DNA of 64,000 bases from Thuidium tamariscinum (taxonomy: Eukaryota; Streptophyta; Bryopsida; Hypnales; Thuidiaceae). The notes under the pieces were generated by a model. The model was not told the DNA's origin and did not search any database. It saw only the letters and a list, made by a program, of their open reading frames with translations. Location: contig OX344750.2 of the NCBI GenBank assembly GCA_947034885.2, positions 5,456,001 through 5,520,000 on the forward strand. The letters run 5' to 3'. The position numbers and the translations under genes were made by a program. This document shows positions 1 through 64,000 of this stretch, one piece after another. Position 1 is the first letter of the stretch. Every line of letters starts with the position of its first letter.

Positions 1-1028
1 GCGCGATCTGCGTAGTGAAAAAGTCCGCAATAATAAAAATAAATAATGTCCGACTGATTTCCTCTTTGGCACGACGGCTTCAGTCATCCCGCAAGCAAGC
101 AAGCAAGCAATTCACCGCCCCAACCTCCCCACGTGCATTGCCTCCCTCTAGTGCTGACTGCGTGTATGCTCTGGCAGGTCAAAATGATGATCAATTGATC
201 ATGGCGCAGGAGATCATGCTGTACCTCGCATGATTGGAAGCGACCCATCAATTCCTGCATTGCTTTTGGATACTTGTGTATAAGGTTAGTTGGGTTTTGG
301 TGGGTTCTCGTTCGTTAGGGCAAATTTTGGATTTTGATGATTTTGATTGCGAATTGCGGATGAGAGGATCGTGATGAAGGGTGCCGGAATCGATGCAATC
401 GAGGAGTGGGAATGGGGGAGGATTCGGTTGAGTCTTGCGTTTCTAAGTGCGCAAGATACTTTGCCTTTGTTGTGACACAATTATGTAATTGGATTTGCTT
501 CTATTTGAGGTTTGAGGTTTCATGGTTGGGGTTTTTCGTGGTTCTTGGCGAGGCAATGTTATCGTTCATGTTATGGATAGAATGATCATCTGGGATTTGT
601 TACAATGGACGTTTTTTTTCGTAGTGAAGTGCGATGGTTGTGAAGTAGTGGTGATCAGTAGTCGGTGATCGCAAAGATGAATCATGTGGACGTGAGCTAG
701 AATCCGTGTGTTTGTTTCGGCGGGACCGAGGTTTTTGATTGATGTCGTTTCTATATGATGTTAGTGAAACTCTTTGTTAGATTCCAAGGGTTTTGTGCAT
801 TTGGTGGATATCCGATCTAGTCTTCTGCCCTCCACTCGTCGTCGGCTTACCCTGATCGTCAGTGTAGGACACCTTTGTCGTTGTCGCAAATCTTTTGAGC
901 GCGAAATTGACATATTCTTGTGTTTTGGATGGTAGAGATGAGGACCTGGAGAGGAGAACATGCGGCTTCCGGTTTGAACCCCATGTAATGCAACGATTTT
1001 TGATTGAATCCCCTCGATTTTGAGCACT
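1..1028. other. Upstream region and probable 5' leader of the RPL18a-like gene
   Basis: I see no convincing coding region here. An in-frame TGA at 1005-1007 closes the reading frame above the ATG at 1029. An AG/GT-like donor near 285 suggests the leader may be spliced, but no acceptor stands out. Short open frames on both strands lack any recognisable motif. Confidence 0.4.
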
Positions 1029-1364
1029 ATGGAGAAAGGGAAACAGATGAGCTCGAGCGGTCCTTACGAGGCGTTGTTGTACTCGGACGAATATGGCAGC
1101 CCGGGTTCCGATTCCGACCAGTACGTGGGCATCTACGACCGACCTCTTCCTTGCTGTGGTTGCGGCATTGGCTGGTTCTCTTTTCTCGTGGGCTTCTTCT
1201 TCCCTTTGCTCTGGTACTACGGCACTATTCGCTTCTTCTGGACCCAGCGTCAAAACGACCCCAGGGAGCGACCTGGGCTGGCTGCTTGTGCCATAGCTGC
1301 ACTGGTGAGTACTGTGGCCTTGGCCGCTACTTTGATCATTCTTCTAATACTGCACGTAATATGA
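1029..1364 (+). CDS. RPL18a-like small membrane protein
   Basis: This is a single-exon frame of 111 residues starting at the first ATG after an in-frame stop. It matches the plant family misleadingly called 60S ribosomal protein L18a-like, which is not a ribosomal protein. The diagnostic block is RPLPCCGCGIGW at residues 38-49. It runs into a first hydrophobic segment (about 48-70), a polar loop containing NDPRERPGLAAC, and a second hydrophobic segment (about 88-110) reaching the C-terminus. The N-terminal 37 residues are Ser/Gly/Asp rich and likely cytosolic. Seed-plant members usually have a longer Pro/Tyr-rich N-terminus, so this is a short version. The family is generally treated as integral membrane proteins of unclear role, so no precise function is claimed. 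A coding intron upstream cannot be excluded, but the nearby stop argues against it. Confidence 0.82.
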   Translation: MEKGKQMSSSGPYEALLYSDEYGSPGSDSDQYVGIYDRPLPCCGCGIGWFSFLVGFFFPLLWYYGTIRFFWTQRQNDPRERPGLAACAIAALVSTVALAATLIILLILHVI

Positions 1365-1754
1365 GTGCAATTAGGGGTGCGATTTGCTGGTTAAACGGGA
1401 TTCTTCTTTCCTCAAAAGGACTAGCCCTTGTAGAGTTTCGGAAAATGGATATGAATCCCCTATTACAAGCTTCCATGTAGTTACATTTTTTCTCAGTGAC
1501 TTGGAATCAAGCCCTAGTACTGGCCTTCGTGTACAGTCTGTGGCAAGACATGGTTCCGCGCTCAAAGGGCAGCAATGTTTTGTTTCCCGGGAAGTTGTTT
1601 TTGGGGCATAATTTATGGCAGAGACGTGAGATTATACCTCCAGAAAAGTCATCTTTTGGATCCGCAGAACGTAGTCATTCACGAAAGAGGAATGTCATTA
1701 CAGTGTAGAAAAGTGGTAGGATGTACACATTCAAACGAGGACTGACAGAGATGA

Positions 1755-1803
1755 CCCTCATTCACAAGAATCAAACTAGACTAGAAGGTCCTCCCCCGCA
1801 CTC
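1755..1803 (+). repeat. 49-bp perfect direct repeat, copy 1
   Basis: Begins CCCTCATTCACAAGAATC and ends CCCCCGCACTC. It is identical over 49 bp to 5543-5591 in the same orientation. This copy lies between the end of the RPL18a-like gene and the 3' end of the minus-strand coiled-coil gene. Confidence 0.95.
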
Positions 1804-2098
1804 ACAAACCCCAATAGATTGTCACGTTTACCAAACTGGGGTGGTGGTATAAGTTGCAGGAAGCCCTGGACAAACTGCACAAGCTGGTACGATAAGGAAG
1901 AGCACCAAAATAGTCACGTAATGTATACCTTAGAACGAGGAACGTAAGGTGACGAAAGCTGAAGTGACATGGCCAATTGCTGAATATCTTTGGTCGTTTG
2001 TCGCACTTGATCTTCCTATTAGGCGGAAGAGGGAACCGACAGCATTTAGTAAAAGGTACTAGCTTAACCTAGTCGTAAGTAGTTGAAAATGCGTCCCA

Positions 2099-5000
2099 TC
2101 ATCTGACGAGGGCACAGCGGATTGAAGCATTGAGCGTAAAATCATCAGTGATAGATTCACTACAAACCTGGGCATCGAGTTTGTCAGCAAGGTCTAACAA
2201 AATGTCAGACACCCCATGTACCGGATCGTGAAACAGCTTATCCGGTCTTACATTCTCTGCATTGCACTTTGCAGTAAGCTTAGCCAGACGAGACTTCAGT
2301 ACTCTGATTTGATCCTGATGTGTGCACAGAGCCTCAATTTCATCCTCAATTTGCTGTTTCTTCGCCACTTTCTCAAGTTTGTGGCTCAGCTCTTGCAGCT
2401 GTGCACATGAAAACCACATCATAATTATACTTGGTAATCTTAAAAATATGCGAAATAGTTTTTATCACTTATTTGCATGACGGATGAGTATAATTGCTAT
2501 CTACTAGAAGTTATACTAGTAATCTTAGCTTAAAAGTATTGATGCTGGCCTAATTTGGTGTTCAACGTAGAAAAACATGTTCGTAGATCGCTCGCTAACA
2601 CTAATTGTCTTTGCAACTTGTTCAAAGCTCATTCTATTTTCCTGCAAAGATTGACCACTTACTTATCCAATTCAATTTGAAATGCAAGAGTTCCACGAGA
2701 AGATTTTTCCACTTTCTTTACGGGTACAAATGCTTATGGCATGCGACTCTACTAATCGCTAAGCCGATCGTCGAGATATCGGCAGCGTGGAGTTATAATA
2801 GCAGAAGTTTCAAAACCCAAGATTAGGTGCGGTCAAAATGAAAACCAACAAAGAAATATTTCTGAGATATCATTGGCGGGAATTCCTATGGTCAGAGATC
2901 CTCCCAGCACGATTTGGTACAGATGATGTTAAGCTCACGATACTCATACTCAAAAACTTCGAAATACTAACCCGTTCTGCTGAAGTGCCATCAGGTGAAA
3001 AGGAGAGGACCTGCGAAAGGTTTCCCCAATCGTTCTCCTCTGGGCCACAGTGAGGTAGTTTGAGTTACCTGTGCACATTCCAGACATGTTGCATTTCTTC
3101 AGGATGTCTTAAGATTTCTCTGTACACAAGAAGCACCCGGAACATAGACGCCACATCGAATGTCCACAAGCTGGAAAAAAAATCTAAACGAACTTCAAGC
3201 GGTAAAAGTACTAATAAGAACAACACGTGTTGACGGCATAAAATGTTTCAAGTTAAGAATAACAGAAGTCTAGTTTCTCTAAATTCAAATCTCGAAAATA
3301 CCAGAAACAAGCATCACTAACCTGAAATTCTGTCAAAACTCGACTAGTCTCGAACTTCCTCTGTGACACCTGCAATGAAAATACGGGTTCAGGACAAGAG
3401 ACCGCTGTAAGCCAACATAAATTTCACACAACCCCACACAAAAATTAGGAAGCGTTCTAATGTCCTGTTCCATCAAGGGTGGTAGGGAAGTTGTTTGGGT
3501 TACAAAAAAAATAAAAAAAATATGCGCATTGAGAAAGAAGCTCAAACTCACCGCTTTGGATCTGCTAGCAAGTACATCTGATAGCTGATGCACTTCCTGC
3601 TGCAGGGACCATACTAAACTCAGACTCACGCTTTCGTCGTTGTCATAATCTGCTCCATCGTAATTCGGGCTTCCATCGCGGGTACTCTTGCTTGCACATC
3701 CATGAGCGGTAACCCTTGATCCTGGTTTGGAGACACTGCCATCGCTGTCTAATCGGCTAGGGCTGTGTCTGAATAGAGTATTGTATGATCGCATCAAATT
3801 GCTGAAATCAATTTGCAATAAAAACGGTTAAAACTCGGCGCACACAATCTCATTGGAGAGATATCTTCATTCCTGTTCAGTTGGAGACTGCTATTCTACA
3901 AAAAATTTGACAACATCCAACTACAAAACAAGGATCAAACGTTTGTCCTCTTTGTGCAGCCCAAGTTCCCTCCAAATACATCAAGAAACAGCACTTCTTC
4001 CAGAATTGGAAGCAAAACATCATCATGATATGACATGCTAGAACGGAGAATTACATACCCAGCACAGCGGTTGTCGCCGTCTACAATATTTGCAGGCGTT
4101 GAGTCATAGTCATCAGGAGTATTGCAGCTGATAGGTTCGTAGCAGCCATCACTCCAGGCACCCCTGGAGTTTTCACTGAGAGCGTCTGAGAGCCCGCTGC
4201 CTTTGCTGCTTCTTGCCCAGTCACTGTCACTGTCTCTGGTCTAAGAGTTGGAAGGAAAGGATAATATCAATAGGAGGAAACGAGCACTGGCAACAGTATC
4301 TTGAAAGGATTCTCAAGTGAGTAGGCGGAAGCGGAGTCTCGGGTTGCAAACATCAAAGATTGTTTAGTCAGACAACAGCATATCAAGATAGAGCAAGCAA
4401 CCTGACATACCTCAAGATCGTCCTGGAGGTTCGCAAGAGCGGTGGAGAGGTTCGTGCACTCTGCTTCCTTAGCTTCCAGTAAATGACTCTTTTCATTAAG
4501 CAGTCTCTTTAATTGTACCCTCTCAGCCTCCAATGCCGAAGCATTCCTGAAAAGCAATTCACATTCTCGCGAGAAAGTTTGAACCTGGGACTCCATTTGC
4601 TGCTTCTCACGTTGCAGGCGCTTCACCTTTTCACCTAACATCCTAGCTTCAAGCATTACAGCTTTCAAATCCTGCACGCAGTTGCAAAGACAATATGCTT
4701 AAACACTGAAAGGAAATTATGACAAGGAATAAGGAGTTGAATCCCTGACATTGGAAAACGGGTATCATCAAACGCAATACAACTGGGTTGTATTTATATG
4801 CTGTAGGACAGGTGAGCATAACTTCGGCCATATTGCAACTAGTATGTTCACCGCACATGCAGATTCTTACAGTTCATATATACAAAGTATTTGACAATAG
4901 TCCGCTCACAAATTCGACGCCTCGCCTATCTAATAAGACATCAGATATCACAGAACTAACACAACATGAAGTAGGCTAATCCTATCTAACAAGAAAACCC

Positions 5001-5520
5001 TGGTTCTCATTCGCATTAAACAGGAAGGAACAAAAACCCTAAACCCTACATCCAATTCAAGTAACAAGGTACCAGGTGACAAATTGTCGTCGAATAGCTC
5101 CTTCATTCGAGGAGATTCGGAATCATAACTTGTGCCATAAGAACTAGACAGGCCTTCACTGGAAGAAAATTTCGAATCTGCAACAAACACCCAAAACCAC
5201 AGCATTGGAGGAGAAACCATTCAATTGAATACTAATCGCCAACACCGTATCCCATACTGTAGCACGCAATGAATTTAGATGCAAGAGCCATTCAATCAGC
5301 AACTAAAAAATAATTTTTTCAAAACCATACCACTGACAGGCGAAAATGCTCCCTTCCTAATTCCCCGTCTCTTCCCCTGCTCCCCCTGGCACTGAATCTG
5401 TTTGCGCCCGATCACAATTCCCACCGCCATCACAATGGCACCACCAGCCAGCACGACCCAATCCGGCCCGTCCCTCTTGGGAGTCCCCATGGCCAGGGTC
5501 CTCTCCCCTTGAGAATGCAT
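2099..5520 (-). CDS. Membrane-anchored coiled-coil protein, plant-specific, function unknown
   Basis: A multi-exon gene read from translated exons with GT-AG borders: 5520-5331 (ATG at 5520), 5177-5050, 4671-4411, 4240-4059, 3801-3552, 3369-3322, 3170-3069, 3010-2972, probably a tiny exon near 2644-2621, and 2400-2099 (TGA). The first five junctions agree in phase. The exon 6/7 junction does not, unless exon 6 uses a donor about 20 nt further on; the microexon is also tentative. Residues about 20-40 form one hydrophobic segment (DWVVLAGGAIVMAVG) followed by basic residues, so an N-terminal anchor is likely. Exon 3 is a heptad-rich coiled coil (EARMLGEKVKRLQREKQQ). Exons 4-5 are acidic, Ser/Asp-rich linkers. 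The last exon is a second coiled coil (LQELSHKLEKVAKKQQ). It resembles uncharacterised plant proteins sometimes labelled RNase P subunit p38-like, but that resemblance is weak and from memory. An alternative start is ATG at 5490. Confidence 0.68.
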
Positions 5521-5542
5521 CAGTTGCGAGAGCTTGCAGACG

Positions 5543-5591
5543 CCCTCATTCACAAGAATCAAACTAGACTAGAAGGTCCTCCCCCGCACTC
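5543..5591 (+). repeat. 49-bp perfect direct repeat, copy 2
   Basis: Identical to 1755-1803. It sits 23 bp upstream of the start codon of the minus-strand coiled-coil gene, inside its presumed 5' leader. The two copies therefore bracket essentially the whole transcription unit. Confidence 0.95.
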
Positions 5592-6395
5592 GTTTGCATC
5601 GGGAATTGCGCCCATTCACAACAGATGCATTGCGCTAGATGTCCTTGAAATCGTGGGTTTCATTGCGAGAAATGAGATGTGCGTGAGTTGGGAATAGAGC
5701 TGGCATTTCATGAATCCCATTTGCAATGCGAGTGAGTGCTGACCTCTCGGAATGAAATCGGTTTCGGCAAGCAAAATCTGGAGAGATCTGGCGCTGGGAT
5801 TGAGAAGAATGCGAGAGATTTTAAGAATGTTAAGAGCAGCCCTTTTTTTCAATTTTTTGAGAATTGCCATGATGGCGATCACTTCAAATATGGTGATTCT
5901 ACATTCATCTATTTTTTGGACTTAAAAACACTTTTTCATCATATTCATATACTTTTTCATCGAAGTATGGAGACTTCATCCATATTTTAAAGAAAGCTAG
6001 AAAATTTCTAGCAAAAAAAGATTACTATTATTTGGCAAAAAACAGACATTTATTTTGAATTGGTATAATTTGGCCCCATGGAGCGAAAAGAAATTCTCTT
6101 AACCTCTAAATGACAAGTAGGTCACTGTGGGGAGCAACGGGCTATAAACAAAGATCTTTTAAGGAAAGACCAAAGGAGAAAGTCACTATTTTTACTAACT
6201 TAAAAGGAAGCTGTTTTGGGGGTTGTGATTCCTTTTGAGGAACAACAAGCCTACTTGGAAGCTTAGGATGCAATTGTTTATTATTAGAGGATAAAACAAC
6301 TTGAAGGGGGGAACTGAAAATTTGGAATAATACTTAGAATAGAAATTGGCTTAGGCCATGTGTACTTTAAGGCCAGCCAGGGAATGATGGGCTAT
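5592..6395. other. Spacer without recognised features
   Basis: Upstream flank of the coiled-coil gene, becoming AT-rich after about 5820. Short open frames on both strands show no family motif. Nothing supportable is seen. Confidence 0.5.
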
Positions 6396-6828
6396 AAGAG
6401 CATCCCCATGCCTACTCTCTAAAAGCCCCAAACACTTCACTGTGGCATGTCAAGGCTGTGGCATTACCCCATGCTAGGCTCGCTAAGCCAAAAAAATTGC
6501 CCGGCTACACCAAAGAATAAGAACGGTACTAGCAAATTGTGTATATTGGAAAAACCTTGTTGTCCCAATCAAAGTAGCCATAGCTTCATCTTGTAGCTTG
6601 ACCTACCTATCCCATACAACCCAAATCCTATTGCATCTATCTACCTTGCTTGACACTTGAGTATATATTGAAAAGATTCTTGGAGGATGTGCTTGGTGGG
6701 TGCAATTGGAATTCATGCATGGAGCACTTCACCAATATAGGACCTTGCCAAGTTCACACTCCACGCTACATTCCCCCCAAATGGCACTTGGCGCCCCTAT
6801 ATAGGGGGTGTGGCATAGGGATGCTCTA
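6396..6828. mobile_element. MITE with AGAGCATCCC termini
   Basis: The left end reads AGAGCATCCCCATGCC and the right end is its near-perfect inverse, GGCATAGGGATGCTCT, about 430 bp apart. A and T bases flank both ends, so the target duplication is ambiguous. The right part holds a CCCCTATATAGGGG palindrome. No coding capacity is visible. Relatives with AGAGCAT cores recur at about 6965 and 7130. Confidence 0.6.
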
Positions 6829-7838
6829 AATACATGACATAACCAATGTGGATCCACGAGGATTGACCCCGTTGCTCCATCTACCTCCAAGTCATTTTAG
6901 AGGTCCAAACAAATTTAAAAAAAAACACTTTGGCTTGCCATGTGTGCCTGAGTTTTGTTTTTCTTAGAGCATTGCCACCAGTTCATTATACAAGTCTTGG
7001 CAACAACAAATAGTACTTGCCATGCTTATTTAGCAAAAAATGGGTCCACACCAACATCATGTTACAACACGAATTGTAGCATTCATCACGTCATATATAC
7101 TTTTGTTTAGTAAAGGAGGGGCTTTAGAGCATCGCTACCAGTGGCATGCCAAATGATCATTGTATCAAGAATTGGCAAGGGTTATGGAGTCCTTTTAGAT
7201 GTGGCATTGCCATAACTACATATTGAATCCCAACAACAATTCATTAAAATTGGATTGATAATACTTTTTCTACTACCACTAAGGAGCCATGTCACATGGA
7301 ATACCACCAGTGTTCCTATTATAGCCTCACTTGATGGATGGTGAAGTCAACTTTTTTGTTGAATTGTGAACAATGTCCCTTAAGAGAGACATTGTGAACG
7401 TTGGCAAAGATTATGTGGCTTGTTATTGGAGCTACAAATTTTAGAGTTGAGTTTTTGTTATTAAAAATAAAAATTGAATGTTTTACATTATCAATCATTT
7501 AAGAAAAACACAATGAAGAGTGAAGTAAGCTTGCTTTAATTTAATTAATTTTGAGACCACTTTAATGTATCACTAATGTATTATAAATAAAAGCTTTATC
7601 TTTTACATTATCAATAACTTAGAAAAAACACAACAAAGAGTGAAATGTATTGCTTTTGTTTAACTAATTTTGGGACCACTTACTAATGTATTAAAAATAA
7701 AAAATTTATCTTTTAAATTATAAATGTGTATGGCATAGACATGAACTTTTCAATATTTTTAGAATATCTAAATTTATGTTTGAATGAAATCTTATTTAAT
7801 CCTGTATTCTTACATTTAAAGTCTTTTATTATTTCACT
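6829..7838. other. AT-rich spacer with degraded AGAGCAT-type repeats
   Basis: Two further AGAGCAT(T/C)GC(C/T)ACCAGT starts occur near 6965 and 7129, and a CCACCAGT end lies near 7305, suggesting eroded copies of a related MITE. From about 7400 the sequence contains imperfect repeats ending in ATTAAAAATAAAA (about 7455-7585 and 7590-7710). No genes are seen. Confidence 0.35.
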
Positions 7839-8040
7839 CCCTTCAAGAGTATATGGATGTGTGCATTGTTGAACAATTGGTTCCAAAGCATCCCCAAATC
7901 CTTGAAGGGTATACATGGAAAAAAGCTTTGAGCCTTTTTTTAAAGTATGTCTCTTGCCTTCAAGAGATGAAGGAGTGCATTGTAGACAATTGGTTCCAAA
8001 GCATCTCCTTATTGGCCTTGAAGTATATGTATGATGTGCT
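7839..8040 (+). repeat. Two-copy imperfect tandem repeat
   Basis: The stretch from CTTCAAGAGTATATGG (about 7842) to about 7955, and the following one from CTTCAAGAGATGAAGG to about 8040, both contain ACAATTGGTTCCAAAGCATC. The period is about 115 bp. The open frames over it only reflect this repetition. Confidence 0.55.
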
Positions 8041-8727
8041 TTGAAATAATTAATTGAGACCATTGTTCATATTCTTGTAGTTTAGAATTAATGGACTAAC
8101 ATTGAACTAATATAGATTGTACAATTTTTAGTAGTTTAATGTATTATTGAAAATATTTGAGATTGTTGTTATTAAAAGTATTAAAATTAACAAGTTAGAG
8201 AAATATAAAACCTCTGTTTTTATCTTTGTACAATGATGAGAGGGTGCCTCCCACATATCTGGTACCTAGCTTTAGGTCCTACAAAACATGAAAAAAATAA
8301 AAAATTCTTCTCCTCCACCTTGCAAAATTTCTTTCCCAATGTATGGGGAGATTGGCGGCTATTAAAAAATCAACCAAATGAAATCCTTGAATTATTGATT
8401 CAATTTTAGCATTTTAGGTTGTATAACTAAATGAAAAACAAAGAGTATTGGAAATGAATCATTTAGGAAAGTAGAATAACAACTTTTCATCCATCCATTA
8501 TTTCGTAGAAGTAGATTTTAATTGCCCTATAAATGCACCTATCCGTTCTTAATTAGGGAACCCAAAGATACATCTAACTTAAACTTTAAGAGGAATAAAT
8601 GTCCATCAATAGTGTCACATCAATGGTTAGACCTCTACTATGGAATGGATATGATGGAGAAGACAAGCTATTCATATAAGTGGGTGGTAGGATGTAAAAC
8701 AATCTATGTGGGATATATAAAGTAGTA

Positions 8728-9186
8728 TTAGGAGAAGCTCAACCACTCATAGTTTAATAAAAAGCAAGAATTGTGTTCAAAGTAAAATTTCAGACCTCAT
8801 TTCAACATAGTAGAATAATTTTTTATTTTTTTTTGAACTGAAAAAAGTTGGTGAATTAAGCTAAGTTTTATCTCCAAAAATCTGTTTGAGGTTTTGAAAC
8901 TTCAACTAAAAGTTATGGACAAAAATCAGAATGTGTCTTTGAAAATGTCAAAAAATTGTCCCTTCAAACTCCTCTCTCAAAATTGCCGATAACTTGTAGT
9001 TAGAGTTTCAAATTCTTAAACAAATTTTTAGAGATAAAACTTAGGTTGATTCATCAACTTTTTTTAGTTCAAAGTTCAAAAATATATATGTAAATATACA
9101 TATTCTACTATATTACAATGAGGTCTAAAATTCTACTTTTACCACAATTCCTATGTTTTTAACAGTGAGTAGTCAATCTCTCATCT
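8728..9186. mobile_element. Foldback element with ~200-bp arms
   Basis: The left arm (AAGAATTGTGTTCAAAGTAA ... CAGACCTCATTTCAACATAG) is repeated inverted on the right (CTACTATATTACAATGAGG ... CACAATTCC). The arms pair, with mismatches, across nearly the whole element around a short centre near 8955. No protein is encoded. A MITE or foldback transposon is the simplest reading. A transcript would form a long hairpin. Confidence 0.6.
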
Positions 9187-9889
9187 TAAAGTTGTCCATA
9201 TCTTCTAAGGATTTATGACATGCAATGAAAATCATTTAAAAAAGTTTTTTCTACTATTTATTTTTAATGAAGTAATTCCTTCAATTCACCATCAAAAAAT
9301 CTTTTAATAGTAGATGGTCAAATTGTAGATTTGTCTTTAGCTCAATGGATTGTAATTGAATTTTTAGGAATTTTCAGTGCATTATATTTTCATTTACTTG
9401 CAAATTTGGCTATATAGTCCTAGAATTAGCCAAAAAAATTCAGCCCTTTTTTTATAATAAATTTATGCTAAACTTTCCATCCAAGTATGATAATGTATAA
9501 AAAAATTGCCTTCAACTTAGTATTTAAATTGTAAATTGTATTCTATTTGAATATTTTTATATCAAATGCTTTTGCAAACTTAAAGAAAATGACCAAAATA
9601 TTAAAGAGAAATAAGGTTGATTGGGTCACTCTATAAACACCCTATTCACTATTCTTTCCTTTCTTCACACGCGCTCTACAACCCTCCATTGCTTCTATGT
9701 AAGCATTCATTGAGGAAATAGTCTACGTTGTCTACGATAGCATTTAACATCAAGTATACAATTGCCCTCCTCAAAGCCCCTCCTTTGGCATTTAATTGTA
9801 TATTTTGCGTGACTCACACCAAATTTCATAGCATGGTAGGATGTTGGTGTGGAACTATTGACTGCTAAAAAAGCATGCCAAACATGAAG
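9187..9889. other. AT-rich spacer
   Basis: No gene, RNA or clear repeat boundary is recognised. The right edge passes into a dispersed repeat also found at 52 kb. Confidence 0.4.
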
Positions 9890-10450
9890 TATGGTAGGAG
9901 GTCCAAAAAACAACCATGTAAGAAGAAAAAGACCTCTATGAAGAAATGAAGGCACTGGATGAATACTTTTGAAATTGAAATGCAAAGACAAATCAATGAT
10001 GTAGCATTTGCAACCTCCATGAGAATTTTTTGAGCCAAGAAACATTAATTACAAATTTTTGAAGGAAGAACACAATAGATACCTATTATTGTTCATAGGT
10101 AGAAGTTATAATGAACATGCCAATGGCAGTGATGAAACAAAGAACATCCTAGAATGCATGAAAGCATTGCCTAAAAAACTTTCTAAAAGTGCTCATAAAG
10201 TTTGGCACACAAGCAAAAATGGATCGCTTTGTGTGGCCTGAAAAGGAGTCTTGACATTATATACAAATGTCCTTCTAAGCACAAAACACCTATTAGAAAT
10301 TTATTTTTTACAATATCTTTCAATTACCACCATAACTTGTTCACAAAATGGAACTGAATTGCAGTTTCAGCAACTTCACAGAGCTGCTACGACTTTTTTT
10401 TGTTCAAATTGGGCCCACATTCCAAAACTAGATACATTCGAAAAATGCCA
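9890..10450 (+). mobile_element. Dispersed repeat family D, copy 1
   Basis: About 560 bp starting TATGGTAGGAGGTC is highly similar, in the same orientation, to 51996-52561. The conserved frame at 10059-10241 includes ECMKALPKKLSKSAHKVW and has a counterpart in the other copy (ECMKALPIKLSGRAHKVW). This may be a remnant of a transposon protein, but I do not recognise the family. Both copies end at ATGCCA. Confidence 0.6.
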
Positions 10451-10467
10451 AGGTTCGAAAACCAACC

Positions 10468-10509
10468 AGCCATTATAAGGCGCTCCTACAGAAGGGTAGA
10501 AGATGGTGC
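10468..10509 (+). repeat. 42-bp segment found inverted beside copy 2 of repeat D
   Basis: AGCCATTATAAGGCGCTCC ... AGATGGTGC follows copy 1 by 17 bp. Its reverse complement follows copy 2 almost directly, at 52563-52622, where an 18-bp piece (TAGGAGTGCTTTATAATG) is doubled. Confidence 0.7.
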
Positions 10510-11082
10510 ACCTACCATACCGTTGGAGAGATCGCTACATACGACTGGAGGGGATGCTTTCACATCCGTAAGGAAACTGAATGTCACTTCGGGGTTTAGA
10601 TCTCCGCTCTGCCAATTTTAGCAACGACAGTGTGAGGTCAAGCATCGTTTTGAGTGGATTTAGAATTGCATAAGGATTAATTTAACGCTATTTCAGATCT
10701 GAGAGAACTTAGTTACTCGGTATCTATTTGCATTTGCAATTTGGTACGGATCAAGGGCCAGATTACAGTGTTCATTGGCTTCATCTTCTCGACTCGTAAG
10801 GTTGATTTTCATGGCCAAACTAAGCATGACAGCCCTGTCTTGCACAACTGAATTGGGACTTTCAAGAATACAAACCAAAAGAAAGTGTAAATGTAGAAAC
10901 GACATTAAAACAAACTTGCGAACTTAATGACTTCAGACGCATCCGAATGTATACAGTTAGTTCGCGACAGAGAACACTGCTACGGCGCAGACTTAACCTT
11001 CCTTAAGTTACTTACAATAAATTTGCTGCTTTCTCTAGGGTGCATTACACAAAGCAAACAGTACATTCGGTTTAGGTTTCAG
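10510..11082. other. Spacer of mixed composition
   Basis: Less AT-rich than the sequence to the left. Short frames on both strands lack recognisable domains. It may be downstream flank of the snoRNA-like array. Confidence 0.35.
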
Positions 11083-11161
11083 GGTTGTGCTCAGAATCAA
11101 CGCATCTCTGAGCATCGGGCACTGTGAGTGTATCAGAAAATAGCATAAACATTACACAACC
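11083..11161 (-). ncRNA. C/D-box snoRNA-like unit, degenerate copy 1
   Basis: On the minus strand the ends GGTTGTG and CACAACC pair as a 7-bp terminal stem. A D box CTGA (11091-11094) and an internal CTGA (11133-11136) are present. The C box is eroded to GTAATGT instead of RTGATGA. It is probably a non-functional paralogue of the unit at 11455-11545. Confidence 0.35.
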
Positions 11162-11454
11162 TTACACCTCCGAAAACTGTTTCCAAAATCATAAGGTCGC
11201 TTTTCATCAGAAATCAGTACAGGTGAGTGAGTGGGATTGTTTATTGCAAGCGCATAATCTATACGAAGCAGGAAAAGAGTCGCACAGGGGCAAATATGCC
11301 TCCAGTTGGAGAGGACATAGACGAAAACCAAGTAGCTAGACACTTAAAAAACAATCTGGTCAGACTGAGCGACATGTACAGATACGTGGAACAAGCCAAA
11401 GCTTTTCACCGGACAACAACCCTACGACAATCCCTAAAAACAAACTGCTAAGTA

Positions 11455-11545
11455 GTGCTCAGAATCAACGCATCTCCGTTCAACGAGCACTGTGAGTGCT
11501 CTCATACAAGAGGTGTCAGAAAAACATGCATAATCATCATAGCAC
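11455..11545 (-). ncRNA. Putative C/D-box snoRNA, copy 2
   Basis: A 91-nt unit on the minus strand. The terminal stem GTGC/GCAC encloses the C box ATGATGA (11534-11540) and the D box CTGA (11459-11462). A D' box CTGA lies 14 nt after the C box, with a C'-like TGAGAG after it. The candidate guide before the D box reads GATGCGTTGATT. The architecture is that of methylation-guide snoRNAs. I could not assign a target, and only sequence motifs support it. Confidence 0.55.
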
Positions 11546-11665
11546 AACCGATCTCCTAGAACAGCGGCAATCTGAAAAACCAAACACATTCTCGAACAAA
11601 CAGAGCACGGCGACTCATGCAGACAGCGGAAGGCGAAACACTAACCTGAACGGGCGCTACGAGGC

Positions 11666-11677
11666 ATAAATATAGGT
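11666..11677 (-). promoter_or_regulatory. TATA-like element upstream of copy 2
   Basis: Minus-strand CCTATATTTATG inside a block (TCGG(C/T)TCC..GAAACCTATATTT) conserved with 12312-12323. It lies about 120 nt before the start of copy 2. No telo-box is seen above it. Confidence 0.35.
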
Positions 11678-11727
11678 TTCAAGGAGCCGAAGGACGATAA
11701 GAAGACAGTTAGATTCTACATTACGGC

Positions 11728-11783
11728 CACTGTGAATGCCCTCATATAAGGGGTGTCGGAAAACAATATAATCATCACAACAC
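11728..11783 (-). ncRNA. C/D-box snoRNA-like unit, degenerate copy 3
   Basis: The C box GTGATGA (11772-11778) is intact. The D' box has changed to CCGA, and the expected D box, further toward 11712, to CTAA. It is the counterpart of copy 1 in the second repeat unit and is probably a pseudo-snoRNA. Confidence 0.35.
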
Positions 11784-12097
11784 AACCTTAAGCCTATCGG
11801 CTTAAAAACATCAGAGAAATGTTTCCAAAATCCTAAGGCCCGCTTACATCAGAAATCAGTGCAGGTGAGTGAGTTGGAATACATATTCCAAGTGGAGTAT
11901 ACTATACGAAGCATGATAAGAATCGCACAGGGGCAAATAAGACTCCGCTTGGAAGGTAACCCACAACCGAAGACCAAATTAGATGAAGTATTAACAAACA
12001 ATCTGGTCCGACTGAGTAACATGGGCAGATATGTGGAAGAAGCCAAAGTTTTCACCAGACGAAAACCCTAAAACTACCCCTAAACTTACTGTAAGTA

Positions 12098-12188
12098 GTG
12101 CTCAGAATCTACGCTTCTCCGTTCAACGAGCACTGTGAATGCTCTCATACAAGAGGTGTCAGAAAAACAAGCATAATCATCACAGCAC
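12098..12188 (-). ncRNA. Putative C/D-box snoRNA, copy 4
   Basis: A 91-nt unit on the minus strand. The GTGC/GCAC terminal stem encloses C box GTGATGA (12177-12183), D' box CTGA (12159-12162), a C'-like TATGAGA and D box CTGA (12102-12105). The segment before D is GGAGAAGCGTAGATT and that before D' is TTATGCTTGTTTTT. It is the best-preserved unit, with a TATA-like element and telo-box upstream as in independently transcribed plant snoRNA clusters. Target not identified. Confidence 0.58.
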
Positions 12189-12311
12189 GACCGATCTCCG
12201 AGGATATCGACAATCTGAAAAAACATAAAAATTCTCTAACAACATAAAGAACGGTGACAAGTGCATCCAGCGGAAGGAGGAGACACCATACTCCTGCGCT
12301 GCGCTGTGGGG

Positions 12312-12323
12312 GCGAAAATATAG
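12312..12323 (-). promoter_or_regulatory. TATA-like element of the snoRNA-like array
   Basis: Minus-strand CCTATATTTTCG. Transcription starting 25-35 nt downstream would begin roughly 100 nt before copy 4. Confidence 0.4.
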
Positions 12324-12412
12324 GTTTCGGGGAACCGAGGGACGACAAGAGTACCGTTGGATCCTCGAATCCAACGGCTGCAAATTCTGAGATTGCGATG
12401 GCGATAATTTCG

Positions 12413-12421
12413 TTAGGGTTT
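12413..12421 (-). promoter_or_regulatory. Telo-box upstream of the snoRNA-like array
   Basis: AAACCCTAA on the minus strand, about 90 bp upstream of the TATA-like element. Telo-boxes are common in promoters of plant ribosomal-protein and snoRNA genes, which fits the array below it. Confidence 0.45.
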
Positions 12422-13596
12422 CATTCGTGGTGTTCTGAAACTCTATCACTAGACCTAGAGTAGGCTGACATTCCTCTGCAAAATTCAGTTTCAGCTTGTA
12501 GGACTATCTTGGCATAGAAATCCTTTGAAAATTAATTTCGCCCACCCTGAACAAAGAGTGTGTTGGGGTAGTTCAATTAAGTTGGGCCATGTTTTGGGGA
12601 CTAGAAGTAAGTCATTGCAAAACACTTTGTGTATAAATTCATATAAAATAAGTTTTAAAAATATAAATGATATTTTAATATTAAAAAAAATAGAAATAAT
12701 TCAAGAAATACAATTTCAAAGCTTATTCATACGAAGGTAAGGTTACATTGTTCAGCAGTCTTTCACTCAAAGCGGCAAAACTCATCAATAATGCGGTCCC
12801 AACAAGGAGAGAACAATAATTGAGGTGACTGCAGTACGTAACTGCAATTCGTCGGTGCATCTAATACTAAACTCGAACTCACCTACTCATTACGTAACTG
12901 CGAGTCACTGTACAAAGCGTAATCCTTTGCAAAACGTTTCTTAGGTCTCTTTTTTCATTTTCTTCTTCCTAGCTGGAATACCTTGTCTGGGAACATATCA
13001 CATAACATTCTTTGCCAGCCAGCAGCCTCGGAAGAATGAGCCTTCAAAAGCATGAGGTGGCGCCAGTAGGGGTAGTCACGGCTCCTTCGAGCACCCAGAT
13101 TTCACAGAAGAATGAGGGAAACCAGGGTCCAATAAGGAGTCGATTAGCATGAATGAAGGAGCTGTGACACCACTTTTGAGTGCAGTGTGTAGAATCGTGC
13201 AAGATCGGCAACTCCGAAGGCACGATCGGCAGCTTCCGGTAACAACTTCCGGTAACAACTTCGCTCGATAACGGTTCTTCACACCGCTTATCCACCTCCG
13301 GAATAGAATAAGCAACACGGCAAAGTCTTTGCCATCGAAGAATATTCCGTCGCATGCCGTCTCACAAGAGACAACCCTAAGCTGCCACGACGAAAAACGG
13401 TGGCGAAGTTCGTCCCGGAGGAAGAGCCGTGACTACCCTTACAGTACCGTGCTATGAAAAGCAAGGATGATTCTTCCTTCGAGCCAACACTCTTGGTGCT
13501 TCAACAGTGCTTGGCAGTGCCAGGACCCTTCTTGGGTGCTTCACTGGTATAGAATGTTATGCAAAGATGAGTACACTCTAAAATGCAACGCAAAAA
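12422..13596. other. Spacer between snoRNA-like array and CDKC 3' end
   Basis: Contains the CDKC 3' flank. From 13040 the sequence is GC-richer and includes a doubled CTTCCGGTAACAA near 13234-13263. A minus-strand frame at 13355-13044 (103 codons) has no recognisable motif and is not called. Confidence 0.4.
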
Positions 13597-16500
13597 CTAA
13601 CGCTGTTGCTGCCGATAGTCTGGTCGATGTGGCGGAGATGGAGGCTGAAAGCCAGAGTGCGATGCTCGTGCATAAGCTCCATCAATATCTACATACTGTG
13701 CTGTTGTCTGCAATCGAAAACAAAGAGATGAGAATAATGATGAGTTGACAACTGGCCCCAGACCGGTCAGCTTTCCCAACAGCGAAAACTATCTACGATA
13801 ATCCGCAAGACTTTAAGGAATTCACTAAAAGTAACTCCCATCAGCAGCTTGCCAATGCAACATCCACATTCAGAGTGCTTGAAAGAATTACCTGCTGCAT
13901 GTAATGCTGAGCACCATAAGCAGGAGGCGGAGGTACACCAGCCATGCCACTGTTCAAGACCCCACAGATAAATACATCAGCAAAGCACAAGTATAAATAT
14001 ATTCCAGTCATGAACCACAGGAACTTCATGTACACCGACAGAGAATCACAAAAGACCAAAAGACCCTCATCCCCTAGAATGTTGAAGTTCTACAGGTAAA
14101 TTAACATGCATTATATTCACAATCCTCATGTGGAACTAATGTTGAAGCTAATGTTAGTGTCACTAACAGTAACTTGATTCTACTTTGGTATTAATATAGA
14201 TATCAACATAGTTATCAATAGATCAGCATTATCCTGACATAAATTTTAAAATATTTTAGTATTCGTCTGATATCCAATTAGATTAACATTCATTTATCGT
14301 TCGTAACTGTGTGAATATAATACAGGGACCTTTCGAGACGAACTTACCCAAATTGCTGACCACGACCACCAACTGGAGGACCTCTCCCACCACCATAAGG
14401 ACCAGCAGGGTACGCCCCTCCAGCAGGGCCCCCATAGGCACCACCCCTCCCACCTTGATGCCCCATGTTGGGAGCTGTGTATGCACCCTGCTGCTGCGCA
14501 GGCCCTCCATAGGCTCCACCTGGTACACCACGATTAGGCCCTCCGTACCCGCCATTTTGACTTGGCCCTCCATGAGGGGGCCGTCCCCCTCCAGGAGCTC
14601 GGCCTTGATGGTTACCTCCTTGACCCCTGTGGTCAGATAAACAATTGGTCAGAATCGAGATAGTAGAGATCCAGGCTGAAGGCTCGAGCTTATTAGAAGA
14701 CAGGATGAGCGAGAGGTCTATTTAGACTTGCGTTCCTTCAACTCAAGAAGAATTGGATGGAAGTCAAAAGTTTTGATGATCAGGATGCAATACCTGTTAT
14801 TGTAGTTATTATGTTGCTGATTGGACAGGCCATTTGCATGCAATGGAGGCCCCAAGTTGTGACCAGGCTGATGAGGACCAGGTCGCAGAGGTTGTTGCTG
14901 AATCGGAGGCAAGCGTGTGTGAGGAGCTGGGTGATGGATGACCTTCATGCGTTTTGCCTGCTCCTCTTGTTGTTGCCGCTGTTGCTGCCTTTTCTTCTTG
15001 GTTTGATACTCGTGAGAAGCTTCGTACTTCGGCAAACTATGATCATAAAGAATGGTTCAATCAATAAACATAACATCCAGAAAGTTCAAAAATCAAATCA
15101 GACATTAACCATCGAGAAACCCGATGTCAGAATTAGGTGTTAGCAAAATGACGCATGCTGGCCGAAACAAATATCAATCAAGAGATCCAGGTAGCCCAGT
15201 CCGACTTGGCAATGCTGACTACAATTAACTCCATTTAACTCCATTAGTGCTAAACATTGCATTACAAACTTCCAAATACGACCAAACTTGACTACTAAAA
15301 CCTTTTCATTGGAGAGACTTTCTGGCATAGCTCGTAGCAAAACAGATCTGCCGACACCTAGTTTATATGACAACACAAAATCATCATACATGCAAGTACC
15401 TATAATTACACTCACCTGCTTGGTTGACACGGCATAGGTTCAGTCCAGAAATACTCGGCATCCAATGCATCTTTAGCAGAAATCCGCTGCACAATCAAAG
15501 TCACGAGCCAAATCAAACGTGAGCTCACAAGAACAAACAAAGCCAAGAGTCACAACAAGTGATCCTCATAATAACTTGAATGTGCATTGGGACCCTCATG
15601 ACGGCTCAAATCAGTTCAAGATGGCCTTTACGAGGACAGAATGCAAAATAAAAATTGTCAACACAAAGGATGATTGCAATATGATAGCCGATATGACGCA
15701 AGTATCAAAAGTGTCTCAAGTCGAGTCACATGATTATACGTACATGTTCAGGATCCAGTGTCAACATGCGCTCTAGGAGGTCAAGGGCATGTCGATCAAA
15801 ACTGTATCGCAGATGAAGAAAAAGGTCAGCAGAAGGCCAGAGCTATTCCACAAAACAGACCGACTTCACATGACAAAGCGACCAAGAATATACTAAGTTC
15901 AGAAAAAGGAAATTTCGCTGCTGTTAAAGGATGTAGTTTCTACAAGTCAGTGCAGTGAAGGGAGGGCGGAAGCGGTACTCACTGTTTGAACACATCCTTC
16001 ACACGACGCTTCACTGGCCTCTCAGGCTTGAATTGATTGTAGTAAGGCAACTGACTCACTCGCGGCCAATTGGTCTCATCCGGAGATCCGCATAGTTCAC
16101 AGATCTTGTGAAATTGCTCACTCTGCAGGAAAAACACAGAGAAGAAACCAAGCCTAATAATCAAGAAGCATCCAAAAAACTGGAGAAACGAATTTCAGTC
16201 TATTATCCGCACGATGAAACAAATAAGCAGATGAAAGGATGAGTCTCCTGGAAGGAGGTCATCACAACGGGCTTCTACCAATACTAATCAAGCATAACTT
16301 GTAGATAAATTGATAAAGTCTCACAAATACAGAAAAAGAAGAGCGTTATACGTTATACAGCTCACGTTATATGGCCAACTAAAGCATCACTTAACTGGGG
16401 GAATTAAGATCTAGTCAGACGAACAATTAAATGCTGCCAATCCATATAGCACAACAAAATTACCTTACCAATTCTTACTGAGTGTGATCCCTACTAAGCA

Positions 16501-18210
16501 CGTTTACCATAATATAGTATTCAAAGATGATAATATAAAGCCCCGATATTTCAAGTTGTAGTAACCCGTAGGTCCAAATTATAACATGGATCCAATTAGG
16601 CATATCGAAGTTCTGCGTAATTGAAGCAAAACAACGAGAAGGCTCCTTATCCACACCTCGTTCCTTCCGGGAAGGATGGGCTTTCCGTTAAGAAGCTCAG
16701 CAAAAATGCATCCCACTGACCACATGTCCACGGCTGGAGTGTACTTTGTGGAGCCCATCAACAGCTCGGGGGGCCTGAAACGGGTAGAAGTACTAGAAAG
16801 TCAAGTGACTTACTAGTAGCAGTCCACTGCACGTGGTAAGAGCAACCATTGCTATGCTCCGTCAAGAAACAAAATCTCTGCACTCAAGATATCCATAACC
16901 TGGGGTGATTCACAACATCACTTGCAGGAATAGGACACCAAAGCCCTACCTGTACCAAAGAGTGATCACCCGATTCGTCAGTGGTTGACCATTTTGGTCG
17001 TTGGAGAAAGACCTCGCAAGTCCGAAATCGGCAAGCTTCAAAATGCCATTGTTGTCGATAAGAAGATTTGAACCTGAACAAGTCACCCAAGAAGTTTCTC
17101 AGGTCTCAGGTTACAGTAGTTGATTCCAGCCAGTAGTCATTTAATATGAACAGATCACTCCAAATAAGCTGAGCACTGGTTCAAATGGAAAGGCAAACCG
17201 AAATGGAACCATACCCTTTATATCCCTGTGCAGGACTTGATTAACATGGCAGTAATGTAGGCCCGTGAGAAGTTGCTTCATGTAACACTGCATTACAGAG
17301 GAACCGCGTTAGAGTTGAGTAGTACAAAAATGTGAAGGACGAAGAATAAAGCAAATGCCAAGATTTAAATTTCTATTCACACTTTTCGAATTGACACCAA
17401 TACCTTGATTTGAGCAATAGAGAAGCGCATGCCAGGTCGGTCCGAAAGGCCTGTCAAATCATGGTCCATATACTCGAACACCATGTAAATCGAACCTTTG
17501 AACTTATTCGCATCACCGGGCTTAATGTTGTCCTCTTTTTCGGGTCCTGTTCACATTGAAAACAATTTCTTCAGGAAGAGCACATTTCATAAGCTGAACT
17601 CACCGGAAATAACCTCACAAAACGAAATCACTGTAATGGGTTATAATACATCGTTCACGTGCAAAGCAGGTAATCAATACGATGCACTCAGTATAGAGGA
17701 TGATTACTATCAACATCTATATCCAGACAAAAGATGATTTCAAGGCTGTACCTTTGGAGGTTACAATTTCCTTCAACTTGATGACGTTGGCATGCTGCAA
17801 CTTCTTCAGAATCTTGATCTCACGAATAGCTGTAATGGGAAACTGCGTTTGAACACAAAAATAACTCCGTAAGCAATCCTTCCAGCCCTTGATCAGAGCC
17901 ACTGAATGCTAGGGTCTCTCAAGCAAATAAAAAAGTTCAATATCTCAAGAGCAAAGGAATCTAGAATACACTCTGAACTTGCTCCTTGCACAGCCTACGT
18001 GAATAAACTCCAACATACCCCTTCTTTTTCATTGTCCATGCGAACTTTCTTCAGGGCCACAACTTCGCCTGTTGCTATCTCCCGTGCCATGTAAACTTGC
18101 CCATAAGTCCCCTCTCCAATCTGCTCAATCTTCTCATAGACGTCAACGCTCCGGGACCCCCAAGTCGGAGTCTCGTCTAAGTTCAGCTGCCCAGGCACCG
18201 CTACCGCCAT
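13597..18210 (-). CDS. CDKC: Cyclin-dependent kinase C (PITAIRE kinase)
   Basis: Thirteen exons give 1,701 bp in perfect phase (566 aa): 18210-18019, 17842-17752, 17546-17404, 17287-17215, 17073-16950, 16774-16657, 16122-15983, 15801-15744, 15486-15416, 15036-14794, 14626-14348, 13949-13892, 13707-13597. The kinase domain has the Gly loop GEGTYGQVY (32-40), Lys54, the cyclin-binding PITAIRE helix (66-72) that defines CDKC, the catalytic HRDIKGSNLL (Asp164), DFG (182-184), T-loop Thr199 in [14 protein letters not shown], and [10 protein letters not shown]. After the kinase domain come [11 protein letters not shown] and a long Gly/Pro/Gln tail ([10 protein letters not shown] type), as in plant CDKCs. 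By family knowledge CDKC with cyclin T acts as P-TEFb in the nucleus, phosphorylating the RNA polymerase II C-terminal domain and supporting elongation. The start is the first ATG before [17 protein letters not shown]. The gene appears intact. Confidence 0.97.
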
Positions 18211-19990
18211 TCTTCGACTCACGAGAAAGAGTCACGGTCCTTAGGTGCGCACTTCCGACACCCTCAGCTACAGTCTAAATCCTGAGAAATGTAATTCAAC
18301 CGTTAAGTACAAGTGAGCCAACCTCGTGCACAAGTCGAAGAACTGAAAACCCTAATTTCATGCAACTGAAAACCCTAATTTTCAGAACAGAGTGATAGAA
18401 ACAAATATCAGGACCTGCAAATCCCAATCAAAGCTCTCCAAAAAACTTCTAGTAAAAGGGAATGACCAAATCACAAGAGTTGAATGATAGGATGCAACCG
18501 TAGAAAAGAAAAAAGAAAAATCAAAACCTATACCTGGAATCCTAACATGAGATTTCAAAATTCTGTACACAGACCTCTTCATCGACAACCGATTCCAACA
18601 GCCCACCCCATAAAACTGAGTAATACTTTGGAACGGATTTCGCGACTTGTAATGATAAATTCAATGGAGCGTACTCAGAAAAGCAAATCAGAAACTAAAA
18701 CACATAAAACTTCAAAACCTTGTTGAAAACCCTAAAACTGCGATAAAAAAACCCTGCATAAACAATAATTACCCTTCATGACTACATCCTCAAACACCAC
18801 AACAAACCCTTCAAAAATCTGAGATAATTAATTGATTGCACATCCAAACTTTCAACAAAAGAAAACCCCAAAATTAACATATCCCTATCACGAGCCTACA
18901 AACCCCAAACTTGAACTCCATGCTCAAAACTCTTACTCTCCTCCCAAACCCGATTTCAAACTAAACACCGAATACTCAAAAACTTCACGACCATTGGAAA
19001 TAGGATCAATGAAGAAATAGAAGTACCGTAAGCAGAGAAGAAAACCATGTAACTCTGTGAAACTTCGAAACCCTCACTCTGTAAATGAAAACCCTAACGA
19101 CACTCGCACTGCACAAAGCAAATACCCTATTTAGACCCAATCTACTATATCCTCAAACGTCACCCTAAACCCTACAAAAATATCTGAAGTCCTTCATTAC
19201 ATATCCATACTTTCAGCTAACGTAACCCGAATATTTTCCAGAACCGAATCTCAAAGGCAAAGGAACAAACCAGAGAATTTTAAGTGCCGCGCGTGAGAGA
19301 CAGCTGAGGCGAGAGAGGGGAAGAAGAGGGGTGACAAGGGGCAGCCTCGGGCTCTTGGTGAAGCTCATCGACATATCTGCTCTCCGATTCGGATGACACA
19401 ACCCCACCCATCGCTTCAAATTGGCAGCCGTCTAATCAAGAAAGTAGCAGGCAGCTTAATCGATCGACATTGGAGCGAGAAATTGGAGCAAGATTCACTA
19501 CTAGGGTATCCCTAATATCTGGAAATCTGAAGCGCGACTTCGAATGGTACTACCACTACTAGCCATCTGCACCTACACCATGCTTTGCGCAGTCACTGTA
19601 GAGTGCAAAATTCGCAACGGTCCTCAAAATAGAGAAGCCCTAATCACTGGACTGAATTCTAATCTGCGACATTGCGCCTTGTGAAATTCAGGAACTGATG
19701 GACAAAATCCCGGAGTATGAAAGATCTTCTAAGTGAGCACACAATCACAGAAACAACAGAAGCCGCACTTCACCAAACAAACACGAAGTCTCCAGCTTCC
19801 AGGTGCAGGGTGGGGGAGACGAGCAGCATCGTCGAGGTAGGAGGACTGAATCTCATCCACGAATATCATCCAAGACGATGAATTGAGGGTTTAGGGTCTG
19901 TGAGTCCTGCATTTTGAACTCAATCCAAAATCATTTTGATCTGCTGCGTCCCTCATTTTTGGGTTGCTCCCCTTCTTTAATTTATTATGT
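18211..19990 (-). promoter_or_regulatory. CDKC 5' leader and promoter region
   Basis: A CTGTAG acceptor-like site at 18268-18273 (minus strand) suggests a spliced 5' leader. AAACCCTAA motifs in plus orientation recur at about 18351, 18370 and 19089, and a purine-rich run lies at 19300-19335. Open frames here lack domains. The exact transcription start cannot be fixed. Confidence 0.4.
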
Positions 19991-19994
19991 TTAA

Positions 19995-20648
19995 CCCTTA
20001 AACGTCGATGCGGACGTTTTGAGTCCGATGAATGACAAACCAGTGGATTCCTGAGCGTATGAAGGTCGTTTTTCATCTGTTTTTTTTGGAAAAGTGAGCG
20101 TGAACTTCTTCAGCTATACAGAAGGCACAACATTGCCTCACACAATGCATTAATATTTATAAGCACACTAAAATGTGAGAAGATTATTGTGAAATTGTCA
20201 TACACGGTGTTAGGTCACATGCTGCCCCCTTCCAATTTTTTGGAGGGCAGCATGCACTGTTCACTTTTGCAGCTGTAAGCTGTGAATTTTTTATTGTGTG
20301 CTCAGCTTCACGGAACGCTGTAGCGGGCACATGCACTGTTCACTTTTGCAGGAAAGGGAACTGCCCGATACACAAGGTGACAGATTAAACCGCAACTCTA
20401 GTTGGCCGTGATTCCATGAATTCCACAGATGAGGGAGTTCCTGTTCCTGTTTACCGAAACGTGTGAGAAGCTAATTCGAAGGCGACGACGACACCAACCG
20501 CACTGTTCACAATCTTTTTGGTGGCCGGACTACCCGAGGTCTGGCACTGTAGCCAGCGCTGAAACAGTGAAGTCTATTCCGGTCTGCATTGAAGTCGTAC
20601 TGTTGGCAGCCCGCATTTCCCCACGGTGACCCGCCCGACGTTTAAGGG
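19995..20648. mobile_element. TTAA-flanked element X (piggyBac-like MITE)
   Basis: Ends are CCCTTAAACGTCG and its exact inverse CGACGTTTAAGGG, 654 bp apart, flanked on both sides by TTAA (19991-19994 and 20649-20652). CCC termini with a TTAA target duplication are the piggyBac hallmark. No transposase is encoded. Internally it holds a hairpin (20220-20254) and two copies of GCACTGTTCACTTTTGCAG. Confidence 0.65.
20220..20254. repeat. Short strong hairpin inside element X
   Basis: CATGCTGCCCCCTTCCA pairs with TGGAGGGCAGCATG around a T-rich loop. It is probably part of the mobile element; no terminator function is implied. Confidence 0.6.
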
Positions 20649-20652
20649 TTAA

Positions 20653-21381
20653 CCCTGAAACGCCGGGCCTATGACCACTGGTTTCAGGCCGCACTCTCTG
20701 CCACTCAGTTTGTTGCCATTTTGTAATCAGATGCATATGAAAATTTTTATTTTTATTTTTCAGAGATGAAACTGCATGTCCTCTGTACTTCACAGGAATT
20801 TCAGATTTTTTTGAGGAAAATTGTATTTTCTGAAAATTTATGAAGGAAAAATGAAGGAAAAATCATATCAAATAGAAAATAACCTCAAAAAATCTGAAAA
20901 TTTCACCATGTGCGAACATTACAGTGAAAATCATCATGGTGTAAACTAATTTACCCGTGTACATCTATAATTAGAAAGTAATGGACATTAAAAATATAGC
21001 CAAAGTGCAAACTGCAATAAAATAATCATTTTTACAAATTTTTACAAAATTTCAATTGGAGTAGAAACTGGAGGAGAGGACCTTCATTTCATTAGTTGGG
21101 CTCTAACTCAGAAAATGTCATTTTCAAGGAGAAATTTCAGATTTTGTCAATTTCTCAAAATACACTAAAATGGCAAATTTTGTCATCCGTTTTCTCTAAT
21201 TACTTCTCAACTACATAAAAACAAACATTAGTTAGACTAAAAACTCAATTGGAGACTCTTTACAACTCAACATGAAAGGTCACTAAAATAAAATGAAGGA
21301 AAAAAACTACTGTTCATGTCCTCTTTGGGCCCCTGTGAAGCCTGCCGAACGCCAAAAATTGGCGCCGGCGGCGCTTAGGGG
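20653..21381. mobile_element. TTAA-flanked element Y (piggyBac-like MITE)
   Basis: It starts CCCTGAAACGCCG immediately after the TTAA that ends element X and finishes GGCGCTTAGGGG before TTAA at 21382-21385. The body (FAMILY 3: TTTTTATTTTTATTTTTCA, then AAAATTTCACCATGTG) is homologous along most of its length to 46496-47160 and weakly to about 63100-63470. Non-coding. Confidence 0.62.
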
Positions 21382-21416
21382 TTAACAACTTGTGCAATGC
21401 ACTTATTGTTGCTGTA

Positions 21417-21798
21417 CAGTGGAAACACCCAAAACCGTCCAAATAAGGAATTCAACATAATTGGAGGCAATGTTTTCTAAAGATGATATTTTCCTAGTAT
21501 TACCAAGTGAAAATCATGAATATTAAAAAAAAATAGATTTTTTGGATACAGTATGTAATTTTTACAAATTTTCAAAGTGTTGGCTCCCTAGACTGGTGGA
21601 ACCGTCCTGTAGGTGCCCCTAAAACTGAACCCTGCGAAAATCAGCACTCAGCCACCAAATTTTCCTATGTGTCCTTCAGTTGTGTCAACTAACTACATAC
21701 ATACATGTGGCGAACACATTAAGGGAAGTCTATTGACGCATTTATGTGAATCTACAGTCCATTGCAAGAAATAGGTGCGGGAATGGGTGTTTTGCCTT
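21417..21798 (+). mobile_element. Tc1/mariner-like MITE, copy a
   Basis: Begins CAGTGGAAACACCC and ends GGGTGTTTTGCCTT, with TA on each side. The internal CAAAACCGTCC pairs with a weaker inverse near the right end. It is collinear with the copies at 44138 and 57379, sharing TTGGCTCCCTAGAC and GGAACCGTCCT. Non-coding. Confidence 0.72.
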
Positions 21799-21800
21799 TA

Positions 21801-23200
21801 TTTTTCAAAGAAAGAATTAGTTGTGTGGACTCTAATACAAATGGAATCATATTAATCCGATAAAAATTCAAACTAATATTAAATTCTCAAACATGTTTGT
21901 TGCACAATTATATAGAACTATCAATAGGTGGGATAAAAACCATCTTAAAAAGCTTTAAGATTAGTGCCCCACCCCCAATCTTGTTCGATGAAGGTTTCGA
22001 AAGCACGAGTTTAACATTCTAAAAGCTCCCCATTTATTATTTGAGGTGGCCAGTTGTTCTAACAAGCATTTTTACACAATTAAGCTCACCTAAACAAACA
22101 TTTAATGAAGCACATCTTTATAAGCCTATTACCATCTACAAATAGATATGAACATAATATCATTAGTATCCAATTGTTTATCCAAAGAAAAAAAAATATA
22201 TAATTTATAGAAATGGATGATATTTGTTGTACAAATAGGAAGGTCTAATAGATATTAGAATTGAATGATTGATGTTGATAGGTTGATTTATCTTAATTTT
22301 TACATTTCAAATAGTTGTTGGAACTTTCTTTCTAACTATTTGATATGCACACAAGTTTGTGGCTTAAGAATACAAATGCTAATATTACATCTTTCAAGTT
22401 TTAGCTTTGCATTTAATACTAGGGACACGACTTGAAGTTTATTTGGTATAGCCTCTATGATAAGTGTTTCCATCCCTTTAGAAACATCTTATAAAATAGG
22501 ATAGATACAAGAAAGATTAGTAGACCTTTTCCAATCAAACACTTGTACTATTTATTGCGTTTAGAATTCTCATAGAATTTCGGTGAAGACAATACAACTT
22601 GTGACATTTTTATTTGTAGAAAAAAGTATATAAAAATATAACACCTGAAAAAACTTTTTGGTGATGAGACTTGACCAAAAAACTCACCAAAATAATGTTT
22701 TATAGCTTTGGAAAAAAATGTAGAATGAAGCTCTCTTTGTAGACTTCTACAATACATAAAAATAGGTATTTATAGAATTACTCTGGACAGTAGCTATAAG
22801 TCTATTAAGAGACCATCCTCTCCAAATTTTAGGTCAAATTTTGTTTTTAGGAGATAAATGGTGCTAAACCCCCCTAAATCAAGTAGGATAGCTATGAGTA
22901 GCTTTCCTATAATTTTGAGTCATTTGGAGCTAAAACACAAAAATTATGGCTAAAAAAAATCAAAAACTAGGGTGTGACAAAAGGCTTTAAGTGTTTCTTG
23001 CAATCACCTAAAACATAGATGACAAAATATTAGTTTGGTCCATATTGAATCTAATTTAAAGATAGTTGAAAGTTTTATGTATATTGTAGGGCTTTTAGGG
23101 GGGGCTCTAAGCCCAATTTTAGATTAGCTTAATCTATTTGTCAAATTGACAATAAGAAAAAGGGGGTGAAAAAAGCAAACATGTTGTCATATGAATGCTA
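21801..23200. other. AT-rich spacer
   Basis: No gene, RNA or clear transposon end is recognised. Confidence 0.45.
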
Positions 23201-23523
23201 CACTATAACAAAAAGTGGTAAAAAAAACCGCACTCAAAATTGAGTGCGGTTCTTTTTGCCACGTTTTTGTGCATGCGTGCGTAGTGGATTTCTACGGTTT
23301 TTGCAATTTCCCACTATAATTTTTGGAATTTTGGGGCGTGTAATATACCATTGGAAAAGTATTTTAAGGACCTTTCCAACGGTATATTACACGCCCCCAA
23401 ATTCCAAAAATTGCAGTGGAAAATTGCAAAAAAACGTGGAAATCCACTACGCCCACATGCACAAAAACATGGCAAAAAGAACCGCACTCAATTTTATTTT
23501 TTTTACCACTTTTTGTTATAGTA
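23201..23523. mobile_element. CACTA-like foldback MITE
   Basis: Starts CACTATAACAAAAAGTGGT and ends with the inverse, CCACTTTTTGTTATAGTA. It is flanked by a 3-bp CTA duplication (23198-23200, 23524-23526), as expected for CACTA elements. The two halves are almost fully inverted (AACCGCACTCAA, then AGTGGATTTC, then the CGTGTAATATACC inverse), leaving a loop of about 25 nt near 23365. The open frame across it is incidental. Confidence 0.8.
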
Positions 23524-23526
23524 CTA

Positions 23527-25790
23527 GGAGGCCATGTAGTAGTACTAGAATGGCACCCATCCCATCATCCTTGCATCACCATATTGTCATTGGGATTAGG
23601 TTTTGGTGTTAGCAACCTGTTGATTATTCAAGATTATTGCCTACTTTATTATGATTAATGCTAGCATTCAGTGCTCTATTACCATTGTCCGTTCTCATTA
23701 TTGATACTAATCAATAGTATTGCCTCCAAAAGCTAAGAAATAGTCATTACAATGTGTTGGAAGTAGGGTGTTTACTTTGACAAGTCTAGGTGGGAGTTGA
23801 GGAGTTAATGTCGCTTATTCTTTCCAAGAGTAGGGGGTGCATTTTTTATTCAAGCTACTTAGCCAAAGCAAGCACAATTATAAGTTGTACAAAAAGGAAT
23901 TGTAGTGTTGAGGTTTGAAGTATAACCATACTACCATGGAAGAACTTTAGGGAGTCCCTCATGTATTTTGTAGGTCACAAATCTGGCAATTTTATATGCG
24001 GCTCAAGCTTTCTTATTTTTCATTTTAGCTATTTACTACTTCAATGTTATATTCCTATTTGTAAGTGAGATATAAGAATTGAGATATGGCTAGATTGTAG
24101 ATATTTTGTTTAGAAGGCAACTATAGGTTTTATTAGGCAAGGTGTCATTAAAAGCTAAGAAGAAGCAAAAGCACATAAATTAAAAGCATAGAAGTAGAAG
24201 TTGCAAGAAAATTGAAGTTTTTTCTAATAAATTGAGTTATTTGTAAAGTCCCTCCCACTTTGGGCATGACTTTTTTTGAAGTTGTGAAGGCAACTATAGT
24301 TGAAGCGTCAAACTTTTTTGCAAGAAACTTATGTCACATGACTTCAAAAGTGGGGGCCAAACTTTTTGAGGCACCATTTTGATGGAAAAATAAGTTTCAT
24401 ACTCACTTTTATTTTGACTTTTTTAACTCAACCGCTTTCACAAAACTCATGGGTTTAAACCCCGGTTTAGGGTATTTTACAAATAACTCAAATATATAGA
24501 GGAAATACAATCATTATTTACTTCTTTTGCTGAATTGCAGGTTTTTATAATGGTGTTGGTTTTTTTTCTTTCTAGTCCAATAAGATTAATGATTTATGTA
24601 TTTACTTCCCTTCTTACCTCTCATGTATAGAGTATTTCATATTTGTAATGTCGCTTGTCTTTGAACTCCACTCTCGTTCTAAGTTGCTTGTTATATACTT
24701 TGCAACAACTATCGTCAGAATACACACCAATATTAGCAATGAATAGGGTGAGAATTGATTCTTCAATTGATTTAAGTATCTTGATCTATCATTCTAATTG
24801 AATATTTTAGAAACAAAATATTCTTTTTGAAAATCATAGTGAATTAGTTTGAAAATTTGAACATTCAAAAAAATATATACATATGTAGGTACCTATAATT
24901 TAGATTTTATTTTCTCTCAAAAACCTAGAGCCACCAAATATAGGGAGGACTTAAATAGGAAAAGATCAATTTTATCTAACGCTTTTGTACCTAAAGTTAC
25001 ATGTTTTGTAGAAAAGAATGATTTTTAGCTTCTTGTTAAAAGGACAATGCTTAGTTTATGTAACAACATACTAGGTATTTCCAAATTTATCAATCCATTC
25101 CATAATGCTATTGATGGATGAATGACATCCCAATCCTATCTAGTATTCTAGGGGATATATTGGCAATTTGTCAAGTTTAATTGGCAATTTGTCAAGTTTA
25201 ATTGGCAATTTGTCTCGTACATGCACTATTTGACCTAAATAATGCATAGATAGATATCATTAGCATATATAAATAATAATTTTGCACAATTCCTTAATTA
25301 CTAGTTATATTTTATATTTTGCAATTTGTCTCACTTACTAATTAAGTAGCCTAATCACTAGTTATTATAATGATTGACAAATATGTCTAAGTCCTAAAGC
25401 AATTTGTCCCTAGTTAATACAGGAAATGAGGTGTAATGCAAATTCCTTAGGAATTTTGGAATAATAGTCATTGCTTAGGCTTGCACCTTTCTAATATACA
25501 ATTGTTTTTCTTTGGCGGCTTCTCTTGTCAATTTCGAAATATAGTTGTAGTTCTTCCTATGAGCCAACCCTCAATGTAACCTCATATTCCATTGTCAAGA
25601 TAATCAAACTTCCATAGCCCTCACATCAAAAGAGTAACTCACAAACAAATTGCTAACATCCAAACATCAATGTTTTAGTCTCACATTAACAACCTAGAAT
25701 TCACACATTGTTTACAATTACAAACTAACCACAATATCAAAAGATCCTGCCAAAATGATGTGATCTATCAACATTAGATGAAATTTGAAG
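23527..25790. other. AT-rich spacer
   Basis: No coding or RNA feature is recognised. A 21-bp unit, GGCAATTTGTCAAGTTTAATT, is repeated about 2.5 times at 25162-25214. Confidence 0.45.
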
Positions 25791-26042
25791 GCATTATAGG
25801 GTCATTTCGGGTCTATTCCGGAAATGGCTCCCAATATCATTAGTTGTTGTCAAGCTGACATTAATCCAAAAAAAAATTGGGGGGGTGTCTTGAAATATGA
25901 AAAAAAAAATTTAATTAAAAAAAATTTAATTACGTGGCAGGGATGTGACTATGTAGGATTCTAGTTTCCACGATAAAAACTGCGTTCCCGCAATCCGGGA
26001 ACCCACAATCTTCCAATGCCCTCAAATTTCATCGAATGCTTT
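25791..26042 (+). mobile_element. GGGAAC-family MITE, left member of an inverted pair
   Basis: Begins GGCATTATAGGGTCATTTC, contains TTACGTGGCAGG and CCCGCAATCCGGGAACCC, and ends TTCATCGAATGC. It is the inverse, with mismatches, of 27330-27611. Confidence 0.6.
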
Positions 26043-27329
26043 TGAACATGTGCATACAATCACCCAATACATTAAATAAAAAATTAATCTCAACTCATAA
26101 ATCGCACCAATTAAATTTTCTAAGTGGTTGATAACTTCAAATCCAATTTAGAAACAATAGATTTTTCTGGCATTTGATACAACTTGCAAAAACAGACACC
26201 AAATTCCATAGATAAACTACCTCCATAAATAATTCCACATAAAAGTACTTAATCCAATCCTTGGATTCAAAATAATTCATGCAAAGAATAAGATGCACAT
26301 CAAACTAATGAAAGACAATATTATATTTTATATTGAAAGAAATTCACAATATCATGAAAACAAACTAGAGACAACTTGACAACAAGAAATTAACTGAGTA
26401 AGCAAGAGAGAAAACTGAAAAATTTTCTTAGCTATATCTTCCGCAATAAGACAACAATTTGATCTCAATCGGTATCAAGGTGAATTATTCCTTTTCATAT
26501 CTTATTAATTGTGATGTTTTGAATCCTTTCAATAAATTAATTAGCCTATATAACTATAATGAGGATTCAACTTATCAATTAACTCCTTTTTACACTGTAT
26601 AAGTCAATTTATCAAAATTCAAAATTTTTGAATGCTCACATAACCCCTACCTATTCCATTGACGCCCCCATCAATGACATTTAAATCTTTTATTTTGGTA
26701 TTAATCCTTTTGCTTTTGGTGTTGCTTGAGAAACTTGTTCACAAATTTCTTTACATCATCATTCTTTAGTAGATCGCTACATTGTTGTCATGCTACGATT
26801 GATACTAGTAAATCCATGCCACATACCGACTATATAGAAACTCAATTGCCCAGCACAAATGTGCTCCTACCTAGAAGTGTCTGATTGCCATTACTTCCAT
26901 CACTCTATGCCATCACAAAGTTTGGTATCTTTGATATTAAGTGAAATTTGGGATGATTATAGTCAAATCGATTGATATTGATGTGTAACTTGTACCATCT
27001 TCACACATCAACCGAAAACTTACAAAATACAATAATCCTAAAACAAATTGGATCTATGTGGGATATATTCATTTCATGAAAGGATTGGTAAGCCTTTGTA
27101 CAAGCCTCAAGATTGACAAATCACCCCTCAATGATTAGCCAATTATACTCAACCAAGTCAATTAAAGCCATAGGTCTTTATTTATGTCTTTTAGCACATG
27201 GGCAAAAGTGGCTCTTTGTTTGAACTACCACCGGTTTTTTGTCTTGCTTGGCCTCAAAAATGAGAGAATAAACTTGATCATAAGGTTGATCTTCTCTCAT
27301 GCTCATTCTGTAATCTTCAACCAATATTA
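26043..27329. other. Segment enclosed by inverted MITEs
   Basis: About 1.3 kb of AT-rich sequence with no recognisable protein. It could be captured host DNA or the interior of a larger composite element. Confidence 0.45.
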
Positions 27330-27611
27330 GGGGATTTTTGAGGCCACTGGATGACTACGGGTTCCCGGACTGCGGGAACGTAGTTTTTGCTGCGTGAACA
27401 GGAATCTTACAAGGTCGAGAAGATGCCACGTCATTAAATTTTTTTTTTTTGAAATAAATAAATAAAATTGGGCTTTTTTTCATATTCCAAGACCCCAATT
27501 TTTTTTAATTTTGGATAAATGTTGGTCTGACAACGGCTAGCAGTTACGAGAATATTATCGGGAAATAGCCCCAAAATGGCCCTTTGGAGGCCTCAAATCC
27601 CTTCTAATGCC
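27330..27611 (-). mobile_element. GGGAAC-family MITE, right member of an inverted pair
   Basis: Inverted relative to 25791-26042. The GGGTTCCCGGACTGCGGGAAC block and the final CTCAAATCCCTTCTAATGCC identify the family also seen at 47.4, 48.2 and 50.7 kb. Confidence 0.6.
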
Positions 27612-27817
27612 ACTCAAGGGCCCTCCAAGATGGAATTGGCAATTTGATTTCCTCATTCTTAAACATCAAATGATAGTTTTCCAGAAAATGGCAAGTCAAT
27701 TTAGATCCGTGTACTTGTAGCTTAACCTTCAACAAGACTTCTTTGCAAATGACAAAGCATCAATAAACATAGCATGCCACCAAGATTTAGACTGCAAGGC
27801 TTTTTGAACAATCAGTA

Positions 27818-29290
27818 CTAGTCTAACAAAGTGACCTTCACAAATATCACTATGGCATCCTTCAATGCTTCACTTGAATTAATACATATTCTTAAGAGTC
27901 CATCATTTTCCTTTTTATATAAAACTTTCTCAATTAGGATATATAGACTTGCTTTATACATCAATTTTTTCTTTTGTTTGTTTGTATACTCAAAAGGAAA
28001 TTGTCCTATTGATAAATAGTATATAAAATCTGTATATTCAAGTGAAATTATGCCAACATCAAATAAATTTGCATTTGGAAAGTTATCATCCAAGGTCTCA
28101 TTTCCTAATTTAGGACTTATACGCTCGGGTGGATCACTCTTTGTATGTTCCATACCCCCCCGTGCGGCAAGGGAGTATTTTTGGAGGGGCTATTTACCTC
28201 AAAGGCTCAAATAAATAAACCCCTATAATTACATAATTTGTAAAAATGTCCTATATTATGGAACCCTATACTTACTTATATTACGTAGGTGAGTATTTTT
28301 TTGTAAGGTATTTTTTTTATAAGGAGAAAAAGTGAATTGAAGAAAAAGTTAAAAGCAAGAAGATTAGAGAGAAGATAAAGGAAATTTGCATAAAAAGTTG
28401 AGATGTTTACTTTGCTCAATATTGTTTTCCGTTGTCACACCCTTTTTGTATATAGAATTTAGTCAAGTGAACTAGTATGACAATTTTACCACTTGGAATA
28501 CACAAAAATCCAAAAATTGAATGTACAAGAACTTCTACAATGTATGAAAAACATAATTTGACAATGCATGAAAGGAAAACAATAGAATCATGGTTTATAG
28601 AAATTGTAATGCTTTGAAAAGTGAGACACAGATCGCAATGGAAAGTTCATGTAACCCTAGCTTGAAGCTCAAAGTCCATCCACACAACTTCAACTACATC
28701 TCTATCACCCCTATTTTCATCCATCTAAGGTTTGTTATTCAATACAACACAACAACTAGCTATGCAAACATCGTGTAACACCTTTATAATCTAACTACTT
28801 TGTACAACCAACTCTAAATAAAATTAACCCTACTAAATACAATTTTCAAGATCCTAATCTCTAGTCCTTAAATTATATATAAAAACTCTTAATACTTGAG
28901 ATTTTTTAGCTACCTATTTTACTTATAATGCATCTTTGACTTTGAAAATCCCCTACTTTATTTGTAAATCCTTTATAAATTTTACCTTGAAACAATAAAA
29001 TCCATGCTATATTATGCTGCACGTAGTTTTTAAAATGCGGGAAGTGACTACCCGAGCTTATACGAGAAAGGTGGGCAACATTTGCATGACTCTTTCTTGG
29101 TCTAATTTGGATTGTAAAATTGAATTCTTGAAGTAATAATATCCATCTAGCTATTCGACCACTTAATTGGGGTTTGTTTATCATGTATTTCAAGGCATCA
29201 TGATCTACATGAAAGATAAATTTATATCCTAGTAAGTAGTATATAAATTTTTGCATAGAAAATATCATTTCTAAAGCTTCTCTTTCTATT
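27818..29290 (-). pseudogene. Ty3/gypsy retrotransposon pol relic, split by an insertion
   Basis: Two minus-strand pieces. The first (29290-29057) encodes the RNase H end of pol: EREALEMIFSMQKFIYYLLG, FHVDHDALKYMINKPQLSGR, then a LLLQEFNFTIQ and HLSRIS ending. The second (28123-27818) encodes the linker and N-terminal integrase region (NETLDDNFPNANLF, then YILIEKVLYKK and LLRICINSSEALK). Between them lies a 933-bp element (28124-29056). The two pieces are in the same frame once the insert and one copy of its 8-bp duplication are disregarded, so the insertion hit a still-open pol. The upstream reverse transcriptase and downstream catalytic integrase are missing, so it is dead. Confidence 0.85.
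28124..29056. mobile_element. hAT-like element inserted in gypsy pol
   Basis: Ends are CTCGGGTGGATCACT and, inverted, CTCGGGTAGTCACT. An exact 8-bp target duplication CTTATACG flanks it at 28116-28123 and 29057-29064. An 8-bp duplication is typical of hAT elements. No transposase is recognised inside, so it is non-autonomous. Confidence 0.8.
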
Positions 29291-29631
29291 AGCACCTAAA
29301 TATTCACCAATCATGTATTGACACATTATTGTTAATGACAATGCACTAATTTTGTTACAATTTTGAATAGACTTGGTTGATGTTTTTAGATAGATTTGGA
29401 TGTTTGAGCAGATGGAATTGGGACCAAATGTAAGGGGATAGAATTGTGTTGTAAATCAAATTAGGTTGTAGACAAAATTAGATTAGTTTACCTTACTATT
29501 CAAATCTGTCAAGAAAAGAAAATGATCAAAATCAACCAAATCTGTTCAAAACTATGACAAAACCAATCTACTAATGTCATGAAAGGTAACATTTCAATAC
29601 ACGATTGGTGAATACTTACTATAGGTGCTAA
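29291..29631. mobile_element. MITE with TTAGCACC termini
   Basis: The left end TTAGCACCTA plus ATATTCACCAATCATGTATTG is mirrored at the right by CAATACACGATTGGTGAATA plus TAGGTGCTAA. The inverted ends are about 33 bp. It abuts the RNase H end of the gypsy relic, so it interrupted or truncated it upstream. No clear target duplication. Confidence 0.62.
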
Positions 29632-30314
29632 CAAATACATTAAAAGGTGGTTGTGGGTTACAAATAGGGTGTTCATGACTCTAATCTATAGACATTTTTT
29701 GTAACTTCAAGACTATGCCATTCAAAAATCTACAGAAATTACAATTTTGATTGGAAAATTATAATTTTCCTCCTGTGTGTTGGCCATTTAAAGTAGTTTT
29801 CCGCTGCTTTGACATTGCTAGTGTTTTTTTTCATTTTTTTTGCAGTGCCACAATGACAATACTTCATTTTATTGTGGAGCTCCAAATCTTGACATTCATC
29901 CATATATTGTATAGAAAATATCATATTAGGATACAATACATATCTATCATTCTCTTTTCATCCATTATTTGGTGATTTTATCTATTTAAAAAAAAATTGA
30001 AGTTTATTGGCAATTTCATCCAAAATTTTACTATTTATTTTCTACAGTGCCAAGCCAAAAAATTGGTACAATTTTGCGCCAAATCACCGGAAAAAAACCC
30101 AGTGGATGTGCGAAGCTGGGCCGCCTAAGTGAGGAGGACCGGGTAGTTTTGTCCGTATGCTCTGGCCAGACCCACCCATGGGTGCATCATCCGGAAGCAT
30201 AGAAAAGTTGTTAAAATCTGCCATCAGAGTGTATACTGAAAATTGTAGCAGGAAATTATCTCAAAAAAACAACTATTGTAGTCCTCTGCTGCTCCGACTA
30301 TTAGCGTTCAACAG
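29632..30314. other. Repeat-derived spacer
   Basis: 29632-29765 resembles 62720-62850 (GTGGTTGTGGGTTACAAAT versus ATGGTTATGGGTTGTTTGT and following). About 29840-30080 shares blocks such as GGCAATTTCATCCAAA with about 42300-42545. No gene. Confidence 0.4.
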
Positions 30315-30318
30315 CTAT

Positions 30319-30942
30319 GGTAGGAGGCTCTAAAAGCGACCAGCCTTTTCAAACAGCCCCTATGAATTGATCAAAAACAGACATTAAGCGCACCATAAAT
30401 GGATACAGCTCAAAAGAGAAATAGACACCTTATAATGTTGGGACCATAATCCATCCAAAAAAGGTTTATTCAAAGAGCATTGGCAGATGCAATAAAGGTC
30501 ATAATAGAACGGTTTTATAATCAGTGGTCACATAAAAATTTAACTTTAAAAAAACTAGATTTTACTCCAGAAAAATCCATTTCAGCAGTAAAAAATAAAG
30601 AAAAGCAAAGGTCCATTTTTGTTGCATCCAAGGACTTATTTTTGAAAGTATTCAAGCCCTTCTTGCATGCCGGGCTGGTGCTTGTCAGGCCATGTTATGT
30701 CTTTTTCCAATTTTACTGTGCACACTTCAAGGGAACCCTAGGATCACAAATAGGTGCCTACGCCTGGTATCTTTAAAAATTCATAAGTAATTCATAACTA
30801 CTCCGAAAAATGTGAAACCACTTCCGTTGGATTCTGCTACTATTTTTCTATGTCAGAAAAATTACTGAAAATACTTTCCATCACCATTGCCTCATGAAAA
30901 CTGCGATCAGCCCTTAAAGTGTCGCTTTTAGAGCCTCCTACC
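30319..30942. mobile_element. MITE, GGAGGCTC family, long form
   Basis: Starts GGTAGGAGGCTCTAAAAGCG and ends with the exact inverse. The flanks are CTAT on both sides (30315-30318, 30943-30946), which includes the TA expected for Tc1/mariner-type insertions. 624 bp; the open frame inside is not a transposase. Confidence 0.75.
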
Positions 30943-30946
30943 CTAT

Positions 30947-31757
30947 CAATCCTCGCAGAAATGCAAGAGCAGGAATAAGTTGTCAATCCCAACGTTTTAG
31001 ATCATGTGGGTGCAGGAAGTAGGGACTGCCTCGTATCAGACCGACCCCTAACTCGAAGCAAAAAAACTCCAAGTCCTAGACAGACGACTCCATAAATTTG
31101 TGCCGCAAATGCCAAAGAGAATCAGAAAACCACTGCATTCAATCCTGCAATTGTTCAGACTAGATCAAAAGAGTGAATGTCAGAATCAAGAACAAAAGTT
31201 GAGTTTATGAGTTCGCAAAATTTGGCTAAAGGGGGTTCTGAAGTTTTTGGGTTCTGAGGAAGGCAGCGGGGGGCAAATTTGTAGAAAATCCTACTTCTCA
31301 AACAAGAGAACCGGGCAGCGGGCTGCTAAACATTGAAGCCCGCTTGAAATGTACGACAGCGGTAGATACTTTCTGTTTCAGATGCCTTCCTTTGATCACC
31401 TTCATTGTCCATTGTGAGCTTCAGTTCTTGCAGACATTTACGTTTTCTTCCAATTTTTGCGACTGCGAGGACGATCGCCATTATGTGAGCTCAATTGCAA
31501 TTCCTTTTCACCGATTCTCGTTCTCTTTTCCGTGTGCTATTTGCTCAAGTTTTGTGATGCTCTTTGAGGTTTTGGGACAGTACTTGTGTTTGAGTTTGGA
31601 GGTTGTTGTGTTTAGGGTTAGAGTTCACAATTGGGGTTCTGTTGTTGCGCGGGGCACCTATTTGGATTACTTCCTTGAGCAGAGGCGTTGAAGGTTCTTT
31701 GCTTCTCTCCGTAGGTTGCATTGTTCTGTTACCACGGGGTTTCGTATCTGATCGTGA
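30947..31757 (+). other. Probable promoter, leader and first exon of QCR6
   Basis: GC-richer and pyrimidine-rich, unlike the flanking spacer, consistent with a 5' leader. A 115-codon plus-strand frame (31344-31691) has no recognisable domain. The missing QCR6 start exon should lie here. Confidence 0.4.
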
Positions 31758-33289
31758 GATCTTTATATTAGGGCTCGGGAACGGGAGGAAGATACTTCAG
31801 TTGAGGAGGAAATCGAGGAGGTCGAGGCTGTGGATCCGAAGGGGGAGATTGAGGACTCATGCAAGCCAAGATGTGTGAAGCAACTAATTTCGTATGAGGT
31901 GAGGAAGAGGGATTTGCGTCCATGCGTCCGTGCGTCCAGATTTAAGCCCCTTTAAGCATTTTCACCAATATGTAGGAGTGTGCTTGCATTGGGAGATCAG
32001 TATAGAGATCACTGGAGAGATCACAACAGTCAAACTCTGTTGAGATCAAATATTTATCACTGTGTTTGATGATTACTTGTGCCATCATTCAAAGTGGGAG
32101 GATGAAGGGGCAGTAGACAATCCCATTTCCATTCAAAAATCAGTGGTTGTAGACATTTAGCCATGACATGCTTACACGCAACTTGCGAATTGAAGTCCAA
32201 ACTAGTGTTGGAATAGATAAGGTAATGCTGGTAATAGGGTCAGTATAGGAGATGGAATCAGTTTTAATGGTTTTTGTATCCTCGACCTTCAAAGGACATG
32301 GTTAAGCCCGTGTCATGCTGGCAGCACATGAAATTCTCTCGATGCAGACGTGTAGTTGGCGATGGAATGGTCTCTCCGTGTCAGAGAAGGAGAAACACAA
32401 GAGAAGTGTTTTAGGAAATATCAAGGAGAGTAGCCATTATTTCTTGAGAACGTTTGGTGAGCTGTTCTACTTATAAACATGCTGATTTGCAGGCTTGTGT
32501 GAAGCGTATTGAGAGTGATGAGCAAGGACAAAAACATTGTACTGGCCAATACTTTGATTATTGGGGCTGCATTGATCAGTGTGTAAGTCTTTCAGCAATA
32601 CCCATTTACTCATGTATTTATAATGCTTTAACAGAACAGTGAATTACACAAGTAGTTTTCACATGCATTCGAAGAGAATTTGGCCTCTGCGTTCCATTCA
32701 GTTCCTAAGTACAGTTGATGACCAATCCGTGTGTTAAAATGTCATGCGCTGGTTAATATCCGGAGTCTTTGCCAGCGAGGTATGTTTTGTTTTGTACTGC
32801 ATTTGTCATCTTGCAAAACCGGAGTTCTTTAGGAATTGTGCTGTAATGAAAACAGGGCCAAGTGACCATGCAATTTCTTCTAATATTATGTTAATAGTAG
32901 AGTCATCCTCAAACCCGGATGTGCTGACCTTGTTTTAATGATAATGTATGGGTGAATCTAATGAATAATATCGTAAACTACTTTTGGCTAGCCTTTGTTT
33001 GTGGTTCAATCATGAATCTGAAATAGGTTGAACTTCAGGATAACTCAATCGTCCTAGAAGTGCACTGAAGACGCTGGTCATATTTACAGCTTAATTCTTT
33101 TGAAATTTTCTTGAGAACCGAGATCTTCATATGAGGCTCTGCACCTGTAGAGGATGTAGAGGTTTGGTAAAGTGATGATTTGGGGTACTTTGATTTTGAC
33201 AATTCTATAACAATTGTGCTGAGTTCTCTGGCATTGGCATCTTGGGCTCTGTACAGGCTGCTCCCAAGGTCTTTCGCAAGTTAGCATGA
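31758..33289 (+). CDS. QCR6: Ubiquinol-cytochrome c reductase hinge protein (complex III subunit 6), 5' exon not located
   Basis: Exons visible: up to 31898, 32493-32582 and 33257-33289 (TGA), all in phase. The protein has an acidic N-terminal stretch (EEEIEEVEAVDPK), then SCKPRCVKQLISYE, ACVKRIESDEQGQKHCTG, QYFDYWGCIDQC and APKVFRKLA. The paired cysteines and the HCTGQYFDYW-CID-C block identify the hinge protein, which by family knowledge sits on cytochrome c1 in the inner mitochondrial membrane and helps cytochrome c docking. The frame of the first visible exon has no ATG between the TGA at 31755-31757 and 31898, so the start codon must lie in an upstream exon. A possible acceptor is TTATATTAG ending at 31771. 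The true left limit is therefore not fixed. The core closely matches plant QCR6. Confidence 0.88.
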
Positions 33290-33767
33290 GAAGGCCACCT
33301 TGTGGGAAATATTTTTGGCTTTGCTGAAGGTATGTTTAAAGATTAGCAGAAGAATGACGGTACATCTCCACGCCAGAAGTCGTATGAACTCGGCTACAGA
33401 TCTCCAACAATTTCTAATTCCTGTTTTAGGAGTTAGATAGTTTATGAGCTGGGCATTTTTCTTCAGGAAAGGCAGTGCCGAATGTGGCAGGACTTTCCCC
33501 TCTTCTCTCACATGACACGTTTCCAGGACTGTGTCGAACCAGATATAGCTGACTGATTCCGGACAAAGCTTTTCCGGTAGTATGATTCGCTGAAGGGAAG
33601 TTGTGCACTTTATCAGGAGTAATCTGATAATTTTTTAAGGTGGAAAGCTTCGATTGATATTTGGCAGAACGAACTTACAGAGATTTTCTTATTGGAATGT
33701 TTACTGTGCCTTCACTTATTTCTAAAATGACTGGATATACCTCAACAAACATGGAGTTTTTAACCCG
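33290..33767. other. 3' flank of QCR6
   Basis: Presumed 3' untranslated and downstream sequence. Minus-strand frames opposite it lack any motif. Confidence 0.4.
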
Positions 33768-33769
33768 TA

Positions 33770-34050
33770 AGGTAGGTACACACAAAAGCGCCCTGCCGCC
33801 CTGTTCCTAAAAGCGCCATCTACATTGCACATACATTTCCGAAATCAGTCATGTTCACAGACTGTAGATGGCGCTTTCAGAAACAGACTTTGACTGTTAA
33901 TAACTTTTGCATATGGTATCCAAATCTTGTGTTCTTTGGTGCTTTGGAACATGCTTTCACTTGCCAACAAGACTACATAAAAATTTGAACTAATTAATAG
34001 TAGGAACTAGGCTCAGTTTGAATAAGTGGCTCTTTTAGGTGTACCTACCT
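33770..34050 (+). mobile_element. MITE, AGGTAGGTACAC family, copy 1
   Basis: Ends AGGTAGGTACAC and GTGTACCTACCT, flanked by TA (33768-33769, 34051-34052). An internal hairpin is formed by AGCGCCATCTACA and TGTAGATGGCGCT. About 90 percent like 58386-58658 by eye. Non-coding. Confidence 0.82.
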
Positions 34051-35255
34051 TAAAAGACCAAGAGGTTGTTGACTGACCATTTGAAAATTCATGTAGGTTA
34101 CTATGAAGTCAATATTGAATGGATCTTTTTGAAATTTTGACACAAGGTGTAAACATATATTGTTTTATTGCTTCATTGGGAATTATTATTTTTTCAATTG
34201 GGAGCTTGAATCAAAAGTTATGTTGTCCAAATTTTTGTTGTCAAGGTGTGTAATTCACTCAAGTAGTGTGTTGAATTTCTCCCCTACCTTTGAAATTTGG
34301 TAGGTATGAACTAGAATGATATAGGAAGCAAATATCACTAAGAAAAATATGTGTAGTAAAATATCTATTTTTAGGAGGAATGAGAGTACAAAGTAGCCAA
34401 GCCCGAGGGTTGGATAAGATATGAAAAAGCAAGTGAGGCAAGCAAAAGCTAACACCCCAAATCTAAGCGAAGGAGCAAAGGAAGTAGGCTTGTTTGCACC
34501 AAATTTTACTTGTCATATTATAGTAACAAAAATCTTTTGAAAAGAACATTGATTAAAAGGTTCTTTTATCAAAAATAATATTTTTTTTAAATGTTTAGTG
34601 AAATGTTTATTGCTTCATAGTTTTCTACCTTACTTCTAAGAGAGAGAAAAGTGTGGAATACTTAGTAGGCATGTGCCAACCTTATATAATAAGCCCTTCC
34701 CTTGGCCCATCCCTTACAATATATAAATTTGCATATTTGTTAATTATGAGTTTAACTTTTTATTAGGTATTTCAAGAAAAGATTGTATAGATTGCAATTC
34801 TTTGAAAATTTTGGTACATTGTGATTTTGCTTAGAACAAAACTACCTCCATGATCACATGCAACCAAACAAGCAATATCTAAATAGATTATGAAGTCACT
34901 ATATTAATAGAATATTTTCAATCAATCCAAAAATAATTGTTTTTTTTTCTTGTTCTTCAATTTTGAAACCATAAGCTAAGTATACAAAGGCATCAAGAGA
35001 ATTTTGTAATATAAGACATTTTTTTTTATTGCTATTGATTATATATCTACAAATGTACAATTGTTTATCTAATTTTCATTCATTTGGTTTAGCATTATGT
35101 TTTGGCACTCATCTAGGAAGTTAATAATATTCAATCTAATGCAAACTCATCAATCCTAGAATTGTACTTATAGCCCTATATGAGATCATTCTAATTATCT
35201 TGAATGTAGTTGGTTCATATTCAATGTACTTTATTGTTTGTTATTATTGTCAACA
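34051..35255. other. AT-rich spacer
   Basis: No gene or clear transposon boundary is recognised. Confidence 0.45.
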
Positions 35256-35459
35256 TGCTACAAGAAAAAGGGATGTTTTAAGTATAGCCCTCATAGAATT
35301 GTCTTATAAGTTATGTGCTAAAAGAGGTGTTTTTAGTTTTTAAAAATTGAAAATACATGTATTTCTAATAAAATTTTACTAAAAACATTCCCTTTAGATC
35401 ATTACTTATTGCACTATACTACAAGGACTATACTTAATACACCCCTTTTTCTAGTAGTG
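35256..35459. mobile_element. CACTA-like MITE, 204 bp
   Basis: Left end TGCTACAAGAAAAAGGG; the right end, read inverted, is CACTACTAGAAAAAGGG. The flanking ACA duplication lies at 35253-35255 and 35460-35462. A truncated relative lies at about 36700-36860. Confidence 0.75.
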
Positions 35460-36019
35460 ACATGCCATTAGAGCATGTAATGCTCCTTGGATAGCTAAAG
35501 AGAGAGAGAGATGATTGTAAATTAGTGTATAGTAGCTTTGCTCCTAAATGATACAAGAGTAGTTAGTTTTTTATTGCTACAATAGAGCACAATTCTTGTA
35601 GCATTGCAAAGATAGACCAAAATGTGATATGGTATAAAAATTGTCTAATGCTTAGGTAGGATAGAGTAATAAGCTAGGAGGGACCACCAACTATTACATC
35701 TAATCTTTCAAAAATGAAAGGACTCTACACAAAAAAAGGATGGTAGGAGATTACTAAGCATGTGTTTGTAATAGCTTAATTCTCAACTATACACCTTGTG
35801 ACTAGTCAATGATATATATACAAATACAACTTTAAAAAGCTAGTTTCTTGGGCATTCCCAATAAGTAGAAGGGATTTATTTCATTGATTTTTTTAATTAT
35901 ACAATGAGTTGGTCTTGCATTAGAGTGACAATTCTAGCATTGCTTGCCTAACAAATTAAATAGGAAATTAAAGTATATAGATGTTATTACAATTTTTTAA
36001 AATGGATTAGCAACAAAAG
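35460..36019. other. AT-rich spacer
   Basis: Nothing recognisable before the copia relic. Confidence 0.4.
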
Positions 36020-36570
36020 TTGTATAGATAGTAATTTAAGAGGAATTTGAAAGTTACAAAAATCCAAATAAAGTGGTAAAATTAAACAAAGCTCTATATG
36101 GACTCAAACAAGACTTCAAAGTGTGATTCAAAATAATAGACAAATAGCTAATAGATCAAGGTCTTACAAGAGGCAAATTAGATTGAAAACAATGCTTCTT
36201 TATAGACAAAATGTCAAACTATACAATTACATTCCTCTATGTTGATGGGCATGGTCTTTTGATTACTAATAGCCATGGTTGAAGAGTTCAAAATGATTTT
36301 TTTGGAAAAGCCAAACAATATTTTAATACCATAACTTGAGAATGTGGATTCATCAACAAGCCCATATCAATTATTTATAAGACAAATTTGGAATTACAAA
36401 CTCCAAGAGCTTCCCTTTTTGTGTAGACACTAGCAATCAATTGGAAAAACATGTAGTACACCTTCAACATATACAATAAATCTACAAATTTATAGATCTT
36501 TGGTAAACAATTTGATTAACATTACTTATACAAAAGTAGACATATGTCATGCCATAAGCAACTTTTAGAA
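36020..36570 (+). pseudogene. Ty1/copia reverse transcriptase relic
   Basis: Translated fragments in shifting frames match copia RT in order: KVVKLNKALYGLKQ (about 36070-36111), FLYVDGHGLLITN (about 36230-36270), and YRSLVNNLINITYTKVDIC (about 36490-36550), which is the region leading to RNase H. Multiple stops and shifts (for example TGA after about 36120) show it is inactive. No LTRs were recognised. Confidence 0.75.
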
Positions 36571-36699
36571 AATTTATAGGTAATATATCCAAAGGAATCT
36601 TAAATGCAAGTGATCAAATAAATTCTCCACTATATGAAAAAGCCCTTCTAATTTCAAGTGCATTAACTATGAGAGAAAGGGGTATAGTCCTAGTAGTAT

Positions 36700-36860
36700 A
36701 GTCAAATAAATAATGATTGACTTGAAAGGAGTGTTTTAGTAATATTTTAGTAGAAATACATGTATTTTCAACAAAATTTTATTAAAAAATAACCCTTCTA
36801 GAACATTATTTATAAGACTACTACTTGGATTATTCTTAAAACACCTTTTTTCTTGTAGTG
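36700..36860. mobile_element. CACTA-like MITE, left-truncated
   Basis: The right end TTTTTTCTTGTAGTG and the internal GAAATACATGTATTTTCAAC match the element at 35256-35459. The left end is not found. Confidence 0.5.
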
Positions 36861-37029
36861 ATTTCTCTTCTCATAGAAACAAAATATTATAGTCATTCTA
36901 CTTAATCAAATTAGAATAGACACTTGTAAACTCATAGGTTAATTATTAGTAGGTTCAATACATGAATTCAAATAATCATAGATTAACTTCAATCAATAGT
37001 ATCCCTATCACTTGCAAAAGCAAAATATA

Positions 37030-38071
37030 CACTAGTAGAAAAATGTAACTATTGCAACCAACTAAGGTACAACTAAATATCCTATACAATTGTTTTACAG
37101 CAATAGCCCTCTCCATTAGTACCAAATCTTGTTTAATTATTTTTTTGTCATTGTTTTGTATCATTAATACATTATTTTAGTTGCAAAGCAATCATAGAAC
37201 AATCACAAAGCAATTGTAGAATGAAGTGTAGGATTGTAAGAGTTGTAAAAGAGTTCAAATTTGGAATAAATGTGAGCTATTCTTTATCCAATATTCATTA
37301 CAATTGTCAAGGTAAACAATTCTATACTTTGTGGAATCTATTGTATTAATTTGAAGTCACCAAAAACAACTTGGAAATGACTAAAATTGTAAAGTGATGA
37401 TAATCATTTCCTAGTGAATTTCTAGTTGTTTTCCAATTATCTTATATTAAATGTCCTATATCAATAGTCAAAAGTACCATTAATTTGAACATATAAGGCT
37501 CGTAAGTTGTTTTGCTCTTACATAATTAATTTTGTGAATGGGATTGTAAGATTTTTACATTTTGTAGATTTCTATAGTGTGTAGATTTCTACTATTTGTA
37601 GGTTTTTACAATCTATAGATTTTTGAAAATATTTAAATCCAAAAAACTTTAAATCTTATAAAGTTGTAAAGTTTCATAAACTTGGAATTTGGAATCCTAC
37701 AAATCATTGAGATCAGAACTTCAAAATCTATAAATCTACAATTCATAGACAAGTTGCAAATGAGTATCAAAAAGTCATAATAAAGGCACATATGAATTGC
37801 AATGAAGTCACAAATGAGTCACAAACAATTCATATTTTAATTGCAAACAAGTCACCAACAAATTACACATTAGTGAATTCTACATAAACAAATATATAAG
37901 AAGAGTTCTTTGATGAAGTTTCAACTAGGCTACTAGAGGAGAAACATCCTTGCACACCTTTGCAACTTTTCCATTGCAACTATGAATTTTAGATTGTCAT
38001 GAGTTACAAATGTCTGATGGAAATAGAAAAAAATTGTTTTTTGTAGTTGCAAAAACCCTCATTTTTATGTG
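37030..38071. mobile_element. CACTA-like element, ~1.04 kb, non-coding
   Basis: Starts CACTAGTAGAAAAATG and ends CATTTTTATGTG. The internal TTGCAAC and GTTGCAA pair near the ends. An ATA duplication flanks it (37027-37029, 38072-38074). The interior has many short GTAGATTT and AGTCACAAA repeats, like the subterminal repeats of CACTA elements. No transposase. Confidence 0.6.
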
Positions 38072-38073
38072 AT

Positions 38074-38639
38074 AGAACGTTAGCTATAGCATAAAAAGAT
38101 GTATATATATAGTATATTTTTTAAATCTACTTATAGAATATCAAATCATCAATTCAAATCCTACACCTTTTGTTAGTAACAATGAGTCTCAATTGTATTA
38201 AAATTGCATTCAATCCAATCTTCCACGCTTATAAAAAAACATACAAAATTCTAGTGCCACTTTATTAAAGAAGGGATCAAATTACAATATTCAAGAGAAA
38301 TCAATATTAACTATATACATACTTCTATTTAGTAAGTTGATTAATTTCCTAACCAAACAATTAACTTTGAAACTAGTATCACTTAATAAACAAGTGATAT
38401 GTGCTAAACTTCTACTTTTGTAGATTCCCTCTCTCATAATAGTATCCAAATAAATTTGCACTTCAAATTTACTCCTCTCTCTTGGTAGTGTATAGCACTA
38501 ACTAGTCTCTTTATTAAAAAAATCTAGTGCTCTTAGATTTTTCTTTAATCCGATCCTATTGAACATTCCACTAATTTATTAGTTTAGGAAAATAATTATT
38601 TGAAGAATTACATTTGATTCATCAATAGAATCTGAAGTA
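38074..38639. other. AT-rich spacer
   Basis: Nothing recognisable. Confidence 0.4.
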
Positions 38640-41372
38640 GTTATTGCCTCTTTTGAGCTCATTGTCATTGTGTCATTTTCATTGTGACAAACTATCACAA
38701 CGAGCTCAAAAAAAAATTTAATTTAAAAATTTAATTATTATCCCCCCCCCCCAATTTGACTTAAATATGAAAATTAAAATTTTTAAATTTTATTAAGTTT
38801 GAGTCATCCTCACCCCTATACCCTCTTATAATTTTGAGAGGGTGGATCTCCATACAATCAATATGGAATAAGAGAATGGCATTGGTAATTGCATTACCAT
38901 ATTTGTATTTATTTTTAGTATTTGTATCCATATTTGATTTTAGTATCCATATTCATACAATTGTACTCAATATCCGTGTCCAATATCCATATCCAGTATC
39001 CATATTTGTATTCAATATATGTATATGATGGCTGTTGATTTTTCTTAAAGGGAGGTGGGATTTTTTAAATATCAAATCCAACGGCTCCTAATTTTTGGAC
39101 GGGATAGGAAAATTGAAAACAGGTTGTATTGCCTCTTTTCATCACATTGCAAGGCTATTCTAGAACATCAACAACTCATTTGTACTCTTTGACATTAGCA
39201 TGAAAGTAGGCTTTAAAGAACTATGAAGCTATCATCCTGGATTCTTTTCTATATAATAATAAGAAATACTTTGAATTGTCCTATTACCTAGCAATGATAG
39301 CAATAAAAAGAATGTGAACTCAAGAACCTAGTCAAAGAATCAATACAAGAGAAGAACAAACAACGAAGTACCAAGACTAAAATTTCTAATTATATACATG
39401 TACTAGTTTATTCTATAATTTATTGTAGAAAACCTAAGTAAGCTCACTATCAAATGATTGTTGTACTCCAAATATACACCATCGAAATCCTATAGGAATA
39501 CTCTCATTACATCAACATTGTTTCTTTGTGGCAAAGTTGAAATTGGCCATAACATCCTTCTTCTTTAGATTTTAGAAGGGGTAGTCTAGTAGTAAACTAA
39601 AGGAGTGTTGTAATATAAGATACTCATTGTTACTACTAACTATGTACAATTGTCTATTTAGCCTTCATTCATTTGGTTTAATCTTAAATTATAGCACCAA
39701 CCTAGGAATCAATTGTTCAATCTAATGCCCACTCATCAATCTTTGAATTGTACTTATATATTTCATTCAAATTAAAGTAAACTACTCCATTAGAAGCAAA
39801 ATGACTAGTGCAATATAATACTATTATTTGGAGATGCGGGAATAAATTTCAATGGTAGACGAGTTATAAGAAGTAATGTTACGATCAAAGAAAAAATTTG
39901 GACTTCATCTAATTTTTAAGAAATCTATTGAAGGATCTTGCCTTGGCCTTTCTATATAAGCATGCAGATATGCCAATTAGAGTAAAAAAAATAGCTATTG
40001 TGGAGCTTTTATCAACTCGTGACCAACTTAACACATGCCTATCCAATCTAGGATAAATTCAATACCAATTGCATACTCCTATTGCTAAAATGAATTGATT
40101 TGCATTGATTTGAGGCCAACTTAGAGTAAATTGATGACAATGTGAAATTCACTATAAGAAATGGGGGGTATAAATGACTTGTCCACAATGACTGTACAAA
40201 CAACAATGACTGCAAAATGACTACAAAATGATTGTTTTGGAGTCATTGTTGTCAATGCAGTCATTATGGACAAGTCGTTTATACCCCCATTTCTTGTAGC
40301 AATTAAGGCATAGATCATGCACATCTGAGACACATATTATCCTCATTTCATATAATCTACTAAAAAGATGGCACCACCTCCTTGTTTGCCGTTAGTCCCC
40401 CCCCCCATCTCAAAATTCACAAGCCATTGATTTCTTAAAAATGCTTCCCCTTTAAAATGTTGTTCATTTTTCAAAAAATCATAAGCCATTGATCTTTGTG
40501 AGATAAAAATCTCAGCCGCCCAAATTCGAATTTTGAATATTGATATGGATATTATATGAATACAATATATGAGCATGGATATTGAATAATGAGTATATGT
40601 ACAAATATGGATATAGGGGTGGATATGGGATATGGGATATAGGATTTTGAATTGTCTCATATAGATTGTCAAGTTAACTATGTTTTCACAATTACAAGTA
40701 GGGGGGAGGGGAGAGAATTAATTTTAATTAATCATTTTTTTCAAACCCAAGTGGGTGGGTAGGTTGGGGGGAAGAATTTATTATTTTTCTTAAGAAAATA
40801 GTTTATCTTTTTGATAGATACATGTGTCTCACAATGTAACAACAATGTAATAAAAAGAGGCAACACAGCCTATTGGATTAATTTTCCTGACCCCCTCCCT
40901 CATTAGATAAAATCAATAGCTGTTGGATTTGAATTTTAAAAAATCCCACCCTCTTCCAAGAAAAATCAATAGCCTTTGGATACATATACGGATACGGATA
41001 CCAAATACCAATACTAATATTAGTACTAAATACATATATCCATACTAGATATTGATACAAATACGAACATTGATATTAAATATGGATACAATATATGGTT
41101 ATTATACCATTTATCCCATATCCATTGCATCCAAACCCACCCTGTGAGAATTATAAGATGGGGTTGGGGGAGGGGGGTCTCAGAAGTTAAATTTTTTTAA
41201 TATTTAAATAAAATTGGGAGGGGAGGAGGGTTTCAAAAGTTTCAAAATTTTAATATTTAAACAAGAGAAGGGATGAAGGCAAAATAATTAAATTTTTATA
41301 ATTTTTGAGCTCATTGTGACATAGTTTGTCACAATGACAATGACAATGAGCTCAAAAGAGGCCGTTATTGCC
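38640..41372. mobile_element. Large foldback element with ~500-bp arms
   Basis: The left terminus GCCTCTTTTGAGCTCATTG is mirrored at the right by CAATGAGCTCAAAAGAGGC. The arms (about 38640-39150 and 40830-41372) contain the same blocks in opposite order and orientation: a CACAATG/GAGCTC end, a C- or G-run, phased ATCCATAT-type repeats, and an inner GCCTCTTTT motif (39131, and its inverse near 40857). The 1.7-kb centre has no recognised gene and carries a CACTA-like MITE at 40150-40301. A further relative of an arm lies at about 40370-40690. The target duplication is uncertain. Confidence 0.62.
40150..40301. mobile_element. CACTA-like MITE, 152 bp, nested in foldback element
   Basis: CACTATAAGAAATGGGGGG plus TATAAATGACTTGTCCACA at the left is inverted at the right (GGACAAGTCGTTTATACCCC, then CATTTCTTGTAG). 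An ATT duplication flanks it (40147-40149, 40302-40304). A diverged relative is at 51644-51766. Confidence 0.75.
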
Positions 41373-41570
41373 TTAGTTACTATCCACCCAAAATACATAG
41401 TAATTAAGTTTACATCACTTAGCTCCCTAAACAAGTAGTTTTTTCCTTCATTTACATTTTCCATGTTCCAATGCAAACAACTTAGAATAAGACTTTTTAT
41501 AGATGGCTGGAATGAAAATTTAAAGTGGAATGGGGTGCTCTACCTTATTCAACTTCACTGTCACTTATTA

Positions 41571-42173
41571 AGGGAGGAGGCTCAGAAACCGCTCATCTAC
41601 AGGCTGGTCCGCCTTTTTCATATATCTCTTGAAATGAAAATATTTATAGTTTATTTTTTGGTCAAAGACAAATAGATGAGGAATCTAACACAAGTCGTTT
41701 CATATTTTTTGAAGCATTACTGAATTAGTTATGAATTTTAAAACACCATTTGGTGTAGGTCCCTATTTGTGATCATAGGCCCTTGGAAACCCATCCATGC
41801 ATATTTTGAAAAAAAAATCAGGGCTTGTTCAAAAACTAGCATTGCTACATGTGTAAAGTAATTGAAATGGTTTCTAAAAGTGTCCCTTCCGAAATCTGAA
41901 ATGAATGATTGATTTAATCATTATTTCAGATTTTTCAATATTTGTAAGAAGATAGTTGAACAACAAATTCTAATTTTGAATTAAATTATTCAACACCTAG
42001 CCACTTAGTTAGGAATGAACAAGCGTGGTTCTTAAACCATCCATTGAAGAAGGAAAAACAAATCTCATCAAGCTCCATTGTAATCTAGAGTTCATTTTTC
42101 CAAAATTCACATGTCCATTTCAGAGCCCCTACTGGATGGTTGCAAAGGCCTGCTTGGTTTTAGAACCCTCTCC
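41571..42173 (+). mobile_element. MITE, GGAGGCTC family, copy 1
   Basis: Begins AGGGAGGAGGCTCAGAAACC; its right end, inverted, is GGAGAGGGTTCTAAAACC. TA flanks both sides. It is collinear with 44575-45158 and probably, more diverged, with 63766-64000. Confidence 0.7.
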
Positions 42174-42175
42174 TA

Positions 42176-43319
42176 TATTGTCAAGAAAGAGCATACCGGT
42201 ATGGATGTGGACTTGTGGAGGGCCCAAATCCTAAGGGAATAGCATCACGTGAAATTGTGTACAATACAAGAAATGCTACTACCAAGGCTTTTTTTTTTCA
42301 TTTTTGGAAAATAGCCACAGTATCAACATAAAATGTTATAGGGATGCTCCAAATTGCAACATTCATTCATTTTTTGAATGTATAGTATGGTTTTCATCCA
42401 AAATTAGGGGAATTCATCTATTATTTTTCTCTATTTCAAAGTTATTTGGCAATTTCATCCAAATTTTCCAGCATTTTTTGAGGTGTTTTTTAGCCAGATT
42501 ATTTTTTCTGGTGCAAACTGGTGCCAGAAAGCCAAAAAAAAGCCCTGGCTGCTACTCATGTGGAGCAATTTTGGCTCTTGTGTTGAGTGAAGACGACGAC
42601 CCTCAGATCTCAAAGACTAACTAACAAACTTGTTGCAGGCCATTGTTGTGTTGTGAGCAACTCTGATGAATTGATATGAGGTAGGAGGTCCATAAAAGGC
42701 TCATTCAATTCAATTTGGGGAGGTTGGACTTCTTGAAATGTTTTTCATCAAAAAAATTTGAAAGATAAATGGAATTGGCATTGAACCCATGTGGTTTCAT
42801 ACTTCTTAGAGCTTTGTGGAATTAGTTATAAATTTTTGAAGTTGAGGCATAGTAGTCACCAAAAGCATCCACCTCTTGGGAGTGGTGTATGTTTGTCATT
42901 TTTAGATAGTTTACTTATGTAAATTACTTCAACTACTCCAACAACTCAATCAACCAAGGTAGAGGTACCTATTATACACAACCCCATGATCATGGCTTTA
43001 ATTATAAGTTGATCTACTGTGAACAAGATTTGGATGCACTATTCACTAAAAAAGGTTTTCTGTTTGTACCTTCTCTTCCACTCATCTCTTCCTTCCTTAT
43101 TTAGAGAGAAGTACCAAAGCTAACCATATTAGGTGAGTCTATAAAATTTAAATGAAAAATTTACATTTATATTGAATAAAATATCCATTCATGAGGAAAA
43201 AAATTATTTGTTTTGTATACTTCTTAATCCTTATATTTGCACATATTGAGCTCAATTTCATTATAAATTTCCAAAATCCTAAGAGCAAAATGCTTAAGTT
43301 ATCCATTATAGGTACCTCT
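42176..43319. other. Repeat-derived AT-rich spacer
   Basis: Part (about 42300-42545) resembles about 29840-30080. A fragment at about 42770-42850 resembles the GGAGGCTC MITE interior (GTTTCATACTTCTTAGAGC). No genes. Confidence 0.4.
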
Positions 43320-43556
43320 GGCTTACTTCCACTACTATGACTAGTACAACTACTACAACTACTACGACTACTATGACTACTACGACCAGTATGACTAATA
43401 CAACTACTATAACTACTACGACTAGTACGACTAATATGCCTTGTACAACTACTACTACAACTACTACAACTACTACTACCACTACTACTACTACCACTAA
43501 GACAACAACGACAACAACTACTACAACTACAACAAGTACTACTACCACATGAGGGC
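43320..43556 (+). repeat. Trinucleotide ACN microsatellite
   Basis: About 230 bp made almost entirely of ACT, ACA, ACG and related triplets. The open frames (poly-Thr on plus, poly-Val on minus) are by-products of the repeat. Confidence 0.92.
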
Positions 43557-44135
43557 TATCCAAACCATTTATTCATTTGACTACACTATTTCCAATCATG
43601 CATTTCTTTCTCTTACAATCATTTGGAGGAACTACCACTTTTCCACTTCTTCTTGCAAGTGATATTAGGCCAAAAAATACCTTTATTGGATATACAACCT
43701 TAGCCATTCCAAACATTTGTAGGTATAGATAAGACTAACATATAATTGAAACTGTCGTGAGTGTAGAAATGTCACTTGCCAATTATGATTCTAATTCCTT
43801 GAGCCCTAGTGGCCTAGGAAGACTCCACCTACTCTAGGACCGGACAATTGGAGCATTTATCTTGCTGACAAACGTTACTCACTCACTGGCTCACTCAGCT
43901 ATGGCATGGAGCTGAGCTGGTTTTCAGTTCCCATCGAGCAACTCGACTCCCAGATGATGTGGCAGTGGTTGCTCCACCTCAGCTCCAGCGACTTCCACGT
44001 CAGCTACTGTAGATACCCATGGATTATAACACTGACATTATTTTACTTGGTCCGTTTCATCAGTAAAAAACATAAAATGAAAAATGAAAAAAATGAAAAA
44101 AATGATCTTACATGGGCTTGGGAAACTTCTGCATG
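43557..44135. other. Spacer
   Basis: A GC-richer patch at about 43820-44020 has no recognisable coding motif. Confidence 0.4.
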
Positions 44136-44137
44136 TA

Positions 44138-44524
44138 CAGTGGAAACACCCAAAACCGTCCAAATAAGGAATTCAGCATGGTTGGAGGCATCTTCTTCTA
44201 AAACTGATATTTTTGTAGTATTAGCGAGAGAAAATAATGAATATTCAAAAAGAAAATTAAAATTTTCGGAATCGGTATGTAATTTCTACAAATTTTCAAA
44301 GAGTTGGCTCCCTAGACCACTGGAACCGTCCTATAGGTATACCCTAAACTGAACTCTGCTGAAATCAGTTGTCAGTGAATGAAAATTATACATGTGTCTT
44401 ACAACTGCATCAGCAAATTAGAGTTAAACATTTGTCACACACTTTAATGAACGCTTATGGACATATTTAGTGACACTCTATGGACCTGGAATAGGTACAG
44501 GGACGGAAATGGGTGTTTCTCCCT
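44138..44524 (+). mobile_element. Tc1/mariner-like MITE, copy b
   Basis: CAGTGGAAACACCC to GGGTGTTTCTCCCT with TA on each side (44136-44137, 44525-44526). It is closest to copy c at 57379. Confidence 0.8.
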
Positions 44525-44574
44525 TAACCGCTGAATCCTTGAGATCTCACTGACACTCATGGGAGCGTTCATTA

Positions 44575-45158
44575 AGGGAGGAGGCTCAAAAACCGCTCAT
44601 TTAAGAGCTGATATCCCTTTTTCATGTATTTCTTTTGATGCAAATATTTTGAATTTATTTTTTAGTCAAAGAAAAATATTTTAGGAATCTAACACAAGTT
44701 GTTTCATATTTCTTGAAGCATTACTAAATTAGTTTTGAATTTTCAAATACAATCAAGCATAGGGCCCTATTTGTGATTAGGAGGCCTTGGAAAGTCTTAT
44801 ATGTACAATTTGGAAATAAATCTGGCTTTGTTGAAGAACTAGCATTGCAACATGTAAAAAGTAATTGAGGTGGTTTCTAAATGTGTTCCTTCTTAAAGTT
44901 GAAGTGAATGGTTTCTTAATCATTATTTTCAGATTTTGTAACATTTGTAAGAAGGGAGTTCAACAACCAAGTCTTATTTTATTCGCTTAGTTAAAGAAAG
45001 AAGCCACTGTAGCTCTAAAACCATCCATTGAAGAAGGAAAAAACAAACTCTTATCATGCTCCAATGTAATTGGAAGTTCATTAACACACAATTAAGTTTA
45101 ATTTCATAGCCTCCTACTGGACAGTTGCAAAAGCCTAGGCAATTTTAGAACCCTCTCC
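44575..45158 (+). mobile_element. MITE, GGAGGCTC family, copy 2
   Basis: AGGGAGGAGGCTCAAAAACC to TTTTAGAACCCTCTCC, TA on both sides. Collinear with 41571-42173. Confidence 0.7.
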
Positions 45159-45537
45159 TATACAAACACTAGTGTGCCATGTGCCATTGTCACAGTCAAA
45201 TCTAATTTTTGAATTGGCATGTAAAAACTTTGAAATTCAATAACTTTCTCATCCTAAGCCGGAATGCCACGACATAAAGTCCATGCACCCTTCTTTGTTG
45301 AGGGCTTTTTCATGGTACCAAGATTGCAATCAAAGTAAAAATAGAAGTAATTTTTCTAAGTTTTTAGAACCCAAAATACTCAAAAATCCATAACTTTCAC
45401 ATTGTAGGTCAAAATGTCACAAAACCAAGCCCATGCACCCCTCCTAACCGAGAACTTTCCAATGGTACCAAGCACACAACTATCATACACAGAGTCCAAA
45501 AGATCTCAATGTGACAAAACAAAACAAACTACTTGTC
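45159..45537. other. Spacer with short internal repetition
   Basis: Two similar blocks (ATAACTTTC.CAT followed by CATGCACCC at about 45240-45290 and 45390-45440) suggest an old local duplication. No gene. Confidence 0.35.
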
Positions 45538-45541
45538 TTAA

Positions 45542-46471
45542 CCCCTAAACCCTTGAACAACGTTTTTTGAGATTATAATTTTTTTGGGCAGCTCACTACG
45601 GATGGCGTTTTTATTTTTTTCTTTGAAATTTTGATACAATGTGTGTCCAAGGAGTAGCTTTAAGGCCCAACAATTTTCATAACTTTTGACTTTGTGGATA
45701 AAAAGTTATAGCATGATATGTCACTTTATTTGCTCGGCGGGCAGCCTGGGCAGCTAAAAAAACTTTTTTTTGAAAAGTGAATTTTCAAATTGGTTCTTTA
45801 GGTTTATACAGACATGGGAAGCTTTGAATCAATCCATTCCAATCAATGAGTCAAAAGTTATGAAGATTTTGAGTTTGGGGTAGTTTGCGACCAATTACAG
45901 AATCTCTACTATACAAAAAAAGTTTGAAATTCTTCATTCAATTCAATTTTTCATATTTTTGGAAAAAAATATAAATAAAAGGTGTAGATTGTTTATTACA
46001 ACATTTTAACCGTTGGGATTGAAAATTTTCAATTCCATGAATAAAATGTTCACAATTTACTATTTTGGTTCATTTTTTACTTCTTTCTACTTACTTATTT
46101 TTTCCTATATGTTGTACAATTCCAAATGGTTTGAAATTTTTGAGAATGTAGCCAACTTGAATTGAAGTATGAATTCAAAGAGTAACCACCATTTTGAATT
46201 TTTTTCACACAAATGTGACCTTGTGAAGTGCAGCTGCTCAAATTTTCGCAGGGATAAAAAAACAGTTTTTGTCAATTCAAATGCTTATATCTTGCAATTT
46301 ACATGGTGGAAATTTCTGAAATTTTTTCCACATGTTTACAAACCACCTTACTACAAGATCCTACGGTTACATGAGTCAAAAATGTTTTCTTTTTTAAAAC
46401 TATGCTCTTGTATTAGAAATGGCAGTTTTGGAGCATTTTTTTGGTGAAAACGCTATTTGGGGGTTTAGGGG
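45542..46471. mobile_element. TTAA-flanked element Z (piggyBac-like)
   Basis: The left end CCCCTAAACCC after TTAA (45538-45541) and the right end GGGTTTAGGGG before TTAA (46472-46475) are perfectly inverted over 11 bp. 930 bp. The interior has no transposase; a 92-codon frame near the right end has no recognised domain. Confidence 0.6.
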
Positions 46472-46495
46472 TTAAGGTATAGATAACATTGTTAA

Positions 46496-47160
46496 CCTTT
46501 AAATGATGGACCTATAACTACTAGTTTCAAGCCTCATTGACCATTACTCAGTTTAATTCCTTTTTCAAACTAAATATGTATGGAAATTTTTATTTTTATT
46601 TTTCAAAGATGAAATTACATATCTTTTGTACTTAAGAAAATTAGATTTTTTTGAGGAAAAATGTTTCTTATGTGAATTTTTGAAGAAAAATGAAGAAAAA
46701 TCACATCAAATAGAAAATTATTTCAAAAAATATGAAAATTTCACCATGTGTGTATATTAAAATTACACTCACAAACATTATGGTGTAAATTCAATTTCCG
46801 GCGTGTCTCTCTATAAATAGAATACAATGGACATTGAAAATACAACCAAAGTTCAAACTACAATAAAATATTCAATATTACAAATTCTTCCAAAATTCCA
46901 ATTGGAGTGGAGCTAGAGTTGATGACCTTCATTTTGTTAGTGGGATCAAACTCAAAAAATGTCATTTTCAAGGAAAAATTGGAGATTTAGAGCAAGAAGA
47001 AAAATACACTAAAATAGCAAATTTTGCCATCCATTTTTGTTACTTACTTGTCATTGATGTGAAGACAAATACTAACAAGACTACAAACTCAATTAGGTAC
47101 TCTTCATAACCTTCCATGAAAGGTCAATAAGCAAAAAATAGATGAAAAAAATACTTTTAG
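46496..47160 (+). mobile_element. TTAA-start element W, relative of Y, right end lost
   Basis: After TTAA at 46492-46495 it follows element Y almost base by base (CCTTTAAATGATGG against CCCTGAAACGCCGG, then TTTTTATTTTTATTTTTCA, then AAAATTTCACCATGTG). No matching right terminus is seen. Confidence 0.6.
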
Positions 47161-47364
47161 TTTTTCTCTCCAAATCACTTTCTAGTCATTCAAACACCAC
47201 AAATTGTCGTTGGGTTCACTAGCTTGGTTCTTTCCCTTGTAGTGGACGTATAATGCGATTCTAAATTTCATGGAATGCATTAAGTTATGATATGAATTGA
47301 ATTGTTGGCTAGCTAGTTGGAATGTTTTGGTGAGGTGGTGTTTGTGGATTGGATTTGTATAAAG

Positions 47365-48392
47365 CATAAGAGGATTTTTAGCTACTCTGGAAGACCGTGA
47401 GTTATCAGGCCATGGGAACTCTTTGAACGCTGCCACTGAGACGATCTGATGTGGCCAAGAGGCTGCCACATCAGATAATCATATTTAATTAATATTTTAA
47501 TATTATTTTTTGAAAAAAAAATTATTTTTTTATTTATTTTTATTTTTTTAATAATATTTTAATATAAAACTTTTTTTTAAAATTTTAAAATTTTAAAATT
47601 ATTTTTTTATCTGACGCGTTCGCAGACAGGGGAACAGGGCTGAAACGGTCTCCTGAAGCCCTGAAAAATCCTCTTATGTGGGTACAATGCTTGGAGAGTT
47701 TAAGTAGTTAAGCTTCTAACACATATATTTAATTCAACATTATTTTGGAAAATTTCAATGTTGAGGGGCTACCTCATTCCACAGGAACAAAAATTTCAAT
47801 GTTGAGGGGCTACCTCATTCCACAGGAACAAAAATTTCAATGTTGAGGGGCTACCTCATTCCACAAGAACAAAAATTTCAATGTTGAGGGGCTACCTCAT
47901 TCCACAGGAACAAAAATTACTCTTTTAGCATTGGTTAACAATGTTATAAAGATTTTGCATGTCAACTGTCAAGGAAGGGGCAACTTCCATGACTGCTTCT
48001 ATGTGGAGTTTGGGGCTAGTAAAGCACACCAATCAATTGTGAAATGGAAGCCCAATCATAAGAGGATTTTTCAGGGCTTCAGGAGACCGTTTCAGCCCTG
48101 TTCCCCTGTCTGCGAACGCGTCAGATAAAATAATAATTAAAAAATAAATAAAAAATAAAAAAATAAAAAAATAAAATTTTTATATTAAAATATTAATAAA
48201 ATTTTTAAAAAATAATAAAAAAATAATTTTTTTTCAAAAAAAAATTAAAATATTAATTAAAAATGATTATCTGATGTGGCAGTCTCTTGGCCACATCAGA
48301 TCGCCTCAGTGGCAGCGTTCAGAGAGTTCCCATGGCCTGAGAACTCACGGTCTTCTAGAGTAGCTAAAAATCCTCTTATGCTTTGAATTCCC
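47365..48392. mobile_element. Composite of two inverted MITEs around a tandem-repeat core
   Basis: The left MITE (about 47365-47685) starts CATAAGAGGATTTTTAGC and ends AAAAATCCTCTTATG. The right MITE (about 48056-48392) is the same element inverted. Each contains a CCACATCAGAT motif, a long A/T-only stretch and GACGCGTTCGCAGACAGG or its inverse. The arms are nearly identical, so a transcript would fold into a stem of about 320 bp. The core carries a 4-copy 41-bp tandem repeat. Confidence 0.78.
47748..47918 (+). repeat. 41-bp tandem repeat, four copies
   Basis: The unit contains TTCAATGTTGAGGGGCTACC and CTCATTCCACAGGAAC. Period 41 bp at 47761, 47802, 47843 and 47884. Copies are near-identical (one ACAAG for ACAGG). 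Confidence 0.93.
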
Positions 48393-49016
48393 CCTCCCTC
48401 ACTGCTTGATGGACTTCACCAACCTCCAACTCCACATAAGAGGTATTCCTAAAGTCTGAACACTTGCTTTTCATCGAAATTCACTCAAAATTTCCATATA
48501 TACATTATAAAGATAAGAAAATTAAAAACTTGGATTTTCAAGCATAATTAATTAGAGAATCTTGCACTATACTCGTAGAAGATTGTATGGAAGAAATTAA
48601 AAAATTTGGCCCATATAGATTGCAAGATATTTGCATGTGAAGTAAAGAAAACAATTTTTTTGACACCTTTCTTGACTAGATTTTTGGGCTTAAAATCTTT
48701 GTGACTTAAAATTCTTACACTAATAATTTTGATTTTATAATTTTTTTATATTGAAGAATTGAATTGAAAATCTAGAAAAAGAATTCTCCAAAAATGCACT
48801 ATTTTTCACTCATTAAAAAAATTTAAGAGAAGCAAGTTAAAGATTTAAGAAAAAACTAAACCATTCATATTTGTAAGATGGAATTGAATTCTAGTAATTC
48901 CAATGGTGAGATGCTTCTAGTAAGAAAACTTAACCTTGTCTAACAATTTTTTTGAAATTTAAAAAAAAATGCATTAAAAAATGAGCTTTGTAAGGTTGTT
49001 TTTTATGAAGATGTTT
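48393..49016. other. AT-rich spacer
   Basis: No feature recognised. Confidence 0.4.
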
Positions 49017-49019
49017 AGA

Positions 49020-49850
49020 CAACCGGGGATGCTATTTTGTGAGCCTGCGAGTGTGAGCCTATGAGCCTGTGAGCTTGTGAGCCTAGAATTTTTGATGAAA
49101 TTTTTAGTGATTTTTAGGGCATGGACCTATTACCGTGCTTTAAGAATTTTGAATTTTTATATCTAGTATCCCCCTCATGGGATTTGAAATTTGTGACTTT
49201 CAAATTTTTCAAATTTTTAGTTTTTTTATATTTTTTTTAGTCCTTTTTTTATTTTTCAAATTTTTTTTACAACTCCATCACCTTCCAAAATCCGTCTTGA
49301 TATTGAAAGGGGTTTGGAGGTAGAGGGCTTTGGAGCTCTCAAAACTTTTTTTTTCATTTTTTTTCAAATATTCTTTTTTGGACTATCTTCCTAGTTCATT
49401 ATTTTTGTGACTTTTCACCCTCGAAAACCTTCTCTCGGTACCGAGAGATCAATTTCAGGGTGAAAAAAGTCAGAAAAAAAAAGAAAAAAGAAAAAAAGAT
49501 TTTTTTTTCCACGACCATCACCCTAGAAAACCCCTTGTTGGATTCTGGATTTTGAACCTCAAAAAAAAATTAAAAAATTCAAATTTTTCTTTGAAGGTAT
49601 TGAGAGGCCCTTTAGAGATAGTAGGGTTTGAAAATTTAAAATTCATTAACCACATTTCCACGGTCATAGGTCCACGGTCATAAAGCTGAAATTTTACTAT
49701 AAATAGATTTTTAAAAAATGACTTCACTTCTTTTTTCTCTTGGCTTAAAAAATTCACACTTTTTTTTGGTTAATTCTTTGGGCTCCCAAAACCTACACTT
49801 ACAGCTCACAAGCTCATGCTTTTAGGCTCACAAACTAGCGTCGTTGCTCA
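49020..49850. mobile_element. Probable MITE with GTGAGCCT-rich inverted ends
   Basis: The left end (TTTTGTGAGCCTGCGAGTG, TGAGCCTATGAGCCTGTGAG) is mirrored at the right (CTCACAAGCTCATGC, TTTTAGGCTCACAAACTAG). The interior is AT-rich and also partly self-complementary. No coding region; target duplication not resolved. Confidence 0.5.
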
Positions 49851-49984
49851 ACTTCCTTCCCAAACAAACAAACAAAATTTTAAAATTTAAAATTTGCACC
49901 CTCCACTTCTTGTAATTCTCAAAAGCCAATGTGATTGACAATCCATATAGGATTTTACTAGTATCCTTATTTAGTATTTGTATT

Positions 49985-50119
49985 CATTATTGTATATATA
50001 TTTAGGACTACATACATATTCAATATTGTATACATATTCAATACTATACATGTATATTCATTATTGTATATATATTTAGGACTATATACATATTCAATAT
50101 TGTATACATATTCAATACT

Positions 50120-50164
<45 letters not shown>

Positions 50165-50200
50165 ATACTATATATGTATTCAATATTTGTATCCATATTT
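49985..50200. repeat. Tandem AT-rich repeat with (TA)n tract
   Basis: A unit of roughly 75 bp (TTCATTATTGTATATATATT, then TTAGGACTA, ACATATTCAATATTG) is present about twice, followed by a TA run at about 50127-50154. Confidence 0.75.
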
Positions 50201-50649
50201 AGATGGATGAGATTAAATCTCATAAGATCAACGACTTGTGATTTTTTGAGAAATCGATGGTGATTTCGAAGGTCACCATTTTTTTTAAGCTATCAATGGC
50301 CTATAAATTTTTGGAGAGGAAGAGAGGGGGAGAAGGGGAGAGGGGGGGGGGCAAATGCAAACTAGGGTGGGTTACATCTTTTCAAAGGATAGGATAGTAA
50401 GGTTGAAATTTCTATAGCTTAGCGACAATTAGACTTACAACACTTGAAAAAAAATAATGCATGTAACCATGAAGCACTCCAACATCCAATTTCTGAACAA
50501 TGTAAAAATGTAAAAATTACTTTTCATCTTCATTACTATTTAAATAAAAGTCATCCTAATTTGTGGAAATACTTCATGAAGTCAATGTTGTCGAATTTAA
50601 TGATTGAATTTGGTATTACTATAATATGTACTTTTATAATGTTATAAAC
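50201..50649. other. Spacer with purine run
   Basis: A GA/G run lies at about 50318-50350. No gene. Confidence 0.4.
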
Positions 50650-50988
50650 TTTAGAAGGGATTTGACTACAAGAAAAGCTCATTTCAAGGGTGTTCTCCTA
50701 CCCATTTTTTATGTTGTTAGAAACTGCAAACTAGCCCTATTGGTTGAATTTTTCAAATTCTCAAATTTTCAAAAAAAATTTCTAAAATTTCTAAAAAGTG
50801 TTAAAAAACCTAAAACAAATTCCCTTGAAAAAAAATTCCAAAAAATTAATTTAAAAACTAAATATTTTTTGGGCATAGTAGTGTTTCAACGACATCAAAC
50901 TACTAATGTGGCATGTTTCCATAGTTCGGGAACTCAAAAAAACTTGCGGTCTTCCATTGCCCTTAAATCCCTTCTAATGTGTAGAAGT
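50650..50988. mobile_element. GGGAAC-family MITE, single copy
   Basis: Starts TTTAGAAGGGATTTGA and ends TTAAATCCCTTCTAATG. Internal CCATAGTTCGGGAACTC and GCGGTCTTCCATTGCCC match the family at 25.8, 27.4, 47.4 and 48.2 kb. Confidence 0.55.
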
Positions 50989-51643
50989 ATGTGAAGTGGT
51001 TGACCAAGACAAAATTGCATTCACTCTAGTTCAAAATTGGATTTGCAAAAAAGAGGTCATAGATTTAATGAATACAAAAATTTCAAAAAATTGCCACATC
51101 AGGAAAATCTCATTTCAAATCTATTCCGTTATATTTTACTCAAAAAATAGAAATATTTTGCTCACAATTGAATTTTGAAGGAATTATGAAAATTCCATTC
51201 CAAAATTTATAGAAAATATTGTTGATAGCATTGGTGAATCTAACCATATGGACCGAATTTAATACACAAATTCTACAATTTCTTTTTGTATTTCAAATCC
51301 AAAATATTCTTCAAAATAGTAATTTTTGATGATTTTTTTCCAAATCATCAATTCTAGAGAAGATTCTAGATATTTATGGATTAAATCCCAGAAGGCCCTA
51401 GGACTTAGCTTAATAATGTAGAAGTACCTATAGTCGATCACTTAAGCAATTTTGAAGGTGATCATGATCAATATGAGGCAAGTGAAATTTTTGCTTAGTA
51501 GGAATATAGAAAATATGATGGGGATTGCAAATTCCCAAAATTAAAATTACTATGATTTTTGGAAGCAAAAAAATTGTTGGAACTAGAAGTCAATGTCTAG
51601 ACTTCCAATTCCAATCATAGACTAAGTACTTTCCCATTCACAA
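50989..51643. other. AT-rich spacer
   Basis: No feature recognised. Confidence 0.4.
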
Positions 51644-51766
51644 CACTAAAAAAACAAGGGTATAAATGTCTTGCCGACAATGATTGTAGAAGTCATTTCT
51701 TATCCACAATGACTATAGAAACAATCATTTTGCAGTCATTGTAGACACTTGTTTTTTTTAAGTACT
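51644..51766. mobile_element. CACTA-like MITE, diverged
   Basis: CACTAAAAAAACAAGGGTAT and the following AAATGTCTTGCCGACAATG resemble the 40150-40301 element. The right end is eroded. Confidence 0.45.
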
Positions 51767-51995
51767 ACTTCCTCCTTTCTTACTCACTACTTTAGAATAT
51801 GTGTCATAATCTTATTGGGCCCAACTATAAAATGAAGGAAAAACACATTCCAAGCTTTGGTTGGAAATATGTTCTAGCCTTGGTTGAAAGTAGCTGCATT
51901 CTACACGTTGGGTACTTGGGTATGGGTCCTTGGTTGGGAATGGGTACACCTACCTTACTAAAATTCCTTTGCATTTAGGGCATTGGGCCTTAACT

Positions 51996-52561
51996 TATGG
52001 TAGGAGGTCTAGAAAATGACCATATAAGAAGAAGACCTTTGTGAAGAAATGAAGGCATTGGATGAATATTTTCAAAATTGAAATGCAAAGACAAATCAGT
52101 GACGCAACATTTGCAACTTCTATGAGAATTTTTTGAGCTAGAAAACATTAATTACAAATTTTTGAAGGAAGAACATAGTAGGTATTTATTATTGTTCATA
52201 TGTAGAAGTTATAATGAAGACCCTAGTGGCAGTGAGGAAATGAAGGACATCCTAGAATGCATGAAAGCATTGCCAATAAAACTTTCTGGAAGAGCTCATA
52301 AAGTTTGGCACACAAGCAAAAATGAATCACTTTGTATGTGGTTTGAAAAGAAGGACTACTAACATTAGATACACATGTGCTTCTAATAAAAAAACATGTG
52401 TCAAAAATTTATTTTTTATAATGTTTTTCAATTATCACCATAACTTGTTCACAAAATGAAACGAAACTACAATTTCAGTGACTTTGCAAAGGTGCTAGAA
52501 GAACTCACTTTCATTCAAATTGGGCCCACAGTCCATAACTGGATACATTTTAGACATGCCA
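51996..52561 (+). mobile_element. Dispersed repeat family D, copy 2
   Basis: Matches 9890-10450 throughout, with a conserved frame at 52162-52362. The right end ATGCCA is followed almost directly by the inverted 42-bp segment. Confidence 0.6.
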
Positions 52562-52562
52562 C

Positions 52563-52622
52563 GCACCATTTTCTACCCCTCTGTAGGAGTGCTTTATAAT
52601 GTAGGAGTGCTTTATAATGGCT
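52563..52622 (-). repeat. Inverted form of the 42-bp segment with 18-bp duplication
   Basis: Reverse complement of 10468-10509, expanded by a second TAGGAGTGCTTTATAATG. It lies in the upstream region of the aminotransferase gene. Confidence 0.7.
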
Positions 52623-53477
52623 GGAGGAGTGCTTTATAAAGCATCTCGTCAGAATCAAGGAGATATATACATTCTGAGATTTCCCCAGTAAAATCCCATA
52701 ATCCAGAACCTCGTAGATTTCCCGAAATCTACGATTCAACTCCTCAGGTTGAACGCTGCTGCGACGGCCACATGACACACACTCTTGCCAAGCCACGAGG
52801 CTATGGATTGCCTTTAAGTTCCAGTCCTCGCCCAAATCGAAACCCAGATTGTATTTCCGCTACCGTCTCACGCCTCCCGAAAATTCGAATTCTCGGAGCT
52901 TCACAATTTCAATTCGAGGCAGCAATTGCAATCCAAAAACATTAGGTACAAGTATCCGAAATTACTGCAGCATGTGAAATTCTTTTGTGTGTTCTTTTGA
53001 GAGGTAACTTACTTGCTGCTGTTCGAAATCGAAACTCCAGCACTTTCCTGGGTTTTGCGACATTCCGGGGTTTTGTCCCATTTCGAGGTCCTAGCCTTGT
53101 TCTGTGACTTCTGTCCGTTTGCGAGAGTGTCAGAGTATGAATGGTGTGCCCTGCCACAGTTTGGTTTGTGATTCAATCTGCGAGGCGTTTACTTTCTAGT
53201 CCCACATAAGTCCACTTGGCTCTGTCAGCTCCGTCGCGTGAGTGCTGGCTTGGTGCGCGTCATTGCTTTTGAGTTTCGGGTGACATCTTGGTTTAGAATT
53301 TAGAATTTTAGAGAGACAGGTGTGTTTGCTGGTTTGAGATCGTGGGTTTGGAAATTTTCGAGCTTGGGAGTGATTTGCTTTTTCGGAAAGGTTGCAATTC
53401 TTATTGTTTCGTTTGGGTTCAGTGAATCGCAGGTGAGGATTTTCGTGCGGAGCGAGAGACCTGTCTGGTCCGTGAGT
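52623..53477 (+). promoter_or_regulatory. Promoter and leader of the aminotransferase gene
   Basis: GC-richer than the left flank. Frames on the opposite strand (for example 53609-53196 and 53775-53419) lack domains. No clear TATA box was fixed. Confidence 0.4.
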
Positions 53478-56400
53478 ATGGTAACCTTCGTCTCGCAGAA
53501 GACAAATCAAGAAAAGGAAGTGTTGCATTGTGAGAATGGAAAGGGGAGCAATGGCGTGACGGTGGAGCTTCCCGAGCTTCAAGTCGCCAATGGAGAACTT
53601 CAGCACCACAATACTTTGTCAGAGGTTTCCTTTTGTTTTTTCCATCTCTGTCTATCTGTCTGTCTGTGTATCTGGAGATTTTTGCGAACGGAGACCAACT
53701 ATTTACGTAATAACCAAGCATTGGATATGTAGAGCATGGTTTTATCTCATACCTCTTTTCTGTCATTAGCAGCACTGATCGTCATTAGATATGCATACAT
53801 GCATTCAGAGGTATGTCCTTTTGCTGTCAACCTCATGCCTTAGAGCCGTCAGATCCCTGCTTTATACGATTTCGCACTGGTTATGTACAATAACTGGCTC
53901 ACCGCTCTGCATCTCGACTGGTTTTATAGCGCATAACATGCTCTACTTCTCTTTTTCTATTCCATTAATTCATACTCTTGTGTTCTCTTTTTAGTCATTT
54001 GATTGAAGGGGCTCTAACAATTAGATAAGCGGTTACAGAACCAGACATAACCTTCTTGGCAGCTGGGCCTTGGATGCGGCAACAACATCCCTTGCTACTC
54101 CTGCTCGGCATGTTATTTCTCATAAGGATGCTCTCCTTTTGCGTTACCTAGTCCCTGATAGTGATGTTCCGGGTTTCCAAGGACTCATGGTTGACTTGCA
54201 GGGAACTTATTGTGGATGTATATTATTGAATGTGAATCGTGAAATTTGCTGTGGTGTGTAGGAGGCAGTGTTGGATGCAGAGTGGAACATTCGAGCGTGT
54301 CCTGCTGCCACCGGGAGTACGAATCCAATTCGTGAGCTCGTGGAGTCCCTGTGCGTCGTCTCTTCAAAGAAAAAGGAGAAAATATCTTTGGCACAAGGAG
54401 ACCCAACTGCTTTTGGCCACTTGAAAGTTCCAGAGGTTGCTGTGGAAGCCATGGTTGCTGTTACCAAGAGTTATGCGTGCAATGGTTACACGCACTCGGC
54501 CGGATCTCACGAATGCCGAAAGTAATAGCTTTTCCCCCTTTCGTTCCGTCTTTGCTAGGTGCCAGTGTGTGCACATTAGAAGTTTCTTTTTAATGTAGAA
54601 ATTATATTGTTTTAGAAATCAAACAGCTGTGTAAGAGAGACTTCGTTCTTGTAGCAACCTACTTGAACTTCCTTAGATATACTATACATACATATATGTA
54701 GCTTTTGTGAACGCAAGGCATCGTCCCCGTCGATCCAACTCCAATAAATGTTTACAAGGCTTTTTGTGGTGGTTTGATTTCAGGGCTGTTGCTGACTACC
54801 ATTCGTCATCGCTGCCCTTGAAACTTACCGCAGATGATGTCTTCATTACAGTGGGATGCTCCCAAGCTATCCAACTGTGTATAGCTGCTTTGGCCACTCC
54901 AGGCACCAACATACTCATTCCTAGGCCTGGATTTCCTATTTACGAAACGTTTTGCAAGTATTACGGTGTTGCTTGCCGGTTTTACGACCTACTTCCTGAG
55001 CGGGATTGGGAAGTGGACTTGGACCAAATCTCGTCTCTTGCAGATGGCAACACAGTCGCATGGATTGTTTGCAATCCGAGCAATCCATGTGGGTCTGTAT
55101 ACAAAAAACAACACTTGATTAAGGTGTTTTGTGAGACCTGTATCACTCTGATTTTTAAAGCATTAACCGCTCGTCGTCGTAATTGGTAGTTTTTGGACGC
55201 CTTATAGTTTGGAACGGGAGAAAAAGTGAGGAATCACGACTTATAACTCTTTGTTTGTTTTTTGTTGTCCTAGATCGCAAACGTTGCTGAGAAATTGAGG
55301 GTGCCGATAATATCTGATGAGATATACGCAGATATGGTGTTTGACCCTGCAGAGTTCACCCCAATGGCAGCTTTCTCTCTGAAGGTGCCTGTGTTGACAG
55401 TTGGAGGCATTTCGAAGAGATGGCTTGCTCCTGGTTGGCGTCTCGGTTGGATTATCGTTGCTGACCGGAAAGGAATTCTTTCCAGAGGGAAAGTAAGTTA
55501 TGCAAGCCTTTCATCTTTGTTTATTAGAAATAACGTGTTACACAGCAACAGCAGCAGCATACAATAGAGTAAACGAGATCTTTTATTTTGACTATGCACC
55601 TTGAGACCACCATCAAGCACCTTTCGAGTGAATAGGCACTCTAAAATAATCAAGCGCACTATTGTGTGGTGTTTGAATTAAAATCAAACTTATAAAATAG
55701 TGTATCATGCACTAATAGACTGGAGCGCGTAGTGACTTGCTATTTTGAGACCACTGATTCTTTTACTGGCTTGGTGCTTCCAGGTAGTCGAGGCCCTCAC
55801 GAAACTCATGCAGATGACTATTGGAACTTCGACACTTTCACAGGTGAAGTGTTTGACGAGCATGTATTAATCTTTATGAGACGTATTGTAGATAATTATT
55901 CAATTTCCAGACCTTGACAATCTGTGCTTGACTGTGCTGAGGATTTAGGAAAATTTTGTGCCGTGGCTCTGAACGGATGTTGAACTTAGTTTGCAATGTT
56001 GCTTGAACTTCAACTGCAGGCTGCGGTGCCTGGGATGCTGTTGAACACGCCTTCAAGCTTCTTTGAAGAAACGATGAAATCATTGAAATCAGGAGCTGAG
56101 TTGTGTTATGAACGAGTGCAACGAATCACTGGTCTTCATTGTCCTACAAAGCCACAGGGAGCTATGTACATTATGGTAAGAAGCGTTGGATAATTTATCC
56201 CGAACTAAGCAGTATTTATCGACTTCGCATTTTCTCGTGTCATCAGTGTGTGTCCTCTAGATTCATTTTAGAGTCAGTGGCTGAAGAAAATATTATAATT
56301 GATGGAGTAATACCGATAACGTACCCTATCAATTGTTTATATTCATGTAGGTGAGAATTAACCCCGACGCATTTGCGGACATAAAAAGCGATGTGGAGTT

Positions 56401-56904
56401 CGCTGCTTTGCTGGTGGAGGAAGAGTGTGTTGTTGTCCTACCAGGTGAACACGACTTCTTATTTTGGAGAATTTTCTCAACTTTATTTTCTCATCTTGAC
56501 ATAAACTTTTGGGTTCTTTTTATGTTACCCTCTATGCTTGAATTTTAGTAGAAAATCCTCTTTGGAAGCTTATAGTAACTTGCAAAACGTATTTCAAAAT
56601 GTAGAGCATGCTTCCTTCCTTGAATTTGGCATTGTTTGCTACTTGAAGCTTTCTAAATGATTCATTTCAATCTCAAAAGACGTTTAAGGGTCCACTTCTG
56701 GTGTTTAAGATTTCTATGTATTAAAGTTATCAATGCTCATACATTTGATCGCTGCATGCAGGTTCTGCTTTTGGTATCCCCAACTGGTTGAGGATTGTGT
56801 TCGCCACTCCTGTCCCAATTCTGGAGGAGGCTTGGGATCGCATTGATCTTTTCTGCTTACGCCATAGTGCGTCCATTCCTTACGCAGGGGCTGAGCTCTA
56901 CTAA
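53478..56904 (+). CDS. Tyrosine/nicotianamine-type aminotransferase (PLP fold type I)
   Basis: Eight exons give 1,419 bp in phase (472 aa): 53478-53624, 54262-54521, 54784-55123, 55274-55492, 55784-55843, 56020-56175, 56351-56444, 56762-56904 (TAA). Landmarks are NPIRELVE near the start of the catalytic part, the GDPTAFGHL loop, the PRPGFPIYETF substrate/PLP region, NPSNPCGSVY, SDEIYAD (Asp264, Tyr267, PLP ring contacts), GGISKRWLAPGWRLGW with Lys297 as the Schiff-base lysine, and NWLRI with Arg436 as the carboxylate-binding arginine. The GISKRW-PGW-GW block places it with tyrosine aminotransferases, which by family knowledge move the amino group of tyrosine to 2-oxoglutarate, feeding tocopherol, plastoquinone and phenolic pathways. 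Exon 1 adds about 49 residues without recognised motif, making it longer than the usual 410-430. The start is the first ATG in that frame. No defect is seen; exact substrate is inferred only. Confidence 0.93.
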
Positions 56905-57376
56905 AGCGATTCATTTATTGCTCTGGATCTGAGTAATTGTCTTGGTTAATTGCCTTATTTTTAAGGAGAGGATTGCAACCAATTTATTTCCCCATGTAAG
57001 TGTGCAGTAGAGGGGAAAAGACCTGGAGGACACGGTGATTTGTAGAAACCTTGTACCTTGGTCCAGCGGTTGAAAAGCACGGAATTTTCAGGCAAAACCA
57101 ATGCTTGCTGTTTGCAATTTTTGTTCATTTTTGTATTATATGAAATTATTGAGTTTATTTGAAGATGCAACAATGTTTAAGATTGACAAAAATTAAGCAA
57201 ATACTGTAGATTTCAAACTTTTAGACAACATGGGAAATGGTTGTTGAGGTGTCTTTTTGTAGACAGAAAGGGAAGAAAGGTGTCATTTTGACCGTCAAAG
57301 TTTTCTGGTCGGAACTGAATCAATTTGAGCACTTAACTATTCAATCTCCTAAAAAATTGTTTCAACTTTTCACTTA
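56905..57376. other. 3' flank of the aminotransferase gene
   Basis: Likely 3' untranslated sequence, then spacer. No second gene seen. Confidence 0.4.
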
Positions 57377-57378
57377 TA

Positions 57379-57742
57379 CAGTGGAAACACCCAAAACCGT
57401 CCGAATAAGGAATTCAGCATGGTTGGAGGCATCTTTTTCTAAAGCTGATATTTTTCTATAATATTAAAAAAAATTTAAAATTTTCGGAATCAGTATGTAA
57501 TTTCTACAAATTTTCAAAGAGTTGGCTCCCTAGACCACTGGAACCGTCCTATAGGTGTACCCTAAACTGAACTTTGCTGAAATCAGTTGTCAGTGAATGA
57601 AAATTATACATGTGTCTTGAAACTGCGTCAGCAAATTAGAGTTAAACACTTGTCAGACACTTTAATGGACGCTCATGGACAGATTTAGTGACACTCTAGG
57701 GACTTGGAATAAGTACAGGGATAGAAATGGGTGTTTCTCCCT
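57379..57742 (+). mobile_element. Tc1/mariner-like MITE, copy c
   Basis: CAGTGGAAACACCC to GGGTGTTTCTCCCT, flanked by TA (57377-57378, 57743-57744). It has about a 25-bp internal deletion relative to copy b. Confidence 0.8.
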
Positions 57743-57744
57743 TA

Positions 57745-58383
57745 CCTTTGTATAAATATATTACTTCTACTTCATCAAATTGGCCATTAAAAATAATTTG
57801 TCTAGAAGGTTGAAGGTTGAACTACTTCAAATGAATGAGAACTTATTATGAAGAAACATCATCCAAAAGCATTATTTCATCATCTACAATATAATCTTCA
57901 AAATACCAAGTGATTAGTTGTAGAAAGATGTCATTAAAGTAGTTAGCTAAAACTTATGAGATTTCATTAGTCTTTGTTTTCACATTGTCTTTGAAAGCCA
58001 TTTATTACGCATTTAAGAATCCTTGTTGGGTCAAAGAAAATGTAGTGTTTTAAGAATGCCCCCCTCCCCTATATAGAATGAGAGAGTTTCTAATAAATCA
58101 AATTCCAACTACTACTACTATTTTTAATGACAACAATCTATTTTCTCACTTCATTGTAACAAACAAAGATGTGGTAACAAATTTTTCATTAGGAATAAAA
58201 GTTTGTATACTAGAGATTCTTCAATGTATTTACCGAAACTGTAATCATCTTCTCGGTTGCTAAACAATTCTTCAATAAGCTTGTTAAGCTTTGTAGTGTG
58301 TTCACTTATTGGCTTCACAAATTGAAATTTCACCAAGTTTGTTGATAAGAAGTTTTGGGTGGGAATTCAACTATGACTCCCAC
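57745..58383. other. AT-rich spacer
   Basis: No feature recognised. Confidence 0.4.
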
Positions 58384-58385
58384 TA

Positions 58386-58658
58386 AGGTAGGTACACCCA
58401 AAAGCGCCTTGTTCCTAAAAGCGCCATCTACAATGTACATACATTTCCAAAATCAGTCATGTTCACAGATTGTAGATGGTGCTTTCAGAAGCAGACTTTG
58501 ACTGTTAATAACTTTTGCATACGGTATCCAAATCCTGCGTTCTTTAGTGCGTTGGAACATGCTTTCACTTGCCAACAAGACTACATAAAAATTTGAACTA
58601 AGTAATAGCAAGAACTAGGCTCAGTATGAATAAGTGGCGCTTTTGGGTGTACCTACCT
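58386..58658 (+). mobile_element. MITE, AGGTAGGTACAC family, copy 2
   Basis: The terminal AGGTAGGTACACCCAAAAGC is exactly inverted at the right end; TA flanks both sides. Compared with copy 1 it lacks an 8-bp piece near the left end. Its better-preserved ends imply it is the younger copy. Confidence 0.85.
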
Positions 58659-58839
58659 TATTGCAAGTGAATGTCATGGCTTTTATCACAACCACCAACT
58701 TTTTAGGACCACCTTCCGTGTGGGGTTGATAAACTGAAGCCCCACTGATCAACGGTGGACTTTGAATCGAATTTTTTGGGAGTCCCCATCCCACCGGTGA
58801 TTCACAGGCCCTCATGTTCACCAACTTCCCGTGGCCCGG

Positions 58840-58847
58840 TATAAAAA
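58840..58847 (+). promoter_or_regulatory. TATA box candidate of the pyrophosphatase-like gene
   Basis: TATAAAAA in a GC-rich context, about 300 bp upstream of the chosen ATG. It is a likely but untested core promoter. Confidence 0.4.
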
Positions 58848-59148
58848 CCTCCACACCCGGTATCCGGGACTCCCGTCAACGGCACAACCTGACACGGCAC
58901 AGTACTTAACGGGTTCGTCAACATTACCGTATTCAACATAACGGGCCGTCATTTCTCCGTCTCTCACACCTCGCTCCATCTCTCACCTCCTCCGGTTTCC
59001 CCGCAGCAACGTCGGCGCACTTGTGGGTCGAGCGTAACACAGGATTCACTTCTCCCATGAAATTTCGAGGAATTTCGTAGCGGAGGTTGGGCAAGAAATA
59101 ATGATTCCGCAAGCATAATTCCTAACGTGGGAGTTTTCGGTGAGGGTG

Positions 59149-61563
59149 ATGGATCGAGCTATGGCGATGTGGGGTGGCGGAGCCGCCGTCACGCTCGCTT
59201 GCGTGCGCACTCCGTCCGTCCGGGTCTCTCGTATTCAGGTGATTCGCTGTATTCATTCCTCGCTTGTCGATATTCCTCCAGGGTTTTACATTGCTCAAGG
59301 ATTTTTGGACAGCCATTGTGTTCTTGCAAGAAATTCGGTCGCGTCTCAGGACGAATTGCACAGGATTTTGAGAGGTTTATGTTCGGTGCTATCGTGGATC
59401 TGTGTTTCTTTTACTTGCTTCGAAATTGAGCATAATCTACTTACGAAGCATGCGACACCTCCTTCTTTGAAAATAGCAGAAACTGTGTTATGTTAAATGG
59501 TATGCAGATGGTAGTCGAGATTCTTCGTGAGGATTTATTTAGGATAATGTTTGCACATTTGGAGTACTCCTAATTTGTAGTAACGAACTAAGGTAGAGGT
59601 ATCTAAGTGTCATTCCTACCTAAATGTGACGCCTCAAAATCTTGCACAATGAGGAGATTTTGATTTTGAGACTGTGAATCGCTACAATATCAGAACTCGT
59701 GTTGATTTTAGCTCATCTTTCAAGAAAACTTTTTATTTTTATGTGGTTGCATTATGTGTTGTGCTGGAATAACTAGAAGAGAAAACACTGGCATGTTAAC
59801 TGGATTGCTAGTGGTGGTCGAGATTGTTGGTAGGGGTTTTAATAGTATAATGTTTTTACATTTGGGCTGTTCCTAATTTGTAGTGATTAGGAACTAAGGT
59901 CGGGGTTCCTAATTGTCACTCGTACCTAAATGTGACACCTCAAAATCTTGCGCAGTGAGGAGACATTGATTTAGAGACTTTGTGTCCGATCAGTTTCGGA
60001 ACTCGTGTTGGTTTTAGGTCATCTTGCAAGAAAATTTGATGGGGTTCAAAGTATTCAAATCATGCATTGTGTGGTATGTTGGATTTCTTGTTCATTTGCT
60101 GACTAGAGTGTGTATAAATCTGATCATTGTAGTAATATTAACTATGCTCCAAGCTTGAAGTGTTAGTTTTCTGGTGTGGTTAACTTAGTCTCAAGAATTC
60201 AGAGATGGCAGAAACATGGTTGAAGGGTTTTGATTACAGCAGAGGGATAAGGTTCCAGGATTCGTGGACATTGTGGTGGAAGTGCCGAAAGGTAGTTTTG
60301 TGAAGCGTCTGCCAGACGGTGCCGTCGATTATGTGGGACCGATGCCTTCTCCATTCAACTATGGCTCTGTACCTTCCATCCCTGCCCCTGATGGTAATTC
60401 CGCGTCAAGCCTTGTTGTTCCTCGTTCAGATGTTTTGCGAACCGAAAGCTATTCTTAAATCCAAGCACTATTTCAAGTTTGTGATCAACTCCACCCCACA
60501 CACCCCCACACCCCAGGGCTTGCCAACACCTATTTATTGGATTCACCTCTACTTTTTATGAGTTTTTAAGGATAGCTTTATGGTCTCATCTGAATGTCGA
60601 TGTTGTTTTAGTGGAAGAGGAGTTGTAATATCATCAATCAAGCAAGGTATGTATTTGAGTTTTGAGACTCTGTTCTCTGAGATCAGATTCCTGTTTGTGC
60701 AGGTGATCCTTTAGACGCTGTGATCCTCGGTGGCCATCTCCCATACGGCTACACAGGGAAAGTGAGAGTGAAAGGTGTAATGAAGTTCATAGATGCAGGA
60801 TTGGTGGACGACAAGTTGATCTGTACGCAACTGATACCTGGTATGTCTCAGGGGTTTATCTGGGAAATCATGGATTTGTGCGTTGGTTTACATTTGTGCA
60901 GACAAGCATTGAGGACAAGACATTTCAACCATATATTAGGTCATCGAGCAATGCTGTTGGTCGAAAGTGGTTCTTAAGGGCATTAAATTTTATTCAGACG
61001 GCCATGGGGAAAGAATATTGGCATTGATAATGTAATGACATGGATGCTTAAATGCTATTACTTTTTGTGGGTGGTTTTGTTCGCTTGACCATGTTGTGTA
61101 GTGCTTCAAATACCATAAGCTTACCAAATGGTCTTATTACACAAAACCACTTAGCCTAATTAGATCTATCTATTATACCTTGCTGTCTTGTCTTGGCCTC
61201 AGCTTGTCTGGAAAAATGTAAACTGGCCCTGAATATGTTTTAAGGTTTCTTGCAATTTAGTGCGAGGTTTAGACATTTAGGTCTGAAGTGGTTCTTATAT
61301 TGTATTCGGCCGTCATGCTTGTTTAAATCCAGTGTGAGCTGAATTGGTAAGTTTTTGTTGTATGATGAACAGGAGCTTTGAGCAGGTCTGGCAGACAAGG
61401 TGAGATTGTCGGTGAGCCAGCATCAGAAGAGTTGACAATGCTTGACCTGTTCGCTCTCACCTCCTTCTTCAATGTGTATGCTGCTTGCAAAAGCACTTTG
61501 AATATCATAAGAGGTAAATCTGGACGCACAGTTTATGAAGGATGGGAGCTATTTGAACCATAG
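59149..61563 (+). CDS. Inorganic-pyrophosphatase-like protein, bacterial-looking, probable organelle targeting
   Basis: Four exons give 573 bp in phase (190 aa): 59149-59238, 60240-60393, 60703-60840, 61373-61563 (TAG). The acceptor of exon 2 could be 3 bp later (60243). Residues 1-30 are rich in Ala, Val, Arg and Ser without acids after Asp2, consistent with a transit peptide. The body has the family I pyrophosphatase signature DGDPLDA (Asp81, Asp83, Asp86), preceded by VVEVPKG (Glu44) and PSPFNYGSVP, and followed by DAGLVDDK (Asp112, Asp117, Lys119) and YEGWE. By homology these bind Mg2+ and pyrophosphate. It is shorter than eukaryotic soluble pyrophosphatases and lacks an obvious equivalent of the E. 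coli Arg43 loop. Sequence style (VVEVPKGSFVKR, PFNYGSVP) recalls a divergent bacterial subgroup. Pyrophosphate hydrolysis is inferred, not proven. Intron 1 contains an internal duplication. Confidence 0.82.
59505..60036 (+). repeat. Tandem duplication inside intron 1 of the pyrophosphatase-like gene
   Basis: Two diverged copies, about 59505-59733 and 59812-60036, share GGTCGAGATT-type starts, CCTAATTTGTAGT, CTAAATGTGAC.CCTCAAAATC and GAACTCGTGTTG. The offset is about 305 bp. Confidence 0.72.
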
Positions 61564-62700
61564 ACTTTGCATTCCATGTTTGCATTTCTTGTCTTAGTAC
61601 AATAATGAGTGTCAGTATCGCCCAAAGTTGAGGGTGTGGCATCTCTTGCACTTGTCATAGGTCTTGCTTGTAACTTGGGTCAAGGAAGTAGGTAGGATAC
61701 ATTACAATCAGGAGTATTTCCCTTCCCTGGGGATATTTTCCTCGAAAACACGCGCTTGAGATGCGCATGTAATATAATTTTTTGAAGGGATTATTTTCAT
61801 TCATGCTACTCTGAATTGTGATTCTCTAGTTGTTTTTTCCCAGCATGTGGCTTCATCTTCATGACTACGTGATTTTATTATGTGGATATGGTTGTGATAG
61901 TTCCTGGTAAGTTTAAGAGACTTGGAAAATAATTTTAATTCTTATCTGAAGACTTTATGCAGATTTCAAAGTTAGAGGTTGTAGACTGCCATTGTGGGGA
62001 TGGTAGACAACCCCATTCGACATGTCGCTATAGAGATTTAGCAAGGTTCATCCATTCACCACTTGCTAAAGAGTTCAGCCAAGTTTATGGACAAATTAGT
62101 ATTTGGAATCAGTATATGAGATAGGATCAGGTTCTTGATGGTTTTAGAATCTTATAATGTTGTAACTTGTATAAAAATATGTATACATAAAATACATCAA
62201 TCTTTAATGTTGTAATGATTGAGTAGCCTAAAAGTGTGTGATGGATGATAGGGAATCCTTCTATGTAAGACAAAACCACCAAACTTAGTTCTTGGAATTT
62301 TGTGTATGAAGGGAAGGTCTTGCACAATAGTTTGACCTCCTATATATGGTCTTGGTGTTTTTTTCAACAAATGGTTAATATGTTTTCAAAAAGAATGATT
62401 TCTATAGTGACCAACTAGCTAGTCCAAAGTTATCTTCCTAAAGATGGGTTTATGACCATTGACTACATTTGGAACTTCAAACTCCTCTTTGTGTACTCCC
62501 ATGTGGAACTATGTGTGAACAATATTTTTCTCAAATGTTTACAAAGGTCTCTTGTAGAGTTTCCATTTGCTACCTAATTCCATCATCTTGTTTTTGACCC
62601 CAATTCTATTCAAAAAATCATCCAAATTCATTCATTTTTTGACAAAATCATTGCATTGATGCCAACAAGAGGTAACTAAACATGTTAATCTTTTAGTGGT
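61564..62700. other. 3' flank and spacer
   Basis: The 3' flank of the pyrophosphatase-like gene passes into AT-rich spacer. No gene or RNA seen. Confidence 0.4.
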
Positions 62701-63765
62701 CAACATTTGAATACCATTAAATACATAGGAGAATGGTTATGGGTTGTTTGTAAGATATTCACAACTTTATTCTATGAATGATTTTGTAATTTCAAGGTAG
62801 ACATCTTCAAAAATTAACAAGAATTACAATATTAATTGGAAATTATCACTCTACTTGGATTTGATTCATGAAGCAAGCACACACCTTTGAAATAATATGT
62901 GCCCCTATAGATTTGCCCCTAAAATATTGAGATTTGCTAGTTTGCATGGTAATAGGCTTGTCTACCTTATAACTCATAAAACTTCTAAATATTTTTGTGA
63001 AAATTGGAAATATTGTGAATTTCATACTAAAAGTGGAAAAATTCAAATTGAATATAATATGCTTCATGAAATATAGAAGTTTCTTTGTAGGTTTATATTA
63101 TATTTTTGAACAATATTGTCCAAATCAATTTACTACATCAACCTAAAATTAGAAAATCATCAATCACAATCCAAAGTACCAAGTTCAAATTGCAATAAAA
63201 TATTGTATTTTAGGAAATTTTCAAATTTTCAAATTTGAGTAGAAGTTGGACTTCGTTGATAAGCATTATTTCACTAATTGGTAAAAAATGATCATTTTTA
63301 TGGCTTAGATTTAGATAAAGAGAAAGGAACAAAAGTTGCCCCAAAACACTACTAACATGGTGATCTATGGAATCACCATAGTTTCTTTTGTGGGAACTCA
63401 AAAAATATCATAAGGACAAACATAAACCACCTTTCATTGAAATTGGATTCAAGCAACTCCTTAATCCCTATAGGGTTGTGATCCATTGCATATTTGTATA
63501 AGTGAAGGAAGATGAGTAAATTGCAAATAATCACATAGAAAAATGGAGATTGTTTTTATCAATATGTAGAAAACAATGTAATGGTGCAATGTGAAAATGG
63601 AGGAATAAAACTATAATCTTCAACTGCCAATGAAAGCACAAAGTTATCTTAAGATGAGAGGATTATAAGTCTAACTAAGAAACCAAGGTGAAGATCTATA
63701 GTCATGTACCAAATGTGACTCCTTCAAACTTTTTTAAAATAGTTTGCTATAAGAGAAATTATTTA
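62701..63765. repeat. Old repeat remnants
   Basis: 62720-62850 resembles 29632-29765. About 63100-63470 resembles the interior of elements Y and W (CAAATTGCAATAAAATATTG, then GAGTAGAAGTTGGA). Both are too diverged for end-to-end definition. Confidence 0.4.
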
Positions 63766-64000
63766 AGGGGTAGTCTACCATTTTATGGACTTTACATGGA
63801 CAAGAAAATTTTTAGTTCATTATTTAGACCAGAGAGAAATAGGTGCAACATTTGATACAAGTGATTTCATTTTTTTTAAAGCTTTATTGAATCACTTATG
63901 AATTTTCAAAGATTTCTATTGTAGGCACTATGTGTCTTAGTAGGTCTTCCAAAATTTTCCGTTTCCTTGCAACTTGTAATGAAATAAGGGAGAAGCACCA
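63766..64000 (+). mobile_element. GGAGGCTC-family MITE, diverged, cut by window end
   Basis: After TA at 63764-63765 the sequence begins AGGGGTAGTC and the interior (ACAAGTGATTTCATTTTTTT, GAATCACTTATGAATTTTCA) follows the copies at 41571 and 44575. Confidence 0.45.

Follow-up and report, generated by a model that had tools for sequence, protein, structure and literature searches.

The window analysed here is a 64-kb stretch of the 363-Mb genome of Thuidium tamariscinum (C2:5456001-5520000). It carries on its minus strand an array of two intact and two decayed snoRNA units and a CDKC-like protein kinase gene. Both intact units, each of 91 nt, are box C/D snoRNAs of family snoR1 (RF00345). They were the only Rfam matches above cut-off in the 64 kb: 12099-12187 scored 59.4 bits (E = 3.9e-10) and 11456-11544 scored 54.9 bits (E = 6e-9) in a search of the window, against a curated covariance-model cut-off of 49 bits. 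These E values place the array well above chance, and the scores bear out the C/D identity proposed in an earlier sequence-only reading, whose coordinates, strand and array layout for the 91-nt units also proved correct on rechecking the sequence. Copy 1, in the outer repeat (12098..12188), has a C box at 12177-12183, a guide at 12152-12168, a candidate D′ box (AUGA) at 12145-12148 and a CTGA D box at 12102-12105. Copy 2, in the inner repeat (11455..11545), has the corresponding elements at 11534-11540, 11509-11525, 11502-11505 and 11459-11462; the box positions of both copies were derived by hand from sequence indices. Each copy has the RTGATGA C box towards its 5′ end and the CTGA D box towards its 3′ end, and its ends can form a short GTGC/GCAC stem. 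The end stem, box C and box D of the original layout stand; the internal CTGA is part of the guide, not D′. A clear C′ box was not seen in the intact units, and box C′ is likewise unassigned in Arabidopsis SnoR1 in excerpts of PMC8053127.

The tandem duplication reported earlier is real. The outer repeat unit (TATA, snoR1 and spacer; 11808..12365, minus strand) aligns with the inner one (11166..11717, minus strand) at 78.5% over 563 columns, with the spacing between gapless blocks mostly 642-648. Within these repeats the snoRNA is conserved in excess of its surroundings: 86 of 91 positions are identical, compared with 343 of 457 outside (plus 14 gap columns), giving a Fisher p of 5.2e-6 when gaps are ignored and 7.3e-7 when they are treated as changes. 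The best-conserved 91-column stretch in a sliding comparison (step 10), 12185-12095, is the snoRNA itself, and a protein-coding origin of the conservation was set aside as unlikely. Taking 40 aa as the minimum, 18 short ORFs overlap 10900-12500, the longest being 89 aa.

Each repeat is accompanied by a decayed minus-strand unit, and the two have the losses first ascribed to them. The unit beside the outer repeat (11723..11790) has kept box C, carries two changes in the guide and has no CTGA; its portion at 11731-11782 scores 26.3 bits for RF00345, under the cut-off. The unit beside the inner repeat (11087..11165) retains the D side and D box and has lost RTGATGA and the 3′ part of the guide. 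It shares a 47-nt match of 81-87% with the intact units and gave no Rfam match up to E = 5.

Promoter-like elements were also found where they had been placed. The TATA-like block CCTATATTT occurs on the minus strand of both repeats, at 12316..12324 (outer) and 11668..11676 (inner), and is conserved in a further snoR1 copy at C2:9.63 Mb. A telo-box, AAACCCTA, lies upstream of the outer TATA (12414..12421, minus strand), and another, which the earlier reading had not listed, is in the opposite orientation and sits between copy 1 and the inner repeat (12063..12070, plus strand). The window holds 10 telo-boxes against 2.88 expected, a number reached in none of 100 shuffles; five of the AAACCCTA type occur at 18347-19174, upstream of the kinase gene. 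A weak Site II-like TGGGCC lies at 12583..12588 (plus strand), and the motif is not enriched in the window (35 found, 40.75 expected). In excerpts of PMC4660826, the telo-box/Site II type of plant snoRNA promoter is defined by these two elements preceding the TATA; at this locus TATA and telo-box are present, with one Site II match that is not above chance. Judging from the TATA and telo-box matches, independent transcription of the units is plausible. The Pol III-type upstream element RTCCCACATCG had no match between 8714 and 17020 and was discarded for this locus; with up to two mismatches it occurs 19 times in the window (13.8 expected).

The spacers were considered as a source of further RNAs. 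A two-sequence RNAalifold scan, in which each window was compared with 60 column-shuffled versions, picked out three overlapping windows (z of -3.2 to -4.7) that share an 8-bp hairpin, CUGUGCGA/UCGUAUAG, at 11902-11930 on the minus strand. Its arms are identical in both repeats and its loop differs, with no covariation; it is a possible processing signal. The other matches listed in 10600-12700, each under its cut-off, were SNORD18 (on the two intact units), sR39 and two lncRNA families. No H/ACA family matched in this interval up to E = 5, and on these Rfam matches and the one conserved hairpin no H/ACA or other snoRNA is proposed for the spacers.

A genome-wide search with RF00345 gave 15 places, three of them above the cut-off: copies 1 and 2 and a copy at C2:9627358-9627446 (55.8 bits), which differs from copy 1 at three positions. 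This search scored the best 66 of 33648 candidates, and three is therefore a lower bound. The other 12 places, one of them the window's own decayed unit, fell under the cut-off. Because RF00345 also matched in 10 of 14 control genomes, never above the cut-off, weak snoR1 scores alone mean little. The blastn comparison with the window covered eight of the loci L006-L020 (L009, L010, L012, L013 and L015-L018); outside it were L006-L008 and L011, which are the snoR1 units of the window itself and the copy at C2:9.63 Mb, together with L014, L019 and L020. Two paralogues were retained, L009 (78% over 91 columns) and L010 (76% over 91 columns), with their adjoining partial units, and the remaining weak matches were dropped. 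The partial unit at L010 has 18-19 bases identical with the intact snoRNA, and that at L009 has 18 bases at 94%.

These retained loci are themselves paired. At L009 (C1:43888257) and at L010/L015 (C2:43976651-43977052), a damaged snoR1 unit is accompanied by a second, partial one. The two C2 units, 316 bp apart at 43976651 and 43976967 in the RF00345 search, both have C1 counterparts within a stretch that is 90% identical over 1668 columns. The first unit at both loci lacks RTGATGA and has an altered guide; the second has a C box, keeps CCTCTTRTATGAGAGCA immediately after it, and has its guide reduced to the 3′ part. Since damaged units are paired here as well as in the window, we infer that the paired arrangement of snoR1 is likely to be ancestral.

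The intact copy at C2:9.63 Mb lies in a duplicate of ∼6 kb (C2:9626112-9632874) whose donor, comprising snoR1 copy 1 and the kinase gene, occupies 11864..18302 of the window (end base by eye). Four blocks match the distant copy, all in one inverted orientation: 11864-12430 (97.0%), 12422-12730 (94.8%), 13441-18308 (98.4%) and 12727-13068 (96.2%). Their order at the distant site is 12730...11864 / 18302...13441, 13068...12727. By eye, the internal junction joins 18302 to 11864 with 1 bp shared, and both outer ends abut at 12727-12730 with a 4-bp overlap, TCAT. Past the ends of the duplication, in 28.7 kb searched at E up to 1e-6, the only matches were five pieces of 73-77% from scattered window positions. 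Alignment of the outer to the inner repeat continues past 11864 as far as 11808, so the arrangement in the window should be the older of the two.

The blocks have thus passed from A-B/C-D to B-A/D-C order, with microhomology only at the joints. This reordering has been attributed to circular intermediates in human (PMC7450558 and PMC7188851, both in excerpt), and PMC10462705 deals with circular DNA and structural variants in Arabidopsis mutants. The permuted order suggests a circular DNA intermediate as the simplest route to C2:9.63 Mb. The human segmental duplications resemble the present case in block order and in the microhomology at their joints. They differ in size, the 16 in Table 1 of PMC7450558 ranging from 22 kb to 3.9 Mb, whereas the present duplication spans ∼6 kb and carries both a snoRNA and a kinase gene. 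A route without a circle is unlikely, though it retains some weight: the same final order would result if 11864-18302 had first been duplicated in tandem and a junction-spanning segment had then moved, or if the template had switched during replication, and joint overlaps of 1 bp and 4 bp also suit template switching. However, such a route takes one step more, and no tandem copy survives: apart from the window and C2:9.63 Mb, a search with 13441-18308 returned a single 83-bp match at 76%. The coincidence of both outer ends within 4 bp is, moreover, what a single opened circle predicts, and the circular intermediate remains the preferred account.

Two apparent insertions distinguish the sites. 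The window contains a 372-bp stretch (13069-13440) with inverted ends GGTAGTCACGGCTC...GAGCCGTGACTACC that is missing from the C2:9.63 Mb copy, where the joint replacing it has a small overlap; it looks like a short inverted-repeat transposon that would have entered the window after the duplication. The distant site has an insert of ∼697 bp (C2:9626419-9627115; positions 3420-4116 of locus L005) adjoining the telo-box of its snoR1 copy. It is flanked by a 9-bp near-duplication of the target, with one mismatch, and contains short GC-rich repeats.

The kinase gene that travelled with snoR1 copy 1 lies on the minus strand of the window at approximately 14344..18210 and has introns. Pfam PF00069 was found in five of the eight pieces searched, three of them above the Pfam cut-off, and the pieces look like CDKC. 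Between the window and the distant copy, a 4868-column alignment has 61 substitutions and 4 indels. Nine stop-to-stop pieces, which include some flanking non-coding sequence, have no gap, no new stop and a few amino-acid changes; an intact kinase gene at the distant site is likely. The distant copy also retains the TATA (9627222), a telo-box (9627125) and snoR1. Its kinase ATG, at 9627773, is separated from the end of the snoRNA unit at 9627447 by 325 nt. Within this interval lie a telo-box at 9627475 and two upstream ATGs, at 9627523 and 9627661. The five telo-boxes that precede the kinase gene in the window fall beyond the junction and stayed behind. The permutation may conceivably have created a joint snoRNA-mRNA unit in which the circle-moved snoR1 promoter, of a ribosome-biogenesis type, drives the kinase copy; we regard this as doubtful. 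The Site II match at the distant site reads TGGGTC and is parted from the telo-box by the ∼697-bp insert. Efficient translation from a joint RNA is improbable in view of the upstream ATGs and of the cleavage that snoRNA processing should bring.

Conservation of the intact units extends to the guide for a predicted target. The guide GUUUUUCUGACACCUCU is identical in all three intact copies (copies 1 and 2 and C2:9.63 Mb) and pairs with the 25S segment GCUAGAGGUGUCAGAAAAGUUACC in an unbroken run of 17 bp, 15 of them Watson-Crick and two G-U. The guides had previously gone unmatched to rRNA. The AUGA of the putative D′ box starts three bases past the paired stretch; the C five bases before it faces the first G of UAGAGG in 25S (D′+5), and the C seven bases before it faces the next G but one (D′+7). 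The longest guide-target run is 17 in the three intact copies versus 6-12 in five other units: 6 in the decayed unit 11723-11790 and 11 in 11087-11165, 12 in L009 (C1:43.89 Mb), and 10 and 6 in L010 and L010B (C2:43.98 Mb).

A 25S remnant in this genome (L021) and the Rfam eukaryotic LSU consensus supplied the target sequence; GCUAGAGGUGUCAGAAAAGUUACC is present in the remnant and agrees with the consensus. A 21-base core of the target has one match genome-wide, inside the degenerate remnant. A search of the assembly with a 39-base pattern gave 0 matches and thus no intact 25S gene. Degenerate 25S fragments occur at L021 (C10:714189-714319 and around), L022 and L023; Rfam LSU matched L021 and L022 and gave no match at L023.

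The predicted site fits the one published for Arabidopsis SnoR1. According to excerpts of PMC8053127, Arabidopsis SnoR1 is assigned to 25S G2792, with G2794 suggested too, a prediction made without a suitable mutant for validation. The G at D′+5 fits G2792, a putative equivalence read from the duplex layout and from the two Gs lying one base apart. The same excerpts call SnoR1 the apparent orthologue of yeast snR48 in one passage and of snR45 in another, and report that one snR48 D′ guide serves two Gs one base apart. AtsnoR1 and snR48 share a row in a table of PMC3511168; a table of PMC2780460 gives snR48 and human U60, the plant counterpart being absent there, and no passage on snoR1 itself was found in the available parts of PMC7464842 or PMC7762058. 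Yeast snR48 (RF00471), placed like snoR1 in clan CL00066, would address the same target region, an equivalence taken from these papers.

The sequence-only reading had supposed that the guides, and with them the targets, were diverging between copies. That each unit now guides another site is very improbable. The segment before box D does show a one-base difference between the intact units, and differences are larger in the two decayed ones. Nevertheless, the D′ target is not diverging, as all three intact copies have the same guide, which keeps its 17-pair match to 25S and fits the SnoR1 target. The D-side segment departs from the Rfam snoR1 consensus, as expected for a part without a target. 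It is also very improbable that all units are pseudogenes with a functional snoR1 elsewhere: two of the four array units are clearly decayed and a further copy could have been missed among the candidates left unscored, but the intact copies show excess conservation, C2:9.63 Mb is the sole other above-cut-off copy among the best 66 of 33648 candidates, and at C1:43.89 and C2:43.98 Mb the units are missing either RTGATGA or half of the guide.

The array therefore very probably consists of two intact and two decayed snoR1 copies with the 25S target proposed here. RNA polymerase II would transcribe each intact copy from its TATA/telo-box region, and the precursor would be trimmed to an RNA of ∼91 nt that assembles with the box C/D proteins, among which fibrillarin is the methyltransferase. 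Pairing of the D′ guide with 25S would then direct ribose methylation to the G2792 equivalent at D′+5, and perhaps also to the G2794 equivalent at D′+7. Historically, a pair of snoR1 units would have been duplicated in tandem, after which each pair would have lost one of its members to decay, the two losing complementary parts. Later, copy 1 and the neighbouring kinase gene would have been carried to C2:9.63 Mb, most simply via a DNA circle.

The snoR1 family is already known and its predicted target here is normal. With Arabidopsis SnoR1 the units share the family, C and D boxes, guide and predicted target, 25S G2792; copy number and arrangement differ, as two intact copies stand in tandem and a third is dispersed, the array has at least two decayed units, and further damaged ones occur elsewhere. 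Extra copies are usual in plant snoRNA families, according to excerpts of PMC5122169, and as a conserved guide for rRNA methylation with additional copies the snoRNA is ordinary. The locus is a clear example of snoRNA gene duplication, complementary decay and dispersal, and the circularly permuted dispersal is its more unusual part. The permuted 6-kb copy offers base-level evidence from a plant for a route described in human (PMC7450558 and PMC7188851, in part), and it provides a testable case of a snoRNA promoter set before a protein gene.
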